Of a DNA stretch of 64,000 bases, positions 1 through 64,000 are shown one piece after another. Where the stretch lies: the NCBI RefSeq assembly GCF_005222915.1, contig NZ_STFX01000038.1, forward strand, positions 1 through 64,000. The letters run 5' to 3'. The stretch comes from Rhizobium sp. FKL33. GTDB lineage: Bacteria; Pseudomonadota; Alphaproteobacteria; Rhizobiales; Rhizobiaceae. The notes below the pieces were generated by a model. The model was given only the letters and a program-made list of their open reading frames with translations, was not told the origin of the DNA and did no database searches. The stretch's first letter is position 1. The number at the start of each line of letters is the position of its first letter. The position numbers were made by a program, and so were the translations under genes.

Positions 1-64
1 CAACCTCTTCAATCGAGCCGAATGCTGGAACTTCTTCAAAGCGGCAGGATGTGCCCCGGATTAA
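1..64 (+). CDS. C-terminal end of an IS630-like transposase (partial)
   Basis: The frame starting at base 2 is open from the window edge to a TAA at 62-64. The encoded tail reads like the C-terminus of IS630-family transposases: a hydrophobic/aromatic stretch of the form NRAECWNFF, then KAAG and a short acidic end. Only about 20 residues are visible, so the catalytic DDE residues, the upstream end of the element and its inverted repeats cannot be checked. The family call rests on resemblance of this short tail alone. It suggests that an insertion sequence ends close to base 80. Confidence 0.45.
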   Translation, partial: NLFNRAECWNFFKAAGCAPD

Positions 65-82
65 TCGTACGATGCTCTAGCC

Positions 83-583
83 TCAGGCGGCTTTCTGCTG
101 GGCTGCGGCGTTGACAGCCGTCTCGGCCAGTTTGGTGAGGTCCTCGTCGGTGCGGGATTCCTCTTCCAGCGTCATGTCGAGCAGCTTGACGGCGTCCTTG
201 TAACCGAGCTGGTTGGCCCAGGTGCGCAGCGTCCCGTAGCGGGTGATCTCATAGTGCTCGACCGCCTGGGCCGAGGAAATGAGACCGGCGTCGAGAGCCG
301 GGGCGCCCTTGAACTCGTCCATGATCTCTTCGCCTTCGGCGATGATGCCCTGGATGGCTTCGCAGGTCTTGCCCTGGGCGCGCTTGCCGATCAGTTCGAA
401 CACCTGCTGGAGGCGCTCGATCTGGCCCTGGGTTTCTTCCTTGTGCTTTTCAAAAGCCTGCTTCAGCTTCGGGTCGGTGGCGCTGCGCGCCATCTTCGGA
501 AGAGCCTTCAGAATTTGACGCTCGGCGTAATAGATATCCTTGAGCGTATCGTAGAACAGATCATCGAGCATTTTCTGAGCCAT
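83..583 (-). CDS. DUF892 / YciE-YciF-like ferritin-like protein
   Basis: The product is 166 aa and matches the DUF892 family: an N-terminal LDDLFYDTLKDIYYAERQ helix, then a four-helix ferritin-like bundle with E/H residues (for example KHKEET, VEHYEI, LEEESRTDED) spaced as in the YciE/YciF stress proteins. The start at 581-583 is chosen because a TAAGGAGA Shine-Dalgarno lies seven bases upstream; a longer in-frame start at 649 has no such site. Family members are induced by osmotic, stationary-phase or general stress, but their chemistry is not settled. A GGAAC-N17-CGTT promoter lies about 180 bp upstream on the same strand. Confidence 0.85.
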   Translation of the reverse strand: MAQKMLDDLFYDTLKDIYYAERQILKALPKMARSATDPKLKQAFEKHKEETQGQIERLQQVFELIGKRAQGKTCEAIQGIIAEGEEIMDEFKGAPALDAGLISSAQAVEHYEITRYGTLRTWANQLGYKDAVKLLDMTLEEESRTDEDLTKLAETAVNAAAQQKAA

Positions 584-766
584 GTTTTTCTCCTTAGGGA
601 ATAGTTTCCAATGAGGGAGAGAGATTGGATATATGCTTTGAAACGCCAAACTCCGCCCATCTGCGAAAGAGGCGTCAACCTCAGATCCGCATGCTTACCG
701 CGTTTCCGACGCATGCCTTTCTCGAAGGGGATGATAGAGAAAGTTGCAGGCGTCACGCGGCCTCCA

Positions 767-792
767 AACGAAAGGCATGCGTGGAAAGTTCC
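767..792 (-). promoter_or_regulatory. Candidate EcfG/RpoE2-type promoter
   Basis: Read on the minus strand, GGAAC (788-792) is followed after 17 bases by CGTT (767-770), an exact match to the alphaproteobacterial general stress consensus GGAAC-N16/17-CGTT. It points at the DUF892 gene. Confidence 0.6.
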
Positions 793-868
793 TGATCCGA
801 GACGAGATTCGCGGCAAACGGGTCTGACGGCGCTAGCAACGGAAAGTCGTCTCGGTGACCAGATCGAC

Positions 869-894
869 GGAACCTTTCCTTCCCCGAGAAGTTT
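869..894 (+). promoter_or_regulatory. Candidate EcfG/RpoE2-type promoter
   Basis: GGAAC (869-873) is followed after 17 bases by GTTT (891-894), which fits the looser RpoE2 form GGAAC-N18/19-TT. It points at the PRC-barrel gene, whose start is about 95 bp downstream. Confidence 0.45.
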
Positions 895-990
895 TTGGAG
901 CACGGCAACACGCTACGGCGCGCCGACGGTTCAAAGTAAATGCGGCAGCATGGAAAAGACAGATAAAGATTAACTCAAGGAGATCGCGTG

Positions 991-2112
991 ATGAAAAGCT
1001 TTTTGGCAACGACAGCAATTGTGCTCGTGATGGGCGGCAGCGCCTTTGCACAGTCTTCCGACCAGTCGACCACGACGCCGGCCGCAACCGCCGGGGCCGC
1101 GTCGCAGTTCAGCGCCTACCAGGCTGGCCCGTCCGATATCCGCGCTTCGGAATTCATCGGTCAGCGCGTCTATGCGACCGAACAGGCCATGGCGACCGAT
1201 CAGGCCGTGCAGCCGGGCGCCGAGCGCGACTGGGATGACATCGGCGAAATCAACGAAGTGCTGCTGGACCGTCAGGGCGACGTGAAGGCCGTGGTGCTCG
1301 GCGTCGGCGGCTTCCTCGGCATCGGCGAAAAGAACGTCGCCGTGGCGATGGATCAGGTGAAGTTCGTCAAGAATGGCGATGGCGCCGACGACTACTTCCT
1401 GGTGATCAACGCCAACAAGCAGGCTCTGAACGACGCCCCCGCTTGGAAAGCTCCGGAAGAAACCGCTGACGCCGCGAACGACGCAACCCAGAATCAGGCC
1501 GGCGCCACCACGGCGACGGACACCAACATGGCTGCCGCTCCCGCGGCCACGGATGCCGGAGCCTCCGGCGCGGCCGGCTCGACTGATATGGCCGCCGGCA
1601 ACACCAAACCCAATGGCGCCGCCACCGGCATGAACTCCGGCGTCGATACACAGGCCTCCAACACCACGACGGCGACCCCGCCGGCGACCGGCCAGGCCAC
1701 GAATGACGCGGCCGCCCAGCAGGACATGCAGACGACGGCTTCGACCAATACCGGCGCCGCGATGGACGACAACCGCACGCGTCTGACCGCTCCCTCGGTC
1801 ACCCGCGAAGGCTATGAAACCGCCCAGCCGACCGAACTGACGGCCGAAAAGCTGCAGGGCGCCACTGTCTACGGCCCGAATGACGAAGACGTCGCCACGA
1901 TCAACCGTCTGGTGATGAACGAACAGGGCCAGATCAAGGACGTCGTCCTCGATGTCGGCGGCTTCCTCGGCATCGGCGCGCGCGAAATCGCCGTCACGCC
2001 GGAAGAGCTCAACATCATGCGCAACACCAAGGGCGACGATGTCCGCGTCTATATCGACGCCAACAAGGACACGCTGAAGGCTCAGCCGGAATACAAGGCT
2101 TCGGCCGAGTAA
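991..2112 (+). CDS. Secreted protein with two PRC-barrel domains
   Basis: The 373-aa product has an N-terminal signal peptide ending near SAFAQ. There are two PRC-barrel domains, roughly residues 45-145 and 270-365, each with the DVGGFLGIG-type (first copy GVGGFLGIG) beta-hairpin. An Ala/Thr/Asn-rich, low-complexity linker of about 110 residues joins them. PRC-barrel repeats of this kind occur in periplasmic stress proteins of Rhizobiales; no enzymatic role is known. ATG at 991 is preferred to GTG at 988 because AAGGAG at 977-982 is better spaced for it. An EcfG-type promoter lies upstream and a terminator follows. Confidence 0.85.
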   Translation: MKSFLATTAIVLVMGGSAFAQSSDQSTTTPAATAGAASQFSAYQAGPSDIRASEFIGQRVYATEQAMATDQAVQPGAERDWDDIGEINEVLLDRQGDVKAVVLGVGGFLGIGEKNVAVAMDQVKFVKNGDGADDYFLVINANKQALNDAPAWKAPEETADAANDATQNQAGATTATDTNMAAAPAATDAGASGAAGSTDMAAGNTKPNGAATGMNSGVDTQASNTTTATPPATGQATNDAAAQQDMQTTASTNTGAAMDDNRTRLTAPSVTREGYETAQPTELTAEKLQGATVYGPNDEDVATINRLVMNEQGQIKDVVLDVGGFLGIGAREIAVTPEELNIMRNTKGDDVRVYIDANKDTLKAQPEYKASAE

Positions 2113-2134
2113 TCCGCCTCCGTCCAGACATTCG

Positions 2135-2161
2135 AAGGGTCGCCGTTTCGGCGGCCCTTTT
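2135..2161 (+). terminator. Intrinsic terminator after the PRC-barrel gene
   Basis: AGGGTCGCCG and CGGCGGCCCT form a near-perfect ten-base stem (one G-T pair) with a TTT loop, followed by a T run. It lies 24 bp after the stop codon. Confidence 0.8.
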
Positions 2162-2247
2162 CGTTGCCGTCTTTCCGCACGGAAATCGGGTGTCGCGCTG
2201 CCTGCTCACTCCCTATGCCTGGGCCTTCAGCAACAGGAGAACCAGTC

Positions 2248-2997
2248 ATGGGCGTTTTGGACAACAAGGTCGCGATCATCAGCGGCGCATCCTCGGGCAT
2301 CGGCAAGGCGGCGGCGCATCTTTTCGCTCAGGAAGGCGCGAGTCTCATTCTGAATGCGCGCGGCCAGCAGGCGCTTGAGCGCGCCGCCGCCGAGATCCGG
2401 GCTGGCGGCGGCAAAGCGATAGCGATCTCAGGCGATGTCGAATTGGCCGGCACCCATGCGGAACTGGTGGACGAAGCAAAAAGCAGATTTGGTGGAGTGG
2501 ACATTGCTTTCAACAACGCCGGCATGGTCGGCGCGATCAAACCGCTCGCGGAACTCTCGGTGGAGGACTGGCAGGCGGCGCTCACCTCCAATCTGACCGC
2601 CGCTTTTCTCGCAAGCCGCGTCCAGATCCCCGCGATGCTGGCACGCGGCGGCGGCGCGATCGTCTTTACCTCGAGCTTTGTCGGCACGAGCGTCGGCCTT
2701 CCCGGCATGGGCGCCTATGCCGCCGCCAAAGCCGGCCTGATGGGCCTGGTCAAATCCATAGCCGCCGATTACGGCGCGAAAAACATCCGCGCCAATGCGC
2801 TTCTGCCCGGCGGAACCGACACCGGCATGGCCGGCGATCAGGCCCAGAAGGACTGGGCCGCCAGCCTGCACGCCATGAAACGCATCGCGGAGCCCGATGA
2901 AATCGCGCGCGCGGCGCTGTTTCTCGCAAGCCCTGCCGCGAGTTTCGTCACCGGTTCGGCGCTTTACGCCGATGGTGGGAATTCGGCGGTAAAATAG
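2248..2997 (+). CDS. Short-chain dehydrogenase/reductase (SDR)
   Basis: The 249-aa protein is a classical SDR of normal family length. It has the nucleotide-binding GASSGIGKAA motif near residue 12, NNAG near residue 88, the catalytic Ser in TSSFVG, and YAAAK for the catalytic Tyr-Lys pair near residue 155. The start at 2248 has AGGAGA eight bases upstream; the open frame continues upstream to 2164 without a ribosome site. The substrate cannot be inferred. It lies alone between a terminator and the convergent bio genes. Confidence 0.9.
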   Translation: MGVLDNKVAIISGASSGIGKAAAHLFAQEGASLILNARGQQALERAAAEIRAGGGKAIAISGDVELAGTHAELVDEAKSRFGGVDIAFNNAGMVGAIKPLAELSVEDWQAALTSNLTAAFLASRVQIPAMLARGGGAIVFTSSFVGTSVGLPGMGAYAAAKAGLMGLVKSIAADYGAKNIRANALLPGGTDTGMAGDQAQKDWAASLHAMKRIAEPDEIARAALFLASPAASFVTGSALYADGGNSAVK

Positions 2998-3051
2998 ACT
3001 GCGCGTTCGGATCGGCTCCACCCCGGCTGGGCGGTCACATGCATGAGCCAG

Positions 3052-3144
3052 GCGCTATGAGTATAGCGCTGACAGTGCGGCTGCTCCCCGGATCATGCCC
3101 TTCTTGGAATCTTTTGGGAAGCCGCGTCTTTAGACGCGGCTTCC
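3052..3144. terminator. Two inverted repeats between convergent genes
   Basis: The 171-bp gap between the SDR and bioB holds two hairpins. GCGCTAT/ATAGCGC occupies 3052-3069. A longer perfect repeat of 13 bases, GGAAGCCGCGTCT with its complement, occupies 3117-3144. Neither has a clear T run. The longer one is the likelier bidirectional terminator. Confidence 0.45.
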
Positions 3145-3168
3145 GGTCGAAACGACACGCGATTGCGG

Positions 3169-4155
3169 TCAACTCGCAGCGCGCTGCGTGCAGGTCGGCT
3201 CCCGTCTCGCTAGGTCTGCGAACAGGTGGGCGTCCTCGCCGATACCGGAATTCGGCGTGGTGAGCAGCGTGTCGCCATAGAACACCGAATTGGCGCCCGC
3301 GACGAGACAGAGAATTTGCGCCTCACGGTTCAACGCAGACCGTCCGGCGGAGAGGCGAACCGTCGAACCGGGCATGACCAACCGCGCCGTCGCCACCATT
3401 CGAACCAGCTCGAGAGGATCGATGCGCGCGCGGTTCGCCAGCGGCGTGCCTTCGACCGGCACAAGGGCGTTTATCGGCACGCTTTCCGGATGCGGCGCCA
3501 TTGTCGCCAGGACCTGCAACATGGACGCCCGGTCGCGCATCGTCTCTCCCATGCCGATAATGCCGCCGCAGCACAGATCGATGCCGAAGGAGCGCACGAT
3601 CGCCAGCGTCTCCAGCCGGTCCTCATACGTGCGTGTGCTGATGATCTGTCCGTAGAATTCCGGACTCGTATCGAGATTGTGATTGTAGGCGGTCAGCCCC
3701 GCCGCCGCGAGGCGCTCGGCCTGATGCGGCTTCAGCATACCGAGCGTGACGCAGGCTTCCATGCCGAGAGCGCGAACGCCGGCGACCATATCGATCACGG
3801 CGTCGAACTCCTTGCCGTCCCGAACCTGTCGCCATGCCGCGCCCATGCAGAACCGCTCCGCCCCCGCCGCCTTGGCCGTTTCAGCCAAGGCGATGACTTT
3901 CTCAGGGTCCATCAGCCGATCGCGAGTCAGGTCGACTTCGCGATGATGGGCAGACTGCGGGCAATAGGCGCAGTCTTCAGGACAACCGCCCGTCTTGATC
4001 GACAGAAGGCTCGCTTTCTGGACCTTGTTGGGATCGTGATGTTGCCGGTGCACGGCATTGGCCCGGCCCACGAGTTCGAGCAACGGCGCGTCCTGAAGAT
4101 CGAGGATCTCTTCGACCGTCCAGTCGTACCGGATGACGCCATCCAAAGCCGTCAT
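3169..4155 (-). CDS. bioB: Biotin synthase
   Basis: The 328-aa product is a radical-SAM biotin synthase, which inserts sulfur into dethiobiotin. The [4Fe-4S] motif CPEDCAYC lies near residue 58, followed by the PQSAHH segment typical of BioB. Other family blocks include [18 protein letters not shown] and [10 protein letters not shown]. Length is normal. The ATG overlaps the stop of bioY by four bases (ATGA), so the two are co-transcribed. No bioF, bioD or bioA is visible. A BioR box upstream of bioY probably controls both genes. Confidence 0.96.
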
Positions 4156-4727
4156 TCGCTTTTGCTCCGGAGGCGGATGCCCAAGGCAGGAAGCGCTGCG
4201 CTGCCCAAAGCCACCACGGCTATTTTGACCAGATCACCCGGCAGGAAAGGCAAAACGCCGACCGCAAGAAGCTGAGCCGCCGGGACATAGAGCGCCAGCC
4301 AGGCTGCGCCGATCCCGTAGATCAGCGCCATTCCGGCGAGCATCGCCCCGGCGCGGCCGATCATTCCCCTGCCGGCAGCCAAGACGCCGACAACCCAGGA
4401 CGCGACGAGAAAGCCGAGCAGATAACCGCCGGTCGGGCCGACCATGTAAGCGAGGCCGATACCCCGTTCCGGCGAACCCGAGAACACCGGAAGGCCCGCA
4501 GCGCCCGCGGCGAGATAGGCGAGAAAGATCGAAACCGCCATCCGCGGCCCGAACGCGACGGCGAAGGCCATGACGGCCATCGTGTGGAGCGTCATCGGCA
4601 CCGGCCAGAACGGAATCTGGACTTTTGCGGCCAGCGTCATCAGCGCCGCGCCCGCTATGATCATCGCGCCCGTGCGGATGGCTTTGGATCCAGGCCTTGC
4701 GGCCTGCTTCGTAACGATATCCGACAT
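4152..4727 (-). CDS. bioY: Biotin transporter BioY (S component)
   Basis: This 191-aa integral membrane protein belongs to the BioY family of ECF-type biotin-binding components. It has about six hydrophobic segments and the family blocks [15 protein letters not shown] and [19 protein letters not shown] ribosome site supports the start at 4727. It is the first gene of a bioY-bioB operon. No bioM or bioN energising genes are in the window, so it may act alone or share an ECF module elsewhere. Confidence 0.95.
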
Positions 4728-4750
4728 TCCATGTCTCCTTCATTCCATAA

Positions 4751-4760
4751 TTATAGATAA
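4751..4760. promoter_or_regulatory. BioR operator upstream of bioYB
   Basis: TTATAGATAA is an exact match to the BioR consensus TTATMKATAA known in alphaproteobacteria. It lies 24 bp upstream of the bioY start in an AT-rich patch within GC-rich DNA. Confidence 0.85.
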
Positions 4761-4863
4761 TTTTTAGAGTCTATCGCTAAATGAATCCACAAAAATACAA
4801 TCGTGGCAATAGCCGCGTGCGGCGCGCGATCATTTTAGAATGTGATGGGAAACGCAGGAGCGT

Positions 4864-5490
4864 CTATTTGGGCTTTTTCTGCCCAATCGTCTGGACGTGA
4901 CGCGCAAGCGTGGTTGCCGCGATTTCGGTCTGCCCGGCTCTCAACGCGTCAAGGATGGCGCGGTGGTCGCGATCCGTGGGGGCCTCCCATTCGGCGCGCC
5001 AGCCGGAAAACAGAAAGCGGGCGCTCGCAGTATGCAGATCATCGATCGCCTTCAGCAAGCGGGGCATGCCGCATGGAGCCAGGAGGATACGGTGAAAGGC
5101 GCGATTGGCCATTTCCCACGCCTGAACATTAAGCGCTCGATCCCCGGCCCGGTTGGCTTCTTCGGCCTGATCCAGAATGGCTCTGGTCAAATGCGGGACC
5201 GCATTGCGCAACGCCAGAGTTTCGAGGGCGGCGCGCATCTCGGCCACTTCGCGCACTTCGTCGACGCTGAAGCCGGCGACGCGGACGCCGCGACGCGGCT
5301 CGCTGACGACCAGGCCCTGCGACTCCAGTCGCTTGAACGCTTCGCGAACCGGAACATGGCTCGCGCCGAACTCCTCGGCGATATGATCCTGTCGCAGCTT
5401 GGCGCCGGCCTCGATCTCGCCGGCGATAATCCGCGCGGCGAGCGTCTTGCTGATCTGGGCGGCAATCGTTTCTGATTTGGCGGTCGTCAT
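4864..5490 (-). CDS. bioR: GntR-family biotin regulator BioR
   Basis: The 208-aa protein has an N-terminal GntR winged helix (IIAGEIEAGAKL, EEFGASHVPVREAFKRLESQGLV) and a C-terminal FCD-type all-helical ligand domain. Its place beside bioYB, with an exact BioR box upstream of bioY and another just in front of its own start, supports BioR rather than a generic FadR-type regulator. No strong ribosome site precedes the ATG: the operator at 5495-5504 occupies that position. This predicts autorepression together with control of biotin uptake and synthesis. Confidence 0.85.
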   Translation of the reverse strand: MTTAKSETIAAQISKTLAARIIAGEIEAGAKLRQDHIAEEFGASHVPVREAFKRLESQGLVVSEPRRGVRVAGFSVDEVREVAEMRAALETLALRNAVPHLTRAILDQAEEANRAGDRALNVQAWEMANRAFHRILLAPCGMPRLLKAIDDLHTASARFLFSGWRAEWEAPTDRDHRAILDALRAGQTEIAATTLARHVQTIGQKKPK

Positions 5491-5494
5491 GATT

Positions 5495-5504
5495 TTATAG
5501 ATAA
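5495..5504. promoter_or_regulatory. BioR operator in front of bioR
   Basis: A second exact TTATAGATAA lies four bases upstream of the bioR start codon, where a ribosome site would normally be. This suggests autoregulation. Confidence 0.8.
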
Positions 5505-5555
5505 TTCGGATGAGACCGCGTGTCGATCAGCGATTGACCGGAAATGAACCGCGCT

Positions 5556-7028
5556 TCACCCCACCGCCAACCTGATCTCATACCCCGTCGCGCCAGACCG
5601 GCTGACGAGGCTGCGAAACAGCGCCGCATATCTCCCCGCGCTGCGCTCCCAGGAGAACCGCGCCTTCATCGCCTGCGTCTGCAATTGCCGCCATTGGGCG
5701 GGATCGGCATAGACGTCCATGGCGCGGCGGATGGCGTGGCAGAGGCCGTCGGTGGTGACCGGGTGGAACTGGAAGCCGGTGGCCACCTCGGCGTTCATGG
5801 CGGCGTCATTGGCGTCGATGACCGTTTCCGCCAGCCCGCCGGTGCGGGAGACGACCGGGATCGCGCCATAGCGCAGGCCGTAAAGCTGCGTCAGGCCGCA
5901 GGGTTCGAAACGCGAAGGCTGGATGATGGCGTCGGAGCCGCCATGGATCAGATGGGCCAGCTCCTCGCTATAGCCGATGCTGACAGCGATGCGGCCGGGA
6001 TGGCGCGCCTGCATGGCCTGCAGCATGCCTTCGATTTCCGGATCGCCTTTGCCGCAGATCACCAGCTTGCCGCCGTTGAAGACGAGGTAATCGGCGGCGT
6101 AGGCCACCATGTCCATGCCCTTCTGCCAGGTCAGACGGCTGATGCAGGAGAAGATCGGCGCATCGTCGTCATGCAGGCCGAGTCGGGCGTTGAGCGCCTT
6201 CTTGTTGACCGCCTTCAAATCTAGGCTGTCGACATCGAAGGCCTGCGGAAGGAGCGGATCGTGTCCCGGATCCCAGATATCCTCGTCGATGCCGTTGAGA
6301 ATCCCGCGCATATCTTCGCGGCGATAGCGCAGCACGCCGTCGAGCCCCATGCCGAAACGGGGCGTGAGGATTTCCCGTGCATAAGTGGGGCTGACCGTGG
6401 TGATCAGATCCGACGTCATCAGCCCGCCCTTGAGGAAGCAGATGTCGCCGTAATATTCGAGGCAATCCATGCTGAGCGCGCTGGGCGGCAGGTGCAGATA
6501 GGGCAGAAGCGCTGCCGAATACTGACCCTGGAAGGCGATGTTGTGAATGGTCAGGACCACGGGCTTATCGCAGCCCATATGGCGCATATAGACCGAGGTC
6601 AGCGCCGACTGCCAGTCATGCGTATGCACCAGATCCGGGCTCCAGCCGGGCAATTCGCCATTGGCGATCAGCGCGCCGGCGAGCGACAGGGCCGCGAAAC
6701 GCTTCCAGTTGTCGGGATGGTCGACCCCATGCTCGTTGACATAGGGGCCCCCGGGACGACGATAGAGCGCGGGAATATCGAGGACGAAGAGCGCCGCGTC
6801 GGGCGTCTGCACGAAATGCAAAGCCGCTTCTTCGCCGAGGATCTCGTCGAAGCGGAACAATGGCGGCTGCGCGCCCAAGAGCGTATCGAAAACGGAGTAG
6901 CCGGGCACCAGGGTAATCGAGTCGACGCCGAAGACTTTCAAGGCCTTCGGGAGAGAACCAGTCACATCCGCGAGGCCGCCAGTCTTGATATAGGGAAAAA
7001 CCTCAGAAGTGACGGACAGGATTTTCAT
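5556..7028 (-). CDS. glgA: Glycogen synthase, first of two copies
   Basis: This 490-aa GT5 glycogen synthase transfers glucose from ADP-glucose to glycogen. The N-terminus has the [11 protein letters not shown]-glucose loop at about residue 15, and the C-terminal half has the [15 protein letters not shown] block and TGGLAETV. The start at 7028 is chosen because it gives the family's MKILSV N-terminus; the 56 in-frame codons upstream show no similarity. Unlike the second copy at 59652 it is not in the glycogen operon. It sits alone, divergent from a DNA glycosylase gene. The two copies differ clearly, so it may be a paralogue with different regulation. Confidence 0.94.
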   Translation of the reverse strand: MKILSVTSEVFPYIKTGGLADVTGSLPKALKVFGVDSITLVPGYSVFDTLLGAQPPLFRFDEILGEEAALHFVQTPDAALFVLDIPALYRRPGGPYVNEHGVDHPDNWKRFAALSLAGALIANGELPGWSPDLVHTHDWQSALTSVYMRHMGCDKPVVLTIHNIAFQGQYSAALLPYLHLPPSALSMDCLEYYGDICFLKGGLMTSDLITTVSPTYAREILTPRFGMGLDGVLRYRREDMRGILNGIDEDIWDPGHDPLLPQAFDVDSLDLKAVNKKALNARLGLHDDDAPIFSCISRLTWQKGMDMVAYAADYLVFNGGKLVICGKGDPEIEGMLQAMQARHPGRIAVSIGYSEELAHLIHGGSDAIIQPSRFEPCGLTQLYGLRYGAIPVVSRTGGLAETVIDANDAAMNAEVATGFQFHPVTTDGLCHAIRRAMDVYADPAQWRQLQTQAMKARFSWERSAGRYAALFRSLVSRSGATGYEIRLAVG

Positions 7029-7402
7029 GGGCGTTTCCCACTGATGGGTTCTGATCTCTGCGGCATGCTGCCCCCCGGCTAGGTTCCAAAAATGAAATCT
7101 GGTATCCGCTACAACTTCGCTGGGCTTTTCCGGTTCCTCCCGCGTTGCCGAATCATATTCATTTTGTCGGAGAAACCGTGACAGCGACATTATCATCAGA
7201 TTGAAGTTATTAAAATATTTTTGACGGCTGCAAAGGTTGCCGGCTTATGTTCGCTTATGACCAAATCAATCTTCGCCGAGACTTACTGAGCAAAGCGGCC
7301 GACGGAAAACCGATCGGTAAGTTTGTAACTCAAGTTTATGAAATACAATATTCTGACGTTAGGGAAGTCAGCTTCGATTGGGTGCGCAGAAAGTTACAAA
7401 TC
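7029..7402. other. Divergent intergenic region
   Basis: These 374 bases separate glgA (minus) from the glycosylase gene (plus). A very AT-rich stretch at 7200-7230 is the likeliest promoter zone. No RNA gene or clear operator is visible. The open frames extending into it from both sides lack ribosome sites or family similarity. Confidence 0.4.
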
Positions 7403-7963
7403 ATGCAGGCAGGGCTGACAGATACCGATTTCTTCAATCGATCCGCCGAAAGCGTGGCGCGGGATCTTCTTGGAATGACTCTTATTTTTCGCGGTTGCGG
7501 CGGCGTGATCGTGGAGACGGAAGCCTATCATCGCGACGATCCCGCCTCGCACAGCTATCGCGGTCGGACGCCGCGCAACGGCGCGATGTTCGGCCCGGCG
7601 GGCCGCGCCTATGTCTATCGCTCCTATGGCGTGCATTGGTGCCTGAATGTGGTGTGCGAACCCGGAAGCGCGGTGTTGATTCGCGCGCTCGTCCCGACCG
7701 AGGGGGTAGAGGTCATGCGCGATCGTCGCGGCGGCCTCGCCGACCGCCTTCTCTGCTCCGGCCCTGGGCGGCTGACCGCCGCGCTCGGGGTCACCGGCGT
7801 GGAGGACGGCGCGGCGATTACCGCTCCGCCCTTCTGCCTGCAAAGCCGAGCATCGGAACCGGACATCGTGATCGGGCCACGCATCGGCATCACCAAGGCG
7901 GTCGAAGCACCGCTCCGCTTCGGCGTCCGGGGCTCGCCCCATCTGAGCAAGCCGTTCCGCTAG
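7403..7963 (+). CDS. 3-methyladenine DNA glycosylase (AAG/MPG family)
   Basis: The 186-aa protein matches the AAG/MPG family, which removes alkylated purines in base excision repair. Hallmarks are ARDLLGMTL, the catalytic-site block IVETEAYHRDDPASHSYRGRT, RNGAMFGPAGRAYVYRSYGVHWCLN, and GPGRLTAALG near the C-terminus. The ATG at 7403 gives the usual family length but has a weak ribosome site. An in-frame start at 7247 would add 52 residues with no family similarity. Confidence 0.88.
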   Translation: MQAGLTDTDFFNRSAESVARDLLGMTLIFRGCGGVIVETEAYHRDDPASHSYRGRTPRNGAMFGPAGRAYVYRSYGVHWCLNVVCEPGSAVLIRALVPTEGVEVMRDRRGGLADRLLCSGPGRLTAALGVTGVEDGAAITAPPFCLQSRASEPDIVIGPRIGITKAVEAPLRFGVRGSPHLSKPFR

Positions 7964-8193
7964 ATCATATTTGTAGTCGTCATCGTCCGGCGTCCCTGGC
8001 CAACCGGTTGTTGGCACTTTCAGTTTGCGCCGGTCAGGCGTAGCAAACCCTCGAGCCTCAAGCCTTTGCCCAGACCATGACCGAGACGAACCGTCTGGAC
8101 ATCGCCGCCGCAGAAGCGGCGCTCGACCGAGCCAACACCAGAAGCCTGACCAACATCGATTGAGACGTCGGCGGGGCGCACCCCACGCGACCA

Positions 8194-8475
8194 TCACCCG
8201 CTCTTCGGTTTGTCGGTCTGGCAACGAAGTCTGTTCTGGACCGGCAGGCCGCCCACGCGCGCGGCAATGTCGGCGGCGATCACCACTTCCTCCGGATAGA
8301 GCACAATGCCGTCGAGCACGATGGCGCCGTCGACTTCCGTCACCGCCACCTGGGTGGCGTCGAGATCGGCGGCGCACGCCAGCGCATCGGCCACCCTCGC
8401 CTCGACCTGGGCGCCGCCGGCGGATTTGTCGATTTCCGGCGTGTCGCCATGAAAGGTCTGGGGTTTGAACACCAT
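8194..8475 (-). CDS. BON-domain protein
   Basis: This small 93-aa protein is built around one BON domain (about residues 25-80: VEARVADAL, VAVTEVDGAIVLDGIV, ADIAARVGG), as in OsmY-like proteins. BON domains usually bind phospholipid or large surfaces. There is no evident signal peptide, so it may be cytoplasmic. AGGAG upstream supports the start at 8475. It is divergent from the small gene at 8600, and both have an EcfG-type promoter match in the shared gap. Confidence 0.75.
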   Translation of the reverse strand: MVFKPQTFHGDTPEIDKSAGGAQVEARVADALACAADLDATQVAVTEVDGAIVLDGIVLYPEEVVIAADIAARVGGLPVQNRLRCQTDKPKSG

Positions 8476-8506
8476 GCGGCAGCTCCTGCTTTTGCTCTCA
8501 CGCAAC

Positions 8507-8532
8507 AACAGGCGGACGGCGCTTCGGGTTCC
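8507..8532 (-). promoter_or_regulatory. Candidate EcfG/RpoE2-type promoter
   Basis: On the minus strand GGAAC (8528-8532) is followed after 17 bases by TGTT (8507-8510), about 30 bp upstream of the BON gene start. Confidence 0.45.
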
Positions 8533-8551
8533 CGCGCGCTCGCGCCGCTCG

Positions 8552-8577
8552 GGAACCTCCTGCCGAGGCTGCGGTTG
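8552..8577 (+). promoter_or_regulatory. Candidate EcfG/RpoE2-type promoter
   Basis: GGAAC (8552-8556) is followed after 17 bases by GTTG (8574-8577), 22 bp before the start of the gene at 8600. Confidence 0.4.
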
Positions 8578-8599
8578 TTGAACGGCACAGGAGAACGTC

Positions 8600-8830
8600 A
8601 TGACGGAAGACAGCAGCGACACGACCAAGATCCGCAAGGACGCCGAGGGCCAGTTCGCGCCCAGCCAGGCCGACCGCAAGTCAAGCGGCGTGGCGAGCGC
8701 CAAGCCCACGGTGATCACCGGCACGGAAGACGCGACAGCCGCGAAAAACCCGGGCCAGAAGAAAGGCCCGGGCGACTGGGATGTCAATTATGATGAGCGG
8801 GATACGGAAAACCCGGAACCGGATCATTGA
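8600..8830 (+). CDS. Small hydrophilic protein of unknown function
   Basis: The 76-aa protein is highly charged and probably disordered, rich in Lys, Asp, Thr and Gly, with GQKKGPGDWDVNYDERDTENP near its C-terminus and no cysteine or hydrophobic segment. ACAGGAGA precedes the ATG at ideal spacing. I do not recognise a family. The EcfG-type promoter and neighbouring stress genes suggest a stationary-phase or stress role. Confidence 0.65.
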   Translation: MTEDSSDTTKIRKDAEGQFAPSQADRKSSGVASAKPTVITGTEDATAAKNPGQKKGPGDWDVNYDERDTENPEPDH

Positions 8831-8840
8831 GCGTGACCGC

Positions 8841-9029
8841 TCACACATGCCTCGGCGGCGCGCGGGTTTCGTCGGGGTTCGGCGAAGGATCTTCGTCGGG
8901 GAGGCGATCGGGTTCAGGCTCCTGAACCGGCGGATCGGGCTTCCAAACCGGCGGCGGCATCACGTCCGGGTCCGAAGGGTGCGGCGATCCGGGCTCGATG
9001 GACGACGAGAATGTTTCATATTTCAGCAT
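8841..9029 (-). CDS. Proline-rich small protein of unknown function
   Basis: The 62-aa protein is about one quarter proline with DPDVMPPPVWKPDPP-like repeats and acidic residues, so it is likely extended or disordered. AAGGAGA is well placed for the start at 9029, and a GGAAC-N17-GTTT promoter ends just before that ribosome site. The DPDVxPPP string resembles the C-terminal part of the secreted protein at 9380-9700 (DPDIVTPPPKVNDP), which suggests related short motifs. Function unknown. Confidence 0.6.
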   Translation of the reverse strand: MLKYETFSSSIEPGSPHPSDPDVMPPPVWKPDPPVQEPEPDRLPDEDPSPNPDETRAPPRHV

Positions 9030-9052
9030 CGTATGTCTCCTTCCTGTCAGCC

Positions 9053-9078
9053 AAACACCTCTCGCCGGGACTTGTTCC
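9053..9078 (-). promoter_or_regulatory. Candidate EcfG/RpoE2-type promoter
   Basis: On minus, GGAAC (9074-9078) is followed after 17 bases by GTTT (9053-9056). Transcription would start a few bases before the ribosome site of the gene ending at 8841. Confidence 0.5.
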
Positions 9079-9094
9079 CATTGCGGGTTGCCGA

Positions 9095-9340
9095 TCAGGA
9101 CCGCTCGGCCCGGAGGCGCGCCGCGTCCACGATCCGCCGGATTTCGTCCGCATGAGCATGTTCGAGCGCAAAAGCCTCGCTCGGCAACACGCCGGGATCT
9201 TCCTGACCATTCATGAACTGGGTCTCCGGCGCGAGATGATAGAGGATCTCGGTCTGGCCGTTCCTGGCCAGAGCCGCGACGATGGTGGTGAGCACGTCTC
9301 GATGCGCGTTCAATCGACGTTCGAGTTCATCAGCGTCCAT
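9095..9340 (-). CDS. Small hypothetical protein
   Basis: The 81-aa protein has an amphipathic N-terminal helix (DELERRLNAHRDVLTTIVAALA) and a C-terminal charged helix (ADEIRRIVDAARLRAER). There is no signal peptide or known domain. A GGGAG ribosome site supports the start. It lies in the same direction as its small neighbours and may be read with the gene at 9380-9700. I do not recognise it. Confidence 0.6.
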   Translation of the reverse strand: MDADELERRLNAHRDVLTTIVAALARNGQTEILYHLAPETQFMNGQEDPGVLPSEAFALEHAHADEIRRIVDAARLRAERS

Positions 9341-9379
9341 TTCGTGCTCCCGGAAATCAGTCGATGAAGGCGCCTCGGC

Positions 9380-9700
9380 TCATGGAGAAGCCGGCGCGGT
9401 TGGCTTTGGCGGTTCGATGGCGATGGGATCATTGACCTTCGGCGGCGGCGTCACGATGTCGGGATCGCCCAATCCTTTGGGTTTCAGCACGCTGTTGCAA
9501 TCCTGCAAGCGCTCGGTGAGAGGCTGGGCGGGATCTGCCTGACCATCCGGACGCACATGGCAGTCCTCTTGCGCGCCGCCGGGCGTATCGAGCGCCCGCT
9601 GCGGAGCGTTTTGCGCCAAAGAGGGGTGCGTCGTCGCAAACATCACTGCAATGAGCCCAACCGAGGCGGCAAACGAGTGGATCTTTTTGATCGACGACAT
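9380..9700 (-). CDS. Secreted small protein of unknown function
   Basis: The 106-aa product starts with a signal peptide (MSSIKKIHS, a hydrophobic core, cleavage near SLAQ). The mature part of about 75 residues has two cysteines that could form a disulfide, and a Pro-rich end (DPDIVTPPPKVNDP). GGGAGCGATCTC in front of the ATG supplies the ribosome site. An EcfG-type promoter lies upstream. It is probably periplasmic. Confidence 0.65.
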   Translation of the reverse strand: MSSIKKIHSFAASVGLIAVMFATTHPSLAQNAPQRALDTPGGAQEDCHVRPDGQADPAQPLTERLQDCNSVLKPKGLGDPDIVTPPPKVNDPIAIEPPKPTAPASP

Positions 9701-9725
9701 GAGATCGCTCCCTGTTTGCTCAGGG

Positions 9726-9751
9726 AAACAATATCACCGTGACAACGTTCC
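9726..9751 (-). promoter_or_regulatory. Candidate EcfG/RpoE2-type promoter
   Basis: On minus, GGAAC (9747-9751) is followed after 17 bases by GTTT (9726-9729), about 26 bp upstream of the secreted-protein gene. Confidence 0.45.
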
Positions 9752-9864
9752 ATCGGACAAATTCAACCCTATGCACAAAACCCACTAGCTTTGCGCCCTC
9801 TCAACACCCATAATATGAACAGCGCCTAACAGACCGTGGCGCGTACTTCGGAGGAGAAACGAGA

Positions 9865-10587
9865 TTGGCCGGGTCACGGACATCAGGCGAACACTTCGGC
9901 GTAAACGACAGCCGCGAGACGGCGGGCGCAGCGAATTCGACGACGATCTCGGCGCGCGCCGCACGCAGCGTCAAGCCCGTGAAACCGGCGGCGTCGGGCC
10001 GAAAACTCCTGGTGCTTGAAGACGATTATCTCATCGGCGAACAGCTGGCGTCGGAACCTCTGGCGGACGGCTATACGGTGTCCGGCCCTTATACCTGCGT
10101 GCAGGACGCGCTTGTCGCGCTCAGGGCAGACAATGACATCACCGCCGCCATTCTCGATCTCAACCTGAACGGTCGAATTGCGTTCGATCTCGCATCCGAG
10201 CTCGTGGCGCGGAAAATTCCGTACATCTTCTACACCGGCTATGAAAGCGCCATCGTGCCGGAGGCCTTCCGCGACGCGGCTAGGGTGAGCAAGCCCGCCC
10301 CATGGCCCGTCATCCGGCGCGCGCTGGAACAGGCCGAAGCGGAAGCGAAGAACAACGGCGCTGAAACCTCAGAAGACGAGCGCAATTTTCTGGCTCTGCT
10401 GCCGCTGTTGCGCCAGAGAGCCCGTCAGATCACCCCCACGGACGAATCCGCCGAAACGCTGGTCGAACGGGCGCTGGAACGCGCCATTCAGGAAATCGAA
10501 AGCTGCCCGGCCGACGTTCCGGTCGAAAAATGGCTGGTGACCCTGCTCGAAACCACCGGCATCGGCGAACCCCGCCTGATCAATTGA
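9865..10587 (+). CDS. Response regulator with a sigma-region-2-like tail
   Basis: The 240-aa protein starts at TTG, chosen because GGAGGAG lies at ideal distance and no ATG is available. Residues 46-155 form a receiver domain with every key position: E52/D53/D54, phospho-acceptor D98 (AILDLN), T124 (FYTGY) and K143 (VSKPAP). Residues 174-232 (FLALLPLLRQRARQ, ETLVERALERAIQEIE, VEKWLVTLLET) align by eye with region 2 of the ECF sigma factor encoded at 11048 (IPALRAFARS, DDLVQETLLKAIANI, LKSWLFTIMRN). PhyR, the general stress anti-anti-sigma factor, has the opposite order: sigma-like domain, then receiver. No output DNA-binding domain is visible. Confidence 0.75.
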   Translation: MAGSRTSGEHFGVNDSRETAGAANSTTISARAARSVKPVKPAASGRKLLVLEDDYLIGEQLASEPLADGYTVSGPYTCVQDALVALRADNDITAAILDLNLNGRIAFDLASELVARKIPYIFYTGYESAIVPEAFRDAARVSKPAPWPVIRRALEQAEAEAKNNGAETSEDERNFLALLPLLRQRARQITPTDESAETLVERALERAIQEIESCPADVPVEKWLVTLLETTGIGEPRLIN

Positions 10588-10607
10588 TCGATGGATAGCT
10601 CCCGAGG

Positions 10608-11027
10608 GTAAAAATCCGGCGCAAGGTCAGGCTCAATCCCGCGACGCAGGTTGTGGCCGTTATGAACACGCCGCCCTTCATGCAGTAAGTGGATGAATCC
10701 GGCGATGTTGATGCGGGACCGCGCAAAGCGCCGCCGCCGCGGAGGAGTTGCACAACACGCCGCCGATCAGCCGCAAGAGCTACATCCCACCCCAAAGTTC
10801 TTGATCTCGCTCTCGCTGACGGCGAGCCGGTCCGCAGAACGTTGGCGGGCCTGCTCGTCACTCCCCCCGAAACGCCGCGCGGCTTGACCCGCAGGGAATC
10901 TTTGCTGATCGCCTTTTTGCCGAAGCCTGACGAAAGGGCCGAATTCGAAGTGGCCCGATCTTTCAAAAATTCGGGTTCGCGCGGAACCGGACCAAAGCCG
11001 GCGACGTTGAGCGGTCATGCGTGTTGA
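10608..11027 (+). pseudogene. Decayed C-terminal remnant of a DNA topoisomerase IB
   Basis: Fragments of the topoisomerase IB C-terminus occur in order but in different frames. In frame 0 comes KIRRKVRLN, then Q-stop-VDESGDVDAG, matching the family's LFQYVDE block with TAA replacing the Tyr codon. After an apparent internal deletion, frame 2 reads SAAAAEELHNTPPISRKSYI. One extra C near 10780 then shifts to frame 0, giving HPKVLDLALADGE and RRTLAGLLV. The LHNTP-SRKSYIHP-VL order is characteristic of bacterial topoisomerase IB. The active-site tyrosine lies in this part of the family, but the frame breaks make a working product impossible. The open frame 10689-11027 is therefore not an intact gene. 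Confidence 0.6.
10983..11008 (+). promoter_or_regulatory. EcfG/RpoE2-type promoter of the sigma factor gene
   Basis: GGAAC (10983-10987) is followed after exactly 17 bases by CGTT (11005-11008), a perfect match. It lies 39 bp upstream of the sigma factor start, which suggests positive autoregulation. Confidence 0.65.
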
Positions 11028-11047
11028 TTTCGGGAAGGACCGTGCAT

Positions 11048-11557
11048 ATGACCGTGTCGCCGCCTCAGGGAGAAACGATACGCGCCGAGATCGTCGAGCT
11101 CATTCCCGCCCTCCGCGCATTCGCCCGATCCTTCTGCCGCAATGCATCTGACGCCGACGATCTCGTCCAGGAGACGCTGCTCAAGGCCATTGCCAATATC
11201 GACAAATTCCAGCCGGGAACCAGATTGAAGTCCTGGCTTTTCACCATCATGCGCAACACCTTCTACACCCGGATCGTCATCGCCAAGCGCGAGGCTCCGG
11301 GTTCCGACGCCTGTGTGTCCGATGACAGCGCCATCTCCGCCACCCAGGAATGGACGGTGCGCGGGCGGGAACTCGAACGCGCGCTTTCCCGATTGCCGAT
11401 GCATTACCGCGAGGTCCTGCTGCTCGTGGCGGTGATGGGCGATAGCTACGAGACCGCCGCACAGGTCTGCGATTGCGCGGTCGGAACGGTGAAAAGCCGG
11501 CTCAATCGAGCCCGGCATCAGATTTCACTGGAAGTCGACGGAGACCTTTCAGCCTGA
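11048..11557 (+). CDS. EcfG/RpoE2-like ECF sigma factor
   Basis: The 169-aa protein has sigma region 2 (about residues 15-75, with DADDLVQETLLKA and LKSWLFTIMRNTFYTR) and region 4.2 (about 110-160, with LPMHYREVLLLVAVMGDSYETAAQVCDCAVGTVKSRLNRAR). The DLVQ, LFTIMRN.FY and CAVGTVKSR signatures are those of the EcfG group that drives the alphaproteobacterial general stress response. ATG at 11048 has GGAAGGA correctly placed; a GTG at 11021 in the same frame does not. No NepR or canonical PhyR gene adjoins it, so it may be a secondary EcfG paralogue. Confidence 0.85.
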   Translation: MTVSPPQGETIRAEIVELIPALRAFARSFCRNASDADDLVQETLLKAIANIDKFQPGTRLKSWLFTIMRNTFYTRIVIAKREAPGSDACVSDDSAISATQEWTVRGRELERALSRLPMHYREVLLLVAVMGDSYETAAQVCDCAVGTVKSRLNRARHQISLEVDGDLSA

Positions 11558-11596
11558 AGGTCCGAGGTCTTTGTCACGAAGATAGGGGACTGACAT

Positions 11597-13945
11597 ATGC
11601 TGATGCTTGCCTTGACGGCGCTCGTGAGCGCCGCGTCTGGCGTTGTGCTGCTGGTGGGCGGCATCAATCTCCTCACCCTGGGCGGCAGCCCTTATTATGC
11701 GATTGCCGGCGCAGCGTTCGTCGTGGTCGCGGCGCTTCTGGTCATGAGGCGCAAGGAAGCCCTGGCGCTCTATGGCCTGTTCACGCTGGCCTCTCTCGCA
11801 TGGGCGGTATGGGAAGTGGGCTTCGACTGGTGGCAGCTCGGACCACGCGGCGGCTTCATCATCGTCTTCGGCCTCTGGCTTCTGACGCCGCTTGTGCGCA
11901 GGCGCCTGGGCAGCTCGCTGGAGCGTGTGGAGGGCCGCACCGCCTCGTCCCTGTCGCTCGGCGTCCCGTTGCTCGTCTCCATCGCTGTCGCCGTCTATGC
12001 GATGGTCCAGACGCCCCATGATCAGCCCGGCGTTCTTCCCGATCCGCCGCCGCAGGTGCAGGCCTCGACAACCGAAACCGTCGATCCCGGCGAATGGCCC
12101 CGCTATGGACGCACCCAGCTCGGCCAGCGCTATTCGCCGCTCGCAGAGATCACGCCCGCCAATGTCGGCTTGCTGGAGGAGAAATGGCGTTTCGAAACCG
12201 GCGACAAGAAGGGCCCGAGGGATGTCGGCGAAACCACCTATCAGGTGACGCCGCTCAAGATCGGCAACACGCTCTATCTCTGCACGCCGCACAATTGGGC
12301 GATCGCGCTCGACGCCACGACCGGCAAGGAAGTCTGGCGCTTCGATCCCGGCGTGAAACTCGATTCCGCGCGCCAGCACCAGACCTGCCGGGGCGTCACC
12401 TATTTCAACGATGCGGAAGCCGCCGTCGACGCCCCCTGCAAGGAGCGGGTCTATCTGCCGGTGTCCGACGCCCGCCTGATCGCGCTCGACGCCAAGACCG
12501 GCAAGATCTGCACGAGTTTCGCCAATCAGGGTCAGTTGCAGCTCGAACAGGGCATGCCCTACAATCCCAGCGGCTATTATTATTCCACTTCGCCGCCCGT
12601 CATCACCGCCGACAAGATCATCATCGGCGGCGCCGTCAACGACAACTACTCGGTCAAGTCGCCTTCCGGCGTGATCCGCGCCTTCGATGTCCGCACCGGC
12701 GCGCTGGTTTGGAACTGGGACAGCGGCAATCCGGAGCAAACCGCTCCAATCGGACCGGGCCAGACCTATACGCCGAACTCCCCCAACAGCTGGTCGGTTT
12801 TCTCGACCGACGAAGCGCTCGGCCTCGTCTATATCCCGCTTGGCAACCAGGTGCCCGACCAGCTCGGCATGAACCGCAGCCCGGCCGTCGAGAAATTCTC
12901 GTCCTCGATCGCCGCCCTCGACGTCAACACCGGCGCGGTGCGCTGGGTGCGCCAAACCGTGCATCACGATCTCTGGGACATGGATGTGCCCGCCCAGCCG
13001 GCGTTGCTTGACATCACACAGCCGGATGGAACGACGGTTCCCGCCCTTGTCGGCCCCACCAAGCAAGGCGACATCTATGTGCTGGACCGCCGCTCGGGCG
13101 AACCGCTGATCCCGATCGAGGAGGTTCCCGCCCCGCAAAAGACCATCCCCGAGGACCGGGCGTCGCCGACCCAACCGCGGACCGGCCTCACCTTCAGGCC
13201 GCCGCCTCTTCAGGAGCGGAATATGTGGGGCGTGTCGATGTTCGACCAGATGGCCTGCCGCATCTCGTTCCACAAGCTCAACTATGAAGGCCAGTACACG
13301 CCGCCGTCGCTCAATGGCACGCTCGTCTATCCCGGCAATTTCGGCGTGTTCAACTGGGGCTCGGTCGCCGTCGATCCGGTGCGGCAAGTGATGTTCGGCA
13401 TGCCGGCCTATCTCGCCTTCACCTCGAAACTGGTGCCGCGCGCCGACATCCCGCCGAAGGGCGCCGACGAGAAAGGATCGGAACAGGGCCTCAACCGCAA
13501 TGAAGGCGCGCCTTATGGCGTCTATATGGGCCCGTTCCTCGGCCCGCTCGGCATTCCCTGCCAGGCGCCGCCCTGGGGCTATGTCGCTGCGGCGGATCTT
13601 CGCACCGGCGAAATCGTCTACAAGCATGTCAACGGCACGGTCTATGACATGCCGCCGCTTCCTCTCCCCTTCAAGCTCGGCGTTCCCGGCATCGGCGGCC
13701 CTATCATCACCGGCGGCGGCGTCGCCTTCCTCGGCGCGGCCGTAGACAACTATATCCGCGCCTATGACCTGAAGACCGGCCGCGAACTCTGGAAGGGCCG
13801 CCTTCCGGCCGGCGGCCAGGCGACGCCGATGACCTATACCGACGCGTCGGGCAAGCAGGTGGTGCTGATTGTCGCCGGCGGCCATGGCTCGGTCGGCACC
13901 AAGACGGGCGACTATGTCATCGCCTACAGCCTGCCGGCGAAATAG
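11597..13945 (+). CDS. gcd: Membrane-bound PQQ-dependent glucose dehydrogenase
   Basis: The 782-aa protein oxidises glucose to gluconolactone at the periplasmic face and passes electrons to ubiquinone. The first 145 residues hold about five membrane segments (SGVVLLVGGINLL through LLVSIAVAVYAMV). The rest is an eight-bladed quinoprotein propeller, beginning at EWPRYGRTQLGQRYSPL, with HNWAIALDATTGKEVWRFDP, HQTCRGVTY, LWDMDVPAQP and VAGGHGSVGTKTGDYV. Length fits Gcd. No pqq biosynthesis genes are in the window, so the cofactor must come from elsewhere. AGGGGAC precedes the ATG. Confidence 0.95.
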   Translation: MLMLALTALVSAASGVVLLVGGINLLTLGGSPYYAIAGAAFVVVAALLVMRRKEALALYGLFTLASLAWAVWEVGFDWWQLGPRGGFIIVFGLWLLTPLVRRRLGSSLERVEGRTASSLSLGVPLLVSIAVAVYAMVQTPHDQPGVLPDPPPQVQASTTETVDPGEWPRYGRTQLGQRYSPLAEITPANVGLLEEKWRFETGDKKGPRDVGETTYQVTPLKIGNTLYLCTPHNWAIALDATTGKEVWRFDPGVKLDSARQHQTCRGVTYFNDAEAAVDAPCKERVYLPVSDARLIALDAKTGKICTSFANQGQLQLEQGMPYNPSGYYYSTSPPVITADKIIIGGAVNDNYSVKSPSGVIRAFDVRTGALVWNWDSGNPEQTAPIGPGQTYTPNSPNSWSVFSTDEALGLVYIPLGNQVPDQLGMNRSPAVEKFSSSIAALDVNTGAVRWVRQTVHHDLWDMDVPAQPALLDITQPDGTTVPALVGPTKQGDIYVLDRRSGEPLIPIEEVPAPQKTIPEDRASPTQPRTGLTFRPPPLQERNMWGVSMFDQMACRISFHKLNYEGQYTPPSLNGTLVYPGNFGVFNWGSVAVDPVRQVMFGMPAYLAFTSKLVPRADIPPKGADEKGSEQGLNRNEGAPYGVYMGPFLGPLGIPCQAPPWGYVAAADLRTGEIVYKHVNGTVYDMPPLPLPFKLGVPGIGGPIITGGGVAFLGAAVDNYIRAYDLKTGRELWKGRLPAGGQATPMTYTDASGKQVVLIVAGGHGSVGTKTGDYVIAYSLPAK

Positions 13946-13957
13946 ACCGAAAGGCCA

Positions 13958-13983
13958 GGAACATCGGAAGGAGCGGGATGTTG
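13958..13983 (+). promoter_or_regulatory. Candidate EcfG/RpoE2-type promoter
   Basis: GGAAC (13958-13962) is followed after 17 bases by GTTG (13980-13983). It overlaps the gcd terminator and points at the broken small gene at 14017. Confidence 0.35.
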
Positions 13984-14000
13984 GATCGTCCCGCTCTTTT
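13971..14000 (+). terminator. Intrinsic terminator after gcd
   Basis: GAGCGGGA (13971-13978) pairs with TCCCGCTC (13989-13996) and is followed by TTTT. Confidence 0.75.
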
Positions 14001-14016
14001 CCTTTGGAGAAGCGTT

Positions 14017-14154
14017 ATGCCCTAAGAACCAAGACCCGCCGCCAACCAGAACGCCGCCGAAGGCGATCCGGCCGTCATCGATCGCGAACTGGCGCGGCAG
14101 GGGGAAAAGAAGGTTCAGAACGACAAGCGAGACATTCAGCCCAAACGAAGCTGA
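14017..14154 (+). pseudogene. Small hydrophilic gene broken by a stop at codon 3
   Basis: ATG at 14017 has a good ribosome site (TTTGGAGAAG), but the third codon is TAA (14023-14025). The frame then stays open for 42 codons to TGA at 14152. It encodes a coherent hydrophilic peptide (EPRPAANQNAAEGDPAV, IDRELARQGEKKVQNDK) with normal local codon use. A single A-to-T change in AAA or AAG would explain the stop. No good downstream start exists. The cause could be a true nonsense mutation or a sequencing error. Confidence 0.5.
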
Positions 14155-14160
14155 ACCACC

Positions 14161-14532
14161 TCAGGACACGTCCGGTCCATTTTCGTCGGACGGATGTCGT
14201 CTTGGAGGCGCGAACGCCGTCGTATTCTCTTCCGGATCAATGCTTCGGCCGACCTCGACGGGAAAGGGAGCTTCCCCCTCGTAGCCATCGAACATGTGAA
14301 TTGTTCCGGGCGGTGGAGGAGCCTCGTCCGTCCATTCGAAATAAATCCGACGTGCGAGAAAGCAGCCTGCAGCAGCAGCGCCCGCATAGGCCGCGATCAC
14401 CGTCCATGCCCAACTTGAACCGAGCATACGGGCAAGCCATGGCTGGATGTAACGTAGATAAGGAAGAAGACCGAACCCAGCGGCAGTGGGCGTGTACAGT
14501 GCAAAGAGCAGATATTTTACAGAGGGAGGAAT
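14161..14532 (-). CDS. Small membrane protein of unknown function, start uncertain
   Basis: The convincing part runs from about residue VKYLLFALYTPTAAGFGLL to the stop at 14161. It has two hydrophobic segments (LLFALYTPTAAGFGLLPYL and WAWTVIAAYAGAAAAGCFLA), then an acidic, proline-containing tail of about 65 residues. No ATG, GTG or well-supported TTG starts this reading. The coordinate given uses an ATT codon and is provisional. A TTG at 14595 is possible. An ATG in another frame (MIGRLVLF) hints at a frameshift just upstream. I do not recognise the family. Confidence 0.4.
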   Translation of the reverse strand: MPPSVKYLLFALYTPTAAGFGLLPYLRYIQPWLARMLGSSWAWTVIAAYAGAAAAGCFLARRIYFEWTDEAPPPPGTIHMFDGYEGEAPFPVEVGRSIDPEENTTAFAPPRRHPSDENGPDVS

Positions 14533-14620
14533 GGCCGCGGATCCGGAAATAGAACGAGACGTCCGATCATGTAGGAATGACGCTCGCCAGCGCAAGATCC
14601 GACCGTTGCTACTCTTGCGA

Positions 14621-15448
14621 TTAATTTTTGGTCGCGCCGCTCGGCATCGCCGCCAATTTGCGAACGGCGTCCGCGACCGCATCGGTCAATCCCACCGCCC
14701 AGTTCGCGCAACGCTTGCTGCGAAACTTTGGACAGTCGGCCGTCCCGGATGACGCAATTCCGACGACGTCCCAACCGTCATCCGTTCGCCGGAGAACGGG
14801 GGATCCAGAGGACTTCATTGTCAGGTCGCAATCGGTCTCGAGACCACTGCCTGATATGCCGTCGATGGCCCATGTCTTGCGGACCTGACATTCCGAGACG
14901 ATCCGTTCATTCCAATCCTGGAACGGAAAGCCATCCTGCCGGATCGACACCGCCGTCACCTTATCCTTGACCGCCGCAGGGCGGACCGGAAGCTTGTACG
15001 GCTTTACTCCGGGGATCGGTTCGGCGAGCTTCATGGCGATCCAGTCGAAGCGGTCCGTAAACGACCTTTGTCGATCATCGGGATAAATGATCGCCTTGAC
15101 ATCGATCCGATACCATTGCGACGTCTTGCCGTCCGTGACCTCGAAACCGCAATTTCCCAGGGCTGGACGACCGGCATATCTGACCATGCTTCTTTCGGGA
15201 AAAATCACATGCCGCGCCGTCAGGATGACATCGCCCTGATGCACGAGGAAAGCCGACGCCTCGTTGAACGGACACATGATGCGTCCGCTCGCGGCGAATT
15301 CTTTCCGAACATCCGCTTCGGACTTTTTGACCGAGGCGGCATAGGCCGAAATCGGCTGTCTTCTGTCCTTGCCGATCACGCCGGCGGCGACATCCTGCCA
15401 TCCAGCAACAAGACAGAGAAATGACAGGGAAAATCGCAGCGATCGCAT
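14621..15448 (-). CDS. Secreted trypsin-like serine protease
   Basis: The 275-aa product has a signal peptide (MRSLRFSLSFLCLVAGWQDVA). A trypsin-like fold is indicated by the ordered triad H80 (ILTARHV), D135 (RFDWIAMKL) and S214 (MKSSGSPVL, the S-G-S-P form of GDSGGP), and by cysteines that could pair outside the cytoplasm. Length is typical of small periplasmic S1 proteases. The substrate is unknown. The transposon-like element at 15489 begins 41 bp upstream of its start and may have displaced its promoter. Confidence 0.75.
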   Translation of the reverse strand: MRSLRFSLSFLCLVAGWQDVAAGVIGKDRRQPISAYAASVKKSEADVRKEFAASGRIMCPFNEASAFLVHQGDVILTARHVIFPERSMVRYAGRPALGNCGFEVTDGKTSQWYRIDVKAIIYPDDRQRSFTDRFDWIAMKLAEPIPGVKPYKLPVRPAAVKDKVTAVSIRQDGFPFQDWNERIVSECQVRKTWAIDGISGSGLETDCDLTMKSSGSPVLRRTDDGWDVVGIASSGTADCPKFRSKRCANWAVGLTDAVADAVRKLAAMPSGATKN

Positions 15449-15483
15449 GTGTGACCGAAAGTTTTTGGTTTGGAAATTCAGTA

Positions 15484-15488
15484 AAGGA
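15484..15488 (+). repeat. Left copy of the 5-bp target duplication AAGGA
   Basis: AAGGA directly precedes the left end of the element at 15489. The same five bases follow the right end at 16869-16873. The match extends to nine bases, TAAAGGATG (15482-15490 and 16867-16875), if neighbouring bases are counted. Confidence 0.7.
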
Positions 15489-15494
15489 TGTAGC

Positions 15495-15515
15495 TCGCCA
15501 AATAAGATGCGACTC
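15495..15515 (+). repeat. Element end repeat L1
   Basis: TCGCC-AAATA-AGATGCGACTC. This is the outermost left copy, six bases inside the boundary. Confidence 0.8.
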
Positions 15516-15572
15516 GGCGGTGTTGTTTTCGTTAGGAAAAACTACGCCCCAGCCCACCGCTGACGCGACTCG

Positions 15573-15593
15573 TCGCCTGATGAGATGCGACTC
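15573..15593 (+). repeat. Element end repeat L2
   Basis: TCGCC-TGATG-AGATGCGACTC, starting 78 bases after L1. Confidence 0.8.
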
Positions 15594-15603
15594 AGAGGCC
15601 GCT

Positions 15604-15624
15604 TCGCCAGACAAGATGCGACTC
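15604..15624 (+). repeat. Element end repeat L3
   Basis: TCGCC-AGACA-AGATGCGACTC, starting 31 bases after L2. Confidence 0.8.
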
Positions 15625-15704
15625 CGCTTTGCGAGCTTCAAAAGCAAGTGGCCGGAGACCTAGAGAAGAACGCAGTACATACTGGGGGTCAAAAACTAGA
15701 AAAA

Positions 15705-16565
15705 CTAATATCCCAGTTCACTAGGAATCACGGAAGGGCACTTCGTGATCATTTTAGCGACTTCAGCAACGATTGGGTCGCCAAATCCCTGAGTTGAGAG
15801 GAGGTATTCTAAACACTCAAGCAATCCCTTGAGTTTGTTTGGGGAACTTGAAGGGACGTTTCCGGTCAGGTACTTTCTAGGCTGTTTCTGAAAAGACCGG
15901 TTAAATAGCCGATCATGGTGTGCGCAAATATTTCGAAGGTCATTCAGGGCCTTGACCCAGTTTTCCAGCAGTTCATAGGTCGGTAGTCCGAACGCTGCAG
16001 CGAGGTCGTTTTTGACAGTGTTGGATACTTGCTCCATGGCATGACTTAGATTTCCAAATGTCATGAACTCTTTGAGCACCCAGATTGGGGGGAGCATTGG
16101 AGGATTATATTCGTCGAAATAGTGCCGCGCTCGCTGATCGTTCTTCTTGTAAAATATATCTGAAAGACGCCCTAAGGTCGCGGCCCGTGTTTTCGGGGTC
16201 TGGAAGCCAGCGTTGTCAAAGTATGGATGTGAACCATGACGGCGTGACATTATTTCGGATAATTGATTTCGGAGCGTGACTTCAAATCGGCCCGTGTGAA
16301 GGAAACAAAACAGCCTAAGCCGCTCATCAAACTCGTATAACGCTATTATATCCCGGAATTTAGTTCCAGGGATGAATGGTTTACCCGGTAGGCTTACTTG
16401 ACGTCTGCTACGAAAATAGATGCGCAGGCGCTCATATCCGATTTGGGCAATCTTCTTTTCCGCGAAATTTCGGGTGCGCCCTGGCAAAGGGAGGCCGCAG
16501 CTGATGAGATGCTGCGTTAACTGAGCTGGATTTTGATGGAGTTTGGTATAAGGTCGACGCGCCAT
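15705..16565 (-). CDS. Abi_2 (AbiD/AbiF-like) HEPN abortive-infection protein
   Basis: The 286-aa protein has the Abi_2 family blocks in order: KIAQIGYERLRIYF (about 38-51), FRDIIALYEFDERLRLF (70-86), RFEVTLRNQL (93-102), PPIWVLKEFMTFGNLSHAMEQV (159-180) and LRNICAHHDRLFNRSF (210-225). R211-N-I-C-A-H216 fits the R-x4-6-H motif of HEPN ribonucleases. Family members act as phage-triggered abortive-infection factors. Codon use is visibly more AT-rich than in neighbouring genes, a sign of transfer. The start at 16565 has GAGG about ten bases upstream. A structured RNA region lies immediately upstream on the same strand. It is the only protein of the element at 15489-16868. Confidence 0.85.
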   Translation of the reverse strand: MARRPYTKLHQNPAQLTQHLISCGLPLPGRTRNFAEKKIAQIGYERLRIYFRSRRQVSLPGKPFIPGTKFRDIIALYEFDERLRLFCFLHTGRFEVTLRNQLSEIMSRRHGSHPYFDNAGFQTPKTRAATLGRLSDIFYKKNDQRARHYFDEYNPPMLPPIWVLKEFMTFGNLSHAMEQVSNTVKNDLAAAFGLPTYELLENWVKALNDLRNICAHHDRLFNRSFQKQPRKYLTGNVPSSSPNKLKGLLECLEYLLSTQGFGDPIVAEVAKMITKCPSVIPSELGY

Positions 16566-16582
16566 CAGACGTCGACCTCAAA

Positions 16583-16693
16583 AACGAGAAGGGCCACCCT
16601 GTTGCACGTCCTTTCGGACGTGTGGTGACCCGTAGCCAGATGAATATGCTCATCTCGTTCCCAAAAATCAAGAGAAATCTTCTAGGTCACCAC
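16583..16693 (-). ncRNA. Candidate abiF-like structured RNA upstream of the Abi_2 gene
   Basis: On the minus strand a nine-base stem (GTGGTGACC at 16685-16693 with GGTCACCAC at 16622-16630) encloses AGATGA/TCATCT (16650-16655 with 16638-16643). It is followed directly by a seven-base hairpin, CACGTCC-GAAA-GGACGTG (16605-16622), capped by a stable GNRA tetraloop. AACGAGA (16653-16659) can also pair with TCTCGTT (16583-16589) as a pseudoknot. Conserved abiF RNAs with stable tetraloops are known beside Abi_2 genes. Here the RNA ends about 20 bases before the start codon. The family assignment is by position and general shape only. Confidence 0.5.
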
Positions 16694-16798
16694 AATTAAT
16701 TCAGCAATTTCTATAAGGCGCAATGATCAACTTCAGGTAAACGAGCCGAGGGAAAACACCGCAAGCCTCGCCGCCAATATCGCGGGAATTCAAACTAC

Positions 16799-16819
16799 GA
16801 GTCGCATTTTATGAGGCAA
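16799..16819 (-). repeat. Element end repeat R3
   Basis: Read on minus: TTGCC-TCATA-AAATGCGACTC. Innermost right copy, with two differences from consensus. Confidence 0.75.
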
Positions 16820-16820
16820 G

Positions 16821-16841
16821 GAGTCGCATCTAGTAAGGCGA
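16821..16841 (-). repeat. Element end repeat R2
   Basis: Read on minus: TCGCC-TTACT-AGATGCGACTC. It is separated from R3 by one base and directly adjoins R1. Confidence 0.8.
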
Positions 16842-16862
16842 CAGTCGCATCTCATGTGGCGA
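16842..16862 (-). repeat. Element end repeat R1
   Basis: Read on minus: TCGCC-ACATG-AGATGCGACTG. This is the outermost right copy, six bases inside the boundary at 16868. Confidence 0.8.
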
Positions 16863-16868
16863 CCTATA

Positions 16869-16873
16869 AAGGA
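16869..16873 (+). repeat. Right copy of the 5-bp target duplication AAGGA
   Basis: AAGGA follows the right end of the element and directly touches the CCA end of the tRNA-Val gene at 16874. Confidence 0.7.
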
Positions 16874-16948
16874 TGGTGGGCGTGACAGGGATCGAACCTG
16901 TGACCCCTTCGGTGTGAACGAAGTGCTCTCCCGCTGAGCTACACGCCC
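16874..16948 (-). tRNA. tRNA-Val (anticodon CAC)
   Basis: The 75-nt gene includes an encoded CCA. The acceptor stem pairs GGGCGTG with CACGCCC, the D stem GCTC with GAGC, the anticodon stem CTTCG with CGAAG around loop TTCACAC, and the T stem ACAGG with CCTGT around TTCGATC. The anticodon is CAC (16914-16916), reading GUG valine codons. It is intact despite the element inserted against its 3' end. Confidence 0.95.
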
Positions 16949-17041
16949 ATCCTATTGAAAAACCAGCCGGAGCTCGCTTCCCGTTTGCGGTGCGCAGCCT
17001 CTAACAGCTTTGCGGGGGGAATGCAAGCGCCGGCGTTGTTA

Positions 17042-20000
17042 TCATGCGGTTTTCTGGAGCGGGATTTCGGAGCCCGCGAGTTTCAGCCGGTCGGCGGCGT
17101 CCTTGAGATCCTGGCTGAAGGTGGAGGCGGCGCTGGCGGCGGACAAAATAACCTCGGCGGCGGCGGCGTCGACATGGGTGGCGCGCGATTCGGCGGGCGC
17201 AGGTTTCCCCAGCAGATAGCCCTGCAATTCATGGCAGCCGATCTGCGTCAGGAAGCGCGCCGCCTCGATGGTTTCGACGCCTTCGGCGACCAGCGTCATG
17301 CCGAGCCCGCGACCCAGTTCGGCAATGGTGCGGATGATGACGCCCGAGCTTTCGGCCTCGTCGAGATTGGCGACGAAGCTGCGATCGATCTTGATCGTAT
17401 CGAAGGGAAAACGGCTGAGATAGGAAAGCGACGAATAACCGGTGCCGAAATCGTCGAGCGCGATTTCGAAGCCCTTGCGCTTGAGTTCCTGCAGGATTGC
17501 CAGCGCGCGCGCGTCGTCGTCAATCAGCACGCTTTCGGTGATCTCGAGTTCCAGCCGGTCGGTGGAGACGCCCGCTCCGCCGACGATCGCCACGAGCGAG
17601 TCGACGAAGCCGGGTTGGCGGAACTGCAACGGCGAGACATTGACGCTGAGCTTGCCCTCGGGGATCTGTTCGGCGAGCAGCCTGCATGCTTCGGAAACCA
17701 CCCAGAGGCCGATCGGCACGATCAGCCCCGAGGCTTCGGCGACCGGAATGAAGTCGGCGGGGCTGATCATCTGCCCCTCGGCGTCGCGCCAGCGCAGCAG
17801 CGCCTCATAGCCGGAAATCGAGGCGGTGGCGGCGTCCACGCGCGGCTGCAGATAAAGTTCGAATTCCTCGCGCTCCAGCGCCTGGGCGAGTTTGGCCTCG
17901 AGTTCCCGGCGCTTTTCCGTCAATTCGTTCATGCCGGGGCGGAAAATGGTCCAGCGATTGCGGCCGGCATTCTTGGATTCATAAAGCGCGATGTCGGCGA
18001 GCGCGATGAGGTCGTCCGGCGTCTGGGCGTGATCGGGACTGCGCGCCATGCCGATGCTCACGCTGACCGGGCAGACGGCGCCGCCGCCGATGTCTACCGG
18101 CGTCCGGAAGGCGCGCACCAAGCGGAATCCGAGATCCGTCAGTTGATTTTCGAACGCGGTGTTGAAAACGATGACGCCGAATTCGTCGCCTCCCAACCGC
18201 GCCACCATCGTGTTGTTGCCAGAGATGTCGGCCAGACGGCGCGCCACTTCGCAGATCACCTTGTCGCCCGCCTGGTGGCCGTAGACGTCGTTGATGTCCT
18301 TGAAATGATCGATGTCGACCAGCGCCAGCGCATGCGCCGCGCCATGCGCCGTCGCGGCGGTGCGTCGCGCCAGTTCCTCGTTGAACAGCACCCGGTTCGG
18401 CAGGTTGGTCAACGGGTCGTGCTGGGCCATGTAGCGAATGCGCTGCTCGGCCGCCTTGCGTTCCCTGAGATCGATGATGCAGACCACCCGGGCCTGCTGC
18501 GATCGATAATGGATATCGCGGCTGCGCACTTCGATCGGGATGTGTTCATCCTCCACGCTCACCATGATCGTCTCGAACGTCTGTTCGCCCGGCGCGCCCA
18601 GCCTTGATCGGAGCCGCTGCGCCTCCTCCTCAGGCACGAAGTCGAGGAGATGGCGCCCGATGACGTCGTGACGCGGGCCGCCGAAGAGCTTGCTGAACTG
18701 ATCATTGGCGTCGACGACCGTGCCGCCGATATGGACCAGAATGGCCTCGAGCGCGGCATTGGCGAGAGCCGCGACGCGATCGGCCTCCTGCAGGTCGCGC
18801 TTGGCGTGCTCGACATCGAGCCGCTCCTTTTCACGCTCTTCGAGCGTATCCATCAGCCGGTTGAACAGGCCGGTCAACGTTTCCGCCTCGCCGCCATTGT
18901 CGTCGGGCAACCGGTGCTTGAGATTGCCGGAGCCATTGAGAAGATCGGTCAGCGCCGTCTCGACATGACCGACGCCGAGACGGGTGTCGTGTTCGGCGAC
19001 ATTGAGGCCGATATCTTCCGCTTCCGGAGTGACGCGGATCGGCGAAACCTTGTCGAGGAGCCAGAAAAAGGCGTAGCCCATCGAAAAAGCCCAGAGAAAA
19101 TTGATTGCGGAGCCCAGCAACTGGATCTCGAACTGCGCCCAGCGACCGCCATTCGGCAGATTGTCGACCGGCGCGAGGAAGGCGAGCAGCAGCGTGCCGA
19201 TGAGACCGGCGACGGCATGCACCCCCACTGCGCCCACGGCATCGTCGATGCGCAGATAACGTTCGATCGCATGGGTGCTCCACACCGCGGCCGCCGAACC
19301 GGCGGCGCCGATCGCCAAAGCGCCGGCGGGCGTCAGGATATGGCAGCCGGCGGTGACCGCCACCAGGCCGCCCAACATGCCGGTGAAGGACTTTTCGGGC
19401 AGGATGACGCCGTTGCGCAACCCCATGATATAACCCACGGACGCGCCCATGCCGCCGGCGAGCACCGTGTTGAGGATGATCATCGGCACGTCGGCGCTCA
19501 TGCGGAGCGTGGAGCCGCCGTTGAAGCCCAGCCAGCCGAAGAACAGCAGGAAAGCGCCCGTGGTGGACAACACCGGACTGTGACCGGAAATCCGGGTGAT
19601 CGATCCGTCTTCGCGGAAACGGTTCCGGCGCGCGCCGATCACCAGGCAGGCGGCGAGCGACACCCAGCCGCCGGTGGCGTGCACCACGGTCGAGCCGGCG
19701 AAATCGACGAAGCCGAGATTGGAGAGGAAGGCGCCGGAGGATGGCGCGAGCGCCCCGCCCCAGGCCCAATGCACGAAGACGGGGTAGATGATCGCCGACA
19801 TGAAGATGGAGCCGGCGACATAGGCCGACAGCTTCATCCGCTCGGCCACCGCGCCGGAAACAATCGTCGCCGCCGTGCCGCAGAACATCACCTGGAAGAC
19901 AAAGAAGCCCGCTTCCCAGGGTTCGAGACCGCCCAGCATGAAAAACTCTTTGCTGAGACCGAACGGCCAGCCGGCGGAAGGCGCAAACGCGATCATGAAA

Positions 20001-20281
20001 CCGACGGAGGCGAAAGCGACGATGCCGAAGACGAAATCGAGCAGGTTTTTCTGCGCAACGTTGATCGAATTCTTCGACCGGACCATGCCGGCTTCAAGAA
20101 GCAGGAAACCCACCTGCATCATCATCACCAGCGACGACGCCGTCATCAGCCATGCCAGGTCGATCTGCGCCTTGTAGGACATGTCGTCTTCGGCGGCCGA
20201 CGCGACAGCAGGCGTGGTCCACAACATGGCCGCGAACGCAAAAACGAGGGGTGACAGACGCGAAAACAGTACTCTGAACAT
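17042..20281 (-). CDS. Ammonium transporter-PAS-GGDEF-EAL fusion protein
   Basis: This 1079-aa protein joins a full Amt channel (residues about 35-412, after a signal-like N-terminus) to a cytoplasmic signalling tail. The Amt pore twin histidines are present as H201 (TVVHATGG) and H355 (GVHAVAG), with D193. The tail has a HAMP-like linker (about 435-490), a PAS domain (505-605), GGDEF (620-785, intact motif at 697-701) and EAL (795-1035, YEALLRW at 825-831, DDFGTGYSS at 943-951). No RxxD inhibition site lies five residues before GGDEF. The architecture suggests an ammonium-responsive enzyme that makes or degrades cyclic di-GMP, or a transceptor. Whether it transports is open. No glnK gene adjoins it. 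Confidence 0.93.
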   Translation of the reverse strand: MFRVLFSRLSPLVFAFAAMLWTTPAVASAAEDDMSYKAQIDLAWLMTASSLVMMMQVGFLLLEAGMVRSKNSINVAQKNLLDFVFGIVAFASVGFMIAFAPSAGWPFGLSKEFFMLGGLEPWEAGFFVFQVMFCGTAATIVSGAVAERMKLSAYVAGSIFMSAIIYPVFVHWAWGGALAPSSGAFLSNLGFVDFAGSTVVHATGGWVSLAACLVIGARRNRFREDGSITRISGHSPVLSTTGAFLLFFGWLGFNGGSTLRMSADVPMIILNTVLAGGMGASVGYIMGLRNGVILPEKSFTGMLGGLVAVTAGCHILTPAGALAIGAAGSAAAVWSTHAIERYLRIDDAVGAVGVHAVAGLIGTLLLAFLAPVDNLPNGGRWAQFEIQLLGSAINFLWAFSMGYAFFWLLDKVSPIRVTPEAEDIGLNVAEHDTRLGVGHVETALTDLLNGSGNLKHRLPDDNGGEAETLTGLFNRLMDTLEEREKERLDVEHAKRDLQEADRVAALANAALEAILVHIGGTVVDANDQFSKLFGGPRHDVIGRHLLDFVPEEEAQRLRSRLGAPGEQTFETIMVSVEDEHIPIEVRSRDIHYRSQQARVVCIIDLRERKAAEQRIRYMAQHDPLTNLPNRVLFNEELARRTAATAHGAAHALALVDIDHFKDINDVYGHQAGDKVICEVARRLADISGNNTMVARLGGDEFGVIVFNTAFENQLTDLGFRLVRAFRTPVDIGGGAVCPVSVSIGMARSPDHAQTPDDLIALADIALYESKNAGRNRWTIFRPGMNELTEKRRELEAKLAQALEREEFELYLQPRVDAATASISGYEALLRWRDAEGQMISPADFIPVAEASGLIVPIGLWVVSEACRLLAEQIPEGKLSVNVSPLQFRQPGFVDSLVAIVGGAGVSTDRLELEITESVLIDDDARALAILQELKRKGFEIALDDFGTGYSSLSYLSRFPFDTIKIDRSFVANLDEAESSGVIIRTIAELGRGLGMTLVAEGVETIEAARFLTQIGCHELQGYLLGKPAPAESRATHVDAAAAEVILSAASAASTFSQDLKDAADRLKLAGSEIPLQKTA

Positions 20282-20406
20282 GGGTCATCCCGGTATGGTC
20301 CGGCGAAAACTAGCCCCATGACATTAAATTATCGTTTCATTTTGACGCAGGTCGCTCATTATCCTGCTGATAGTAATGCGTATTTTAGAAACAAAGCAGG
20401 TAAGAC

Positions 20407-20426
20407 AGGCCGGCTTGCGCCGGCCT
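20407..20426 (-). terminator. Hairpin after the acetylpolyamine amidohydrolase gene
   Basis: AGGCCGGC pairs with GCCGGCCT around TTGC, 11 bp after the stop codon. The T run is weak. Confidence 0.45.
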
Positions 20427-20437
20427 TCGATATCAGA

Positions 20438-21469
20438 TCAGGCGCCTTCGAAGCCCTGCAGCACGCCCACGGCGTTGACGCCGATGTCCGCGACGGCATA
20501 ACCGCCCTCCTGGACGAAGAGCGTCGGCAGGCCGAGTTTGGCGATGCGCGCGCCGATCTTCGGAAAATCCTCCGTCTTCAGCTTGAATTTGCTGATCGGG
20601 TCCTTCTCGAATGTGTCGACGCCGAGCGAGACGACGACGACATCGGGCGCGTAATCGGCAAGCTTGCGGCAGCCGTCTTCCAGCGCCTCGCTCCAGGCGT
20701 CGAATGTCGTGCCCCAGCGCAAGGGATAATTGAGGTTGAAACCTTCGCCCTCTCCTTCGCCGATCTCGTCCTTGTGGCCGAGGAAATAGGGATATTCCTG
20801 CATCGGATCGGCGTGGAAGTTGATGACCTGCACATCCTTGCGGCGGTAGAAGATCTCCTGCGTGCCGTTGCCGTGGTGATAGTCGACATCGAGGATCGAC
20901 ACGCGCGACGCCCCCTGATCGAGGAACCACTGCGCGGCGACGGCGGCGTTGTTGATGAAGCAGTAGCCGCCCATGAAGCCGGCGCCGGCGTGATGGCCCG
21001 GCGGACGGCAAAGCGCGTAAGCCGCCGTCTCGCCACCCTTGACGAGCGCGGCCGCCGTCATAGCCACGTCGTGAGAGGACTTGATCGCGTCCCAGGAGCC
21101 TTCCACCATGCCGATGCCGGCGTCGAACGAGTAATAACCGAGCGCGCCGTCGATGAAATCAGGCACGACATCGCCGCGCAGGCCGCGCGTCGGCCAGGTG
21201 AAAGGCAGCGCGGTGCCGTCGCGTCCCGCCTCTTTCCAGCGCGGATAGACCGTCGGCAGGAAATCGAGGAAATCCTTACGATGGACGCGGGCGGCGGTGT
21301 CGAGCGTGTACTCATCCGGCCCCAGGATCGGGCCGAGCCCGACCTCCAGGATGCGGTCATGGATGAACTGAGCCCGCGAGGGCATCTCGAAAGCCGGCAC
21401 GATGGCGCCGGCGACGAGTTCGAGATTGTTGGCGTGTCCCAGATGACGGGGCGAGAATATCGTTTTCAT
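20438..21469 (-). CDS. Acetylpolyamine amidohydrolase (histone deacetylase family)
   Basis: The 343-aa protein belongs to the arginase/deacetylase fold. The catalytic RPPGHHAG block is near residue 153, the zinc ligands are in DVDYHHGNGTQ near 192 and in SLGVDTFEKDP near 285, and the C-terminal EGGYAVADIG supplies the catalytic Tyr. Bacterial members with this layout and an N-terminal loop like WPTRGLRGD deacetylate N-acetylated putrescine, cadaverine or spermidine. It lies next to a polyamine ABC transporter on the same strand, which fits conversion of imported acetylpolyamines to free polyamines. Confidence 0.88.
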   Translation of the reverse strand: MKTIFSPRHLGHANNLELVAGAIVPAFEMPSRAQFIHDRILEVGLGPILGPDEYTLDTAARVHRKDFLDFLPTVYPRWKEAGRDGTALPFTWPTRGLRGDVVPDFIDGALGYYSFDAGIGMVEGSWDAIKSSHDVAMTAAALVKGGETAAYALCRPPGHHAGAGFMGGYCFINNAAVAAQWFLDQGASRVSILDVDYHHGNGTQEIFYRRKDVQVINFHADPMQEYPYFLGHKDEIGEGEGEGFNLNYPLRWGTTFDAWSEALEDGCRKLADYAPDVVVVSLGVDTFEKDPISKFKLKTEDFPKIGARIAKLGLPTLFVQEGGYAVADIGVNAVGVLQGFEGA

Positions 21470-21490
21470 GGCGAGGAATTCCGTTGAATG

Positions 21491-21520
21491 AAAACCCGCC
21501 GCGACCTGTGTCGCGGCGGG
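21491..21520 (-). terminator. Intrinsic terminator after the polyamine-binding protein gene
   Basis: A perfect 11-base stem (CCCGCCGCGAC with GTCGCGGCGGG, 21495-21520) is followed on the minus strand by TTTTC. It ends the ABC transporter operon before the amidohydrolase gene. Confidence 0.8.
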
Positions 21521-21537
21521 ACAGACTTGAACGGACC

Positions 21538-22572
21538 TTACTTCTGCAGTTCGGTCCAGATCTTGGTGTAGAGATCCTGCGTGGCGGGATCGCAGAGCCT
21601 CATGAACTCGGCCTTGGCTTTGACGTCGGCCGGCGGGTTGAGTTCGGGGGCGCCCTTCATGTCGGCGGGCATGAACTTGTCGGAGCCAGCGATGCCGTTG
21701 GAATAGCGCGCGAAGGCCGAGATCATCGCCGCATTTTCCGGATCCATGATGAAGTTCTGGAACAGCTTGGCGTTCTCGACATTCTTGGCTTCCTTCAGCA
21801 CGACGACGTTGTCGGACCAGAAGGTGATGCCTTCCTTTGGATAGAAGTAGTGGATGTTCGGCTTGGCGAGCCGCTGGCGCAACGCCGAACCGTTCCAGTC
21901 CGATGTCGCGGCGAAGTCGCCGGCGGTCATCTTTTCGATGGTGTTGTATTCCATCGCCACCCAGTTCGGCTTGGCCTTCACCAGGGTGTCGCGCGCCTTC
22001 TTGAGGATCGCCTTGTCCGTCTCGCAGAGCTTGCCGCCGTTATAGGCGATAGCCGCGAAAACCACGTCGGACATCTCAGGCACGATGTTGATCTTGCCCT
22101 TCAGCTCTTCCGGCGGATCGAAAAGAATGCCCCAGCTGTCGGCAGGACCCTTGTAGACGTCGGTGTTGACCACCACGCCGACCGAACCCCACTGCCACGG
22201 AACCGAATATTTGCGGCCGGGATCGAAGTCGGGATTGGCCCATTCGGGAGAAATGTTCTTGGCGTTCTCCATCTTGCCGGGATCGGTTTCCTGGATCAGG
22301 CCTTCCTTGATCCAGATCGGCAGATGGCTCTGGCTGGGCACGGCGATGTCGAAGCCGGTTCCGCCCTGACGAACCTTGGCGAGGGCGGTGTCATTGGAGT
22401 CGTAGTCGGTGATGGTGACCTTGACGTTGTACTTCGTCTCGAATTTCTTGATCAGTTCGGGGCTGGTGTAGTTGCCCCAGTTGTAGATGTGCAATTCTCC
22501 GTCGGCATGGGCAAAGCTCGCCGACGCCATCAGCATGGCGAAGCCCGCCAGCATTTTTCGTCCCAGTATCAT
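21538..22572 (-). CDS. Polyamine ABC transporter, periplasmic binding protein (PotF/PotD-like)
   Basis: The 344-aa protein has a Sec signal peptide (ends near AHADG) and the PotD/PotF family start ELHIYNWGNYTSPELIKKFE. Further blocks are DSNDTALAKVRQGGTGFDIAVPS, YSVPWQWGSVGVVVN and SDWNGSALRQRL. It should bind putrescine or spermidine in the periplasm. It is the last gene of the operon, downstream of both permeases and the ATPase, and ends at a strong terminator. AAGGAAGG is the ribosome site. Confidence 0.93.
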   Translation of the reverse strand: MILGRKMLAGFAMLMASASFAHADGELHIYNWGNYTSPELIKKFETKYNVKVTITDYDSNDTALAKVRQGGTGFDIAVPSQSHLPIWIKEGLIQETDPGKMENAKNISPEWANPDFDPGRKYSVPWQWGSVGVVVNTDVYKGPADSWGILFDPPEELKGKINIVPEMSDVVFAAIAYNGGKLCETDKAILKKARDTLVKAKPNWVAMEYNTIEKMTAGDFAATSDWNGSALRQRLAKPNIHYFYPKEGITFWSDNVVVLKEAKNVENAKLFQNFIMDPENAAMISAFARYSNGIAGSDKFMPADMKGAPELNPPADVKAKAEFMRLCDPATQDLYTKIWTELQK

Positions 22573-22587
22573 CTTGGTTCCCTTCCT

Positions 22588-23394
22588 TTATGAACTGCGT
22601 TTTCTGTTGATGAAGAAGAAGATGGTCACCGCCACCAAGGACAGCAGCAGGAACATCGTGGAAATGGCGTTGACCTCAGGCGTCGTGCCGCGGCGGATCT
22701 GGCCGAGCATATAGGTCGGCAGCGTATCCTGCCCGCCGGATTTGACGAATTCGGTGATGACGACATCGTCGAGCGAAATGACGAAGGCCAGCATGAAGCC
22801 GGCGATGATGCCCGGCCAGAGCAGCGGCAGGGTGATGTAGCGGAAGGCCTTGACCGGCGTGGCGTAGAGATCCGCCGCCGCGCGCTCGAGCGTGTTGTCC
22901 ATGCTTTCGAGGCGGGCGCGAACCGGCAGATAGGCGAAGGGCACGCAGAAGGCCGTGTGCGCGGCGATCAGATAGCCCATGCCGGAATAGCCGGTCCACA
23001 TTTTGAGCCGGGAGAAGAAGATCAGCAACGCCACGGCCGTGACGATTTCCGGCACCATCAAGGGCAAATTGATGAAGGCGTATTTGGCGGTCAGCCCGCG
23101 ATAGGGCTCTGTCCTTGTCATGGCCACCGCCGCCAGCGTGGCGACCGCAGTCGCCACCAGCGCCGCCACAGTTGCGATCTGGAAGGAGCGCGCCGCCGCC
23201 TCGATCACCTGGATATTGCCGAGCGCGGACCGATACCAATCCAGCGAAAAGCCGCCCCATTCGGAAATGCTCTCGCCCGCATTGAAGGAAAACACCACCA
23301 GGACCGCAATCGGCACATAGAGCGCGAAGAAGGAGAAGAGAGCGATCGTGGTGAAGCCGCGCTGACGGCGGACGTCGAAGACACGGTTAGCCAT
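22588..23394 (-). CDS. Polyamine ABC transporter permease (PotI/PotC-like)
   Basis: The 268-aa membrane protein has about six transmembrane segments and the permease coupling motif in ERAAADLYATPVKAFRYITLPLLWPGI. FSFNAGESISEWGGFSLDWY is typical of PotC/PotI. The start at 23394 has GGAGAAG upstream and overlaps the end of the preceding permease gene by eight bases; a longer frame from 23427 is unsupported. Confidence 0.92.
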   Translation of the reverse strand: MANRVFDVRRQRGFTTIALFSFFALYVPIAVLVVFSFNAGESISEWGGFSLDWYRSALGNIQVIEAAARSFQIATVAALVATAVATLAAVAMTRTEPYRGLTAKYAFINLPLMVPEIVTAVALLIFFSRLKMWTGYSGMGYLIAAHTAFCVPFAYLPVRARLESMDNTLERAAADLYATPVKAFRYITLPLLWPGIIAGFMLAFVISLDDVVITEFVKSGGQDTLPTYMLGQIRRGTTPEVNAISTMFLLLSLVAVTIFFFINRKRSS

Positions 23395-24307
23395 GGCTCT
23401 TCTCCATCGAGCCGGAATTCCGGACATAGGCGATCAGCGCCACCATCACCAGCGCCATCATCACGATGGACAGCGCAGCCCCCAGCGGCCAGTTGCGCCC
23501 CTGGCCGAATTGCAATTCGATCAGGTTGCCGAGCATCAGGTTCTTGCCGCCGCCAAGGATGGAGGGCGTCACATAGGCCCCGAGCGAGGGGATGAAGACC
23601 AGGATGGAGCCCGCGATCATCCCCGGCTTGACGAGCGGGATGATGATGCGCCGGAGCACCTGGAACGGCGTTGCGTAGAGGTCGTATCCGGCCTCCACCA
23701 GCCTGAAATCGAGCTTCTCCATGCTGGCGTAGAGCGGCAGCACCATCAGCGGCAGATAGACATAGACCATGCCGGCCAGGATCGCGCCGTCGGTGAACAG
23801 CATCTGGATCGGCGCGTCGATCACGCCCAGCTTCATCAGGAGCGTGTTGATCAGGCCCTGGTTCCGGATCACTTCCAGCATCGCAAAGGTGCGGATGAGA
23901 AGATTGGTCCAGAAGGGAATGGTGATCGCAAACACCCAGAGATCCCGGCTATTCGCCGGGCGCGTGGCGATGAAATAGGCGGTGGGAAAGCCGAGAAACA
24001 GGGTCAGCAGCGTCGTCAGAACCGACAATTGCAGCGAGCGCAGGAAGATCGACACATGCGCATCGGCAATGGTCAGCGTGTCGTCGAAAATATCCCGCTG
24101 CAGCACGACGCCGACCCAGGATTCGGTCGAGAATTTCCATTCGACGTCGCCATACTGGCCGGGCGTCAGGAAGGAATAGACGAGAACGATGAGCAGCGGG
24201 CCGGTGGCGGCGAACAGGATGATCAAAAGCGCCGGCAATGACAGAAGCCAGCGGTTGCGAACATCCCGTCTTTGCTGCGCCTCGATGAGAGCCTCGTGAC
24301 GCGCCAT
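23387..24307 (-). CDS. Polyamine ABC transporter permease (PotH/PotB-like)
   Basis: The 306-aa membrane protein has about six transmembrane segments. The coupling loop reads LVEAGYDLYATPFQVLRRIIIPLVKPGM, and IPFWTNLLIRTFAM and IPSLGAYVTPSILGG are hallmark PotB/PotH blocks. It follows the ATPase gene by four bases and overlaps the next permease gene. Confidence 0.92.
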   Translation of the reverse strand: MARHEALIEAQQRRDVRNRWLLSLPALLIILFAATGPLLIVLVYSFLTPGQYGDVEWKFSTESWVGVVLQRDIFDDTLTIADAHVSIFLRSLQLSVLTTLLTLFLGFPTAYFIATRPANSRDLWVFAITIPFWTNLLIRTFAMLEVIRNQGLINTLLMKLGVIDAPIQMLFTDGAILAGMVYVYLPLMVLPLYASMEKLDFRLVEAGYDLYATPFQVLRRIIIPLVKPGMIAGSILVFIPSLGAYVTPSILGGGKNLMLGNLIELQFGQGRNWPLGAALSIVMMALVMVALIAYVRNSGSMEKSHG

Positions 24308-24311
24308 GGTC

Positions 24312-25397
24312 TCAGCCCCTCAACACGCGGATCGCGGCGTCGGGGAAGGCGACGCCGAGGGTCTGGCCCTCTTCGACAGCGCTTTCCTCGCCCGGCCGGT
24401 TCTGCTGGCGCACGGTGAAGATCGAACCGTCGGAAAGACGGAGGTTGAAATAGGTGTCGGTGCCGAAATAGACGATCGACGCGACCTCTCCGGCCAAGGC
24501 GCCGCCCTCGCGGGTCAACCGGCTATGTTCTGGCCGGATCATCACCGTCACGTCGTCGCCGGCGGACGCGCCATCGGGAAGCGGCCCGGCAAGGGAGACG
24601 CCGCAGGCGAGATCGACCTTCGCGGCGCCGGCTTCGATCGCGCCGATCCTGCCCTTGAGGAAATTCGTCTCGCCGATGAAATCGGCCACGAAGCGATCGG
24701 CGGGGCGGTCGTAGATGTCGCGCGGCGCGCCGACCTGCAGGATGCGGCCGGCCGACATCACCGCGATGCGGTCCGACATCGTCAGCGCTTCTTCCTGGTC
24801 ATGCGTCACGAAAATGAAGGTGATGCCGGTTTCGGCCTGCAGCCGCTTGAGCTCCACCTGCATTTCCTTGCGGAGCTTGTAGTCCAGCGCCGACAGCGGC
24901 TCGTCAAGCAACAGAACTTTGGGCGCCGGCGCAAGCGCCCGGGCGAGCGCCACGCGCTGCTGCTGGCCGCCGGACAGTTGGCTGGTGGCGCGGCCGGCGA
25001 GATGCTCCATGCGCACAAGCTTGAGCATCTGGGCGACCCGCGCCTGGATCTCCGCCTTCGGCTTGCCGAGCATCTTCAATCCGAAGCCGATATTGTCGGC
25101 CACCGACATATGCGGAAAAAGCGCGTAGTTCTGGAAAACCGTATTGATCGGCCGCTGGAAGGGCGGCATCTCGGCGATGTTCTCGCCATAAAGGATCAGC
25201 TCGCCTTCCTGCGGAAATTCGAAGCCCGCGATCATTCGGAGCAGCGTGGTCTTGCCGCAGCCGGACGGGCCCAAAAGCGTGAAGAATTCATTTTGCCGGA
25301 TGGAGAGATTGGCTTCCCGCACGGCCGCCACGCGGTACTCGCCATGGCCGTAATATTTTGTAACGCCGCGAATATCGATCGCGTTGGTGCTACTCAT
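24312..25397 (-). CDS. Polyamine ABC transporter ATPase (PotA/PotG-like)
   Basis: The 361-aa ATPase has Walker [10 protein letters not shown] (about 44-52), Q-loop [10 protein letters not shown], signature LSGGQQQR, Walker [13 protein letters not shown] and the His switch VTHD. A C-terminal TOBE-type domain (about 280-355) follows, as in PotA and other importers of the MOI subfamily. It is the first gene of the four-gene operon. Confidence 0.94.
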
Positions 25398-25588
25398 TCT
25401 AAATTACATCCCAGGTTTCGGTGCGCATCGTTATGACGCTCTCCGCCCACGCAAATTGCCTCCAAGATGAGGCGCCAGCATGAAGATGTTCCCCGGATCG
25501 CTTTGTTTTTTCTCATTTTTTGAAATGCTGTTTTCAGCGATCGCCCGATTAACTGACCACAGCGAAACGAAATTGACAACTCTGTTTT

Positions 25589-25626
25589 CGGCGTCCGAGA
25601 CCTAAAATTTTTAAGTCTGAGACGCC
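25589..25626. repeat. Imperfect inverted repeat in the 250-bp gap before potA
   Basis: GGCGTCCGAGAC and GTCTGAGACGCC pair with two mismatches around an AT-rich loop. It lies 20 bp after the amidohydrolase stop codon and may act as its terminator, though no T run follows. The rest of 25398-25588 shows no gene and is probably the promoter region of the ABC operon. Confidence 0.4.
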
Positions 25627-25646
25627 GATGCATTTTCGGTGGGGGG

Positions 25647-27314
25647 TCAAGCCGAATAGGTAACGCGCCCGCCACAGACGACGAGCGCCGGCGTGACGCC
25701 ATAAACATCCTGCGGATCGCGGGCTTCGAGATCGGCGCCGAACAAGGTGAGATCGGCGAAATAGCCCGGCTTGATCATACCCTTGCGATCCTCGCTGAAT
25801 TCCGCATAGGCGCCCTCGGCGGTATAGGCGGCGAGCGACTCTTCAAGCGTGAAGCGCTGTTCGGGATCGCTGTCCTGCCACGTGTCCCGCGTCATCGCCG
25901 CCTGCACGGAATAGAGGGGGTCGATCGGCGACACCGGCCAATCCGAGGCGAAGGGAATATGCGCGCCGGCGTCCTTGATCGTCCGCCAGGCATAGGAATA
26001 GGCCCAGCGATCGCGCCCGATCATCGAAATCGTCGGCTCGAGCGCCAGAGACATCACGCCCGGCGCATGCGCCGGCTGCATCGAGGCGATGACGCCCAAC
26101 TCTTTGAACCTGCCGATATCATCGGGATGGATGACTTCGATATGCTCGATGCGGTGGCGGCTGTCGCGCGGGCCATTGGCCTCGCGCGCCGCCTGATAGG
26201 CGTCGAGCACAGCGCGCACCGCGCCGTCGCCGATGGCGTGCACGGCGATCTGCAGGCCCCGGCGATCAGCCTCGATCACCACGTCGCGGAACTGGTCGGG
26301 CTCGAACAGGCTTTCGCCATAGGCGTCGGGCTTGTTGGCGTAGGGCTCGATCATCACCGCCGTCCAGCTGTCGATCACGCCGTCATGGAACAATTTCACC
26401 GTGCCGGATGAGAGAAAATCGGAGTTGTAGGCCTCCGCCATCGCTGACGCCTTTTCCAGCATCGGCAGGTCCATGAAACTCTTGTAGTGGAAGGGAATGC
26501 GCACCCGCAGCGGCAGGAAGCCGTCGCGCTTCTCGATCTCGGCGAGCAGTTCGAGCTGGTAGAGATTGCCGTCCATGCATTGCAGCGAGGTGAAGCCGTG
26601 CCGGGCGCAATAATCGAGCCCGCGCCGCATCACGGCGATGTCCTTCTCGTATTCGTCGCCTTCAGGATAAGGATCGGGCTCGCCGCCGGTGGCGAGACCG
26701 AGCCGGTAGCGCTCGAAGCCCGAAGCGCGCAACAGCGGACCAAAGGCCTCCATCTCGCGCAACTCCCCGGTCGCCAGTCCGTCCTCGCCCATCACCACTT
26801 CATTGCCCGGACGAACCTTGAGCCCATGCAGGAGCCCTCCGAATTCCAGCGCCTTGGTGTTGGCCCAGAGCGTATGATGATCATGGGCGAAAACAGCGAA
26901 AGGGCGGTCCGGGAAGATCCGGTCGAGGTGATGACGCGTCATGCGCTCGTCGCCCAGCACGGTGTAATTGGCGCCCTGACCATAGAGCACCGCCTCATCC
27001 GGCATGGCGGCGCCGTAAGCGAGCGCCTTTTCCTTCAGCGCCTCGAAGCCCTCGACGCCCGCAAGCTGCAGATGGTCGAGCTCTGCGGCGCCGGAGAAGA
27101 GGTGCAGATGGTTTTCCGAAAGCCCGGGCGTCAGCGTCTTGCCGCCGGCGTCGATGATCCGGGCGCCCTTGTCCGCAATCGCCCGCATGGCGGCGTTCGA
27201 ACCGACGCCGACGATCCTGCCATCGGCGACATAGACCGCTTCGGCGCGCGGATTGGCCGGGTCCATGGTCAGGATGGACGCGTTTTCGATCAGGATGGGG
27301 GTGATGCCGGACAT
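25647..27314 (-). CDS. Amidohydrolase of the YtcJ/AMDHD3 type
   Basis: The 555-aa metal-dependent hydrolase has the N-terminal ENASILTMDPANPRAEAVYVADGRI block and a metal site varied to ENHLHLFSG. HAIGDGAVRAVLDAY, HRIEHIEVI and SDWPVSPIDP follow, all typical of the amidohydrolase-3 family with a TIM barrel. The start at 27314 has GGAG upstream; the longer frame to 27395 has no similarity. The substrate is unknown. Its place between polyamine uptake and gamma-glutamylpolyamine synthetase genes suggests hydrolysis of an amide or acylated amine, but that is inference. Confidence 0.85.
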   Translation of the reverse strand: MSGITPILIENASILTMDPANPRAEAVYVADGRIVGVGSNAAMRAIADKGARIIDAGGKTLTPGLSENHLHLFSGAAELDHLQLAGVEGFEALKEKALAYGAAMPDEAVLYGQGANYTVLGDERMTRHHLDRIFPDRPFAVFAHDHHTLWANTKALEFGGLLHGLKVRPGNEVVMGEDGLATGELREMEAFGPLLRASGFERYRLGLATGGEPDPYPEGDEYEKDIAVMRRGLDYCARHGFTSLQCMDGNLYQLELLAEIEKRDGFLPLRVRIPFHYKSFMDLPMLEKASAMAEAYNSDFLSSGTVKLFHDGVIDSWTAVMIEPYANKPDAYGESLFEPDQFRDVVIEADRRGLQIAVHAIGDGAVRAVLDAYQAAREANGPRDSRHRIEHIEVIHPDDIGRFKELGVIASMQPAHAPGVMSLALEPTISMIGRDRWAYSYAWRTIKDAGAHIPFASDWPVSPIDPLYSVQAAMTRDTWQDSDPEQRFTLEESLAAYTAEGAYAEFSEDRKGMIKPGYFADLTLFGADLEARDPQDVYGVTPALVVCGGRVTYSA

Positions 27315-27423
27315 GAGCGACTCCGAAGGCTGGCTGATTCTGGTTAGGCTTAGCAGATCCCCATAAAAACCACAGGCGCGCGCCAGAGGGCGCACGCCTA
27401 AAAAAGATCGGGGCTCAGACCTC

Positions 27424-28782
27424 TCAAATCCGCGGCAGATAGGTGCGGTAGTCGAAGTCGGAGACGGTGCGAAGAAAGGTCAGCGCTTCCTTGCGCTTGG
27501 TGTCGGCATAGAGCTTCTGATATTCGCTGCCGAGAATGTCGCCGATGAAGGCGGAGGACGCGAAAGCCTCGACCGCTGTCAGGAAGTCATGCGTCAAACG
27601 CTCGGGATTTTCGGGACCGCCTTCGGGCGAGGTCGCCGGACCGGGATCGAGCGTCTCTTCCAATCCGAGCAGCATGCCGCCGAGAATGGCGGTCAGCAGA
27701 AAATAGGGATTGGCGTCGGCGCCGGCGACGCGATGCTCGACGCGCGCGCCCGGCCCATCCTTTTCTGGAATGCGCACCGCCGTGCCGCGATGGCTGAAGC
27801 CCCAGTCGATATCGACGGGCGCAAAAGAGCTGGGCTGGAAGCGGCGATAGGAATTGGCGAAGGGCGCAAACAGCAACTGGCTCTCGCGCATGGTCTTCAG
27901 CATGCCGGCGGTGACGGATTTGAGGAGCGTCGGCTCTCCGCCCTTGGCGTCCAGCACATTGCGTCCGTCCTTGTCGATCAGGCTCGCATGCACATGCAGG
28001 CCGGAGCCGGCCTGATCGGAATAGGGCTTGGCCATGCAGGTGGATTTCAGCCCCATCTTGCGCGCCGCCTGCTCGACCACCCGCTTGAGATAGATGCAGT
28101 CATCAGCCGCCGCCATGGCGTCGGCCTTGTGGTTGAGGTTGATCTCATACTGGCCAGCGCCGAATTCCGCCGTGGTGGCGTCGGCCGGCAGGCCCATCTC
28201 GGCGCAATAAGCGCGCACGAGATCGAGATAGGGCTGCATGCTGTCGACCGCGTCCATCTCGTAAAGCTGGAAGCCGTTGGGCGCGCCCTTGCAGGTAAGG
28301 ATCGACGGCGGCATGGGCACGCCGGTCTCGCGGCTCGATCCCTCCATCACGTAGAATTCGAGCTCGGTGGCCACCACCGGCGTCAGGCCCTTGTCCTTGA
28401 AGCGTTCGAGAATCGCAGCCAGCTTGGCGCGCGGATCACAGAAATGCGGCGCGCCCGACAGCGTGTGCATCGTGGCGAGCGTCTGGCTCGATCCCTTGGG
28501 CGCCCAGGGCATCGGCCGATGGCTGGCCCTGTCAGCTATGACAGCTCCGTCGGGATCGCCGAGCGTCAGGGAGATCTGGGTGAGATCGTCATTGTCGTCG
28601 CCCCAGATGTCGAGCGATTGCGTGGAGGCGGGCAGCCGCACGGCGCCTTTCCAGACCTTGTCTTCGGCCTCGATCGGGATCTGTTTGCCGCGCAGGCGGC
28701 CATTCATGTCGACCAGAAGAATTTCGATGCGCGGCGGCGTCGCGGGGTTCGATTGGCCGGCGTCCGGTCTCGATGATGTCAT
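27424..28782 (-). CDS. Glutamine synthetase-like gamma-glutamylpolyamine synthetase
   Basis: The 452-aa protein belongs to the type I glutamine synthetase superfamily. It has an N-terminal beta-grasp (residues about 15-110) and a catalytic domain with ATELEFYVME, EFGAGQYEINL, AGSGLHVHASL, NSYRRF and EHRVAGADANPY. Its divergence from GlnA and its neighbours (polyamine transporter, divergent aminotransferase) point to a PuuA/GlnA3-like enzyme that ligates glutamate to putrescine or another polyamine. Catalytic metal-binding Glu residues appear kept. It is divergently arranged with the aminotransferase gene at 28977. Confidence 0.85.
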   Translation of the reverse strand: MTSSRPDAGQSNPATPPRIEILLVDMNGRLRGKQIPIEAEDKVWKGAVRLPASTQSLDIWGDDNDDLTQISLTLGDPDGAVIADRASHRPMPWAPKGSSQTLATMHTLSGAPHFCDPRAKLAAILERFKDKGLTPVVATELEFYVMEGSSRETGVPMPPSILTCKGAPNGFQLYEMDAVDSMQPYLDLVRAYCAEMGLPADATTAEFGAGQYEINLNHKADAMAAADDCIYLKRVVEQAARKMGLKSTCMAKPYSDQAGSGLHVHASLIDKDGRNVLDAKGGEPTLLKSVTAGMLKTMRESQLLFAPFANSYRRFQPSSFAPVDIDWGFSHRGTAVRIPEKDGPGARVEHRVAGADANPYFLLTAILGGMLLGLEETLDPGPATSPEGGPENPERLTHDFLTAVEAFASSAFIGDILGSEYQKLYADTKRKEALTFLRTVSDFDYRTYLPRI

Positions 28783-28976
28783 GATGGAATTGGGCCTCGC
28801 TGAGCAGGTTTATCTGGCGAAACGGGCAAAAAGCCGCAGATCTCTTGCCAAAATCGTGAAGTCAGGCCAATTTGGTAACTGATAACACGTCGCCTTTCAA
28901 TCAGGCAAAACCGCCGCATGCCCCGCCTTGCATCCCTCCGGAGCCGGGAGGGCTTTCTGCGGCAAGGGGGAATGAC

Positions 28977-30335
28977 ATGACCAGAACCGCCGCGCTCTCC
29001 AACATCGCCGCCATCGACGCAGCCCACCACATCCATCCCTTCTCGGATATGAAGAAGCTGAACGAGGCCGGCTCCCGCGTGATCGCCCGCGGCGAGGGAT
29101 CGACCATCATCGACACCAACGGCAAACGCTATCTCGACGCTTTCGCCGGCCTGTGGTGCGTCAATATCGGCTATGGCCGCACCGAGATCGCCGACGCCGT
29201 GCGGGCGCAGATGGACGAACTGCCCTATTACAACACCTTCTTCGGCACCACGACGCCGCCGACCGCGCTCTTGGCACAGAAGGTGACGGCCCATGCCGGC
29301 CCCAACATCAACCATGTCTTCTTCACCAATTCCGGCTCGGAAGCCACCGACACCTGGTTCCGCATGGCGCGCGTCTACTGGGCGGCGCTCGGCAAACCGG
29401 AAAAGACCCATTTCATCTCCCGCCGCAACGGCTATCACGGCTCCACCGTCGCCGGCGCCAGCCTCGGCGGCATGAAATACATGCATGAACAAGGCTCGCT
29501 CCCGATCGAGAAGATCCATCATATCGGCCAGCCCTATTGGTATGCGGAGGGCGGCGATCTCTCGCCGGAAGAGTTCGGCGTGAGGGTCGCCCGCGAACTC
29601 GAAGCCAAGCTCGACGAACTGGGCGCGGAAAATGTCGCCGCTTTCGTCGCCGAACCGATCCAAGGCGCTGGCGGCGTCATCGTGCCGCCCTCGACCTACT
29701 GGCCGGAGATCGCCCGCATCTGCAAGGAACGCGACATCCTGCTGGTCGCCGATGAAGTGATCTGCGGCTTCGGCCGCACCGGCAGCTGGTTCGGCCATCA
29801 GCATTTCGGCTTCGAGCCGGATATGGCGCCGGTCGCCAAGGGCCTGTCCTCGGGCTACCTGCCCGTCGGCGGCGTGCTCGTCAGCGACCGCGTCGCAAGT
29901 GTGATCATGCAGACCGACTTCAACCACGGCTACACCTATTCCGGCCATCCGGTCTGCGCCGTCGCCGCGCTTGAAAATCTCCGCATCATTGAAGAGGAAA
30001 AGCTCGTCGAGCGCGTGCGCGACGACATCGGCCCCTATTTGGCTAAAGCGTGGCATGCATTCGCCGATCACGATCTCGTCGGCGAAACCCAGGCCGTCGG
30101 CCTGATGGCCGGCCTGCAGATGGCCAAGGACAAGAAGACCCGCGAGCGCTTCGAAAAGCCCGACGCGATCGGCACCTGGGTGCGCAATCACTGCGTCGAA
30201 AACGGCCTCATCCTGCGCGCCACCGGCGACCGCATGCTCGCCTCGCCGCCGCTGATCATCACCGAAGAGGAAGTGGATTTCATGGGCAAGACGCTGAAGG
30301 CCGCGCTGGATGGGGCGTGGAAAGAGTGGAAGTAA
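28977..30335 (+). CDS. Class III aminotransferase, probably polyamine:pyruvate
   Basis: The 452-aa PLP enzyme is an omega-amino acid/polyamine transaminase. The family blocks are GLWCVNIGYGR, FFTNSGSEATDTWFRMAR, NGYHGSTVAGASLGG, ADEVICGFGRTGSWFG and the Schiff-base Lys in PVAKGLSSGYLPVGG. It is close to the SpuC type that transaminates putrescine and related diamines. The start at 28977 follows GGGGGAA; an in-frame start at 28872 adds an unrelated Pro-rich stretch. It lies divergent from the glutamylpolyamine synthetase gene. Confidence 0.88.
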   Translation: MTRTAALSNIAAIDAAHHIHPFSDMKKLNEAGSRVIARGEGSTIIDTNGKRYLDAFAGLWCVNIGYGRTEIADAVRAQMDELPYYNTFFGTTTPPTALLAQKVTAHAGPNINHVFFTNSGSEATDTWFRMARVYWAALGKPEKTHFISRRNGYHGSTVAGASLGGMKYMHEQGSLPIEKIHHIGQPYWYAEGGDLSPEEFGVRVARELEAKLDELGAENVAAFVAEPIQGAGGVIVPPSTYWPEIARICKERDILLVADEVICGFGRTGSWFGHQHFGFEPDMAPVAKGLSSGYLPVGGVLVSDRVASVIMQTDFNHGYTYSGHPVCAVAALENLRIIEEEKLVERVRDDIGPYLAKAWHAFADHDLVGETQAVGLMAGLQMAKDKKTRERFEKPDAIGTWVRNHCVENGLILRATGDRMLASPPLIITEEEVDFMGKTLKAALDGAWKEWK

Positions 30336-30353
30336 GAGCAAAGTTGCGGCTGG

Positions 30354-30480
30354 CCCCTCATCCGGCTGCCGCCACCTTCTCCCCGCACTGCGGGGAGAAG
30401 GGCGAGCGTGGCGCGGTCGGCGCTCCATCCTCCTTCGCCCCGCGATGCGGGGAGAAGGTCCCGGCAGGGGGATGAGGGGC
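30354..30480. repeat. RIME-like intergenic mosaic element, copy 1
   Basis: The unit begins CCCCTCATCCGGCTGCCGCC and ends GGCAGGGGGATGAGGGGC. It contains two internal palindromes built on CTTCTCCCCGC and GCGGGGAGAAGG. The same layout recurs at 39910-40035. The 127-bp size and double-palindrome structure are those of the rhizobial RIME1 family. It fills most of the gap after the aminotransferase gene. Confidence 0.75.
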
Positions 30481-30573
30481 CTTGCACGCCCGCGAACCTG
30501 AGCAAGCCCCGCTTGTCACATCCCTGACGCCTCCATCCGCTACCCACACGCAAGCCTCACATGGGAGCCGCAC

Positions 30574-31380
30574 ATGAAGTTCATCCACGTCACCGATCTT
30601 CATCTCCTCCCCGAGGGAGGCGCGCTCTGGGGTCTCGATCCCTTCGAACGGTTCGAGGCCTGTCTCGCCGATATCGAGGCGCATCACGCCGATGCGGCGT
30701 TCGTCGCCATCACCGGCGACCTCACCGACAAGGGCGATGAAGCGTCCTATCAAAGGCTCAAGGATCGGCTCGCGCGTTTCCCCCTGCCCCGCCATCTCAT
30801 TCTCGGCAATCATGACGACAGGGCGAATTTCCGCTCCGTGTTCTCCGACCGCCCCCTGGATGAAAACGGCTTCGTCCAGTTCGCCATCGAGGCGGATGGC
30901 CGGTCGCTTCTGTTCCTCGACACGCTCAAGGGACCGCCCTCGTCGGCCGGTCTCTATTGCCCGGCGCGGCGCGAATGGCTGGCAGAGCAACTGGATGCGG
31001 CCGACGGCAAGCCGGTTTATCTCTTCATGCATCATCCGCCTTTCGGCATCGCCCATCCGCTGATGGACAAGATCATGCTCGATGATCCCGAGGATTTCGC
31101 GGAAATCATTTCGGGCTATGATGTCAGGCATATCTTCTTCGGCCATGGCCATCGCGCCGTCTCCGGCGTCTGGCGCGGCATCGGCTATTCCGCCCTGCCT
31201 TCGACCAATCACCAATTGCCTTTGGTCGGCGGATCGGTGGAAACAGTCTATAGCGACGAGCCGCCGGCCTATGCCGTGGTTCACCTGAGCGAAGAACAGA
31301 CGATCATCCACAACGACGCCTTCCTCGACCGCCGTCCCGCAAGGATGCCGGTGGAGGCAGAACGAGACGACTGGTATTGA
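30574..31380 (+). CDS. Class III phosphodiesterase (CpdA/GpdQ-like metallophosphoesterase)
   Basis: The 268-aa protein has the binuclear calcineurin-like motifs in order: TDLHL (about 7-11), ITGDLTDKGD (46-55), LGNHDD (76-81), MHHPPFG and GHGHR. This is the class III cyclic-nucleotide/glycerophosphodiester phosphodiesterase family. The C-terminal extension (PSTNHQLPL, then DEPPAYAVV) resembles CpdA- and RlPMH-type hydrolases. The substrate could be cAMP, a phosphonate monoester or a glycerophosphodiester. GGGAG precedes the ATG. It is convergent with the oxidase gene at 31393. Confidence 0.85.
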   Translation: MKFIHVTDLHLLPEGGALWGLDPFERFEACLADIEAHHADAAFVAITGDLTDKGDEASYQRLKDRLARFPLPRHLILGNHDDRANFRSVFSDRPLDENGFVQFAIEADGRSLLFLDTLKGPPSSAGLYCPARREWLAEQLDAADGKPVYLFMHHPPFGIAHPLMDKIMLDDPEDFAEIISGYDVRHIFFGHGHRAVSGVWRGIGYSALPSTNHQLPLVGGSVETVYSDEPPAYAVVHLSEEQTIIHNDAFLDRRPARMPVEAERDDWY

Positions 31381-31392
31381 TCGACAGGCGTT

Positions 31393-32766
31393 TCAGCCCT
31401 CCGCCGGCAACACCCGGCCGGGATTGAGGATGCCGTTCGGATCAAGCGCCGCCTTGATCCGCCGCATCAGGGCGATTTCCTCCGGGCTGCGGCTGTGGCC
31501 GAGATAGGCCCGCTTCAACCGTCCAACGCCATGCTCGGCCGAGACGGCGCCCCTGTAAAGCCTGACATGGTCATAGACGATGGCGTCGACGGCGTGATGA
31601 TCGGCCTCGTCTGCTTTTCCGACCGAAATGCAGAGATGAATATTGCTGTCGCCCATATGGCCGAAGACCGACACATGCGCCTGCGGATAAGCGGCGAGCA
31701 TCTCGTCGGTCACGGCCTTGGAATAGGCGTCCAAATCGCCGATCGGCAGGCTGACGTCGTAATTCATCAGGTCCGGCAGATGGTCGAGCGCATAGCCCTC
31801 GCGCACTTTCCAGAAGTCGAGCCGCTGCTTCTCCGATTGGGCGATCACCGCATCCGAAATCAGCTCCTGTTCGAACGCCGTTTCGAGAAAAGCTTCGATC
31901 GAGGCAGCGCTTGTCTGCTCGATGAGCACGACGAAGGGCGGGGTTTCCTCGAAGAAGCGCAGCCCTTCGGCCTTTGAACTGAACTCGAAGAAGACCCGCC
32001 ACATCACCTCATAGGCTGACAATCCCGCCATACCCTTGCGCGCCGCATGCAATAGCGACACCGCGGATTCATAGTTATCCACCGCGCAAAGGCAGGTTTC
32101 CCGGCCCTCGCCGAGAGGCTTGAGCTTGAGAACCGCCCGCGTGATGACCCCAAGCGTGCCTTCCGAGCCGATGAACAGCTGCTTGAGGTCATAGCCGGTA
32201 TTGTTCTTCTGCATCTTGTTGAGCGAGGAGATCACCGTGCCATCGGCGAGCACCGCTTCGAGGCCGAGCACATTGTCGCGCGTGACGCCATGCGAAATGA
32301 CCCTGACGCCACCGGCATTGTTGGCGAGATTACCGCCGATCTGACAGGAGCCGCGCGCGCCGAGATCGATCGGCAGCAGGAAGCCTGCCTCCTCCGCAGC
32401 CTTCTGCGCCGTCTCCAGCACCGTCCCCGCCCATACCGTTATCGCGCCCGCATCCCGGTCGATCTCTTCGACGCCGGCAAGACGATCGAGCGACAGCGCC
32501 ACGTCGCCGGCCTCGGGATTGGCGCCGCCGGCAAGACCAGTCATGCCCCCTTGAATGGTGACCGGCCACCGCGCCGCGTTGCAGAGTCGCAGCGCCTCAG
32601 ACACCTCGGCGACCGTGCGCGGCCGGAGATAGATCAAGGGCATGGCGTGCCCGGTGCGGCTCTCGTCGGACCTGGCTTTGCCCGGGATACGGTCTCCGTT
32701 GAACACGACCTCCTCCCCAAGCGTGTCGAGCAGATCCTGCAGCAAGGGGTCGGAGGGTTGGGTCAT
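31393..32766 (-). CDS. FAD-linked D-2-hydroxyacid dehydrogenase (GlcD/D-lactate type)
   Basis: The 457-aa flavoprotein has a PCMH FAD domain (about 40-220) with PVTIQGGMTGLAGGANP and GARGSCQIGGNLANNAGGVRV. Its C-terminal domain has GHMGDSNIHLCISV and the VSAEHGVGRLKRAYL histidine block typical of D-lactate, glycolate and D-2-hydroxyglutarate dehydrogenases. The exact substrate is not resolved. It is transcribed with an FMN hydroxyacid oxidase gene seven bases upstream, so together they may oxidise both enantiomers of a 2-hydroxyacid. Confidence 0.88.
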   Translation of the reverse strand: MTQPSDPLLQDLLDTLGEEVVFNGDRIPGKARSDESRTGHAMPLIYLRPRTVAEVSEALRLCNAARWPVTIQGGMTGLAGGANPEAGDVALSLDRLAGVEEIDRDAGAITVWAGTVLETAQKAAEEAGFLLPIDLGARGSCQIGGNLANNAGGVRVISHGVTRDNVLGLEAVLADGTVISSLNKMQKNNTGYDLKQLFIGSEGTLGVITRAVLKLKPLGEGRETCLCAVDNYESAVSLLHAARKGMAGLSAYEVMWRVFFEFSSKAEGLRFFEETPPFVVLIEQTSAASIEAFLETAFEQELISDAVIAQSEKQRLDFWKVREGYALDHLPDLMNYDVSLPIGDLDAYSKAVTDEMLAAYPQAHVSVFGHMGDSNIHLCISVGKADEADHHAVDAIVYDHVRLYRGAVSAEHGVGRLKRAYLGHSRSPEEIALMRRIKAALDPNGILNPGRVLPAEG

Positions 32767-32773
32767 GACGGTC

Positions 32774-33922
32774 TCAAGGTTTATGGAGAAAAGAGGGTAG
32801 GTCCGAAAGCGTCGCCGCGCCGACCTGCTGCATCGTGCCGAACAGCTCCTGCTTGAGCACGTCGATCAGATGCGCCGGGCCCTCGTCGCTGACAGCCGCG
32901 GCGAAGAGGAAGGGTCTGCCGAGAAACACATAATCGGCGCCGAGCGCGATCATCCGGGCAATGTCGAGGCCGGAGCGCACGCCGCCATCGACCATCACCA
33001 GCGCTTCCGGCCCGAGCTTCGCCCGGATCTTCGGCAGCATGGCGGCGGACGACGGCGCAGCGTCCAACTGACGGCCGCCATGATTGGAGACGATGACGCC
33101 ATCGGCGCCGGCGGCCATATAGATGGCGGCCTCATCGGGATCGAGCACGCCCTTGACGACAAGTTTTCCGGGCCATTGATCACGGATGCGCTTCAGCCGG
33201 TCGGCGGTGATGTGGCCGGACAGGATCTTGCCGAGAAAGGCGCCGAGCTGGGTGATGCTCAGACCCGGCGGCGCATAGGGTTCGAGATTGCGGAAATGCG
33301 GCATGCCGTATTGGGCCAACCGCAAGAGCCAGCGCGGTCGCGTCAAGACATGCGACAGTGTCCGCATCGTAATCTCAGGCGGCACCGAGAGCCCGTTGCG
33401 GATATCGCGGTCACGCCGGGTCGGCGCGGGAATGTCGACGGTGACGACCAACACCTGATAGCCGGCCTCGCGCGCCTTGCGGATCAGATCGCTCTCCATC
33501 TCGGGATCGTTGGGCGGATAGAGCTGGAACCAGCCACTCGCGCCGGAATGCCGTTTCATATCCTCGAGCGATTGCGTCGCATGCGTCGACAGCACATGCA
33601 CGATGTTCTGCGCACGGGCGGCGGCGGCGATCGGCTTTTCGCAGCCCGGCCAGATCAGACCGTTCAACCCCATCGGCGCCACGCCGAACGGCGCATCCAG
33701 TTGCGCGCCGAACAGCGATGTCGAGAACAGAGGAACATCGGCCTCGCCGTTCAAATAGCGCGGCATCATCTGCACCGCCTGGAGATCGTCGACATTGCGC
33801 CGGACATTCTCTTCGGGGCCGATCCCGCCGGTCATGTATTCCCAGGCGAAGCCCGGAATGCGTGTCCGGGCTTCTTCTTTCATATGCGCCACCGAGGGGT
33901 AGCGCCGGCTCAAATCGGCCAT
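32774..33922 (-). CDS. FMN-dependent alpha-hydroxyacid oxidase (LldD-like)
   Basis: The 382-aa TIM-barrel flavoenzyme shows PFGVAPMGLNGLIWPG, STHATQSLEDM, WFQLYPPND, VTVDIPAPTRRDRDIRNG, LVVKGVLDPDEA and the catalytic His block VSNHGGRQLDAAPS, then VDGGVRSGLDIARMIALGAD. These are the hallmarks of the L-lactate/glycolate oxidase family. ATG at 33922 is preferred to TTG at 33925 because of spacing from AGGAAGG. It directly precedes the FAD-linked dehydrogenase gene. Confidence 0.9.
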   Translation of the reverse strand: MADLSRRYPSVAHMKEEARTRIPGFAWEYMTGGIGPEENVRRNVDDLQAVQMMPRYLNGEADVPLFSTSLFGAQLDAPFGVAPMGLNGLIWPGCEKPIAAAARAQNIVHVLSTHATQSLEDMKRHSGASGWFQLYPPNDPEMESDLIRKAREAGYQVLVVTVDIPAPTRRDRDIRNGLSVPPEITMRTLSHVLTRPRWLLRLAQYGMPHFRNLEPYAPPGLSITQLGAFLGKILSGHITADRLKRIRDQWPGKLVVKGVLDPDEAAIYMAAGADGVIVSNHGGRQLDAAPSSAAMLPKIRAKLGPEALVMVDGGVRSGLDIARMIALGADYVFLGRPFLFAAAVSDEGPAHLIDVLKQELFGTMQQVGAATLSDLPSFLHKP

Positions 33923-33939
33923 CAATGCCTTCCTGCGTG

Positions 33940-34863
33940 TCAGGCGGCTTCGCGCTTCAGGGCCTGCGCCATGCAGTGGATTCCGCCGCCGGTCTTGGAA
34001 ATCTCGCTGGTGTCGACGGCGGCCACTTCGAAGCCACGCGCCTTCAACTGCTCGATCAACGTTTTGCTCGTGGTGGGGGCGATGATGCGGTCCTTGCCGA
34101 GCGCCATGAAATTGCAGCCGAGCGCCATCGTGTCCTGGAACGGCACGTTGACGATCTCATGCCCCTTGTCCTTCAGCCAAGTTACGATCGCGGGATCGGT
34201 GCAGTCAAGGCAAACGGCGGTCAGCTTCTCGGCGATCGGCACCACCATCAGGTCGATATGAACGTAATATTCGTCGATGAAGGCGAGCCGCGTTTCCCAG
34301 CCTTCCTTGTCGAACCATTCTTTCACCTGGCGGGCGCCTTCTTCCTGGGTTCGGGCGCCGCCGCAACCGATCAGCACCACGCCGTCTTCGATGACGTTGA
34401 AGTCGCCGCCTTCGAACGTGCCGGCGGTGACCATGTCGTAGATCGGGATGCCGAGTTTCTCATAGGTGCGGATGGCGGCGTAATTCTCGCCGCGCCGCCA
34501 CCATTGCGCCATGGCGGTGATGATCGCGCCATAAGGGGTCATGACCGAGGAGTCGCGGCTATAGACCTGCATCGGCAGTTCCGGCGTCGGCTCATGCCAG
34601 TGAATGCGCACGCCGAAATGTTCATAGGCCGACACCAGCTCCTTGTGCTGCGCTTGCGCCACCTGAATGTTGCAGGGGTTCTCGCGCAGATGCTTGCGCG
34701 ACAGCGAACTGGTGGCCATGTGGCGGAGATAGGCCGGCGAGCCGAGCAGCACATCGGTCAGCGGATCGGTTTCGTTCTGAAAGCCCCAGGCGGTCAGCCT
34801 GGGGGTGTTTCCGGTGAGGCTGCGGCGCTGAAGTGAGAAAGGCTCGTTGAAGGGGCTGGTCAT
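33940..34863 (-). CDS. Amidinotransferase-fold hydrolase (arginine deiminase/DDAH-like)
   Basis: The 307-aa protein has the guanidine-modifying beta/alpha-propeller signatures: SRDSSVMTPYGAIITAM, TFEGGDFNVIEDGVVLIG, YYVHIDLMVVPIAE (catalytic His), FQDTMALGCNFMALG and the nucleophile Cys in GGGIHCMAQAL near the C-terminus. Arginine deiminase, agmatine deiminase and dimethylargininase share this set, and the exact substrate is unclear. AGGAGACCC supports ATG at 34863; the longer frame to 35106 overlaps the next gene and is spurious. It lies downstream of an M20 amidohydrolase gene. Confidence 0.8.
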   Translation of the reverse strand: MTSPFNEPFSLQRRSLTGNTPRLTAWGFQNETDPLTDVLLGSPAYLRHMATSSLSRKHLRENPCNIQVAQAQHKELVSAYEHFGVRIHWHEPTPELPMQVYSRDSSVMTPYGAIITAMAQWWRRGENYAAIRTYEKLGIPIYDMVTAGTFEGGDFNVIEDGVVLIGCGGARTQEEGARQVKEWFDKEGWETRLAFIDEYYVHIDLMVVPIAEKLTAVCLDCTDPAIVTWLKDKGHEIVNVPFQDTMALGCNFMALGKDRIIAPTTSKTLIEQLKARGFEVAAVDTSEISKTGGGIHCMAQALKREAA

Positions 34864-34909
34864 GATCGGGTCTCCTGGGTTTCGGGGGCAAGGGTCGAAG
34901 GTCGAGGGA

Positions 34910-36481
34910 TCAAAGAGAGGGTATCCACCAGTCGCGACCGCGCGGCGTCTCGATATATTCGGGCCAGCGGAACTGGATGGGCGGGTCGTAATCGCAGAGC
35001 GGGGCAAGCCATCGGTCGCCGCTGACCCCGCCGCCGGTGCGGGCGTCGAACTCGGCTTTGGCGGCGGCGCGCGCGGCGGGATCTTCGAGGATGCGCAAGC
35101 CCGCATGCGCCAGCACTTTCGCCGCCGTCGTCACCATTGGGTCGATGGTCTCGGGGATGCCGCCAAGCGCATTCATCGCCCAGGCAGGATAGCGAAAACC
35201 ATTCGGTCCCTTGAGCGTGGGCCGGGCGATGTAGAAGCGGGCGAGCGGCGCGTGCCAGCTCATATCGGTGTAGTCGTCCGAGGTCGAATGCGTCTGCGAC
35301 GGCGCGAGATCGCGGCGCAGGATCGCCTCGGCCTCTTCGGGATCAATCAGCCTCTCGCATTCGTCGAGGAATGGATTTTGCATCGGCTCGACGCCACAAT
35401 TCTCTTGTACGGCGCGAGCGATCTCGCGGGCCGGCTCATCCCACTGAGGCGCCCCCACCGCCTGGATCGTCTCCCACACCGTTCCGGCCAAAGCGAGATT
35501 GGGCAGACCGGGCCGAGATTTGCACACCCAATGCCGCTCGACCCGGCAGCCTGACATTTTCGCCGCCGCCTCGGAATTGCGGTCGAGCACAGCGATCACC
35601 TGCTCGGCCATGTCGATCGTTGGCATGCGCAGCATGTACTGGATCTCGGCGAGCCCAGCCGGAAGATTGTCTGCGGTCGCCTGCCCAGCGGTCAGAATGG
35701 CTTCAGACACCGACCACCCACCCATATGCGGCAGCATGGATTCGCGCAGGCCCTTGGAAGACATATACATCAGCATCAGTGCGTCATTGGCGCCCGGCGC
35801 GCGCACGGCGGAATGCGCCTGCGGGATCGGCGCGCCATCGGAACGTCCCCAACCCTCGGGCTCATCGCAGATGAATCGATAGATCATCGAATAGGCGGCG
35901 CCGCAATGCGTCTCCAGCCGAACCGTGTTGCACATCGGCAGCATATAGAAAGGATGGAAGGACAGGATGGCGTCGAGCCCGTCATAGTAACCCTTGGCGG
36001 CATGGATGGGCTTGGAGCCGCGCACCTTTTCGGCCGCCTCGCCGGTGAAGCGAAGCGTGCCCTTGACGTCATGCCGCTCCATCGCCGATTTGATGGCGAA
36101 CAGCGCCGCGAGCCCCGCCGTGCCGAGACCCGAATGCGGATCCGTATGCCCACCGGCGTGAACGCTGAGACCCTCGCGCGGCCGCTTTTCAACCGCCGCC
36201 GCCTGGCAGTTGCCCGGCACGGCGTCGTATTCGGCGTAGAGACCGAGCGACGGGCCGGACCCATTGCTCCACTCGGCGGCAAAGGCGGTCGGCATGCCGG
36301 CGGAGCTTTCCTCGACGGTAAACCCGTTCGCCCGGAGGATCTTCACATACCATTCGGCGGAGCGATATTCGCGCCAGGCCGTCTCGCCGAAATCGAAGAT
36401 CGTCGCGGTCCAGGCGGAACGCGTCGACGACGTCGCATCGATTTGGGCTAGGGCATGGGCTTGCGCCGCTGTATCGGCCAT
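34910..36481 (-). CDS. M20-family amidohydrolase (AbgB-like)
   Basis: The 523-aa protein matches the M20D amidohydrolase group that includes p-aminobenzoyl-glutamate hydrolase subunit B. Blocks are LGLYAEYDAVPGNCQ, GGHTDPHSGLGTAGLAALFAIKSAM, LRFTGEAAEKVRGSKPIHAAKGYYDGLDAILSFHP and STSDDYTDMSWHAP. The metal ligands H, D, E and H appear present. The substrate is unknown; an N-acyl or peptide-like amide is likely. It heads the run with the amidinotransferase-fold and hydroxyacid oxidase genes and is divergent from a LysR regulator gene. Confidence 0.85.
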   Translation of the reverse strand: MADTAAQAHALAQIDATSSTRSAWTATIFDFGETAWREYRSAEWYVKILRANGFTVEESSAGMPTAFAAEWSNGSGPSLGLYAEYDAVPGNCQAAAVEKRPREGLSVHAGGHTDPHSGLGTAGLAALFAIKSAMERHDVKGTLRFTGEAAEKVRGSKPIHAAKGYYDGLDAILSFHPFYMLPMCNTVRLETHCGAAYSMIYRFICDEPEGWGRSDGAPIPQAHSAVRAPGANDALMLMYMSSKGLRESMLPHMGGWSVSEAILTAGQATADNLPAGLAEIQYMLRMPTIDMAEQVIAVLDRNSEAAAKMSGCRVERHWVCKSRPGLPNLALAGTVWETIQAVGAPQWDEPAREIARAVQENCGVEPMQNPFLDECERLIDPEEAEAILRRDLAPSQTHSTSDDYTDMSWHAPLARFYIARPTLKGPNGFRYPAWAMNALGGIPETIDPMVTTAAKVLAHAGLRILEDPAARAAAKAEFDARTGGGVSGDRWLAPLCDYDPPIQFRWPEYIETPRGRDWWIPSL

Positions 36482-36628
36482 GGCCTATTCTCCTCGGGTA
36501 TCGCTGTCACTGGCCACTACAGCGCAAGTCGCTTATTCGAAAAAGTGAATTGTTTTCCGGGCTCGTGCAAATTCGGTTCACCAATGCCCAAGATTTGGCT
36601 AGCCTTGGGTCAGCATGGGAGACTGATC

Positions 36629-37534
36629 ATGACCCGTATTCCCTCCACGCAAGCGCTGCGTGCTCTGGAAAGCTTCGCCCGCCACGGCTCCGTCTGGAAG
36701 GCGGCCGACGAGCTCAATCTGACACGGTCGGCCGTGAGCCATCAGTTACGCCTGCTCGAACGCGATCTCGGCTTCCAGCTTCTCAACCGAATCGGCACCA
36801 AGGTGGAACTCACCGAACAGGGCCTCGGCTATGCGCTGGATGTGCGCAAAGCCTTGACCACGATCGCCGGCTCGGCGGTCCGCCACGCCAATCGCGGCGT
36901 CACCGGTTCGGTGAAGGTCTCCTGCCCGCCGGGCTTCGCCTCCAGCTGGCTTTGCGCCCAGGTGGGCGGCTTCACCGAGATCCATCCCGATGTGCGCCTG
37001 TCGATCACCACGCCGGGCCGCCTCGACGACGTCTCCAATCCCGATGTCGACGTCTTCATCGCCTTCGGTCATGGCCATTGGCCGGAGATGCAGGTGGAAC
37101 TGCTGGCCGAGGTGGAGTTCACGCCGCTCTGCAGCCCGGTCCTTCTCAACAGAGGAGCGGCGCTGTCGGGCCTGGCCGATATCGGCAAGCTCACGCTACT
37201 CCATCTTGTCGATCACGAAGACTGGGAGTTTTTGCTAACGCAGGCCGGGCTGGACCGATCGCTGGCGCAAAGCGGCATCGTGTTTTCGGACATGAACCTG
37301 GTCTATGCCGCCGCCATGGCCGGTCAGGGCGTAGCGATGGGCGATGAATTTATTTGCCGCAGCGCCATGGACCTCGGCCATCTCGTCCGCCCCTTCGACA
37401 TCAACATCCAGTCGAGCCGCGCCTATTATCTCGTTGTCTCCGAAGCCAAGGCCGACAATCAAAGCGTCGCCGCCTTTTCCTCCTGGTTAAAATCGGAGGT
37501 GATGAAAAATGATGCAGCGCAGCGAAGAGCATGA
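36629..37534 (+). CDS. LysR-type transcriptional regulator
   Basis: The 301-aa protein has an N-terminal helix-turn-helix (about residues 8-65: ALRALESFARHGSVWKAADELNLTRSAVSHQLRLLERDLGFQLL) of the GcvA/AmpR subgroup and a C-terminal periplasmic-binding-like effector domain. The start at 36629 follows GGGAGA; the longer frame to 36455 overlaps the divergent gene. The 147-bp gap shared with the M20 amidohydrolase gene suggests that it regulates that operon. Confidence 0.9.
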   Translation: MTRIPSTQALRALESFARHGSVWKAADELNLTRSAVSHQLRLLERDLGFQLLNRIGTKVELTEQGLGYALDVRKALTTIAGSAVRHANRGVTGSVKVSCPPGFASSWLCAQVGGFTEIHPDVRLSITTPGRLDDVSNPDVDVFIAFGHGHWPEMQVELLAEVEFTPLCSPVLLNRGAALSGLADIGKLTLLHLVDHEDWEFLLTQAGLDRSLAQSGIVFSDMNLVYAAAMAGQGVAMGDEFICRSAMDLGHLVRPFDINIQSSRAYYLVVSEAKADNQSVAAFSSWLKSEVMKNDAAQRRA

Positions 37535-37640
37535 GGCAGAAATGGCGGTGAAGGTGAATTTAATTTGTCGGTAGGGCGAAAAGATTTCGTTTGTGCAAGG
37601 GAAGCATCGCCCATAGGCTCCTCAAAAAAAGGGAACGGCG

Positions 37641-38714
37641 ATGCAGACTGCGACACGGGCGGCCGAACTTTCCGCCCAAGGGATCGGCAAGACTTACGGG
37701 AATTTTAAAGCGCTTCACGATGTGTCCCTGACCATCGGACGCGGCGAGTTCCTGACGCTTCTCGGGCCATCCGGCTCCGGCAAGACCACCTTCCTGATGA
37801 TCCTTGCAGGGTTCATCCAGGCGAATTCCGGAGCCCTCACCAGGGACGGGACAGACATTACCCGGCTGCCGGCCGAAAAACGCGGCTTCGGCATGGTGTT
37901 TCAGGGCTACGCCCTGTTTCCGCATATGACGGTCGAGAGAAACATCGCCTTTCCGCTGCAGGTGCAGGGCCGCAGTCCCGCCGAGATCAAGGCGCGCGTC
38001 GACCAGATGGTCGACACCGTCGGCTTGCGCGGCCATGAGAAGAAGCGCCCGGCCGATCTCTCCGGCGGCCAGCAGCAGCGCGTGGCGCTCGCCCGCGCGC
38101 TCGCCTTCGAACCCTCCGTGCTGCTGCTCGACGAACCCTTTTCAGCGCTCGATAAGAATTTGCGCGGCTCGATGCAGGAGGAAATGCGCCGGCTGCACAA
38201 GGAAACCGGCACCACCTTCGTCTTCGTGACGCATGATCAGTCGGAAGCGCTGGCGCTGTCGACCCGGGTGGCGATCTTCAACCATGGCCAATTGCAGCAG
38301 GTGGCGGCTCCTCGGGAAATCTACGACCGGCCGTCCAATCGCTTCGTCGCCGAGTTTCTCGGCGACATCAACATCCTGCCCGTCACCGACGCGATTTTCA
38401 GCGGCGACGGTTATGTGGCCCGTTGCGCCGGCGAGATCATCCGGCTTGCGCCCGACGCCGGCTCGCTGTCGAACACCATTGCCATCAGGCCAGAATATAT
38501 CACGCTCACATCGACACGCGGCGCCGACGGCAACGCCCTGCCCGTGACTTTGACATCGTCGACCTATCTCGGCGGCGTCACCCGTTTCTCGGCCGTCACC
38601 ACCGATGGCGCGGCCGTGGTGGCGGAATTGCCGACGCATCTGACGCCTGCGGATTTCGTTCCAGGCGCCCGCGCTTTCGCGTGCTGGCCTGAGGAGCGCG
38701 GCTACTTTCTCTGA
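37641..38714 (+). CDS. ABC transporter ATPase, polyamine/spermidine type (second system)
   Basis: The 357-aa ATPase has Walker [40 protein letters not shown] and VTHDQSEALAL, followed by a TOBE-like C-terminal domain. It belongs to the same importer subfamily as the copy at 24312 but is clearly distinct. It leads a four-component ABC set (ATPase, binding protein, two permeases). The AAAGGGAA upstream acts as ribosome site. Confidence 0.92.
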   Translation: MQTATRAAELSAQGIGKTYGNFKALHDVSLTIGRGEFLTLLGPSGSGKTTFLMILAGFIQANSGALTRDGTDITRLPAEKRGFGMVFQGYALFPHMTVERNIAFPLQVQGRSPAEIKARVDQMVDTVGLRGHEKKRPADLSGGQQQRVALARALAFEPSVLLLDEPFSALDKNLRGSMQEEMRRLHKETGTTFVFVTHDQSEALALSTRVAIFNHGQLQQVAAPREIYDRPSNRFVAEFLGDINILPVTDAIFSGDGYVARCAGEIIRLAPDAGSLSNTIAIRPEYITLTSTRGADGNALPVTLTSSTYLGGVTRFSAVTTDGAAVVAELPTHLTPADFVPGARAFACWPEERGYFL

Positions 38715-38723
38715 CTTTCCGGC

Positions 38724-38739
38724 CGGGCCTGATGGCCCG
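38724..38739 (+). repeat. Short hairpin between ATPase and binding-protein genes
   Basis: CGGGCC-TGAT-GGCCCG forms a tight hairpin ten bases after the ATPase stop codon and about 40 before the next start. It could stabilise or process the mRNA so that the binding protein is made in excess; this is inference. Confidence 0.4.
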
Positions 38740-38781
38740 AGGGAATGCGCATGCCATAACCATAAAACAGAGGTGAACGAC

Positions 38782-39897
38782 ATGACTGACAATTTCGAGA
38801 AAGACTGCCTTGATATTCTGGAAGCGAAAGCCGCGCGCGGGGAGATTTCGCGCCGCCGCTTCACCCAGATCGCCGCTTTCGTGCTGGCCGGCGCGCCGCT
38901 GGCGCTCAAGGCCAAGGGCGCCCAGGCCGCAGCCAACGAACTGGTCTTCGTCAACTGGGGCGGCGACGCCGGCAAGGCCTATGACGCCGCTTACGGCGCG
39001 CCCTTCCTCAAGGAAGCCGGCGTCACCGTGAAGCAGGACGGCTCCGGCCCGACCGAAGGCGCGATCGAAGCCCAGGTCAAGAGCGGCAAGCCCAGCTGGG
39101 ACATCGTCGACGCCGACCCTTTCTCCGCCGAAGCGCTCGGCAAGAAGGGCCTGATGGAAGAGATCGACTATTCGATCGTCGACAAGAACAAGATGCGCCC
39201 CGGCTTCGGCTGGAAATATTCGGCCTCGACCTATTTCTTCTCCTACATCATCGCCTATGACGCCTCGAAATTCGGCGACAAGGTCCCGACCGGCATGGCC
39301 GACTTCTTCGACGTCGAGAAGTTCCCGGGCAAGCGCTCGCTCTACAAATGGGGCGCCGGCATGTGGGAAGCCGCGCTCCTCGCAGACGGCGTGGCGCCCG
39401 ACAAGCTCTACCCGCTCGATCTCGACCGCGCCCACAAGAAGCTCGCCGCCTTCAAGGACAATGTCGTCTCCTATTGGGGCGGCGGCGCCGAAAGCCAGTC
39501 GGTGCTTCTGAACGGCGAAGCCTCGATGGCGCTGATCTGGTCGACCCGCGCCAGCCTCATCGAACAGGATTCCGGCGGCTCTATCAAATTCGTGTGGGAC
39601 CAGGGCCTGATCTCGCCCGGCGCCATGGGCGTGGTGAAGGGTAATCCGGGCGGCAAGGAAACCGCGATGAAGTTCATCGCCTCGGCCCAGGATCCGGCCA
39701 AGCAGATCGTGATGTTCGACATGCTCGGCCAGGGCCCCGCCAACCCCGCCGCCGACGCGCTGATCCCAGCCGACAAGAAGCGGCTGAACCCTGTCGATCC
39801 CGAAAACATGAAGAAGCAGATCGCGCTCGACATGGCCTGGTACGAAACCAATTACGGTCCGGCGCTCGACGCCTACACCAAGATCATTTCGGCCTGA
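38782..39897 (+). CDS. Extracellular solute-binding protein with Tat-type signal
   Basis: The 371-aa polyamine-type binding protein has an unusually long N-terminus (about 28 residues). It carries a twin-arginine motif (SRRRFTQIAAFVLAG) before the hydrophobic core and a cleavage near KGAQAAA, so it may be exported folded by Tat. The mature start ELVFVNWGGDAGKAYDAAYG and the blocks GEASMALIWSTRASLIEQ and VKGNPGGKETAMKFI are those of PotD-like family-1 proteins. ATG at 38782 is preferred to GTG at 38773, which overlaps the ribosome site. Confidence 0.88.
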   Translation: MTDNFEKDCLDILEAKAARGEISRRRFTQIAAFVLAGAPLALKAKGAQAAANELVFVNWGGDAGKAYDAAYGAPFLKEAGVTVKQDGSGPTEGAIEAQVKSGKPSWDIVDADPFSAEALGKKGLMEEIDYSIVDKNKMRPGFGWKYSASTYFFSYIIAYDASKFGDKVPTGMADFFDVEKFPGKRSLYKWGAGMWEAALLADGVAPDKLYPLDLDRAHKKLAAFKDNVVSYWGGGAESQSVLLNGEASMALIWSTRASLIEQDSGGSIKFVWDQGLISPGAMGVVKGNPGGKETAMKFIASAQDPAKQIVMFDMLGQGPANPAADALIPADKKRLNPVDPENMKKQIALDMAWYETNYGPALDAYTKIISA

Positions 39898-39909
39898 CCT
39901 GAGCGTCTG

Positions 39910-40035
39910 CCCCTCATCCGACTGCCGCCACCTTCTCCCCGCACGCGGGGAGAAGGATGATGGTGAGCCAACCTCGCCAAACTCCCCCTTCTCCCCGTAA
40001 TACGGGGAGAAGGTCCCGGCAGGGGGATGAGGGGC
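39910..40035. repeat. RIME-like intergenic mosaic element, copy 2
   Basis: Same orientation and layout as copy 1 at 30354-30480, with about 70 percent or more identity by eye. It shares the CCCCTCATCC start, two CTTCTCCCCG palindromes and the GGCAGGGGGATGAGGGGC end. It lies between the binding-protein and permease genes of one operon, so it is transcribed and may affect mRNA structure. Confidence 0.75.
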
Positions 40036-40069
40036 GGCGCACCACTTACATTTTTCCCGGAACCCCGCC

Positions 40070-40894
40070 ATGCCGCACAGTCTCAAGCCCTTCGTCCTCA
40101 TCGGCCCGCTGATGCTGTTTCTGGCGGCAGCCTATGTCATGCCGTTCCTCGGCGTGCTGGAATGGAGCGTGACGCTGCCGGAACCGGGTCTCCAGAACTA
40201 CGCGACCGCCGCCAGCGATCCGCTGATCCTGTCGGTCATGGTCCGCACCTTCCGCATCTGCCTGATTGTCACGCTGGTGGCGGTCGCGGCCGCCTATGCG
40301 ATCAGCTATATCTGGGTGCGCGGCACGCCGGGCCAGCGGCTCGCCATGGAGCTCTGTATTCTCATCCCCTTCTGGATCTCGGTGCTGACCCGCGCTTTCG
40401 GCTGGGTGGCGCTGCTCTCCAATCGCGGCCTGATCAACACCTGGCTGACCCAGCTCGGCGTGATTGCCGAGCCGCTGACCATGGTGCGCAACGAATTCGG
40501 CGTCGTGCTCGGCATGGCGCATTTTCTCATCCCCTTTGCGGTCTTCCCGATTGCCTCCTCCATGCGCAATCTCGACGAACGGGTGCTGCTCGCAGCCCGC
40601 GGCATGGGCGCGACGCCGCGGCGTGTGTTCTGGCAGGTCTATCTGCCGATGACCGCTGCGGGCATTTTCGGCGCCGCCATTCTCACCTTCGTCTTCTCGC
40701 TGGGTTTCTTCATCACGCCCGCCATCCTGGGCGGCGGACGCTCGGTCATGGCCGCTGAACTCATCTATCTCCGCATCTTCCAGAGCCCGGACTGGGGTTT
40801 GGGCGCCGCGATCAGCGTGATGATGATGATCGTGGTCGGCCTTCTGCTCTCCCTGCTCATGCGCTATGCGCGCCCCAGCGGCATGTTGAAGTGA
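40070..40894 (+). CDS. ABC transporter permease 1 (second polyamine-type system)
   Basis: The 274-aa membrane protein has about six transmembrane segments. The coupling loop LLAARGMGATPRRVFWQVYLPMTAAGI and the blocks IPFWISVLTRAFGWVALLSNRGLIN and GFFITPAILGGGRSVMAAELI match PotB-like permeases. It ends nine bases before the second permease gene. Confidence 0.92.
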   Translation: MPHSLKPFVLIGPLMLFLAAAYVMPFLGVLEWSVTLPEPGLQNYATAASDPLILSVMVRTFRICLIVTLVAVAAAYAISYIWVRGTPGQRLAMELCILIPFWISVLTRAFGWVALLSNRGLINTWLTQLGVIAEPLTMVRNEFGVVLGMAHFLIPFAVFPIASSMRNLDERVLLAARGMGATPRRVFWQVYLPMTAAGIFGAAILTFVFSLGFFITPAILGGGRSVMAAELIYLRIFQSPDWGLGAAISVMMMIVVGLLLSLLMRYARPSGMLK

Positions 40895-40903
40895 GGTCAC
40901 GCC

Positions 40904-41710
40904 ATGTATAAGCCTTCCGCCCTCGCCGTCATCGCCGCCGCCTTTGTCGCGATTTTCCTGCTGATGCCGCTGGTCGCCGTGGTCCCGGTGTCGTTCACCC
41001 CGGCCCGTTTCCTGTCCATGCCCAATGGCGTCTGGTCGATACGCCACTATCAGGCGCTGGTCGCCGACCCCGCCTGGGCCCAGGCTGCCTGGCTTTCCAT
41101 TCGCATTGCGCTGATGAGCACGATCTTCTCGACCGCGCTGGCGCTGGCCTTCGCGCTGGGCGTCTGGATGTTCCGCCCGTGGTTTTCGAGCATGTTGATC
41201 AGCTTCGTGCTGATCCCCATGGTGGCGCCGCCGGTTGTTTCGGCCATCACGCTCTATTTCTTCCTGACCTCGCTGTCGAAGATCAACGACTGGATCGGTT
41301 ACGACACGCCGCTCGGCGTCGCGCTCGCGCATGCCGTGATGATCGCGCCCTATGGCGTGGTGCTGATCCTGGTGGCGCTGTCGCAGGTCGATCGGCGCAT
41401 TGACCTCGCCGCGCGCGGCTTCGGCGCAGGCGTCTTCACCCGCGTTTTCAAGGTCATCCTGCCCAATATCCGCTTCGGCGTGCTGACCGCCGCCTTCATG
41501 GGCTTCGTTCTGTCCTGGGAAGAGATCGGCGTGACGCTGTTCATCACCTCGGTCAATGCCGTCACGCTGCCGCGCATGATGTGGATGGGCCTGCGCGACA
41601 ATATCGATCCGGCCATCGCCGCGATCTCGGTCATCCTCATCGTTCTGGTGGCAATCGGCGTGATCGTCAAAACGCTGTTCTCCGGCGGCGAGAAAAAGCC
41701 TGCCGAGTGA
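40904..41710 (+). CDS. ABC transporter permease 2 (second polyamine-type system)
   Basis: The 268-aa membrane protein has about six transmembrane segments and the coupling loop IDLAARGFGAGVFTRVFKVILPNIRFGV, as in PotC-like permeases. SFTPARFLSMPNGVWSIRHYQALV is the usual periplasmic N-terminal block. It completes the ABC importer begun at 37641. Confidence 0.92.
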   Translation: MYKPSALAVIAAAFVAIFLLMPLVAVVPVSFTPARFLSMPNGVWSIRHYQALVADPAWAQAAWLSIRIALMSTIFSTALALAFALGVWMFRPWFSSMLISFVLIPMVAPPVVSAITLYFFLTSLSKINDWIGYDTPLGVALAHAVMIAPYGVVLILVALSQVDRRIDLAARGFGAGVFTRVFKVILPNIRFGVLTAAFMGFVLSWEEIGVTLFITSVNAVTLPRMMWMGLRDNIDPAIAAISVILIVLVAIGVIVKTLFSGGEKKPAE

Positions 41711-41727
41711 CTTGCCGCCGCCTTCAA

Positions 41728-41745
41728 ATTATACAATTGTAGAAT
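41728..41745. promoter_or_regulatory. Palindromic operator-like site before the ThDP enzyme gene
   Basis: TACAATTGTA (41732-41741) is a perfect ten-base palindrome inside an 18-base near-palindrome (ATT-x-TACAATTGTA-x-AAT). It lies in a short AT-rich patch between the permease stop codon and the next gene. It resembles GntR/FCD or MarR-type operators; no cognate regulator is identified. Confidence 0.45.
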
Positions 41746-41772
41746 AACAGACTCGCAGACAGGGAGCGCGAC

Positions 41773-43386
41773 GTGATCAGCACGGGCATGTATCTCACCA
41801 GGCTTCTGGAAGCCTATGGCGTCGACACGGTGTTCGGCATTCCGGGCGTGCATACGGTGGAGCTCTATCGCGGCCTCGCCGGCAGTTCGATCCGCCACAT
41901 CACCCCGCGCCATGAACAGGGCGCCGGTTTCATGGCCGATGGTTACGCCCGCGTTTCGGGCAAGCCGGGCGTCTGCTTCATCATCACCGGCCCTGGTATG
42001 ACCAATATCGTCACCGCCATGGGCCAGGCCTATGGCGATTCCATTCCGATGCTGGTGATCTCCACCGTCAACAGCCATGGCCGCATGGGCTCGGGCGAAG
42101 GCTGGCTGCATGAATTGCCGGACCAGCGGGCCCTTGTCGAAAACGTCGCCGCCTTCAGCTACACCGTCAACCGCCCCGAGGAGCTCGCGCCTGCGCTCGC
42201 CCGCGCCTTCGCCGTCTTCGACAGCGCCCGCCCCCGCCCCGTGCATATCGAACTGCCGATCAATGTCATGCTGGCCTCCGCCGAACATCTGACGGTTCCC
42301 CGCCAGATCGCTCGTCTCAGCCGGCCGGAGGCGAAATCCGATGACATCGCCGCAGCCGCAGAACTTCTGAATGGCGCCAAAAGCCCTGTCATCCTCGTCG
42401 GCGGCGGGGCGGTGCGTGCGGCCGACGAGGTCCGCTCGCTCGCCGAAATGCTCGACGCCCCCGTGGTCATGACCACCAACGCCCGCGGCCTTCTCCCCGT
42501 CGGCCATCCTCTCGCCGTGTCGCTGTCGGCGAGCTACTCCGCCACGCGGCAGATGATCGAGGCCTCAGACGTGGCGCTCGCCATCGGCACCGAATTCGGC
42601 CCAACCGATTATGACATGTATGAAGACGGCTTCTTCACCATTCCGGGCCGCCTGATCCGCATCGACATCGACCCGACCCAGATCATGCGCACCATCCTGC
42701 CCGAAATCGGCATCGTCGCCGACAGCGCCGAGGCCGCCGGACACCTTGCCGCCCTCATCGAGCCGGCGTCGCGCAACGGCTCGGCCCGCGCCGCCCATAT
42801 CGCGACCAATCCCAACCAGGATCTCTCGCCGCAGATGCTGGGCGATCTCAAGATCCTGGAGACGATCCGCGACCGGGTTCCCGACGCCATCTTCGTCGGC
42901 GACTCCACCCAGCTCGTCTATGCCGGCAATCTCGGCTACGCCTCGGCCGCGACCGGCTCCTGGTTCAACTCCGCCACCGGTTACGGCACGCTCGGCTACG
43001 GCCTGCCCGCCGCGATCGGGGCCAAGCGCGCCGCGCCCGAACGGCCGGTCATCGCGCTTGCGGGCGACGGCGGCGTGCAGTTCGCCATCGCCGAACTGGC
43101 CTCCGCCATGGAAGCGCGTCTTCCGGTGACATTGCTGCTCTACGACAACAAGGGCTATGGCGAGATCAAATCCTATATGGTGTCGCAGAACATCCCGCCG
43201 CTCGGCGTCGACTTGTTCACGCCAGATTTCCTGGCGCTCGGCCAGGCCTATGGCTGGGAAACCACACGCGCCGAGACGCTGGACGACCTCTTCGACCTCG
43301 TCGAAGCGGCCGCCAAGAACACCGAGCCGACGCTCGTGCTGTTCGGCCCGGACGTGCGGGATCAGGCGGTGAAGGCGGGTTCTTGA
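41773..43386 (+). CDS. ThDP-dependent enzyme, probable 5-guanidino-2-oxopentanoate decarboxylase
   Basis: The 537-aa protein has the three-domain acetolactate-synthase fold. The Pyr domain has HITPRHEQGAGFMADGYARVSGKPGVCFI, with the catalytic Glu in RHEQGA. The central domain follows, and the PP domain has LAGDGGVQFAIAELASAMEARLPVTLLLYDNKGYGEI with the GDG...N diphosphate motif. Adjacent agmatinase-family and polyamine-transport genes support an AruI-like role: decarboxylating 2-ketoarginine to 4-guanidinobutyraldehyde. Acetolactate synthase proper is unlikely because no small subunit is present. The GTG start has AGGGAGCG upstream. Confidence 0.78.
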   Translation: MISTGMYLTRLLEAYGVDTVFGIPGVHTVELYRGLAGSSIRHITPRHEQGAGFMADGYARVSGKPGVCFIITGPGMTNIVTAMGQAYGDSIPMLVISTVNSHGRMGSGEGWLHELPDQRALVENVAAFSYTVNRPEELAPALARAFAVFDSARPRPVHIELPINVMLASAEHLTVPRQIARLSRPEAKSDDIAAAAELLNGAKSPVILVGGGAVRAADEVRSLAEMLDAPVVMTTNARGLLPVGHPLAVSLSASYSATRQMIEASDVALAIGTEFGPTDYDMYEDGFFTIPGRLIRIDIDPTQIMRTILPEIGIVADSAEAAGHLAALIEPASRNGSARAAHIATNPNQDLSPQMLGDLKILETIRDRVPDAIFVGDSTQLVYAGNLGYASAATGSWFNSATGYGTLGYGLPAAIGAKRAAPERPVIALAGDGGVQFAIAELASAMEARLPVTLLLYDNKGYGEIKSYMVSQNIPPLGVDLFTPDFLALGQAYGWETTRAETLDDLFDLVEAAAKNTEPTLVLFGPDVRDQAVKAGS

Positions 43387-43427
43387 TGCTGCCGGTCTAG
43401 GCATGACGAGGTCGAATACCCCGCAGT

Positions 43428-43522
43428 CGTCATCCTCGGGCTTGTCCCGAGGATCTGCTGAGCAAGCGAGGAAACGCAAGTTCATCCGCTTGCGGATCCT
43501 CGGGACAAGCCCGAGGATGACG
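43428..43522. repeat. 95-bp perfect-arm palindromic repeat
   Basis: A 28-base arm at 43428-43455 (CGTCATCCTCGGGCTTGTCC, then CGAGGATC) is repeated in perfect inverse at 43495-43522. The inner segment also contains GCAAGCG/CGCTTGC. It fills the gap between the ThDP enzyme and agmatinase-family genes. It looks like a rhizobial intergenic palindromic element different from the RIME-like copies. Confidence 0.75.
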
Positions 43523-43623
43523 TCGTGCAAAAGGTTTCGCCCCTGAAAATATGATGAGCCAAACCCGAAAAGGGTCGGCGCGTTTGCGAGGGGCGAACAG
43601 ATTTCATGACAAGGAAGAACACC

Positions 43624-44574
43624 ATGACCCAGTTCAACCAACCCCTCGGCGGCAATGAGATGCCGCGCTTCGGCGGCCCCTCGACCATGATGCGCCTGCC
43701 GACGCAGCCGACAGCGGAAGGCCTCGACGTCTGCTTCGTCGGCATTCCGCTTGATATCGGCGCGTCCAACCGCTCCGGCACGCGGCTAGGGCCCCGCCAG
43801 ATCCGCCAGGAAAGCTGCATGATCCGGCCGTACAACATGGCGACCGGCGCGGCCCCCTTCGACAGTCTGCAGGTGGCCGATATCGGCGATGTCGCGATCA
43901 ACACCTTCGACCTCAAGAAGACGGTGGACATCATTACCGCAGCCTATGACGAGATCCTCAGTCATGACTGCATCCCGCTGACGCTGGGCGGCGATCATAC
44001 GCTGACCTATCCAATCCTCCGCGCCATCGCCAAGAAGCATGGCCCCGTGGCGCTGATCCATATCGACGCCCATGCCGACATCAATGACGAGATGTTCGGC
44101 GAGAAGATCGCCCATGGCACGCCCTTCCGCCGCGCCTATGACGACGGCCTGTTGATCAACGACAAGGTCTTCCAGATCGGCCTGCGCGGATCGGGCTATT
44201 CGCCTGACGATTTCAACTGGGGCCGCTCCAAGGGCTGGACGGTGGTGCAGGCCGAGGACTGCTGGGGCAAATCCATGACGCCGCTGATGGCCGACATCAG
44301 GGCCAAGATCGGCGACGCGCCCGTTTATTTCACCTATGACATCGACAGTCTCGACCCAGCTTTCGCGCCGGGCACCGGCACAGTCGAGGTCGGCGGGCTC
44401 ACCACCTGGCAGGCGCTGGAAATCGTCCGCGGCGCGGCCGGCCTCAACATCGTCGGCGGCGATCTGGTCGAAGTCTCCCCGCCTTTCGACCCCTCGGGCA
44501 ACACCGCGCTGATCGGCGCCAATATCCTCTATGAAATGCTCTGCGTTCTGCCGGGCGTGAAAAGGATAGTCTGA
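43624..44574 (+). CDS. Agmatinase / guanidinobutyrase (ureohydrolase family)
   Basis: The 316-aa manganese ureohydrolase has all metal motifs: LGGDHTLTYP (about 120), HIDAHADIND (about 143), and DIDSLDPAFAPGTGTVEVGG (about 240). It hydrolyses a guanidino substrate to urea and an amine or amino acid. With a 2-ketoarginine decarboxylase-like enzyme just upstream, 4-guanidinobutyrate (GbuA-like) is as likely a substrate as agmatine. ATG at 43624 has AAGGAAG in front; the in-frame ATG at 43606 does not. Confidence 0.88.
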   Translation: MTQFNQPLGGNEMPRFGGPSTMMRLPTQPTAEGLDVCFVGIPLDIGASNRSGTRLGPRQIRQESCMIRPYNMATGAAPFDSLQVADIGDVAINTFDLKKTVDIITAAYDEILSHDCIPLTLGGDHTLTYPILRAIAKKHGPVALIHIDAHADINDEMFGEKIAHGTPFRRAYDDGLLINDKVFQIGLRGSGYSPDDFNWGRSKGWTVVQAEDCWGKSMTPLMADIRAKIGDAPVYFTYDIDSLDPAFAPGTGTVEVGGLTTWQALEIVRGAAGLNIVGGDLVEVSPPFDPSGNTALIGANILYEMLCVLPGVKRIV

Positions 44575-45248
44575 TGTCTGCTGCCCAGAACCGCGAACAG
44601 ACTGTCCGCACGCTGATCGCGGCGCTGGATGATTATCTTGACCGTTTCAGTGGTGGGGGCGTGGCGGACGTCCGCGCCGGCATCACTCGTTTCCGCGACG
44701 GGCCGCTGCGGGAGAAAGCGCCAAACCGGATTGCGGCTGTCGAACACGTCGACGCGGCGCTCGGCTGGATGGCCGCCAACGGAGAGGCGCTGCTTGCCGG
44801 CGCCATCCGCGCCGCCATGCCCTATCTCGACTGGCGCGCCTATGATCCCTATCCGCGCGAGATCATCGGCGAGACCTACGCCACCAATCACTGCGCGACG
44901 ATCCTGATCGGCGAACATGGGCTGATCCAGGCGGAGGATTTCGATCTCGGTCTGTTCGGCTTTGGCGCAAACATTCTCTACCGCGACCACAAACACGCCG
45001 CGCCGGAACTCTACGCCCCCTTCACCGGCCCGAACGGCTGGCGTTTCAGGCCCGGCGACCCGCTTGATTGGCGGCCGGCGCATGAGCCCGTCTGGAACGA
45101 AGCCTGGGCTCCGCACGCTTTTCGTTCCGGGGATGTTCCGTTTCTCTGCGTCTATGGCTGGACGAAGGATGTGAACATCCCGGCGGAAATGATCCTTTGC
45201 GACGATTGGGCCGCGATCGAAGCGGAAAACCCGCCTCTATCCGCCTGA
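44574..45248 (+). CDS. DMSP-lyase-like cupin protein
   Basis: The 224-aa protein has an N-terminal helical part and a C-terminal cupin (about 95-215). The metal motif is RDHKHAAPELYAPFTGPNGW (His-x-His and Glu), and a later His is in WAPHAFRSGDVPFLCVYGWT. This arrangement is that of the dimethylsulfoniopropionate-lyase-like (DLL) cupin superfamily (DddL/DddQ type). Its start overlaps the agmatinase-family stop (TGATG), so the two are tightly coupled. A role in guanidino or amine metabolism is therefore at least as likely as DMSP cleavage. Confidence 0.65.
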   Translation: MSAAQNREQTVRTLIAALDDYLDRFSGGGVADVRAGITRFRDGPLREKAPNRIAAVEHVDAALGWMAANGEALLAGAIRAAMPYLDWRAYDPYPREIIGETYATNHCATILIGEHGLIQAEDFDLGLFGFGANILYRDHKHAAPELYAPFTGPNGWRFRPGDPLDWRPAHEPVWNEAWAPHAFRSGDVPFLCVYGWTKDVNIPAEMILCDDWAAIEAENPPLSA

Positions 45249-45359
45249 AAGAGGCGGAAACGTCTCGGTGAATTTGCTTTTGGCAAGCGGGAATTGCCGC
45301 TTGCTTTCCCCCGCTGCATTGCACAAACTCTTGTTCAAACAAGGGGAACCACCGCGCAT

Positions 45360-48300
45360 ATGTCGATCAAGGCCAGCATCTATCATCTCACGCATTACAC
45401 ATACGACAATCCAGTTGTCCTGAGCCCGCAGATCATCCGTCTCAAACCGGCGGCGCATTCCAAGACCAAGGTGCTCAGCCATTCGCTGAAAGTCACGCCG
45501 TCCAATCATTTCGTCAATCTGCAGCAGGATCCCTACGGCAACTACCTCGCTCGTTTCGTCTTTCCCGAGCCGGTGACGGAACTGAAGATCGAAGTCGACC
45601 TCGTCGCCGATATGACGGTCTACAATCCCTTCGACTTCTTCGTGGAGGAGTCGGCGCAGAGCTGGCCGTTCGAATACTCCGAGGACCTCGTCGAGGACCT
45701 GTCGATCTACCGCAAGCCAGAACCGACCGGCCCGCTACTCGAAGCCTTCTTGAAGACGCTCGATCGAACCGAGGGCCAGCACACGGTCGACATGGTCGTG
45801 GCGCTGAACGCGCGCCTGCAGCAGGAAATCGGCTATGTCATCCGCATGGAGCCCGGTGTTCAGGAGCCGGATGAAACGCTGAAAACGAAGAAAGGCTCCT
45901 GCCGCGACACCGGCTGGCTGCTGGTGCAGATCCTGAGGCATCTCGGTTTCGCCGCCCGCTTCGTCTCCGGCTATCTGATCCAGCTTGCGCCCGACCTCAA
46001 GGCGCTCGACGGCCCCTCGGGCACCGAAGTCGATTTCACCGATCTCCACGCCTGGTGCGAAGTCTATATTCCCGGCGCCGGCTGGGTCGGCCTTGACCCG
46101 ACCTCGGGGCTTCTGACCGGCGAGAGCCATATCCCGCTCGCCGCGACCCCGCATTACAAGAACGCCGCGCCGATCACCGGCGGCTATTTCGGCAAGGCGG
46201 AGACGGAATTCGCCTTTGACATGACCGTGACGCGCGTTTCCGAACATCCGCGCATCACCAAGCCTTTCCCGCAGGACAGCTGGGAGAAGCTCGATGAACT
46301 CGGCGAGGAGGTCGACGCCTATCTCAAGGCCGAGGACGTCCGCTTGACCATGGGCGGCGAGCCGACTTTCGTCTCCATCGACGACTTCCAGTCGGAGGAG
46401 TGGAACACAGGCGCCGTCGGCCCTATGAAGCGCGGACTTGCCGACACGCTGATCCGCCGTCTGCGCGACCGTTTCGCCCCCGGCGGCTTCCTGCATTACG
46501 GCCAGGGAAAATGGTATCCCGGCGAAAGCCTGCCGCGCTGGACCTTCTCGCTCTACTGGCGCCGCGACGGGCTGCCGATCTGGAACAATCCCGATCTCAT
46601 CGCCATCGAGACGCGCGATCACAAGGTGACGCATGAGGATGCGGGACGCCTCCTGCAGGCCATCGCCGTCGAACTCGACATCAAGACCGACAATGTCATG
46701 CCGGCCTATGAGGACCCGGCCGAATGGATCGTCCGCGAGGCCAATCTGCCGGAGAATGTCGACCCCTCCAATTCCAAGCTCAAGGATCCCGAAGAGCGCA
46801 ACCGCATCGCCAAGGTGTTCGCCAACGACCTGACGACGCCGGCCGGCTATGTGCTGCCCGTGCAGGCCTGGCAGGCGCGTGTTTCGGGCCGCACCTGGGT
46901 GTCGGAGCAATGGCGCACGCGCCGCGGCCGCATCTATCTCATTCCGGGCGACAGTCCCGTCGGCTTCCGGCTGCCGCTCAATTCGCTGCCCTATATTTCG
47001 CCCTCCTGGTATCCCTATATCAATCCTGCCGATCCGATGATCGAGAAGCCGCCGCTGCCGGATTTCTCGACCGAAAAGGGTCGCGTGATGCCGGAACATT
47101 CCTTTCAGCGCGACATCGCCCAGCGCAACCAGCCCATGGGCCAGTCCTATGAGGAGATCGGCGGCCGCGTGCGCACCGCGATTTCCGTGGAAGTGCGCGA
47201 TGGACGAGTTTGCGTCTTCATGCCGCCGACGGCGACGCTCGAGGAATATCTCGACCTCATCGCCTCGGCCGAGCGCGCCGCCGCCGCCCTCAAGCTGCCC
47301 ATCCATATCGAGGGCTACAGCCCGCCGCATGACGAACGGCTGAACGTCATTCGCGTCGCGCCCGATCCGGGCGTGATCGAGGTCAACATCCATCCTGCCT
47401 CCAGCTGGAAGGATTGCGTCGACATCACCTCGGCGGTCTACGAGGAGGCTCGACTCTGCCGCCTCGGCGCGGAGAAGTTCATGATCGACGGCCGCCACAC
47501 CGGCACCGGCGGCGGCAACCATGTCGTGGTCGGCGGCTCCACGCCGTTCGACAGCCCCTTCCTGCGCAGGCCGGACCTGCTCAAGAGCATCGTGCTCTAT
47601 TGGCAGCGCCATCCGTCATTGTCCTATCTGTTCTCGGGCCTGTTCATCGGCCCGACCAGCCAGGCGCCGCGCATCGACGAAGCCCGCCATGACGGGCTCT
47701 ATGAACTCGAGATTGCGCTTGCCCAGGTGCCCATCCCCGGCAAGGGCGCGCCGCCCCTGCCCTGGCTGGTCGACCGCCTGTTCCGCAATCTGCTGGTCGA
47801 CTCCACCGGCAACACCCACCGCTCGGAAATCTGCATCGACAAACTCTTCTCGCCGGACGGGCCGACGGGTCGTTTGGGGCTTGTGGAGTTCCGCGGCTTC
47901 GAAATGCCGCCGGAAGCGCGCATGTCGCTCGCCCAGCAATTGCTGATCCGCGCGCTGATCGCCCGCTTCTGGAAGGCGCCGCTGGAGGGAAGCTTCACCC
48001 GCTGGGGCACGGCGCTGCATGACCGCTTCATGCTGCCGCATTTCGTCTGGGCCGATTTCATGGATGTGCTGGCCGATCTTCGCCAACACGGCTTCGACTT
48101 CCGTCCCGAATGGTTCGAAGCGCAGCTGGAATTCAGGTTCCCCTTCTATGGCGAGGTGTCCTACGAAGGCGCGCGGCTCGAATTGCGCCAGGCGCTCGAA
48201 CCCTGGCACGTGACCGGCGAAACCGGCGCGGTGGGCGGCACAGCCCGCTTCGTCGATTCCTCCGTCGAACGTCTGCAGGTGAAGCTCGACAACGCCAATC

Positions 48301-48686
48301 CCGGTCGCTTCACCGTCGCCTGCAACGGCAGGCCGGTGCCGCTGACCCAGACCCATGCCGGCGGCCCCGCCGTGGCGGGCGTGCGCTTCAAGGCCTGGCA
48401 GCCGGCTGCCGGCATCCATCCGGTTCTGCCGGTCAATACGCCGCTAACCTTTGACATCTATGATCAATGGACGGGAAAGGCAGTGGGCGGCTGCATTTAT
48501 CATGTTGCCCATCCAGGTGGGCGGAACTATGAGACCTTTCCCGTCAACGGATATGAAGCGCAGGCCCGGCGGCTGGCGCGCTTCGAGCCCTGGGGACATA
48601 CGGCCGGTCGCTATCAGCTCTGGCCGGAGCACCCCCATCCCGAGTTCCCGTTGACGCTGGATCTCAGAAGGCCGCCAGGAGTCTGA
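45360..48686 (+). CDS. Large transglutaminase-like protein with DUF2126 C-terminus
   Basis: The 1108-aa protein has a bacterial transglutaminase N-domain (residues about 1-100) and a transglutaminase-like cysteine-protease core. The triad Cys is in [20 protein letters not shown] (about 183), the His in [12 protein letters not shown] and the Asp in LDPTSG. A long DUF2126 region (about 320-1105) includes [30 protein letters not shown] and [14 protein letters not shown]. It is the first gene of a conserved trio with a circularly permuted ATP-grasp protein and a second transglutaminase. Such trios have been proposed to build or trim a peptide-like compound; no product is known. ATG at 45360 follows AAGGGGA. 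Confidence 0.9.
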
Positions 48687-48687
48687 A

Positions 48688-51093
48688 TTGGCAGCAATTG
48701 AAGCGAACGGCAGGAAGGACGACGAGGCTTTGGCGAACAGCAGTTTCGACTATAAGCCGATCGCCGGCGCGCCGGACGAAATGCTCGGGCCGGACGGCAA
48801 GGTCCGCCCGGTCTGGCGGCATTTCGTCGACTCGCTCGGCCGAATGCCGGAAACGGAACTGGAGCGGCGTCTCGACAAGGCCGACCGCTATCTGCGCGAC
48901 GCAGGCGTCTTCTATCGCGCCTATGGCGGCGCGCCGAACGCCGAACGCTCCTGGCCGCTTAGCCATGTTCCCGTGCTGGTCGACGCCCGCGAATGGGAAA
49001 ACCTGGCCGAGGGCCTCGTTCAGCGCGCCGAACTGCTCGAACGCATCGCCGCCGACATCTATTCCGACAACAGGCTGGTGCAGGAAGGCTTCCTGCCGCC
49101 AGGCCTTATCGCCGGCAATCCCGAATTCCTCCGGCCGATGGTGGGGGTGAAGCCGGTCAGCGGCCATTTCCTGCATTTCGTCGCCTTTGAAATCGGCCGC
49201 GGCCCCGACGGCAACTGGTGGGTTCTCGCCGACCGCACGCAAGCCCCATCAGGCGCGGGCTTCGCGCTCGAAAACCGCGTCGCCACCACCCGCGCCTTTT
49301 CCGACATCTATGCCGAAACCCATGTCCATCGCCTTGCCTCTTTCTTCGGAGCGTTCCGAGATGAGTTGCAGAGCTACAAGAAAAACGCCGACGACCGCAT
49401 CGCCATCCTGACGCCGGGTCCGGCCAACGAAACCTATTTCGAACATTCCTACATCGCCCGCTATCTCGGCTTCATGCTCCTCGAAGGCGAGGACCTGACC
49501 GTGGTCGACGGCCAGGTCATGGTGCGCACCGTCGCCGGCCTCAAGCCGGTCAGCGTGCTGTGGCGCCGCCTCGACGCCAGCTACGCCGATCCCTTGGAAT
49601 TGAACCAGCAATCGCAGATCGGCACGCCGGGCCTGACCCAGGCGCTGCGCGCCGAGACCGTGACGATCGTCAATGCGCTGGGCGCAGGCCTGCTCGAAAC
49701 CCGCGCCTTCCTCGCCTTCATGCCGGCCATCTGTCGCCGACTCCTGAACGAGGATCTCAAGCTGCCGTCGATCGCCACCTGGTGGTGCGGACAGAAAAAA
49801 GAGCGCGAACATGTCGCGCGCAATCTCGACAAGATGGTGATCGGCCCCGCTTATTCCCGCCTGCCCTTTTTCGACGACGCCGGCGAATCCAAGCCGGGCC
49901 GCGCGCTACGGGAAAAAGACCCGGAAATCCTGAAAACGCTCGCCGAGCGCGGCGGCCGCCTGGTCGGACAGGAAATCGTCAAACTGTCGACCACACCCGC
50001 CTTCGTCGACGGCAAGCTCGCGCCGCGTCCGATGAGTCTGCGCGTCTTCGCCGCCCGCACCCGCGACGGCTGGACCATCATGCCCGGCGGCTTCGCCCGC
50101 ATCGGCGCCGGCGACGACGTCTCGGCCATCGCCATGCAGAAGGGCGGCTCGGTCGCCGATGTCTGGATCGTCTCCGACAAGCCGGTGAAATGGTCGACGC
50201 TGCTGCCGTCTGAAGAAAACTTCACCCGCAACATGCCCGGCAGCCTGCCGAGCCGCGCCGCCGACAATCTGTTCTGGCTCGGCCGCTATATCGAGCGGGC
50301 GGAAGGCGCGCTGCGCATCCTGCGCGCCTGGCACGGCCGCTTCGCCGAATATGCCGACCGGAAGCAGCCTCTGCTCGCCAATGTCTCCGACTATCTGGCG
50401 GCGCTCGACATCGACACCGAAGAGGTGGTGCCCGAAAGCCTGCTGATGAACATTTCGAGCGCGCTCTATTCGGCCTCGAACATCCGCGACCGCTTCTCGC
50501 CCGATGGCTGGCTGGCGCTCAACGACCTCTCCAAGACCGCGCGCGAATTCCGCGAGAAGATCCAACCCGGCGACGACGCCACCAGCGCCATGACCGTGCT
50601 CTTGCGCAAGCTCGCGGGCTTCGCCGGTCTGGTGCATGAAAACATGTATCGTTTCACCGGCTGGCGATTCCTGTCGATCGGACGCTATCTCGAACGCGGC
50701 CTTCACATGTCCAGGCTGCTCGGCCATCTCTCCGGGCCGAATGCGCCCGATGGCGCGCTCGATATGCTGATCGAGATCGGCGACAGCGTCATGACCCATC
50801 GCCGCCGCTACAATGTCGCCACCGCCCGCCTGACCGTCACCGATCTCCTGGCGCTCGATCCGCTCAATCCGCGTTCGGTCCTTTACCAGCTCAACGAGAT
50901 CAAGACCGAAGTGGAGCAGTTGCCGAACGCCATCATCAACGGCCAGATGTCGCCGGTGCATCGCGAGGCGCTCAGGCTCTATTCGACGCTGGCGTTGATG
51001 ACGCCGGAAGGCATGTCGGTCGATGTCTACGCCCGTCTCGAACGGGAGATGGAAACCTTCTCCGATCTCCTCACCCGCACCTATATCGGCTAG
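48688..51093 (+). CDS. Circularly permuted ATP-grasp / alpha-E fusion protein
   Basis: The 801-aa protein starts at TTG, one base after the upstream stop, with AGGAG at proper distance. Residues about 60-470 form a circularly permuted ATP-grasp domain (RIAADIYSDNRLVQEGFLPPGLIAGNPEFLRP, LTPGPANETYFEHSYIARYLGFMLLEGEDL, WWCGQKKEREHV, VGQEIVKLSTTP). Residues about 495-795 form the helical alpha-E domain (LPSRAADNLFWLGRYIERAEGALRILRA, ENMYRFTGWRFLSIGRYLERGLHM). In many bacteria these are separate genes; here they are fused. A peptide-ligase-like role is inferred from the ATP-grasp fold. Confidence 0.9.
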   Translation: MAAIEANGRKDDEALANSSFDYKPIAGAPDEMLGPDGKVRPVWRHFVDSLGRMPETELERRLDKADRYLRDAGVFYRAYGGAPNAERSWPLSHVPVLVDAREWENLAEGLVQRAELLERIAADIYSDNRLVQEGFLPPGLIAGNPEFLRPMVGVKPVSGHFLHFVAFEIGRGPDGNWWVLADRTQAPSGAGFALENRVATTRAFSDIYAETHVHRLASFFGAFRDELQSYKKNADDRIAILTPGPANETYFEHSYIARYLGFMLLEGEDLTVVDGQVMVRTVAGLKPVSVLWRRLDASYADPLELNQQSQIGTPGLTQALRAETVTIVNALGAGLLETRAFLAFMPAICRRLLNEDLKLPSIATWWCGQKKEREHVARNLDKMVIGPAYSRLPFFDDAGESKPGRALREKDPEILKTLAERGGRLVGQEIVKLSTTPAFVDGKLAPRPMSLRVFAARTRDGWTIMPGGFARIGAGDDVSAIAMQKGGSVADVWIVSDKPVKWSTLLPSEENFTRNMPGSLPSRAADNLFWLGRYIERAEGALRILRAWHGRFAEYADRKQPLLANVSDYLAALDIDTEEVVPESLLMNISSALYSASNIRDRFSPDGWLALNDLSKTAREFREKIQPGDDATSAMTVLLRKLAGFAGLVHENMYRFTGWRFLSIGRYLERGLHMSRLLGHLSGPNAPDGALDMLIEIGDSVMTHRRRYNVATARLTVTDLLALDPLNPRSVLYQLNEIKTEVEQLPNAIINGQMSPVHREALRLYSTLALMTPEGMSVDVYARLEREMETFSDLLTRTYIG

Positions 51094-51101
51094 GCTCCGC
51101 C

Positions 51102-51983
51102 ATGCTTTACGACATCTCGATGAAGATCGGCTATCTCTACGAGGTCCCGGCCAGCGGCGCCCGCCATATGGTGCGCGTGCTGCCGCTGACGCTCGGGCCG
51201 GGCCAGCGGCTGATCGCCGGCACGATCAGCTTCGATCCGCCGCCAGAGGAACGCTCCGACTTCGTCGACTTCTTCAAGAACCCGGCGGTCGCCGTGAGCT
51301 TCCGCCGGCCTCACGAGAAGATGGAGATCCGGCTCCAGGCCCGCGTCCAGGTCGAGAACCCGTCGCCGCAGGCCGATTTCTCGCCGACCGTCGCCAAGCT
51401 CGGGGCCGAAATCGCCGATTGCTGGTCGGTCGAGGCGGAATCGCCGCATCATTTCGTCAGCGACAGCCCGCGCCTCGGCCCCGCGCCGGAGATCGCCGCT
51501 TGGGCCAAGACGATCGTCAAGCAGGACATGTCGATCCGCGAAGCGGCCACCGCGCTCTGCAGCCGCATTTACCGCGAATTCAAATATCTGCCCGGCGCCA
51601 CCAAGGTCGACACGCCCGCCAAGGAAGCCTTCAAACTCAAGAAGGGCGTCTGCCAGGATTTCGCCCATGTGATGATCGTCGCGCTCCGCTCGCTCGGCAT
51701 CCCCGCCGGCTATGTCAGCGGCTTTCTGCGCACCATTCCGCCGCCGGGCAAGGAGAGGCTGGAGGGCGCGGACGCCATGCATGCCTGGGTTCGCGTCTGG
51801 TGCGGCCGCGCCACGGGCTGGATGGAATGGGACCCCACCAACGACATCATGGCCGGTTCGGACCATATCCGCGTCGGCTTCGGCCGCGATTACGCCGATG
51901 TCGCCCCCGTTATCGGCGTGCTCAAGAGCTATGGCAGCCACACCACGACGCAAGCCGTCGACGTTGTTCCGGTCAAGCTTTAA
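51102..51983 (+). CDS. Transglutaminase-like family protein
   Basis: The 293-aa protein has the bacterial transglutaminase N-domain (about 1-120) and a core with triad Cys in KKGVCQDFAHVMIVALRSLGIPAGYVSG (about 185), His in DAMHAWVRVW and Asp in EWDPTND. It begins eight bases after the ATP-grasp/alpha-E gene and completes the trio. Members probably act as peptidases or transamidases on the ATP-grasp product, but no substrate is established. Confidence 0.9.
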   Translation: MLYDISMKIGYLYEVPASGARHMVRVLPLTLGPGQRLIAGTISFDPPPEERSDFVDFFKNPAVAVSFRRPHEKMEIRLQARVQVENPSPQADFSPTVAKLGAEIADCWSVEAESPHHFVSDSPRLGPAPEIAAWAKTIVKQDMSIREAATALCSRIYREFKYLPGATKVDTPAKEAFKLKKGVCQDFAHVMIVALRSLGIPAGYVSGFLRTIPPPGKERLEGADAMHAWVRVWCGRATGWMEWDPTNDIMAGSDHIRVGFGRDYADVAPVIGVLKSYGSHTTTQAVDVVPVKL

Positions 51984-52094
51984 CCCACTGTAAACACCGG
52001 TAAAATTTGCATTAAATTCGCGTATGCGCGGAAACCGGACTACAATATTTCGCTGTTAACTTTTGCGTCGTGACCACTCCATGACGAGAGTAGC

Positions 52095-53273
52095 ATGATG
52101 CGACCACGCGGTAGATGTATTACCGAATTGCGCCGCCTGCTGAAAAACAAGCGCGGCAATTTCACTATTATGAGCGCCCTGATCCTGCCGGTCGGGCTCG
52201 GCGCTGCGGGCCTTGCGATCGACGCGTCGCAATTGATCGCCAACAAGAACGCTCTTCAGGCGGCGGCCGATGCGGCGGCGCTCGCTACAGCCTCCGCTCT
52301 CGCCAAACAGACGATCACCACTGAGCAGGCCGAGGCTTTCGCGGTGGACTTCGTCAAGGGCCAGATGTCGAATCAGGCCAGTGTCGATGAAGCAGAAGAA
52401 GAAAATAGCGACTTCGACTTATCCTCCTGCACGCATGTGGACGCAACGGAGACGACGACGGTCGGCACGGCGAAGAAATACAACGTCACGGTCACCACCT
52501 GCTACGACGTCGACTATTCGGCGCTATCGAACTTCCTCGGACAAGACGGCGGCCGGATCACCGTCAGCGCCTCGACCATGTCGACCACCGAAAGCAAGAA
52601 CGCGCTGTCGATGTATCTGGTGCTCGACCGCTCGGGCTCGATGGCGGAATACACCAACACCGTCTCCGGCACCTATACCTGCCGCTATGGCCGGCGCACC
52701 TATACCTGCTACACCTATTACGACAAGATCACCGCGCTGCGGAACGCCGCAAACAGCCTGATGAGCCAACTGGCGAGCGCAGACCCCGATACGGTGCTGG
52801 TGCGCACGGCGGCGGTGTCCTACAATTCGTCCATGCAGACGCCAGTCAATCTGGCCTGGGGCGAAAACCACACCAAGACCTATATCAACGCGCTGACCGC
52901 CACCGGCGGCACGGATTCCAGCGCAGCCTTCAAGACCGCCTATCAGGCGCTGAACGCCTCGACCGAAGACGCGGCGCACGCCAATGTAAACGGTCAGACG
53001 CCCTCCAAGTTCATCGTGTTCATGACCGACGGCGACAACAACTACACCTCGGCCGACACCACCACCAAACAATGGTGCGACGCCGCCCGAACCGCCGGGA
53101 TCGAGGTCTATTCCGTCGCCTTCATGGCCCCGGATCGCGGCAAGGCCTTGCTCAATTATTGCGCCACCACCAGCGCACATTATTTCGCCGCCGAAGACGC
53201 CGACGACCTCAACGCCGCCTTCGAATATATCGGCGAACGCGCCACCGAAACGGCCACGCGGCTCACTCAGTAA
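52095..53273 (+). CDS. TadG-like pilus assembly protein with vWA domain
   Basis: The 392-aa protein has the TadE/TadG N-terminus (RRLLKNKRGNFTIMSALILPVGLGAAGLAIDASQLIANKNALQAAADAAALATASAL): a cytoplasmic positive patch, one membrane helix and an A-rich periplasmic helix. A von Willebrand A domain follows (about 170-385) with the MIDAS motif DRSGSMAE and FMTDGDNN. A Cys/Tyr/Thr-rich insertion (CRYGRRTYTCYTYYD) sits just after MIDAS and could be disulfide-bonded. It is an orphan: no other tad genes are in the window. A strong terminator follows. Confidence 0.85.
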   Translation: MMRPRGRCITELRRLLKNKRGNFTIMSALILPVGLGAAGLAIDASQLIANKNALQAAADAAALATASALAKQTITTEQAEAFAVDFVKGQMSNQASVDEAEEENSDFDLSSCTHVDATETTTVGTAKKYNVTVTTCYDVDYSALSNFLGQDGGRITVSASTMSTTESKNALSMYLVLDRSGSMAEYTNTVSGTYTCRYGRRTYTCYTYYDKITALRNAANSLMSQLASADPDTVLVRTAAVSYNSSMQTPVNLAWGENHTKTYINALTATGGTDSSAAFKTAYQALNASTEDAAHANVNGQTPSKFIVFMTDGDNNYTSADTTTKQWCDAARTAGIEVYSVAFMAPDRGKALLNYCATTSAHYFAAEDADDLNAAFEYIGERATETATRLTQ

Positions 53274-53305
53274 GCCTCTTTTCTTTTGCCTGCCCGCACG
53301 ACTTG

Positions 53306-53333
53306 CCGCCGGCCCCGCGCCGGCGGTTTTTTT
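53306..53333 (+). terminator. Intrinsic terminator after the TadG-like gene
   Basis: CCGCCGGC (53306-53313) pairs with GCCGGCGG (53319-53326), followed by seven T residues. Confidence 0.9.
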
Positions 53334-53588
53334 GTTTGTCGATCAACAGTTGATCTTGTCGTCGCGGAATGCCTATTATCGGCAAAACAACAAAGATGTT
53401 CGGCGGGGACAGACCGGCATCGCAGAGGGGAAACGCCAGATTGGGCAGGGTCGCATTGACACCAAAGAATGCCAGGCCGAGGGGGATTTTCGCACATCAT
53501 GATCCCGGTCAGCACATCGTCCCGTCACCTTCGATGCGCATAACGGCTGCATCGACATCTCCAATTCGGTAGCGACATCGAGAAGACC
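53334..53588. other. Region upstream of the glycogen operon
   Basis: No gene is seen here. It holds a perfect 15-base palindrome, GATCAACAGTTGATC, at 53341-53355. The remainder is probably the promoter and leader of the glgP operon; no consensus promoter is clear enough to call. Confidence 0.4.
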
Positions 53589-56054
53589 ATGACCACAAAC
53601 ACCGAGACGTCCGAAATCCCCTTTCCGTCGCCGCGCCCGACCGATCCCGAGGCGCTCGCCAAGGACATCGTCGAACGCCTGACCTACCGAATCGGCAAGG
53701 ATGTGAAGGTCGCCAAGCCGCATGACTGGCTGACCGCCGCCATCCTGGTGATTCGCGACCGCATCATCGACCGCTGGATGGCCTCGACCCGCCAGACCTA
53801 CGAATCCGGCGGCAAGCGCGTCTATTATCTCTCGCTGGAATTCCTCATCGGCCGCCTGATGCGCGACGCCGTGTCCAATCTCGGCCTGATGGAAGAATTG
53901 CGCGACGCGCTGAAGACGCTCGGCGTCGAAATCGACCTCGTCGCGGCGCTGGAGCCGGATGCGGCGCTCGGAAACGGCGGCCTCGGCCGTCTCGCCGCCT
54001 GCTTCATGGAATCCATGGCCACCACCGATGTTCCGGCCTATGGCTACGGCATCCGCTATGTGCACGGCCTCTTCCGCCAGCAGATCGCCGACGGCTGGCA
54101 GGTGGAACTGCCCGAATCCTGGCTCGCCCATGGCAATCCCTGGGAGTTCGAACGCCGCGAAAGCGCCTATGAAGTCGGCTTCGGCGGACAGGTCGAATCC
54201 GTCCTCGCCCCCGATGGCGACGCCCGTTACGTCTGGAAGCCCGCCGAGCGCGTGATTGCGGTCGCCTGCGACACGCCGATCGTCGGCTGGCGCGGCAAGC
54301 GCGTCAACACGCTCCGCCTCTGGACGGCGCAACCGATCGACCCGATCCTGCTCGACGCCTTCAACGCCGGCGACCATATCGGCGCGCTGCGCGAGAGCAA
54401 CAAGGCGGAAAGCCTCGCCCGCGTGCTCTATCCCGCCGACGCCACGCCAGCCGGTCAGGAACTGCGCCTGCGCCAGGAGTTTTTCTTCTCATCGGCCTCG
54501 CTGCAGGACATTCTTCGCCGCCATCGCCAGAAGTTCAACACCTTCGACAATCTGCCGGACAAGGTGTCGATCCAGTTGAACGACACGCATCCGGCCGTTT
54601 CCGTCGCCGAACTGATGCGTCTGCTCTGCGATGTGCATGGCTACGAATTCAACGCCGCCTGGGATCTGGTGCGCAAGACCATCTCCTACACCAACCACAC
54701 GCTCCTGCCGGAGGCGCTGGAGACCTGGCCGGTGCCGCTGTTCGAGCGCCTGCTGCCACGCCATATGCAGATCATCTACGGCATCAACGCCAAGATTCTT
54801 CTGGAAGCCCGCAAGGAAAAGAACTTCACCGACACCCAGATCCGCTCGATCTCGCTGATCGACGAAGGCGGCGAACGTCGCGTGCGCATGGGCAACCTGG
54901 CCTTTGTCGGCTCTCATTCGATCAACGGCGTCTCGGCGCTGCACACCGACCTCATGAAGGTCACGGTGTTTTCGGATCTGCACAAGCTCTATCCCGAGCG
55001 CATCAACAACAAGACCAACGGCATCACGCCGCGCCGCTGGCTGCAGCAGTGCAATCCCGGCCTGACCGGTCTGCTGCGCGAGACGATCGGCGACAAATTC
55101 CTCGACGAAACCGACGCGTTGCAGGATCTCAACAAATTCGCCGACGACGCCGAGTTCCAGAAGAAGTTCGCTGCGGTCAAGCGCGACAACAAGGCCCGTC
55201 TCGCCCAGTTGATCCAGAGCCGCATGGGCCTGAAGATCGATCCGTCGGCGATGTTCGACATCCAGGCCAAGCGCATTCACGAATACAAGCGCCAGCTTCT
55301 CAACATCATCGAGGCGGTGGCGCTGTACGATCAGATGCGTTCGCGTCCCGAACTTGACTGGGTGCCGCGCGTGAAGATCTTCGCCGGCAAGGCGGCGCCG
55401 AGCTATCACAACGCCAAGCTGATCATCAAGCTGATCAACGACGTCGCCCGCGTCGTCAATTCCGATCCGGCCGTGCGCGGCCTGCTCAAGGTCGTCTTCG
55501 TGCCGAACTACAACGTCTCGCTCGCCGAGATGCTGGTGCCGGCCGCCGATCTCTCCGAACAGATCTCGACCGCGGGCATGGAAGCCTCGGGCACCGGCAA
55601 TATGAAGTTCGCCCTCAATGGGGCGCTGACCATCGGCACGCTCGACGGCGCCAATGTGGAAATGCGCGACTGCGTCGGCCCCGAAAACATCAAGATCTTC
55701 GGCCTGACCGCCGAGGAAGTGTCCAAGGCGCGCGCCGACGGCCACAATCCGCGCGCGCTCATCGAAGGCTCGCGCGAACTGTCGCAGGCGCTGCACGCCA
55801 TTTCCTCCGGCGTCTTCTCGCCGGATGATCCCGGCCGCTTCGCAAGCCTGGTGGAAGGCCTCTATCAGCATGACTGGTTCATGGTCGCCGGCGATTTCGA
55901 CGCCTATGCGGCGGCCCAGCGCGACATGGACCAGCTCTGGACGGACGAAGCCGCCTGGTTCTCCACGGCGATCAAGAACACCGCCCGCATGGGATGGTTC
56001 TCGTCGGATCGCACGATCCGGCAATATGCAAAGGAAATCTGGAGGGCGGGATGA
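53589..56054 (+). CDS. glgP: Glycogen phosphorylase
   Basis: This 821-aa GT35 phosphorylase releases glucose-1-phosphate from glycogen. Hallmarks include YYLSLEFLIGRLMRDA, ALGNGGLGRLAACFMES, QLNDTHPAVSVAELMR, the HEYKRQLLN block and the PLP-binding EASGTGNMKFALNGALTIGTLDGANVE. Length is normal. It is the first gene of glgP-glgB-glgC-glgA-pgm and overlaps glgB by four bases. Confidence 0.97.
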   Translation: MTTNTETSEIPFPSPRPTDPEALAKDIVERLTYRIGKDVKVAKPHDWLTAAILVIRDRIIDRWMASTRQTYESGGKRVYYLSLEFLIGRLMRDAVSNLGLMEELRDALKTLGVEIDLVAALEPDAALGNGGLGRLAACFMESMATTDVPAYGYGIRYVHGLFRQQIADGWQVELPESWLAHGNPWEFERRESAYEVGFGGQVESVLAPDGDARYVWKPAERVIAVACDTPIVGWRGKRVNTLRLWTAQPIDPILLDAFNAGDHIGALRESNKAESLARVLYPADATPAGQELRLRQEFFFSSASLQDILRRHRQKFNTFDNLPDKVSIQLNDTHPAVSVAELMRLLCDVHGYEFNAAWDLVRKTISYTNHTLLPEALETWPVPLFERLLPRHMQIIYGINAKILLEARKEKNFTDTQIRSISLIDEGGERRVRMGNLAFVGSHSINGVSALHTDLMKVTVFSDLHKLYPERINNKTNGITPRRWLQQCNPGLTGLLRETIGDKFLDETDALQDLNKFADDAEFQKKFAAVKRDNKARLAQLIQSRMGLKIDPSAMFDIQAKRIHEYKRQLLNIIEAVALYDQMRSRPELDWVPRVKIFAGKAAPSYHNAKLIIKLINDVARVVNSDPAVRGLLKVVFVPNYNVSLAEMLVPAADLSEQISTAGMEASGTGNMKFALNGALTIGTLDGANVEMRDCVGPENIKIFGLTAEEVSKARADGHNPRALIEGSRELSQALHAISSGVFSPDDPGRFASLVEGLYQHDWFMVAGDFDAYAAAQRDMDQLWTDEAAWFSTAIKNTARMGWFSSDRTIRQYAKEIWRAG

Positions 56055-58360
56055 GCCAAAAGGCAGGAACGGCCGGACGCAAGACAGGTTCAGGGGGAGG
56101 AGTTGCGAACGACCGGGCCATGCCCGAAGCCTCAGCGGAGGCGGGCGCAAACGCGCCTTCCGCCGAGCGCCCGAAGGACAACAGGGACTTCCGCATTTTC
56201 AATGAGGAAGTCGCCGCCATCGTCAACGGCGTGCACGCCAACCCCTTCGCCGTGCTGGGCGTGCACGAATTCGGCAAGCAGTTCATCGCCCGGACGTTCA
56301 TTCCGGGCGCCGAAAGCGTGATCGCCTATACGCTCGCAGGCGATGTGGCGGGAGAAATTCCGCGCCGCGATCCGGCCGGTTTCTTCGAAGGCCCCGTCTC
56401 GATCAAGAGCCGGCAGCCGCTGCGCTATCACGCGCAGAACGCGCTCGGTTCCTGGGATGTCGTCGATCCCTACGGCTTCGGCCCGGTGCTCGGCCCGCTC
56501 GACGATTTCTATCTGCGCGAAGGCTCGCATCAGCGGCTGTTCGATCGCCTCGGCGCGCATCCGCTTCGCCATGAAGGGGCCGACGGCTTTCATTTCGCCG
56601 TCTGGGCGCCGAATGCCGCTCGCGTCTCCGTGGTCGGCAATTTCAACAGCTGGGACGGCCGCCGCCATGTGATGCGGCACCGCTCCGACACCGGCGTCTG
56701 GGAAATCTTCATTCCCGGCATCGGCGCGGGCGAAACCTACAAGTTCGAAATCCTCGCCAAGGACGGCGCGCTTCTGCCGCTGAAGGCGGACCCTTTCGCC
56801 CGGCGCTCCGAACTCCGTCCGAAGAACGCCTCGGTGACGACCGGTGAAATGGCGCATGATTGGCAGGATGCGGCCCATCGCGCCTGGTGGTCCAGCATCG
56901 ACGCCCGCCGCCAGCCGATCTCGATCTATGAGGTCCACGCCGCCTCCTGGCGTCGCAAGGCCGACAACGAGATGATGAGCTGGGATGAACTCGGCGACAC
57001 GCTCATCCCCTATTGCGTCGAAATGGGCTTCACCCATATCGAATTCCTGCCGGTCACCGAACATCCCTTCGATCCGTCCTGGGGCTACCAGACCACGGGC
57101 CTGTTTTCGCCCTCCGCCCGCTTCGGCGAACCGGAAGGCTTCGCGCGCTTCGTAGACGGCGCGCATAAAGCCGGCGTCAGCATCATTCTCGACTGGGTGC
57201 CGGCGCATTTTCCGACCGACGAATTCGGCCTGCGCAATTTCGACGGCACGGCGCTTTACGAACATGCCGACCCCAGACAGGGCTTCCACCCCGACTGGAA
57301 CACCGCGATCTACAATTTCGGACGGACGGAAGTGGCGAGCTTCCTCGTCAACTCGGCGCTCTACTGGGCGGAGAAATTCCATATCGACGGGCTCCGCGTC
57401 GATGCGGTCGCGTCGATGCTCTATCTCGATTATTCCCGCAAGGACGGCGAATGGGTGCCCAACAAATATGGCGGGCGCGAAAATCTCGAAGCCGTGCAGT
57501 TCCTGCAGGAGATGAACAAGCAGCTCTACGGCTCGCATAACGGCATCATCACCATTGCCGAGGAATCCACTTCCTGGCCGAAAGTCTCCGCTCCCGTGCA
57601 CGACGGCGGCCTGGGCTTCGGCTTCAAGTGGAACATGGGCTTCATGCATGACACGCTGCAATATCTGGCGCGCGATCCGGTGCATCGAAAGCACCACCAC
57701 AACGAGCTGACCTTCGGCCTGCTCTACGCTTTCTCGGAAAACTTCGTGCTGCCGCTCAGCCATGACGAGGTGGTGCATGGCAAAGGCTCGCTGATCGCCA
57801 AGATGGCGGGCGACGACTGGCAGAAATTCGCCAATCTGCGCGCCTATTACGCCTTCATGTGGGGCTATCCCGGCAAGAAGCTATTGTTCATGGGTCAGGA
57901 ATTCGCGCAATGGAGCGAATGGTCCGAAGCCCGCGGACTGGATTGGGGCCTTCTCGATTATCCCAACCACGCCGGAATGCGGGATCTCGTGCGTGATCTG
58001 AACCATCTCTACAAGGACAAGCCCGCGTTGCACGCTCGGGATTGCGAGCCGGAAGGCTTCGAATGGCTGATGGCCGACGCGCATGAACATTCGGTCTATG
58101 TCTGGCTGCGAAAGGCGCCGGGCGAAAAACCGATCGCGGTCATCACCAATTTTACGCCGGTAGTCCGGGAGAACTACCGGATCCCGCTGCCTGAAACGGG
58201 CACGTGGCGGGAGATCATGAATACCGATTCCGAAGTCTATGGCGGCTCCGGCATCGGCAATATGGGCGCGGTCGAGGCCGGGCCCGGGGAACTCGGACGG
58301 GCTGCGGCGCATTGCACGCTCCCGCCGCTGGCCACGCTGTGGCTGGAATTGGCAGACTGA
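56051..58360 (+). CDS. glgB: 1,4-alpha-glucan branching enzyme
   Basis: This 769-aa GH13 enzyme makes the alpha-1,6 branches of glycogen. An N-terminal extension of about 35 Gly/Ala-rich residues precedes the N1 domain and CBM48 (HFAVWAPNAARVSVVGNFNSWDGR). The catalytic barrel has HIEFLPVTEHPFDPSWGYQ, the nucleophile Asp in GLRVDAVASMLYLDYSR, IAEESTSWP and LPLSHDEVVHGKGSL. ATG at 56051 overlaps the glgP stop (ATGA) and has GGAGGGCGGG upstream. Confidence 0.97.
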   Translation: MSQKAGTAGRKTGSGGGVANDRAMPEASAEAGANAPSAERPKDNRDFRIFNEEVAAIVNGVHANPFAVLGVHEFGKQFIARTFIPGAESVIAYTLAGDVAGEIPRRDPAGFFEGPVSIKSRQPLRYHAQNALGSWDVVDPYGFGPVLGPLDDFYLREGSHQRLFDRLGAHPLRHEGADGFHFAVWAPNAARVSVVGNFNSWDGRRHVMRHRSDTGVWEIFIPGIGAGETYKFEILAKDGALLPLKADPFARRSELRPKNASVTTGEMAHDWQDAAHRAWWSSIDARRQPISIYEVHAASWRRKADNEMMSWDELGDTLIPYCVEMGFTHIEFLPVTEHPFDPSWGYQTTGLFSPSARFGEPEGFARFVDGAHKAGVSIILDWVPAHFPTDEFGLRNFDGTALYEHADPRQGFHPDWNTAIYNFGRTEVASFLVNSALYWAEKFHIDGLRVDAVASMLYLDYSRKDGEWVPNKYGGRENLEAVQFLQEMNKQLYGSHNGIITIAEESTSWPKVSAPVHDGGLGFGFKWNMGFMHDTLQYLARDPVHRKHHHNELTFGLLYAFSENFVLPLSHDEVVHGKGSLIAKMAGDDWQKFANLRAYYAFMWGYPGKKLLFMGQEFAQWSEWSEARGLDWGLLDYPNHAGMRDLVRDLNHLYKDKPALHARDCEPEGFEWLMADAHEHSVYVWLRKAPGEKPIAVITNFTPVVRENYRIPLPETGTWREIMNTDSEVYGGSGIGNMGAVEAGPGELGRAAAHCTLPPLATLWLELAD

Positions 58361-58384
58361 CGAAATAATACGGGAGGACTTCAA

Positions 58385-59644
58385 ATGGCGGAAAAACGCA
58401 TTCAACCCCTGGCGCGCGACGCCATGGCCTATGTTCTCGCCGGCGGCCGCGGCAGCCGGCTCAAGGAATTGACCGACCGGCGCGCCAAGCCCGCCGTCTA
58501 TTTCGGCGGCAAGACCCGCATCATCGACTTCGCTTTGTCCAACGCGCTGAATTCCGGTATCCGCCGCATCGGCGTCGCCACCCAGTACAAGGCGCATTCG
58601 CTCATCCGCCACCTGCAGCGCGGCTGGGACTTCTTCCGTCCCGAGCGAAACGAGAGCTTCGACATCCTGCCCGCCTCCCAGCGCGTCTCCGAGACGCAAT
58701 GGTATGAAGGCACCGCCGATGCGGTCTATCAGAACATCGACATCATCGAGCCCTATAACCCGGAATATATGGTCATCCTGGCTGGCGACCACATCTACAA
58801 GATGGACTATGAGCTGATGCTGCGCCAGCACGTCAATTCCGGCGCCGACGTTACCATCGGCTGCCTGGAAGTGCCGCGCATGGAGGCCACCGGCTTCGGC
58901 GTCATGCATGTCGACGACAAGGACGTGATCATCGACTTCATCGAAAAGCCCGCCGATCCGCCCGGCATCCCCGGCAACGAGGAATTCGCGCTGGCCTCGA
59001 TGGGCATCTATGTCTTCCACACCAAGTTCCTGATGGATCTCCTGCGCCGCGACGCCGCCGATCCCAATTCCAGCCGCGATTTCGGCAAGGACCTGATCCC
59101 CTACATCGTCAAGAACGGCAAGGCCGTGGCCCATCGCTTCGCCGAATCCTGCGTGCGCGCCGAGACCGAGACGCATGCCTATTGGCGCGACGTGGGAACG
59201 GTGGACGCCTATTGGCAGGCCAATATCGACCTGACCGACATCGTCCCCGAACTCGATCTCTATGACGGCAACTGGCCGATCTGGACCTATGCCGAGATCA
59301 CCCCGCCGGCAAAATTCGTCCATGACGAAGAAGGACGCCGCGGCGCCGCCGTCTCCTCGCTGATTTCCGGAAACTGCATCGTCTCCGGCGCGTCGATCAA
59401 CCGCACGCTGCTGTTCACCGGCTGCCGGGTGAATTCCTACTCGCATCTCGACCACGCCGTGGTGCTGCCCGAGGTCACCGTGCATCGCAATGCGCGGCTG
59501 AAGAACTGCGTCGTCGATCGCGGCGTGATCATTCCTGACGGCCTCGTCGTCGGCGAAGATCCCGAACTCGACGCCCGCCGCTTCCGCCGCACCGAAAGCG
59601 GCATCTGCCTGATCACCCAGGCGATGATCGACCGACTTGGCTGA
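58385..59644 (+). CDS. glgC: Glucose-1-phosphate adenylyltransferase
   Basis: The 419-aa enzyme makes ADP-glucose, the committed step of glycogen synthesis. The N-terminal nucleotidyltransferase has [28 protein letters not shown], the family's [17 protein letters not shown] block, and FIEKPADPP. The C-terminal part is a left-handed beta helix. It lies 24 bp after glgB and 7 bp before glgA. Regulation by fructose-6-phosphate and pyruvate is known for Agrobacterium-type enzymes and likely here. Confidence 0.97.
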
Positions 59645-59651
59645 GGCGCAG

Positions 59652-62731
<3,080 letters not shown>

Positions 62732-62751
62732 GGCCACGTTTAAATCCCAAT

Positions 62752-62780
62752 ATTGAGGGGCGCTGAATGCGCCCCTCAAT
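62752..62780. terminator. Hairpin after the glycogen operon
   Basis: A perfect 12-base stem (ATTGAGGGGCGC with GCGCCCCTCAAT) encloses TGAAT, 21 bp after pgm. No T run follows, so it may be a weak or Rho-assisted terminator. Confidence 0.6.
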
Positions 62781-62835
62781 TAGCGCAAACTAAACGATCT
62801 CCATCTAAGATCCCTGCTCATTGATGGGGGAACGT

Positions 62836-63861
62836 ATGCAGGACGAAAGCGAAGCAACAAGCGCCGAGGAACTACGGCTTCAGGCGCTTGCCAGCTATTG
62901 CATCTTGGACACCGAGCAAGAGGCTCATTTTGGCAGGATCGTCGAGCTCGCGCGCGACATTTTCGACATGCCGATTTCACATATTTCCCTGATCGACCGG
63001 GACCGCCAATGGTTCAAGGCCGAAAGCGGCACGGCGCTTTGCCAGACCAACCGCGCGGATTCATTCTGTCGCTTGACGATCCAGGAGAAATCGACGCTGG
63101 TTTTTCGAGATCTGAGCCTCGATCCCCGAACGGCGTCGAACCCCTTCGTGACAGGGGACCCACATATGCGGTTCTATGCCGGCGCGCCGCTGATTTCGCC
63201 GGATGGTTTCGCGCTCGGCGCGCTCAGCGTGATGGACTACAAGACCCAGGAGTTCACCGAGGCCAATGCACGAGTGCTTGCAGGGCTTGCCGCAATCGTC
63301 ATGGACCAGATGGAGCTTCGCCTGCGCTCGAGCCTTGATTGGCTCACGGGCGCGGCCTCAAAAGGCGCATTCTACAGTTTCGCGCGCGAACTCATGTTGC
63401 CCAGCCCCGGCGCGAAACCCTTCGTGGCCCTCATTTCCTTCGATCTCGACCATTTCAAGCAGATCAACGACCGGCACGGACATCTCGTTGGCGATCAGGT
63501 TCTGACCCGCGTCACCCAGGCCTGCCGGCGGACGCTCCGAAACCGAGATGTGATCGCGCGGATGGGGGGCGAGGAATTCGCCGTCCTGCTGGAAGGCGCG
63601 ACGCCGCAGGTGGCCATGGCCGTGGCCGAACGCTTGCGCCAGGCGATCTCCGCCATCGATTTCGGCGATCTCGATGTCGATCTCACTGTCAGCGCCAGCT
63701 TCGGCGTCGCCATGGCCTCGGCTGCGACCGCCCATATCGACGATGTGCTGAACGAAGCCGACAAAGCCCTCTATCAGGCCAAGGCGGCAGGACGAAACCG
63801 CGTTCATTTCGCCGGCGACGACGGCCATATCCCGGACATCCGCGGCGTCAGCGCCGCCTGA
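62836..63861 (+). CDS. GAF-GGDEF diguanylate cyclase
   Basis: The 341-aa soluble protein has an N-terminal GAF domain (about 20-165, with LIDRDRQWFKAESG, FCRLTI, MRFYAGAPLISPDGFALGALSVMD) and a C-terminal GGDEF domain (about 175-325). The active motif is GGEEF, and RNRD exactly five residues before it forms an intact I-site. It should therefore make cyclic di-GMP with product inhibition. ATG at 62836 is chosen because GGGGGAAC is well placed. Confidence 0.9.
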   Translation: MQDESEATSAEELRLQALASYCILDTEQEAHFGRIVELARDIFDMPISHISLIDRDRQWFKAESGTALCQTNRADSFCRLTIQEKSTLVFRDLSLDPRTASNPFVTGDPHMRFYAGAPLISPDGFALGALSVMDYKTQEFTEANARVLAGLAAIVMDQMELRLRSSLDWLTGAASKGAFYSFARELMLPSPGAKPFVALISFDLDHFKQINDRHGHLVGDQVLTRVTQACRRTLRNRDVIARMGGEEFAVLLEGATPQVAMAVAERLRQAISAIDFGDLDVDLTVSASFGVAMASAATAHIDDVLNEADKALYQAKAAGRNRVHFAGDDGHIPDIRGVSAA

Positions 63862-63933
63862 AACCCTTAGCCTCTTGGCTAATGGCGAGCCATGGCCTCC
63901 TCTGCTAAATTCATGGTGGAGGAGGACCGCATC

Positions 63934-64000
63934 GTGCTGATCGCGCTGTTGTCGGACATACATGCCAATCGCGAAGCCTATGAAGCCTGTCTTGCGGCCG
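63934..64000 (+). CDS. Metallophosphoesterase, N-terminal part only
   Basis: From GTG at 63934, with GGAGGAGGA upstream, the frame encodes LIALLSDIHANREAYEACLAA and runs off the window. SDIHAN is the first metal motif of calcineurin-like phosphoesterases of the YfcE/diadenosine-tetraphosphatase type. An in-frame ATG at 63913 lacks a ribosome site. Confidence 0.7.
   Translation, partial: MLIALLSDIHANREAYEACLAA

Follow-up and report, generated by a model that had tools for sequence, protein, structure and literature searches.

A 1.38-kb element with Tn7-like ends and an AbiF-like cargo beside tRNA-Val(CAC), probably a non-autonomous transposon

We identified, in a 64-kb stretch of DNA (the window), a 1.38-kb element at 15489-16868 that is very probably a non-autonomous Tn7-like transposon with an AbiF-like cargo, its tns functions presumably supplied by a relative of the type found in genome G1002. 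We class the element as Tn7-like on account of its ends, and as non-autonomous on account of what it contains: arrays of inverted repeats of about 20 bp, three units at each end, enclose a single abi gene and its RNA, beside the 3' end of a tRNA gene. This supports a first-pass annotation of the same DNA, which had described a transposase-less unit with a single Abi_2 gene and its RNA in this position. The ends and the tRNA gene are laid out as follows.

15484-15488, no strand: left copy of the 5-bp target duplication AAGGA, inside the 9-bp match TAAAGGATG (sequence)
15489-15494, + strand: left tip TGTAGC (sequence)
15495-15515, + strand: left unit L1, putative TnsB-binding site (pattern matches, profile search)
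15573-15593, + strand: left unit L2 (pattern matches, profile search)
15604-15624, + strand: left unit L3 (pattern matches, profile search)
16799-16819, - strand: right unit R3, innermost, 2 mismatches (pattern match; its counterpart is the third unit of locus L273)
16821-16841, - strand: right unit R2 (pattern match; L273 comparison)
16842-16862, - strand: right unit R1, outermost (pattern match; L273 comparison)
16863-16868, - strand: right tip TATAGG (sequence; TGTAGG in two relatives, TGTAGT in one)
16869-16873, no strand: right copy of AAGGA (sequence)
16874-16948, - strand: tRNA-Val(CAC), the presumed attachment site (ARAGORN; Rfam tRNA, 68.3 bits)

The six 21-bp units span 15495-16862. 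Their inverted three-plus-three arrangement, spaced on the left and contiguous on the right, with each outermost copy six bases from a boundary, had been proposed in the annotation and is borne out here: the left units start 78 and 31 bp apart, R1 and R2 abut on the right with 1 bp between R2 and R3, and a 6-bp tip lies outside the outermost unit at both ends. Four of the six units are exact to TCGCC-N5-AGATGCGACTC, with one mismatch in R1 and two in R3, and an invariant A lies three bases after TCGCC in the alignment of all six. This pattern, with up to 3 mismatches allowed, has 7 matches in the window, 6 of which are the units of the element; shuffled windows (n=100) contained a mean of 1.92 and a maximum of 6 matches to the pattern, which was itself taken from the window sequence. 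The element has a GC content of 49%, compared with 62% for the whole window, and among 314 sliding stretches one was equally low in GC, a stretch that may itself overlap the element.

AAGGA is present at both boundaries, as the annotation had stated, but the sequence shared by the two edges is actually 9 bp long (TAAAGGATG, at 15482-15490 and 16867-16875), and by sequence alone this repeat also allows other edges for the element. We favour the 5-bp duplication because the tips of the relatives described below are TGTAGG or TGTAGT; a 9-bp duplication with TAG tips, which we also considered, is countered by the same TGTAG tips. Tips of the form TGT/ACA are a feature of Tn7-like elements. The left tip of the element is TGTAGC, and the TATAGG of the right tip is most simply a decayed TGTAGG; this tip and R3 both look decayed, and the copy in the window may be stuck.

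The profile of the six units was compared with 394 genomes of the same family, 41 of which had any match at E <=0.5. Loci L255-L272 were inspected among these matches, and three g15 loci, with two or three units at a tRNA gene, were kept. In this way we identified the right array in three genomes of one other genus, with three units in G1002 and two each in G014 and G117. The E-values of the single-unit profile were weak (0.04 and 0.06 in G1002, 0.08 each in G014 and G117), so that the case for these relatives rests on the sequences themselves. The tip and array of G1002 (L273 13709-13778) are identical to the right end of the element at 55 of 70 bases without gaps, and the unit starts are 21 and 22 bp apart as in the window, including the extra C before the third unit. 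When the same 70-mer of the window was slid over 2.35 Mb of other fetched DNA on both strands, the best score outside the loci of the relatives was 38, and against the shortened two-unit copies of G014 and G117 it was 41. The tips are TGTAGG in G1002 (L273) and G014 (L275) and TGTAGT in G117 (L276). In all three relatives the array lies 6 bp from the CCA/3' end of tRNA-Thr(GGT), which together with the 5 bp at tRNA-Val in the window (5, 6, 6 and 6 bp) is consistent with a fixed distance to the attachment gene, for few loci and relatives from one genus. That the relatives use tRNA-Thr rather than tRNA-Val, and all belong to one genus, counts against the Tn7-like reading.

The G1002 element encodes transposition proteins. 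Inward of its array are the cargo and then four overlapping or adjoining frames (TnsA-like, TnsB, AAA/TniB, TniQ), such that tnsA-D form one block away from the tRNA-proximal end, with the cargo between tnsA and that end. The TnsB protein (753 aa) matches a TnsAB fusion in the PDB at E 5.5e-29, the TnsB of Tn6677 at 8.9e-25 and that of Tn7 at 0.016, and falls below the Pfam cut-offs (Mu-transpos_C E 0.035, rve 0.19). The AAA/TniB protein, a TnsC-like ATPase of 318 aa, gave E-values of 4e-12 and 1.3e-10, and the TniQ/TnsD protein (770 aa) an E-value of 3.1e-12, with weak PDB matches (best E 0.21). A frame of 256 aa had no significant Pfam or PDB match, and 24-32% tblastn matches to frames beside other TnsB-like genes; from its position it is a probable TnsA. 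The annotation had suggested searching for full-length relatives with tns genes between the same ends, and G1002 provides homologues of tnsB, tnsC and tniQ/tnsD inward of the same right end, in agreement with the Tn7-like type that it had named. The contig of G1002 starts short of the left end, and the end shared with a TnsB/TnsC/TniQ-encoding element is the right one. A tblastn search of the stretches fetched for G014 and G117 was negative for tnsA at 1e-5, and tnsB was absent from the 60 matches listed. The cargo of G1002 (L273 7459-13709) comprises multiubiquitin, ThiF/E1-like, CapP-like M78 peptidase and NYN/HEC-09-like genes, which are defence-like.

The window element holds no such block. 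Neither tnsB nor tnsC, the genes of an autonomous Tn7-like transposon, lies inside its ends; abi is the one long frame that the arrays enclose, the next longest being 73 aa by ATG. No match to tnsA-D was found anywhere in the 64-kb window at E <=1, and no TniQ match in the host's own genome at E <=0.001. We infer that the element may have been moved in trans.

The right edge of the element is 5 bp from the CCA end of tRNA-Val(CAC), and the right duplication (16869-16873) touches that end, the tRNA starting at 16874, exactly as first described. We inspected this tRNA site in 6 of the 8 other genomes of the host genus. AAGGATGG adjoins tRNA-Val(CAC) in four of these six congeners and is shortened in two, and the DNA beyond this edge differs in each of the six. 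On the left, a conserved block that includes a PQQ-type dehydrogenase gene stops near 14531, leaving 2.3 kb to the tRNA; in G084 and G297 the matching block is separated from the tRNA by about 17 kb and about 27 kb, respectively. These distances and the differing 3' flanks indicate that the flank of tRNA-Val(CAC) is a variable site. In the window, the variable stretch between the dehydrogenase block and the tRNA was placed at 11597-16868. No listed match in the 8 other genomes of the genus covered window 14532-15488, as an empty site with the same left flank would. In G084 (L092, oriented copy, about 15565-15600) we noted two AAATCCCGCAC copies 21 bp apart, about 55-85 bp from tRNA-Val, possibly another transposon end at this tRNA. 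Further along the window, a 1079-aa frame (17042-20281, - strand) joins an ammonium transporter domain to PAS, GGDEF and EAL domains (Pfam).

The cargo consists of three features, all on the - strand.

15705-16565, - strand: abi gene, 286 aa, Abi_2/AbiD family, with the HEPN-type motif RNICAH, RxxxxH (Pfam, PADLOC, PDB)
16580-16633 (core 16591-16631), - strand: structured RNA just upstream of abi, with a terminator-like hairpin followed by T5 (alignment and fold)
16643-16671, - strand: probable promoter of the RNA and abi, TTGATT, 17 bp, CATATT (alignment)

The abi protein matches Pfam PF07751 at E 3.7e-41, the PADLOC AbiD model at 4.4e-49 and a solved Abi protein (PDB 8vz6) at 1.8e-21, and thereby has the Abi_2 domain with RxxxxH of AbiF/AbiD proteins; we take this RxxxxH to be the HEPN motif. 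We aligned it with six homologues, the best 6 of 417 plasmid records, which are 44-48% identical in the alignment, and the R and H of RNICAH are invariant in all seven proteins. The protein is sparsely distributed, with any match in 7 of 121 family genomes, the best other being 48% identical, and none was found in viral contigs. None of 13 other abi loci examined has units within 700 bp on either side, which indicates that the arrays and abi are separable parts.

A structured RNA and a promoter-like element are found upstream in the window and in all six homologues. Its layout is GGG-N2-RCCACAC or alike, a stem and GTG...GGGYGGCCC, with T-runs in most. Among the 15 pairs of the fold, 4 have two-sided changes, 12 are unbroken in all seven sequences and 3 are broken in one or two sequences (raw counts), and in the promoter the TTG and one A of the -10 are invariant across the seven. 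Rfam gave no match to this RNA, and RF03085, the abiF motif, was absent at E <=1 in 4.5 kb and at E <=10 in 161 bp, indicating an AbiF-type RNA that is not recognised by current RNA-family models. By energy, the - strand stretch with the RNA (233 nt) is ordinary, with 30 of 200 shuffles as stable, and for the + strand of a 135-nt part 0 of 200 shuffles were as stable. As the energy test favours this + strand part, the strand of the RNA is assigned from the conservation, the promoter, the T-run and the gene. We also noted that the start of the RNA contains GGTCACCAC, whose inverse, GTGGTGACC, lies upstream of the abi promoter (16622-16697); the pair is a possible operator or alternative fold. 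The gene and its RNA resemble known AbiF RNA-antitoxin systems, and by analogy the RNA would neutralise a toxin and the pair would protect against phage.

We searched for further copies of the ends in several datasets. In the host's own genome, a 20-base form of the unit with up to 2 mismatches had 24 matches (a backwards control pattern had 15); all 5 exact matches fall in the element, and outside it there is one single unit match with 1 mismatch. The exact tandem pattern was present in 1 of 297 genomes of the same family, that of the host, and the exact unit in the host alone among 385 genomes of the class. A model of the unit found any match in 23 of 297 genomes of the order, the host's included, and a cluster in the host's alone. 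Across 84,980 species genomes the tandem pattern hit a single stretch, which is an unrelated repeat. In L185, a three-fold repeat was discarded because it falls within coding sequence. Unit searches of viral contigs gave 11, 3 and 0 stretches, which were coding, single unclustered matches and one CRISPR-like array. The latter, in L131, consists of repeats of about 36 nt with differing spacers (about 830-2300) beside a TnpB/Cas12-like frame of 511 aa (2293-3828, - strand); the repeat contains the window's unit, which we take as chance, and the likeness to CRISPR/Cas12 was judged by eye. BLAST of plasmids and phages with the element or its ends gave no matches, or weak short ones only, and a literature text search for pieces of the unit gave no title on transposable-element ends among the matches listed. 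TnsB-like genes of the congener G298, of G263 and of a Sinorhizobium plasmid had no array like that of the window. The first-pass annotation had suggested looking in related genomes for units in the same three-plus-three arrangement; the right array did turn up, in the three genomes of another genus, but no second three-plus-three copy, no left array outside the host and no second compact copy of the element was found in the genomes searched, which counts against the Tn7-like reading.

We weighed several other accounts of the element. The strongest is a sub-case of the Tn7-like assignment and no alternative to it: a complete Tn7-like transposon at tRNA-Val would have lost tnsABCD when a single internal deletion removed the DNA between a point just inside the left array and the abi gene, and the 1.38-kb form would never have moved. 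We consider this a serious prospect, if somewhat short of an even one. The layout of G1002, with tnsA-D in one block and cargo toward the tRNA-proximal end, means that one deletion could yield the layout of the window, and such a loss could have come before or after insertion. The decayed right tip and R3, the single copy, and the two-unit relics in G014 and G117, without tnsA or tnsB among the matches listed for the stretches fetched, are also in keeping with a relic. Against this, no remnant of tns genes lies inside the element, both arrays and the duplication are retained, and the cargo forms a single complete module that has a probable promoter of its own.

Far less probable, and in our view very unlikely, is that the ends are those of a 3.6-kb TniA-TniB-TniQ family (Tn5053/Tn402-like) that is common in the host's family. 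The left tip TGTAGCTCGCC aligns with TGTCGCTCGGCA at a best score that 2 of 5000 shuffles reach, or 1 of 5000 against L205R when the ends were chosen independently (12 ends tested per tip), but most of the comparison set had been chosen by a pattern partly modelled on the window tip, and once those bases are omitted the best score is attained in 751 of 5000 shuffles and the mean in 184; we therefore place no reliance on these left-tip statistics. The resemblance of the right tip is poorer (211 and 401 of 5000 shuffles), and the array of G1002 is far closer to the ends in the window. Copies of this family (L211, L217, L218, L238, L240 and others) have TGTCGCT-like tips and several units per end, and a 5-bp duplication was absent from all those whose two flanks could be read.

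Slimmer still is the prospect of IS21-type ends (IstA sites) around a passenger gene, which the annotation had offered as an equal alternative and which was our first family hypothesis, replaced by the TniQ-bearing elements and then by the G1002 element. IS21 copies in the host's genome and family do share the TGT tips, and they too repeat a bipartite unit of about 20 bp (by eye), and IS21 ends usually hold at least two repeats (excerpts of PMC10122671). However, the ends that we read, from four element types, have two units each; the tips of the element are no closer to them than shuffles are, the best score being reached by 2941 (left) and 3490 (right) of 5000; and it is the G1002 array that matches. 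The element also has neither istA/istB nor two-unit TG-CA ends, with no transposase frame inside and tips unlike the IS21 ends read. Finally, regulatory or chance repeats around an immobile abi gene are barely credible: the partial dyad of the units (GTCGC/GCGAC, complete in 3 of 6) and the general hotspot at this tRNA flank would fit, but the inverted layout with tips and duplication, the 13 other abi loci without units and the recurrence of the array in G1002 beside tns genes without abi do not.

For a Tn7-like element, we propose that a TnsB-type transposase would bind the three 21-bp units at each end, spaced on the left and packed on the right, and that a TnsD-type TniQ protein would recognise the tRNA gene. 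Inserted with its packed end toward the tRNA, 5-6 bp from CCA, the element would leave the tRNA intact and the 5-bp AAGGA duplication at the edges. The tns functions would be supplied by an autonomous relative of the G1002 type, either in trans or before an internal deletion. The cargo would encode an AbiF-like HEPN-type RNase, with the upstream RNA serving as its putative antitoxin and as a terminator, and would form an abortive-infection or RNA-antitoxin module with a presumed role in phage defence.

More tentatively, and as a possibility rather than a probability, cargo-only Tn7-like units may form a class, in which arrays of TnsB sites enclose one toxin/RNA-antitoxin or defence module, are moved in trans by tRNA-homing TnsABCD relatives and dock beside different tRNAs. 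If this is true, such units would escape surveys anchored on tnsB, and a large survey of Tn7-like elements does start from this gene (PMC8649781, in part). A lone defence gene beside a tRNA may seem to have no vehicle, and here the vehicle can be named from the end arrays alone. The larger partner with transposition genes, G1002, is identified and usable for a direct test. The results suggest that the host's family contains a Tn7-like group whose members end 5-6 bp from tRNA 3' ends, at more than one tRNA, with several defence-like genes as cargo.

Arrays of this kind at the ends are the common feature of Tn7-like elements, with three units on the left and four on the right in Tn7 (passages of PMC8649781); the elements insert at a fixed distance from attachment genes, with tRNA flanks among their safe sites (partial texts of PMC8649781, PMC11406308 and PMC10293859), and make 5-bp duplications (PMC11406308, excerpts). 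Among Tn7-like transposons, 23 have already been listed with AbiF as cargo (Table 1 of PMC8649781). In contrast to Tn7, Tn5053, Tn6022 and the CASTs, the element in the window has no tnsA, tnsB, tnsC or tnsD, is 1.38 kb long and carries a single cargo module. PmcCAST (CAST I-B2) and CyCAST (I-D) resemble our proposal in their TnsD/TniQ-directed insertion beside tRNA genes (PMC11406308, in part), and the plasmid target of PmcCAST carried a tRNA-Val gene, the type of tRNA at the site in the window (PMC10293859, excerpts). The right edge of our element is 5-6 bp from the tRNA, whereas CyCAST homing is placed at 30-33 nt (same excerpts). The tRNA-homing CAST branch has a fused TnsA-TnsB (passages of PMC11406308), whereas tnsA-like and tnsB genes are separate in G1002, and no CRISPR gene was found among the ten G1002 proteins scanned with Pfam.

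In Clostridioides difficile, the RNA of the AbiF system has a terminator at its end, ahead of abiF, and neutralises the AbiF protein (PMC12373285, in part). The module in the window is similar in its Abi_2 protein, its upstream structured RNA with a terminator and its key R and H, and differs in that its RNA has no Rfam match and seemingly has one hairpin motif instead of the two described in those parts of the paper. The carrier also differs, a transposon in the window and a prophage for the C. difficile system as there described, and neutralisation in the window is suggested by analogy. Among the matches listed in literature searches with Tn7-like, TniQ, non-autonomous or AbiF terms, whose coverage is incomplete, there was no tns-less Tn7-like element with AbiF. 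Cargo-bearing non-autonomous elements are known in other transposon families, and in mobile insertion cassettes (MICs), MITEs and TIMEs transposon ends flank a passenger gene while a transposase is lacking. Unlike these, the element in the window has ends that are Tn7-like multi-site arrays, with probable tRNA targeting.
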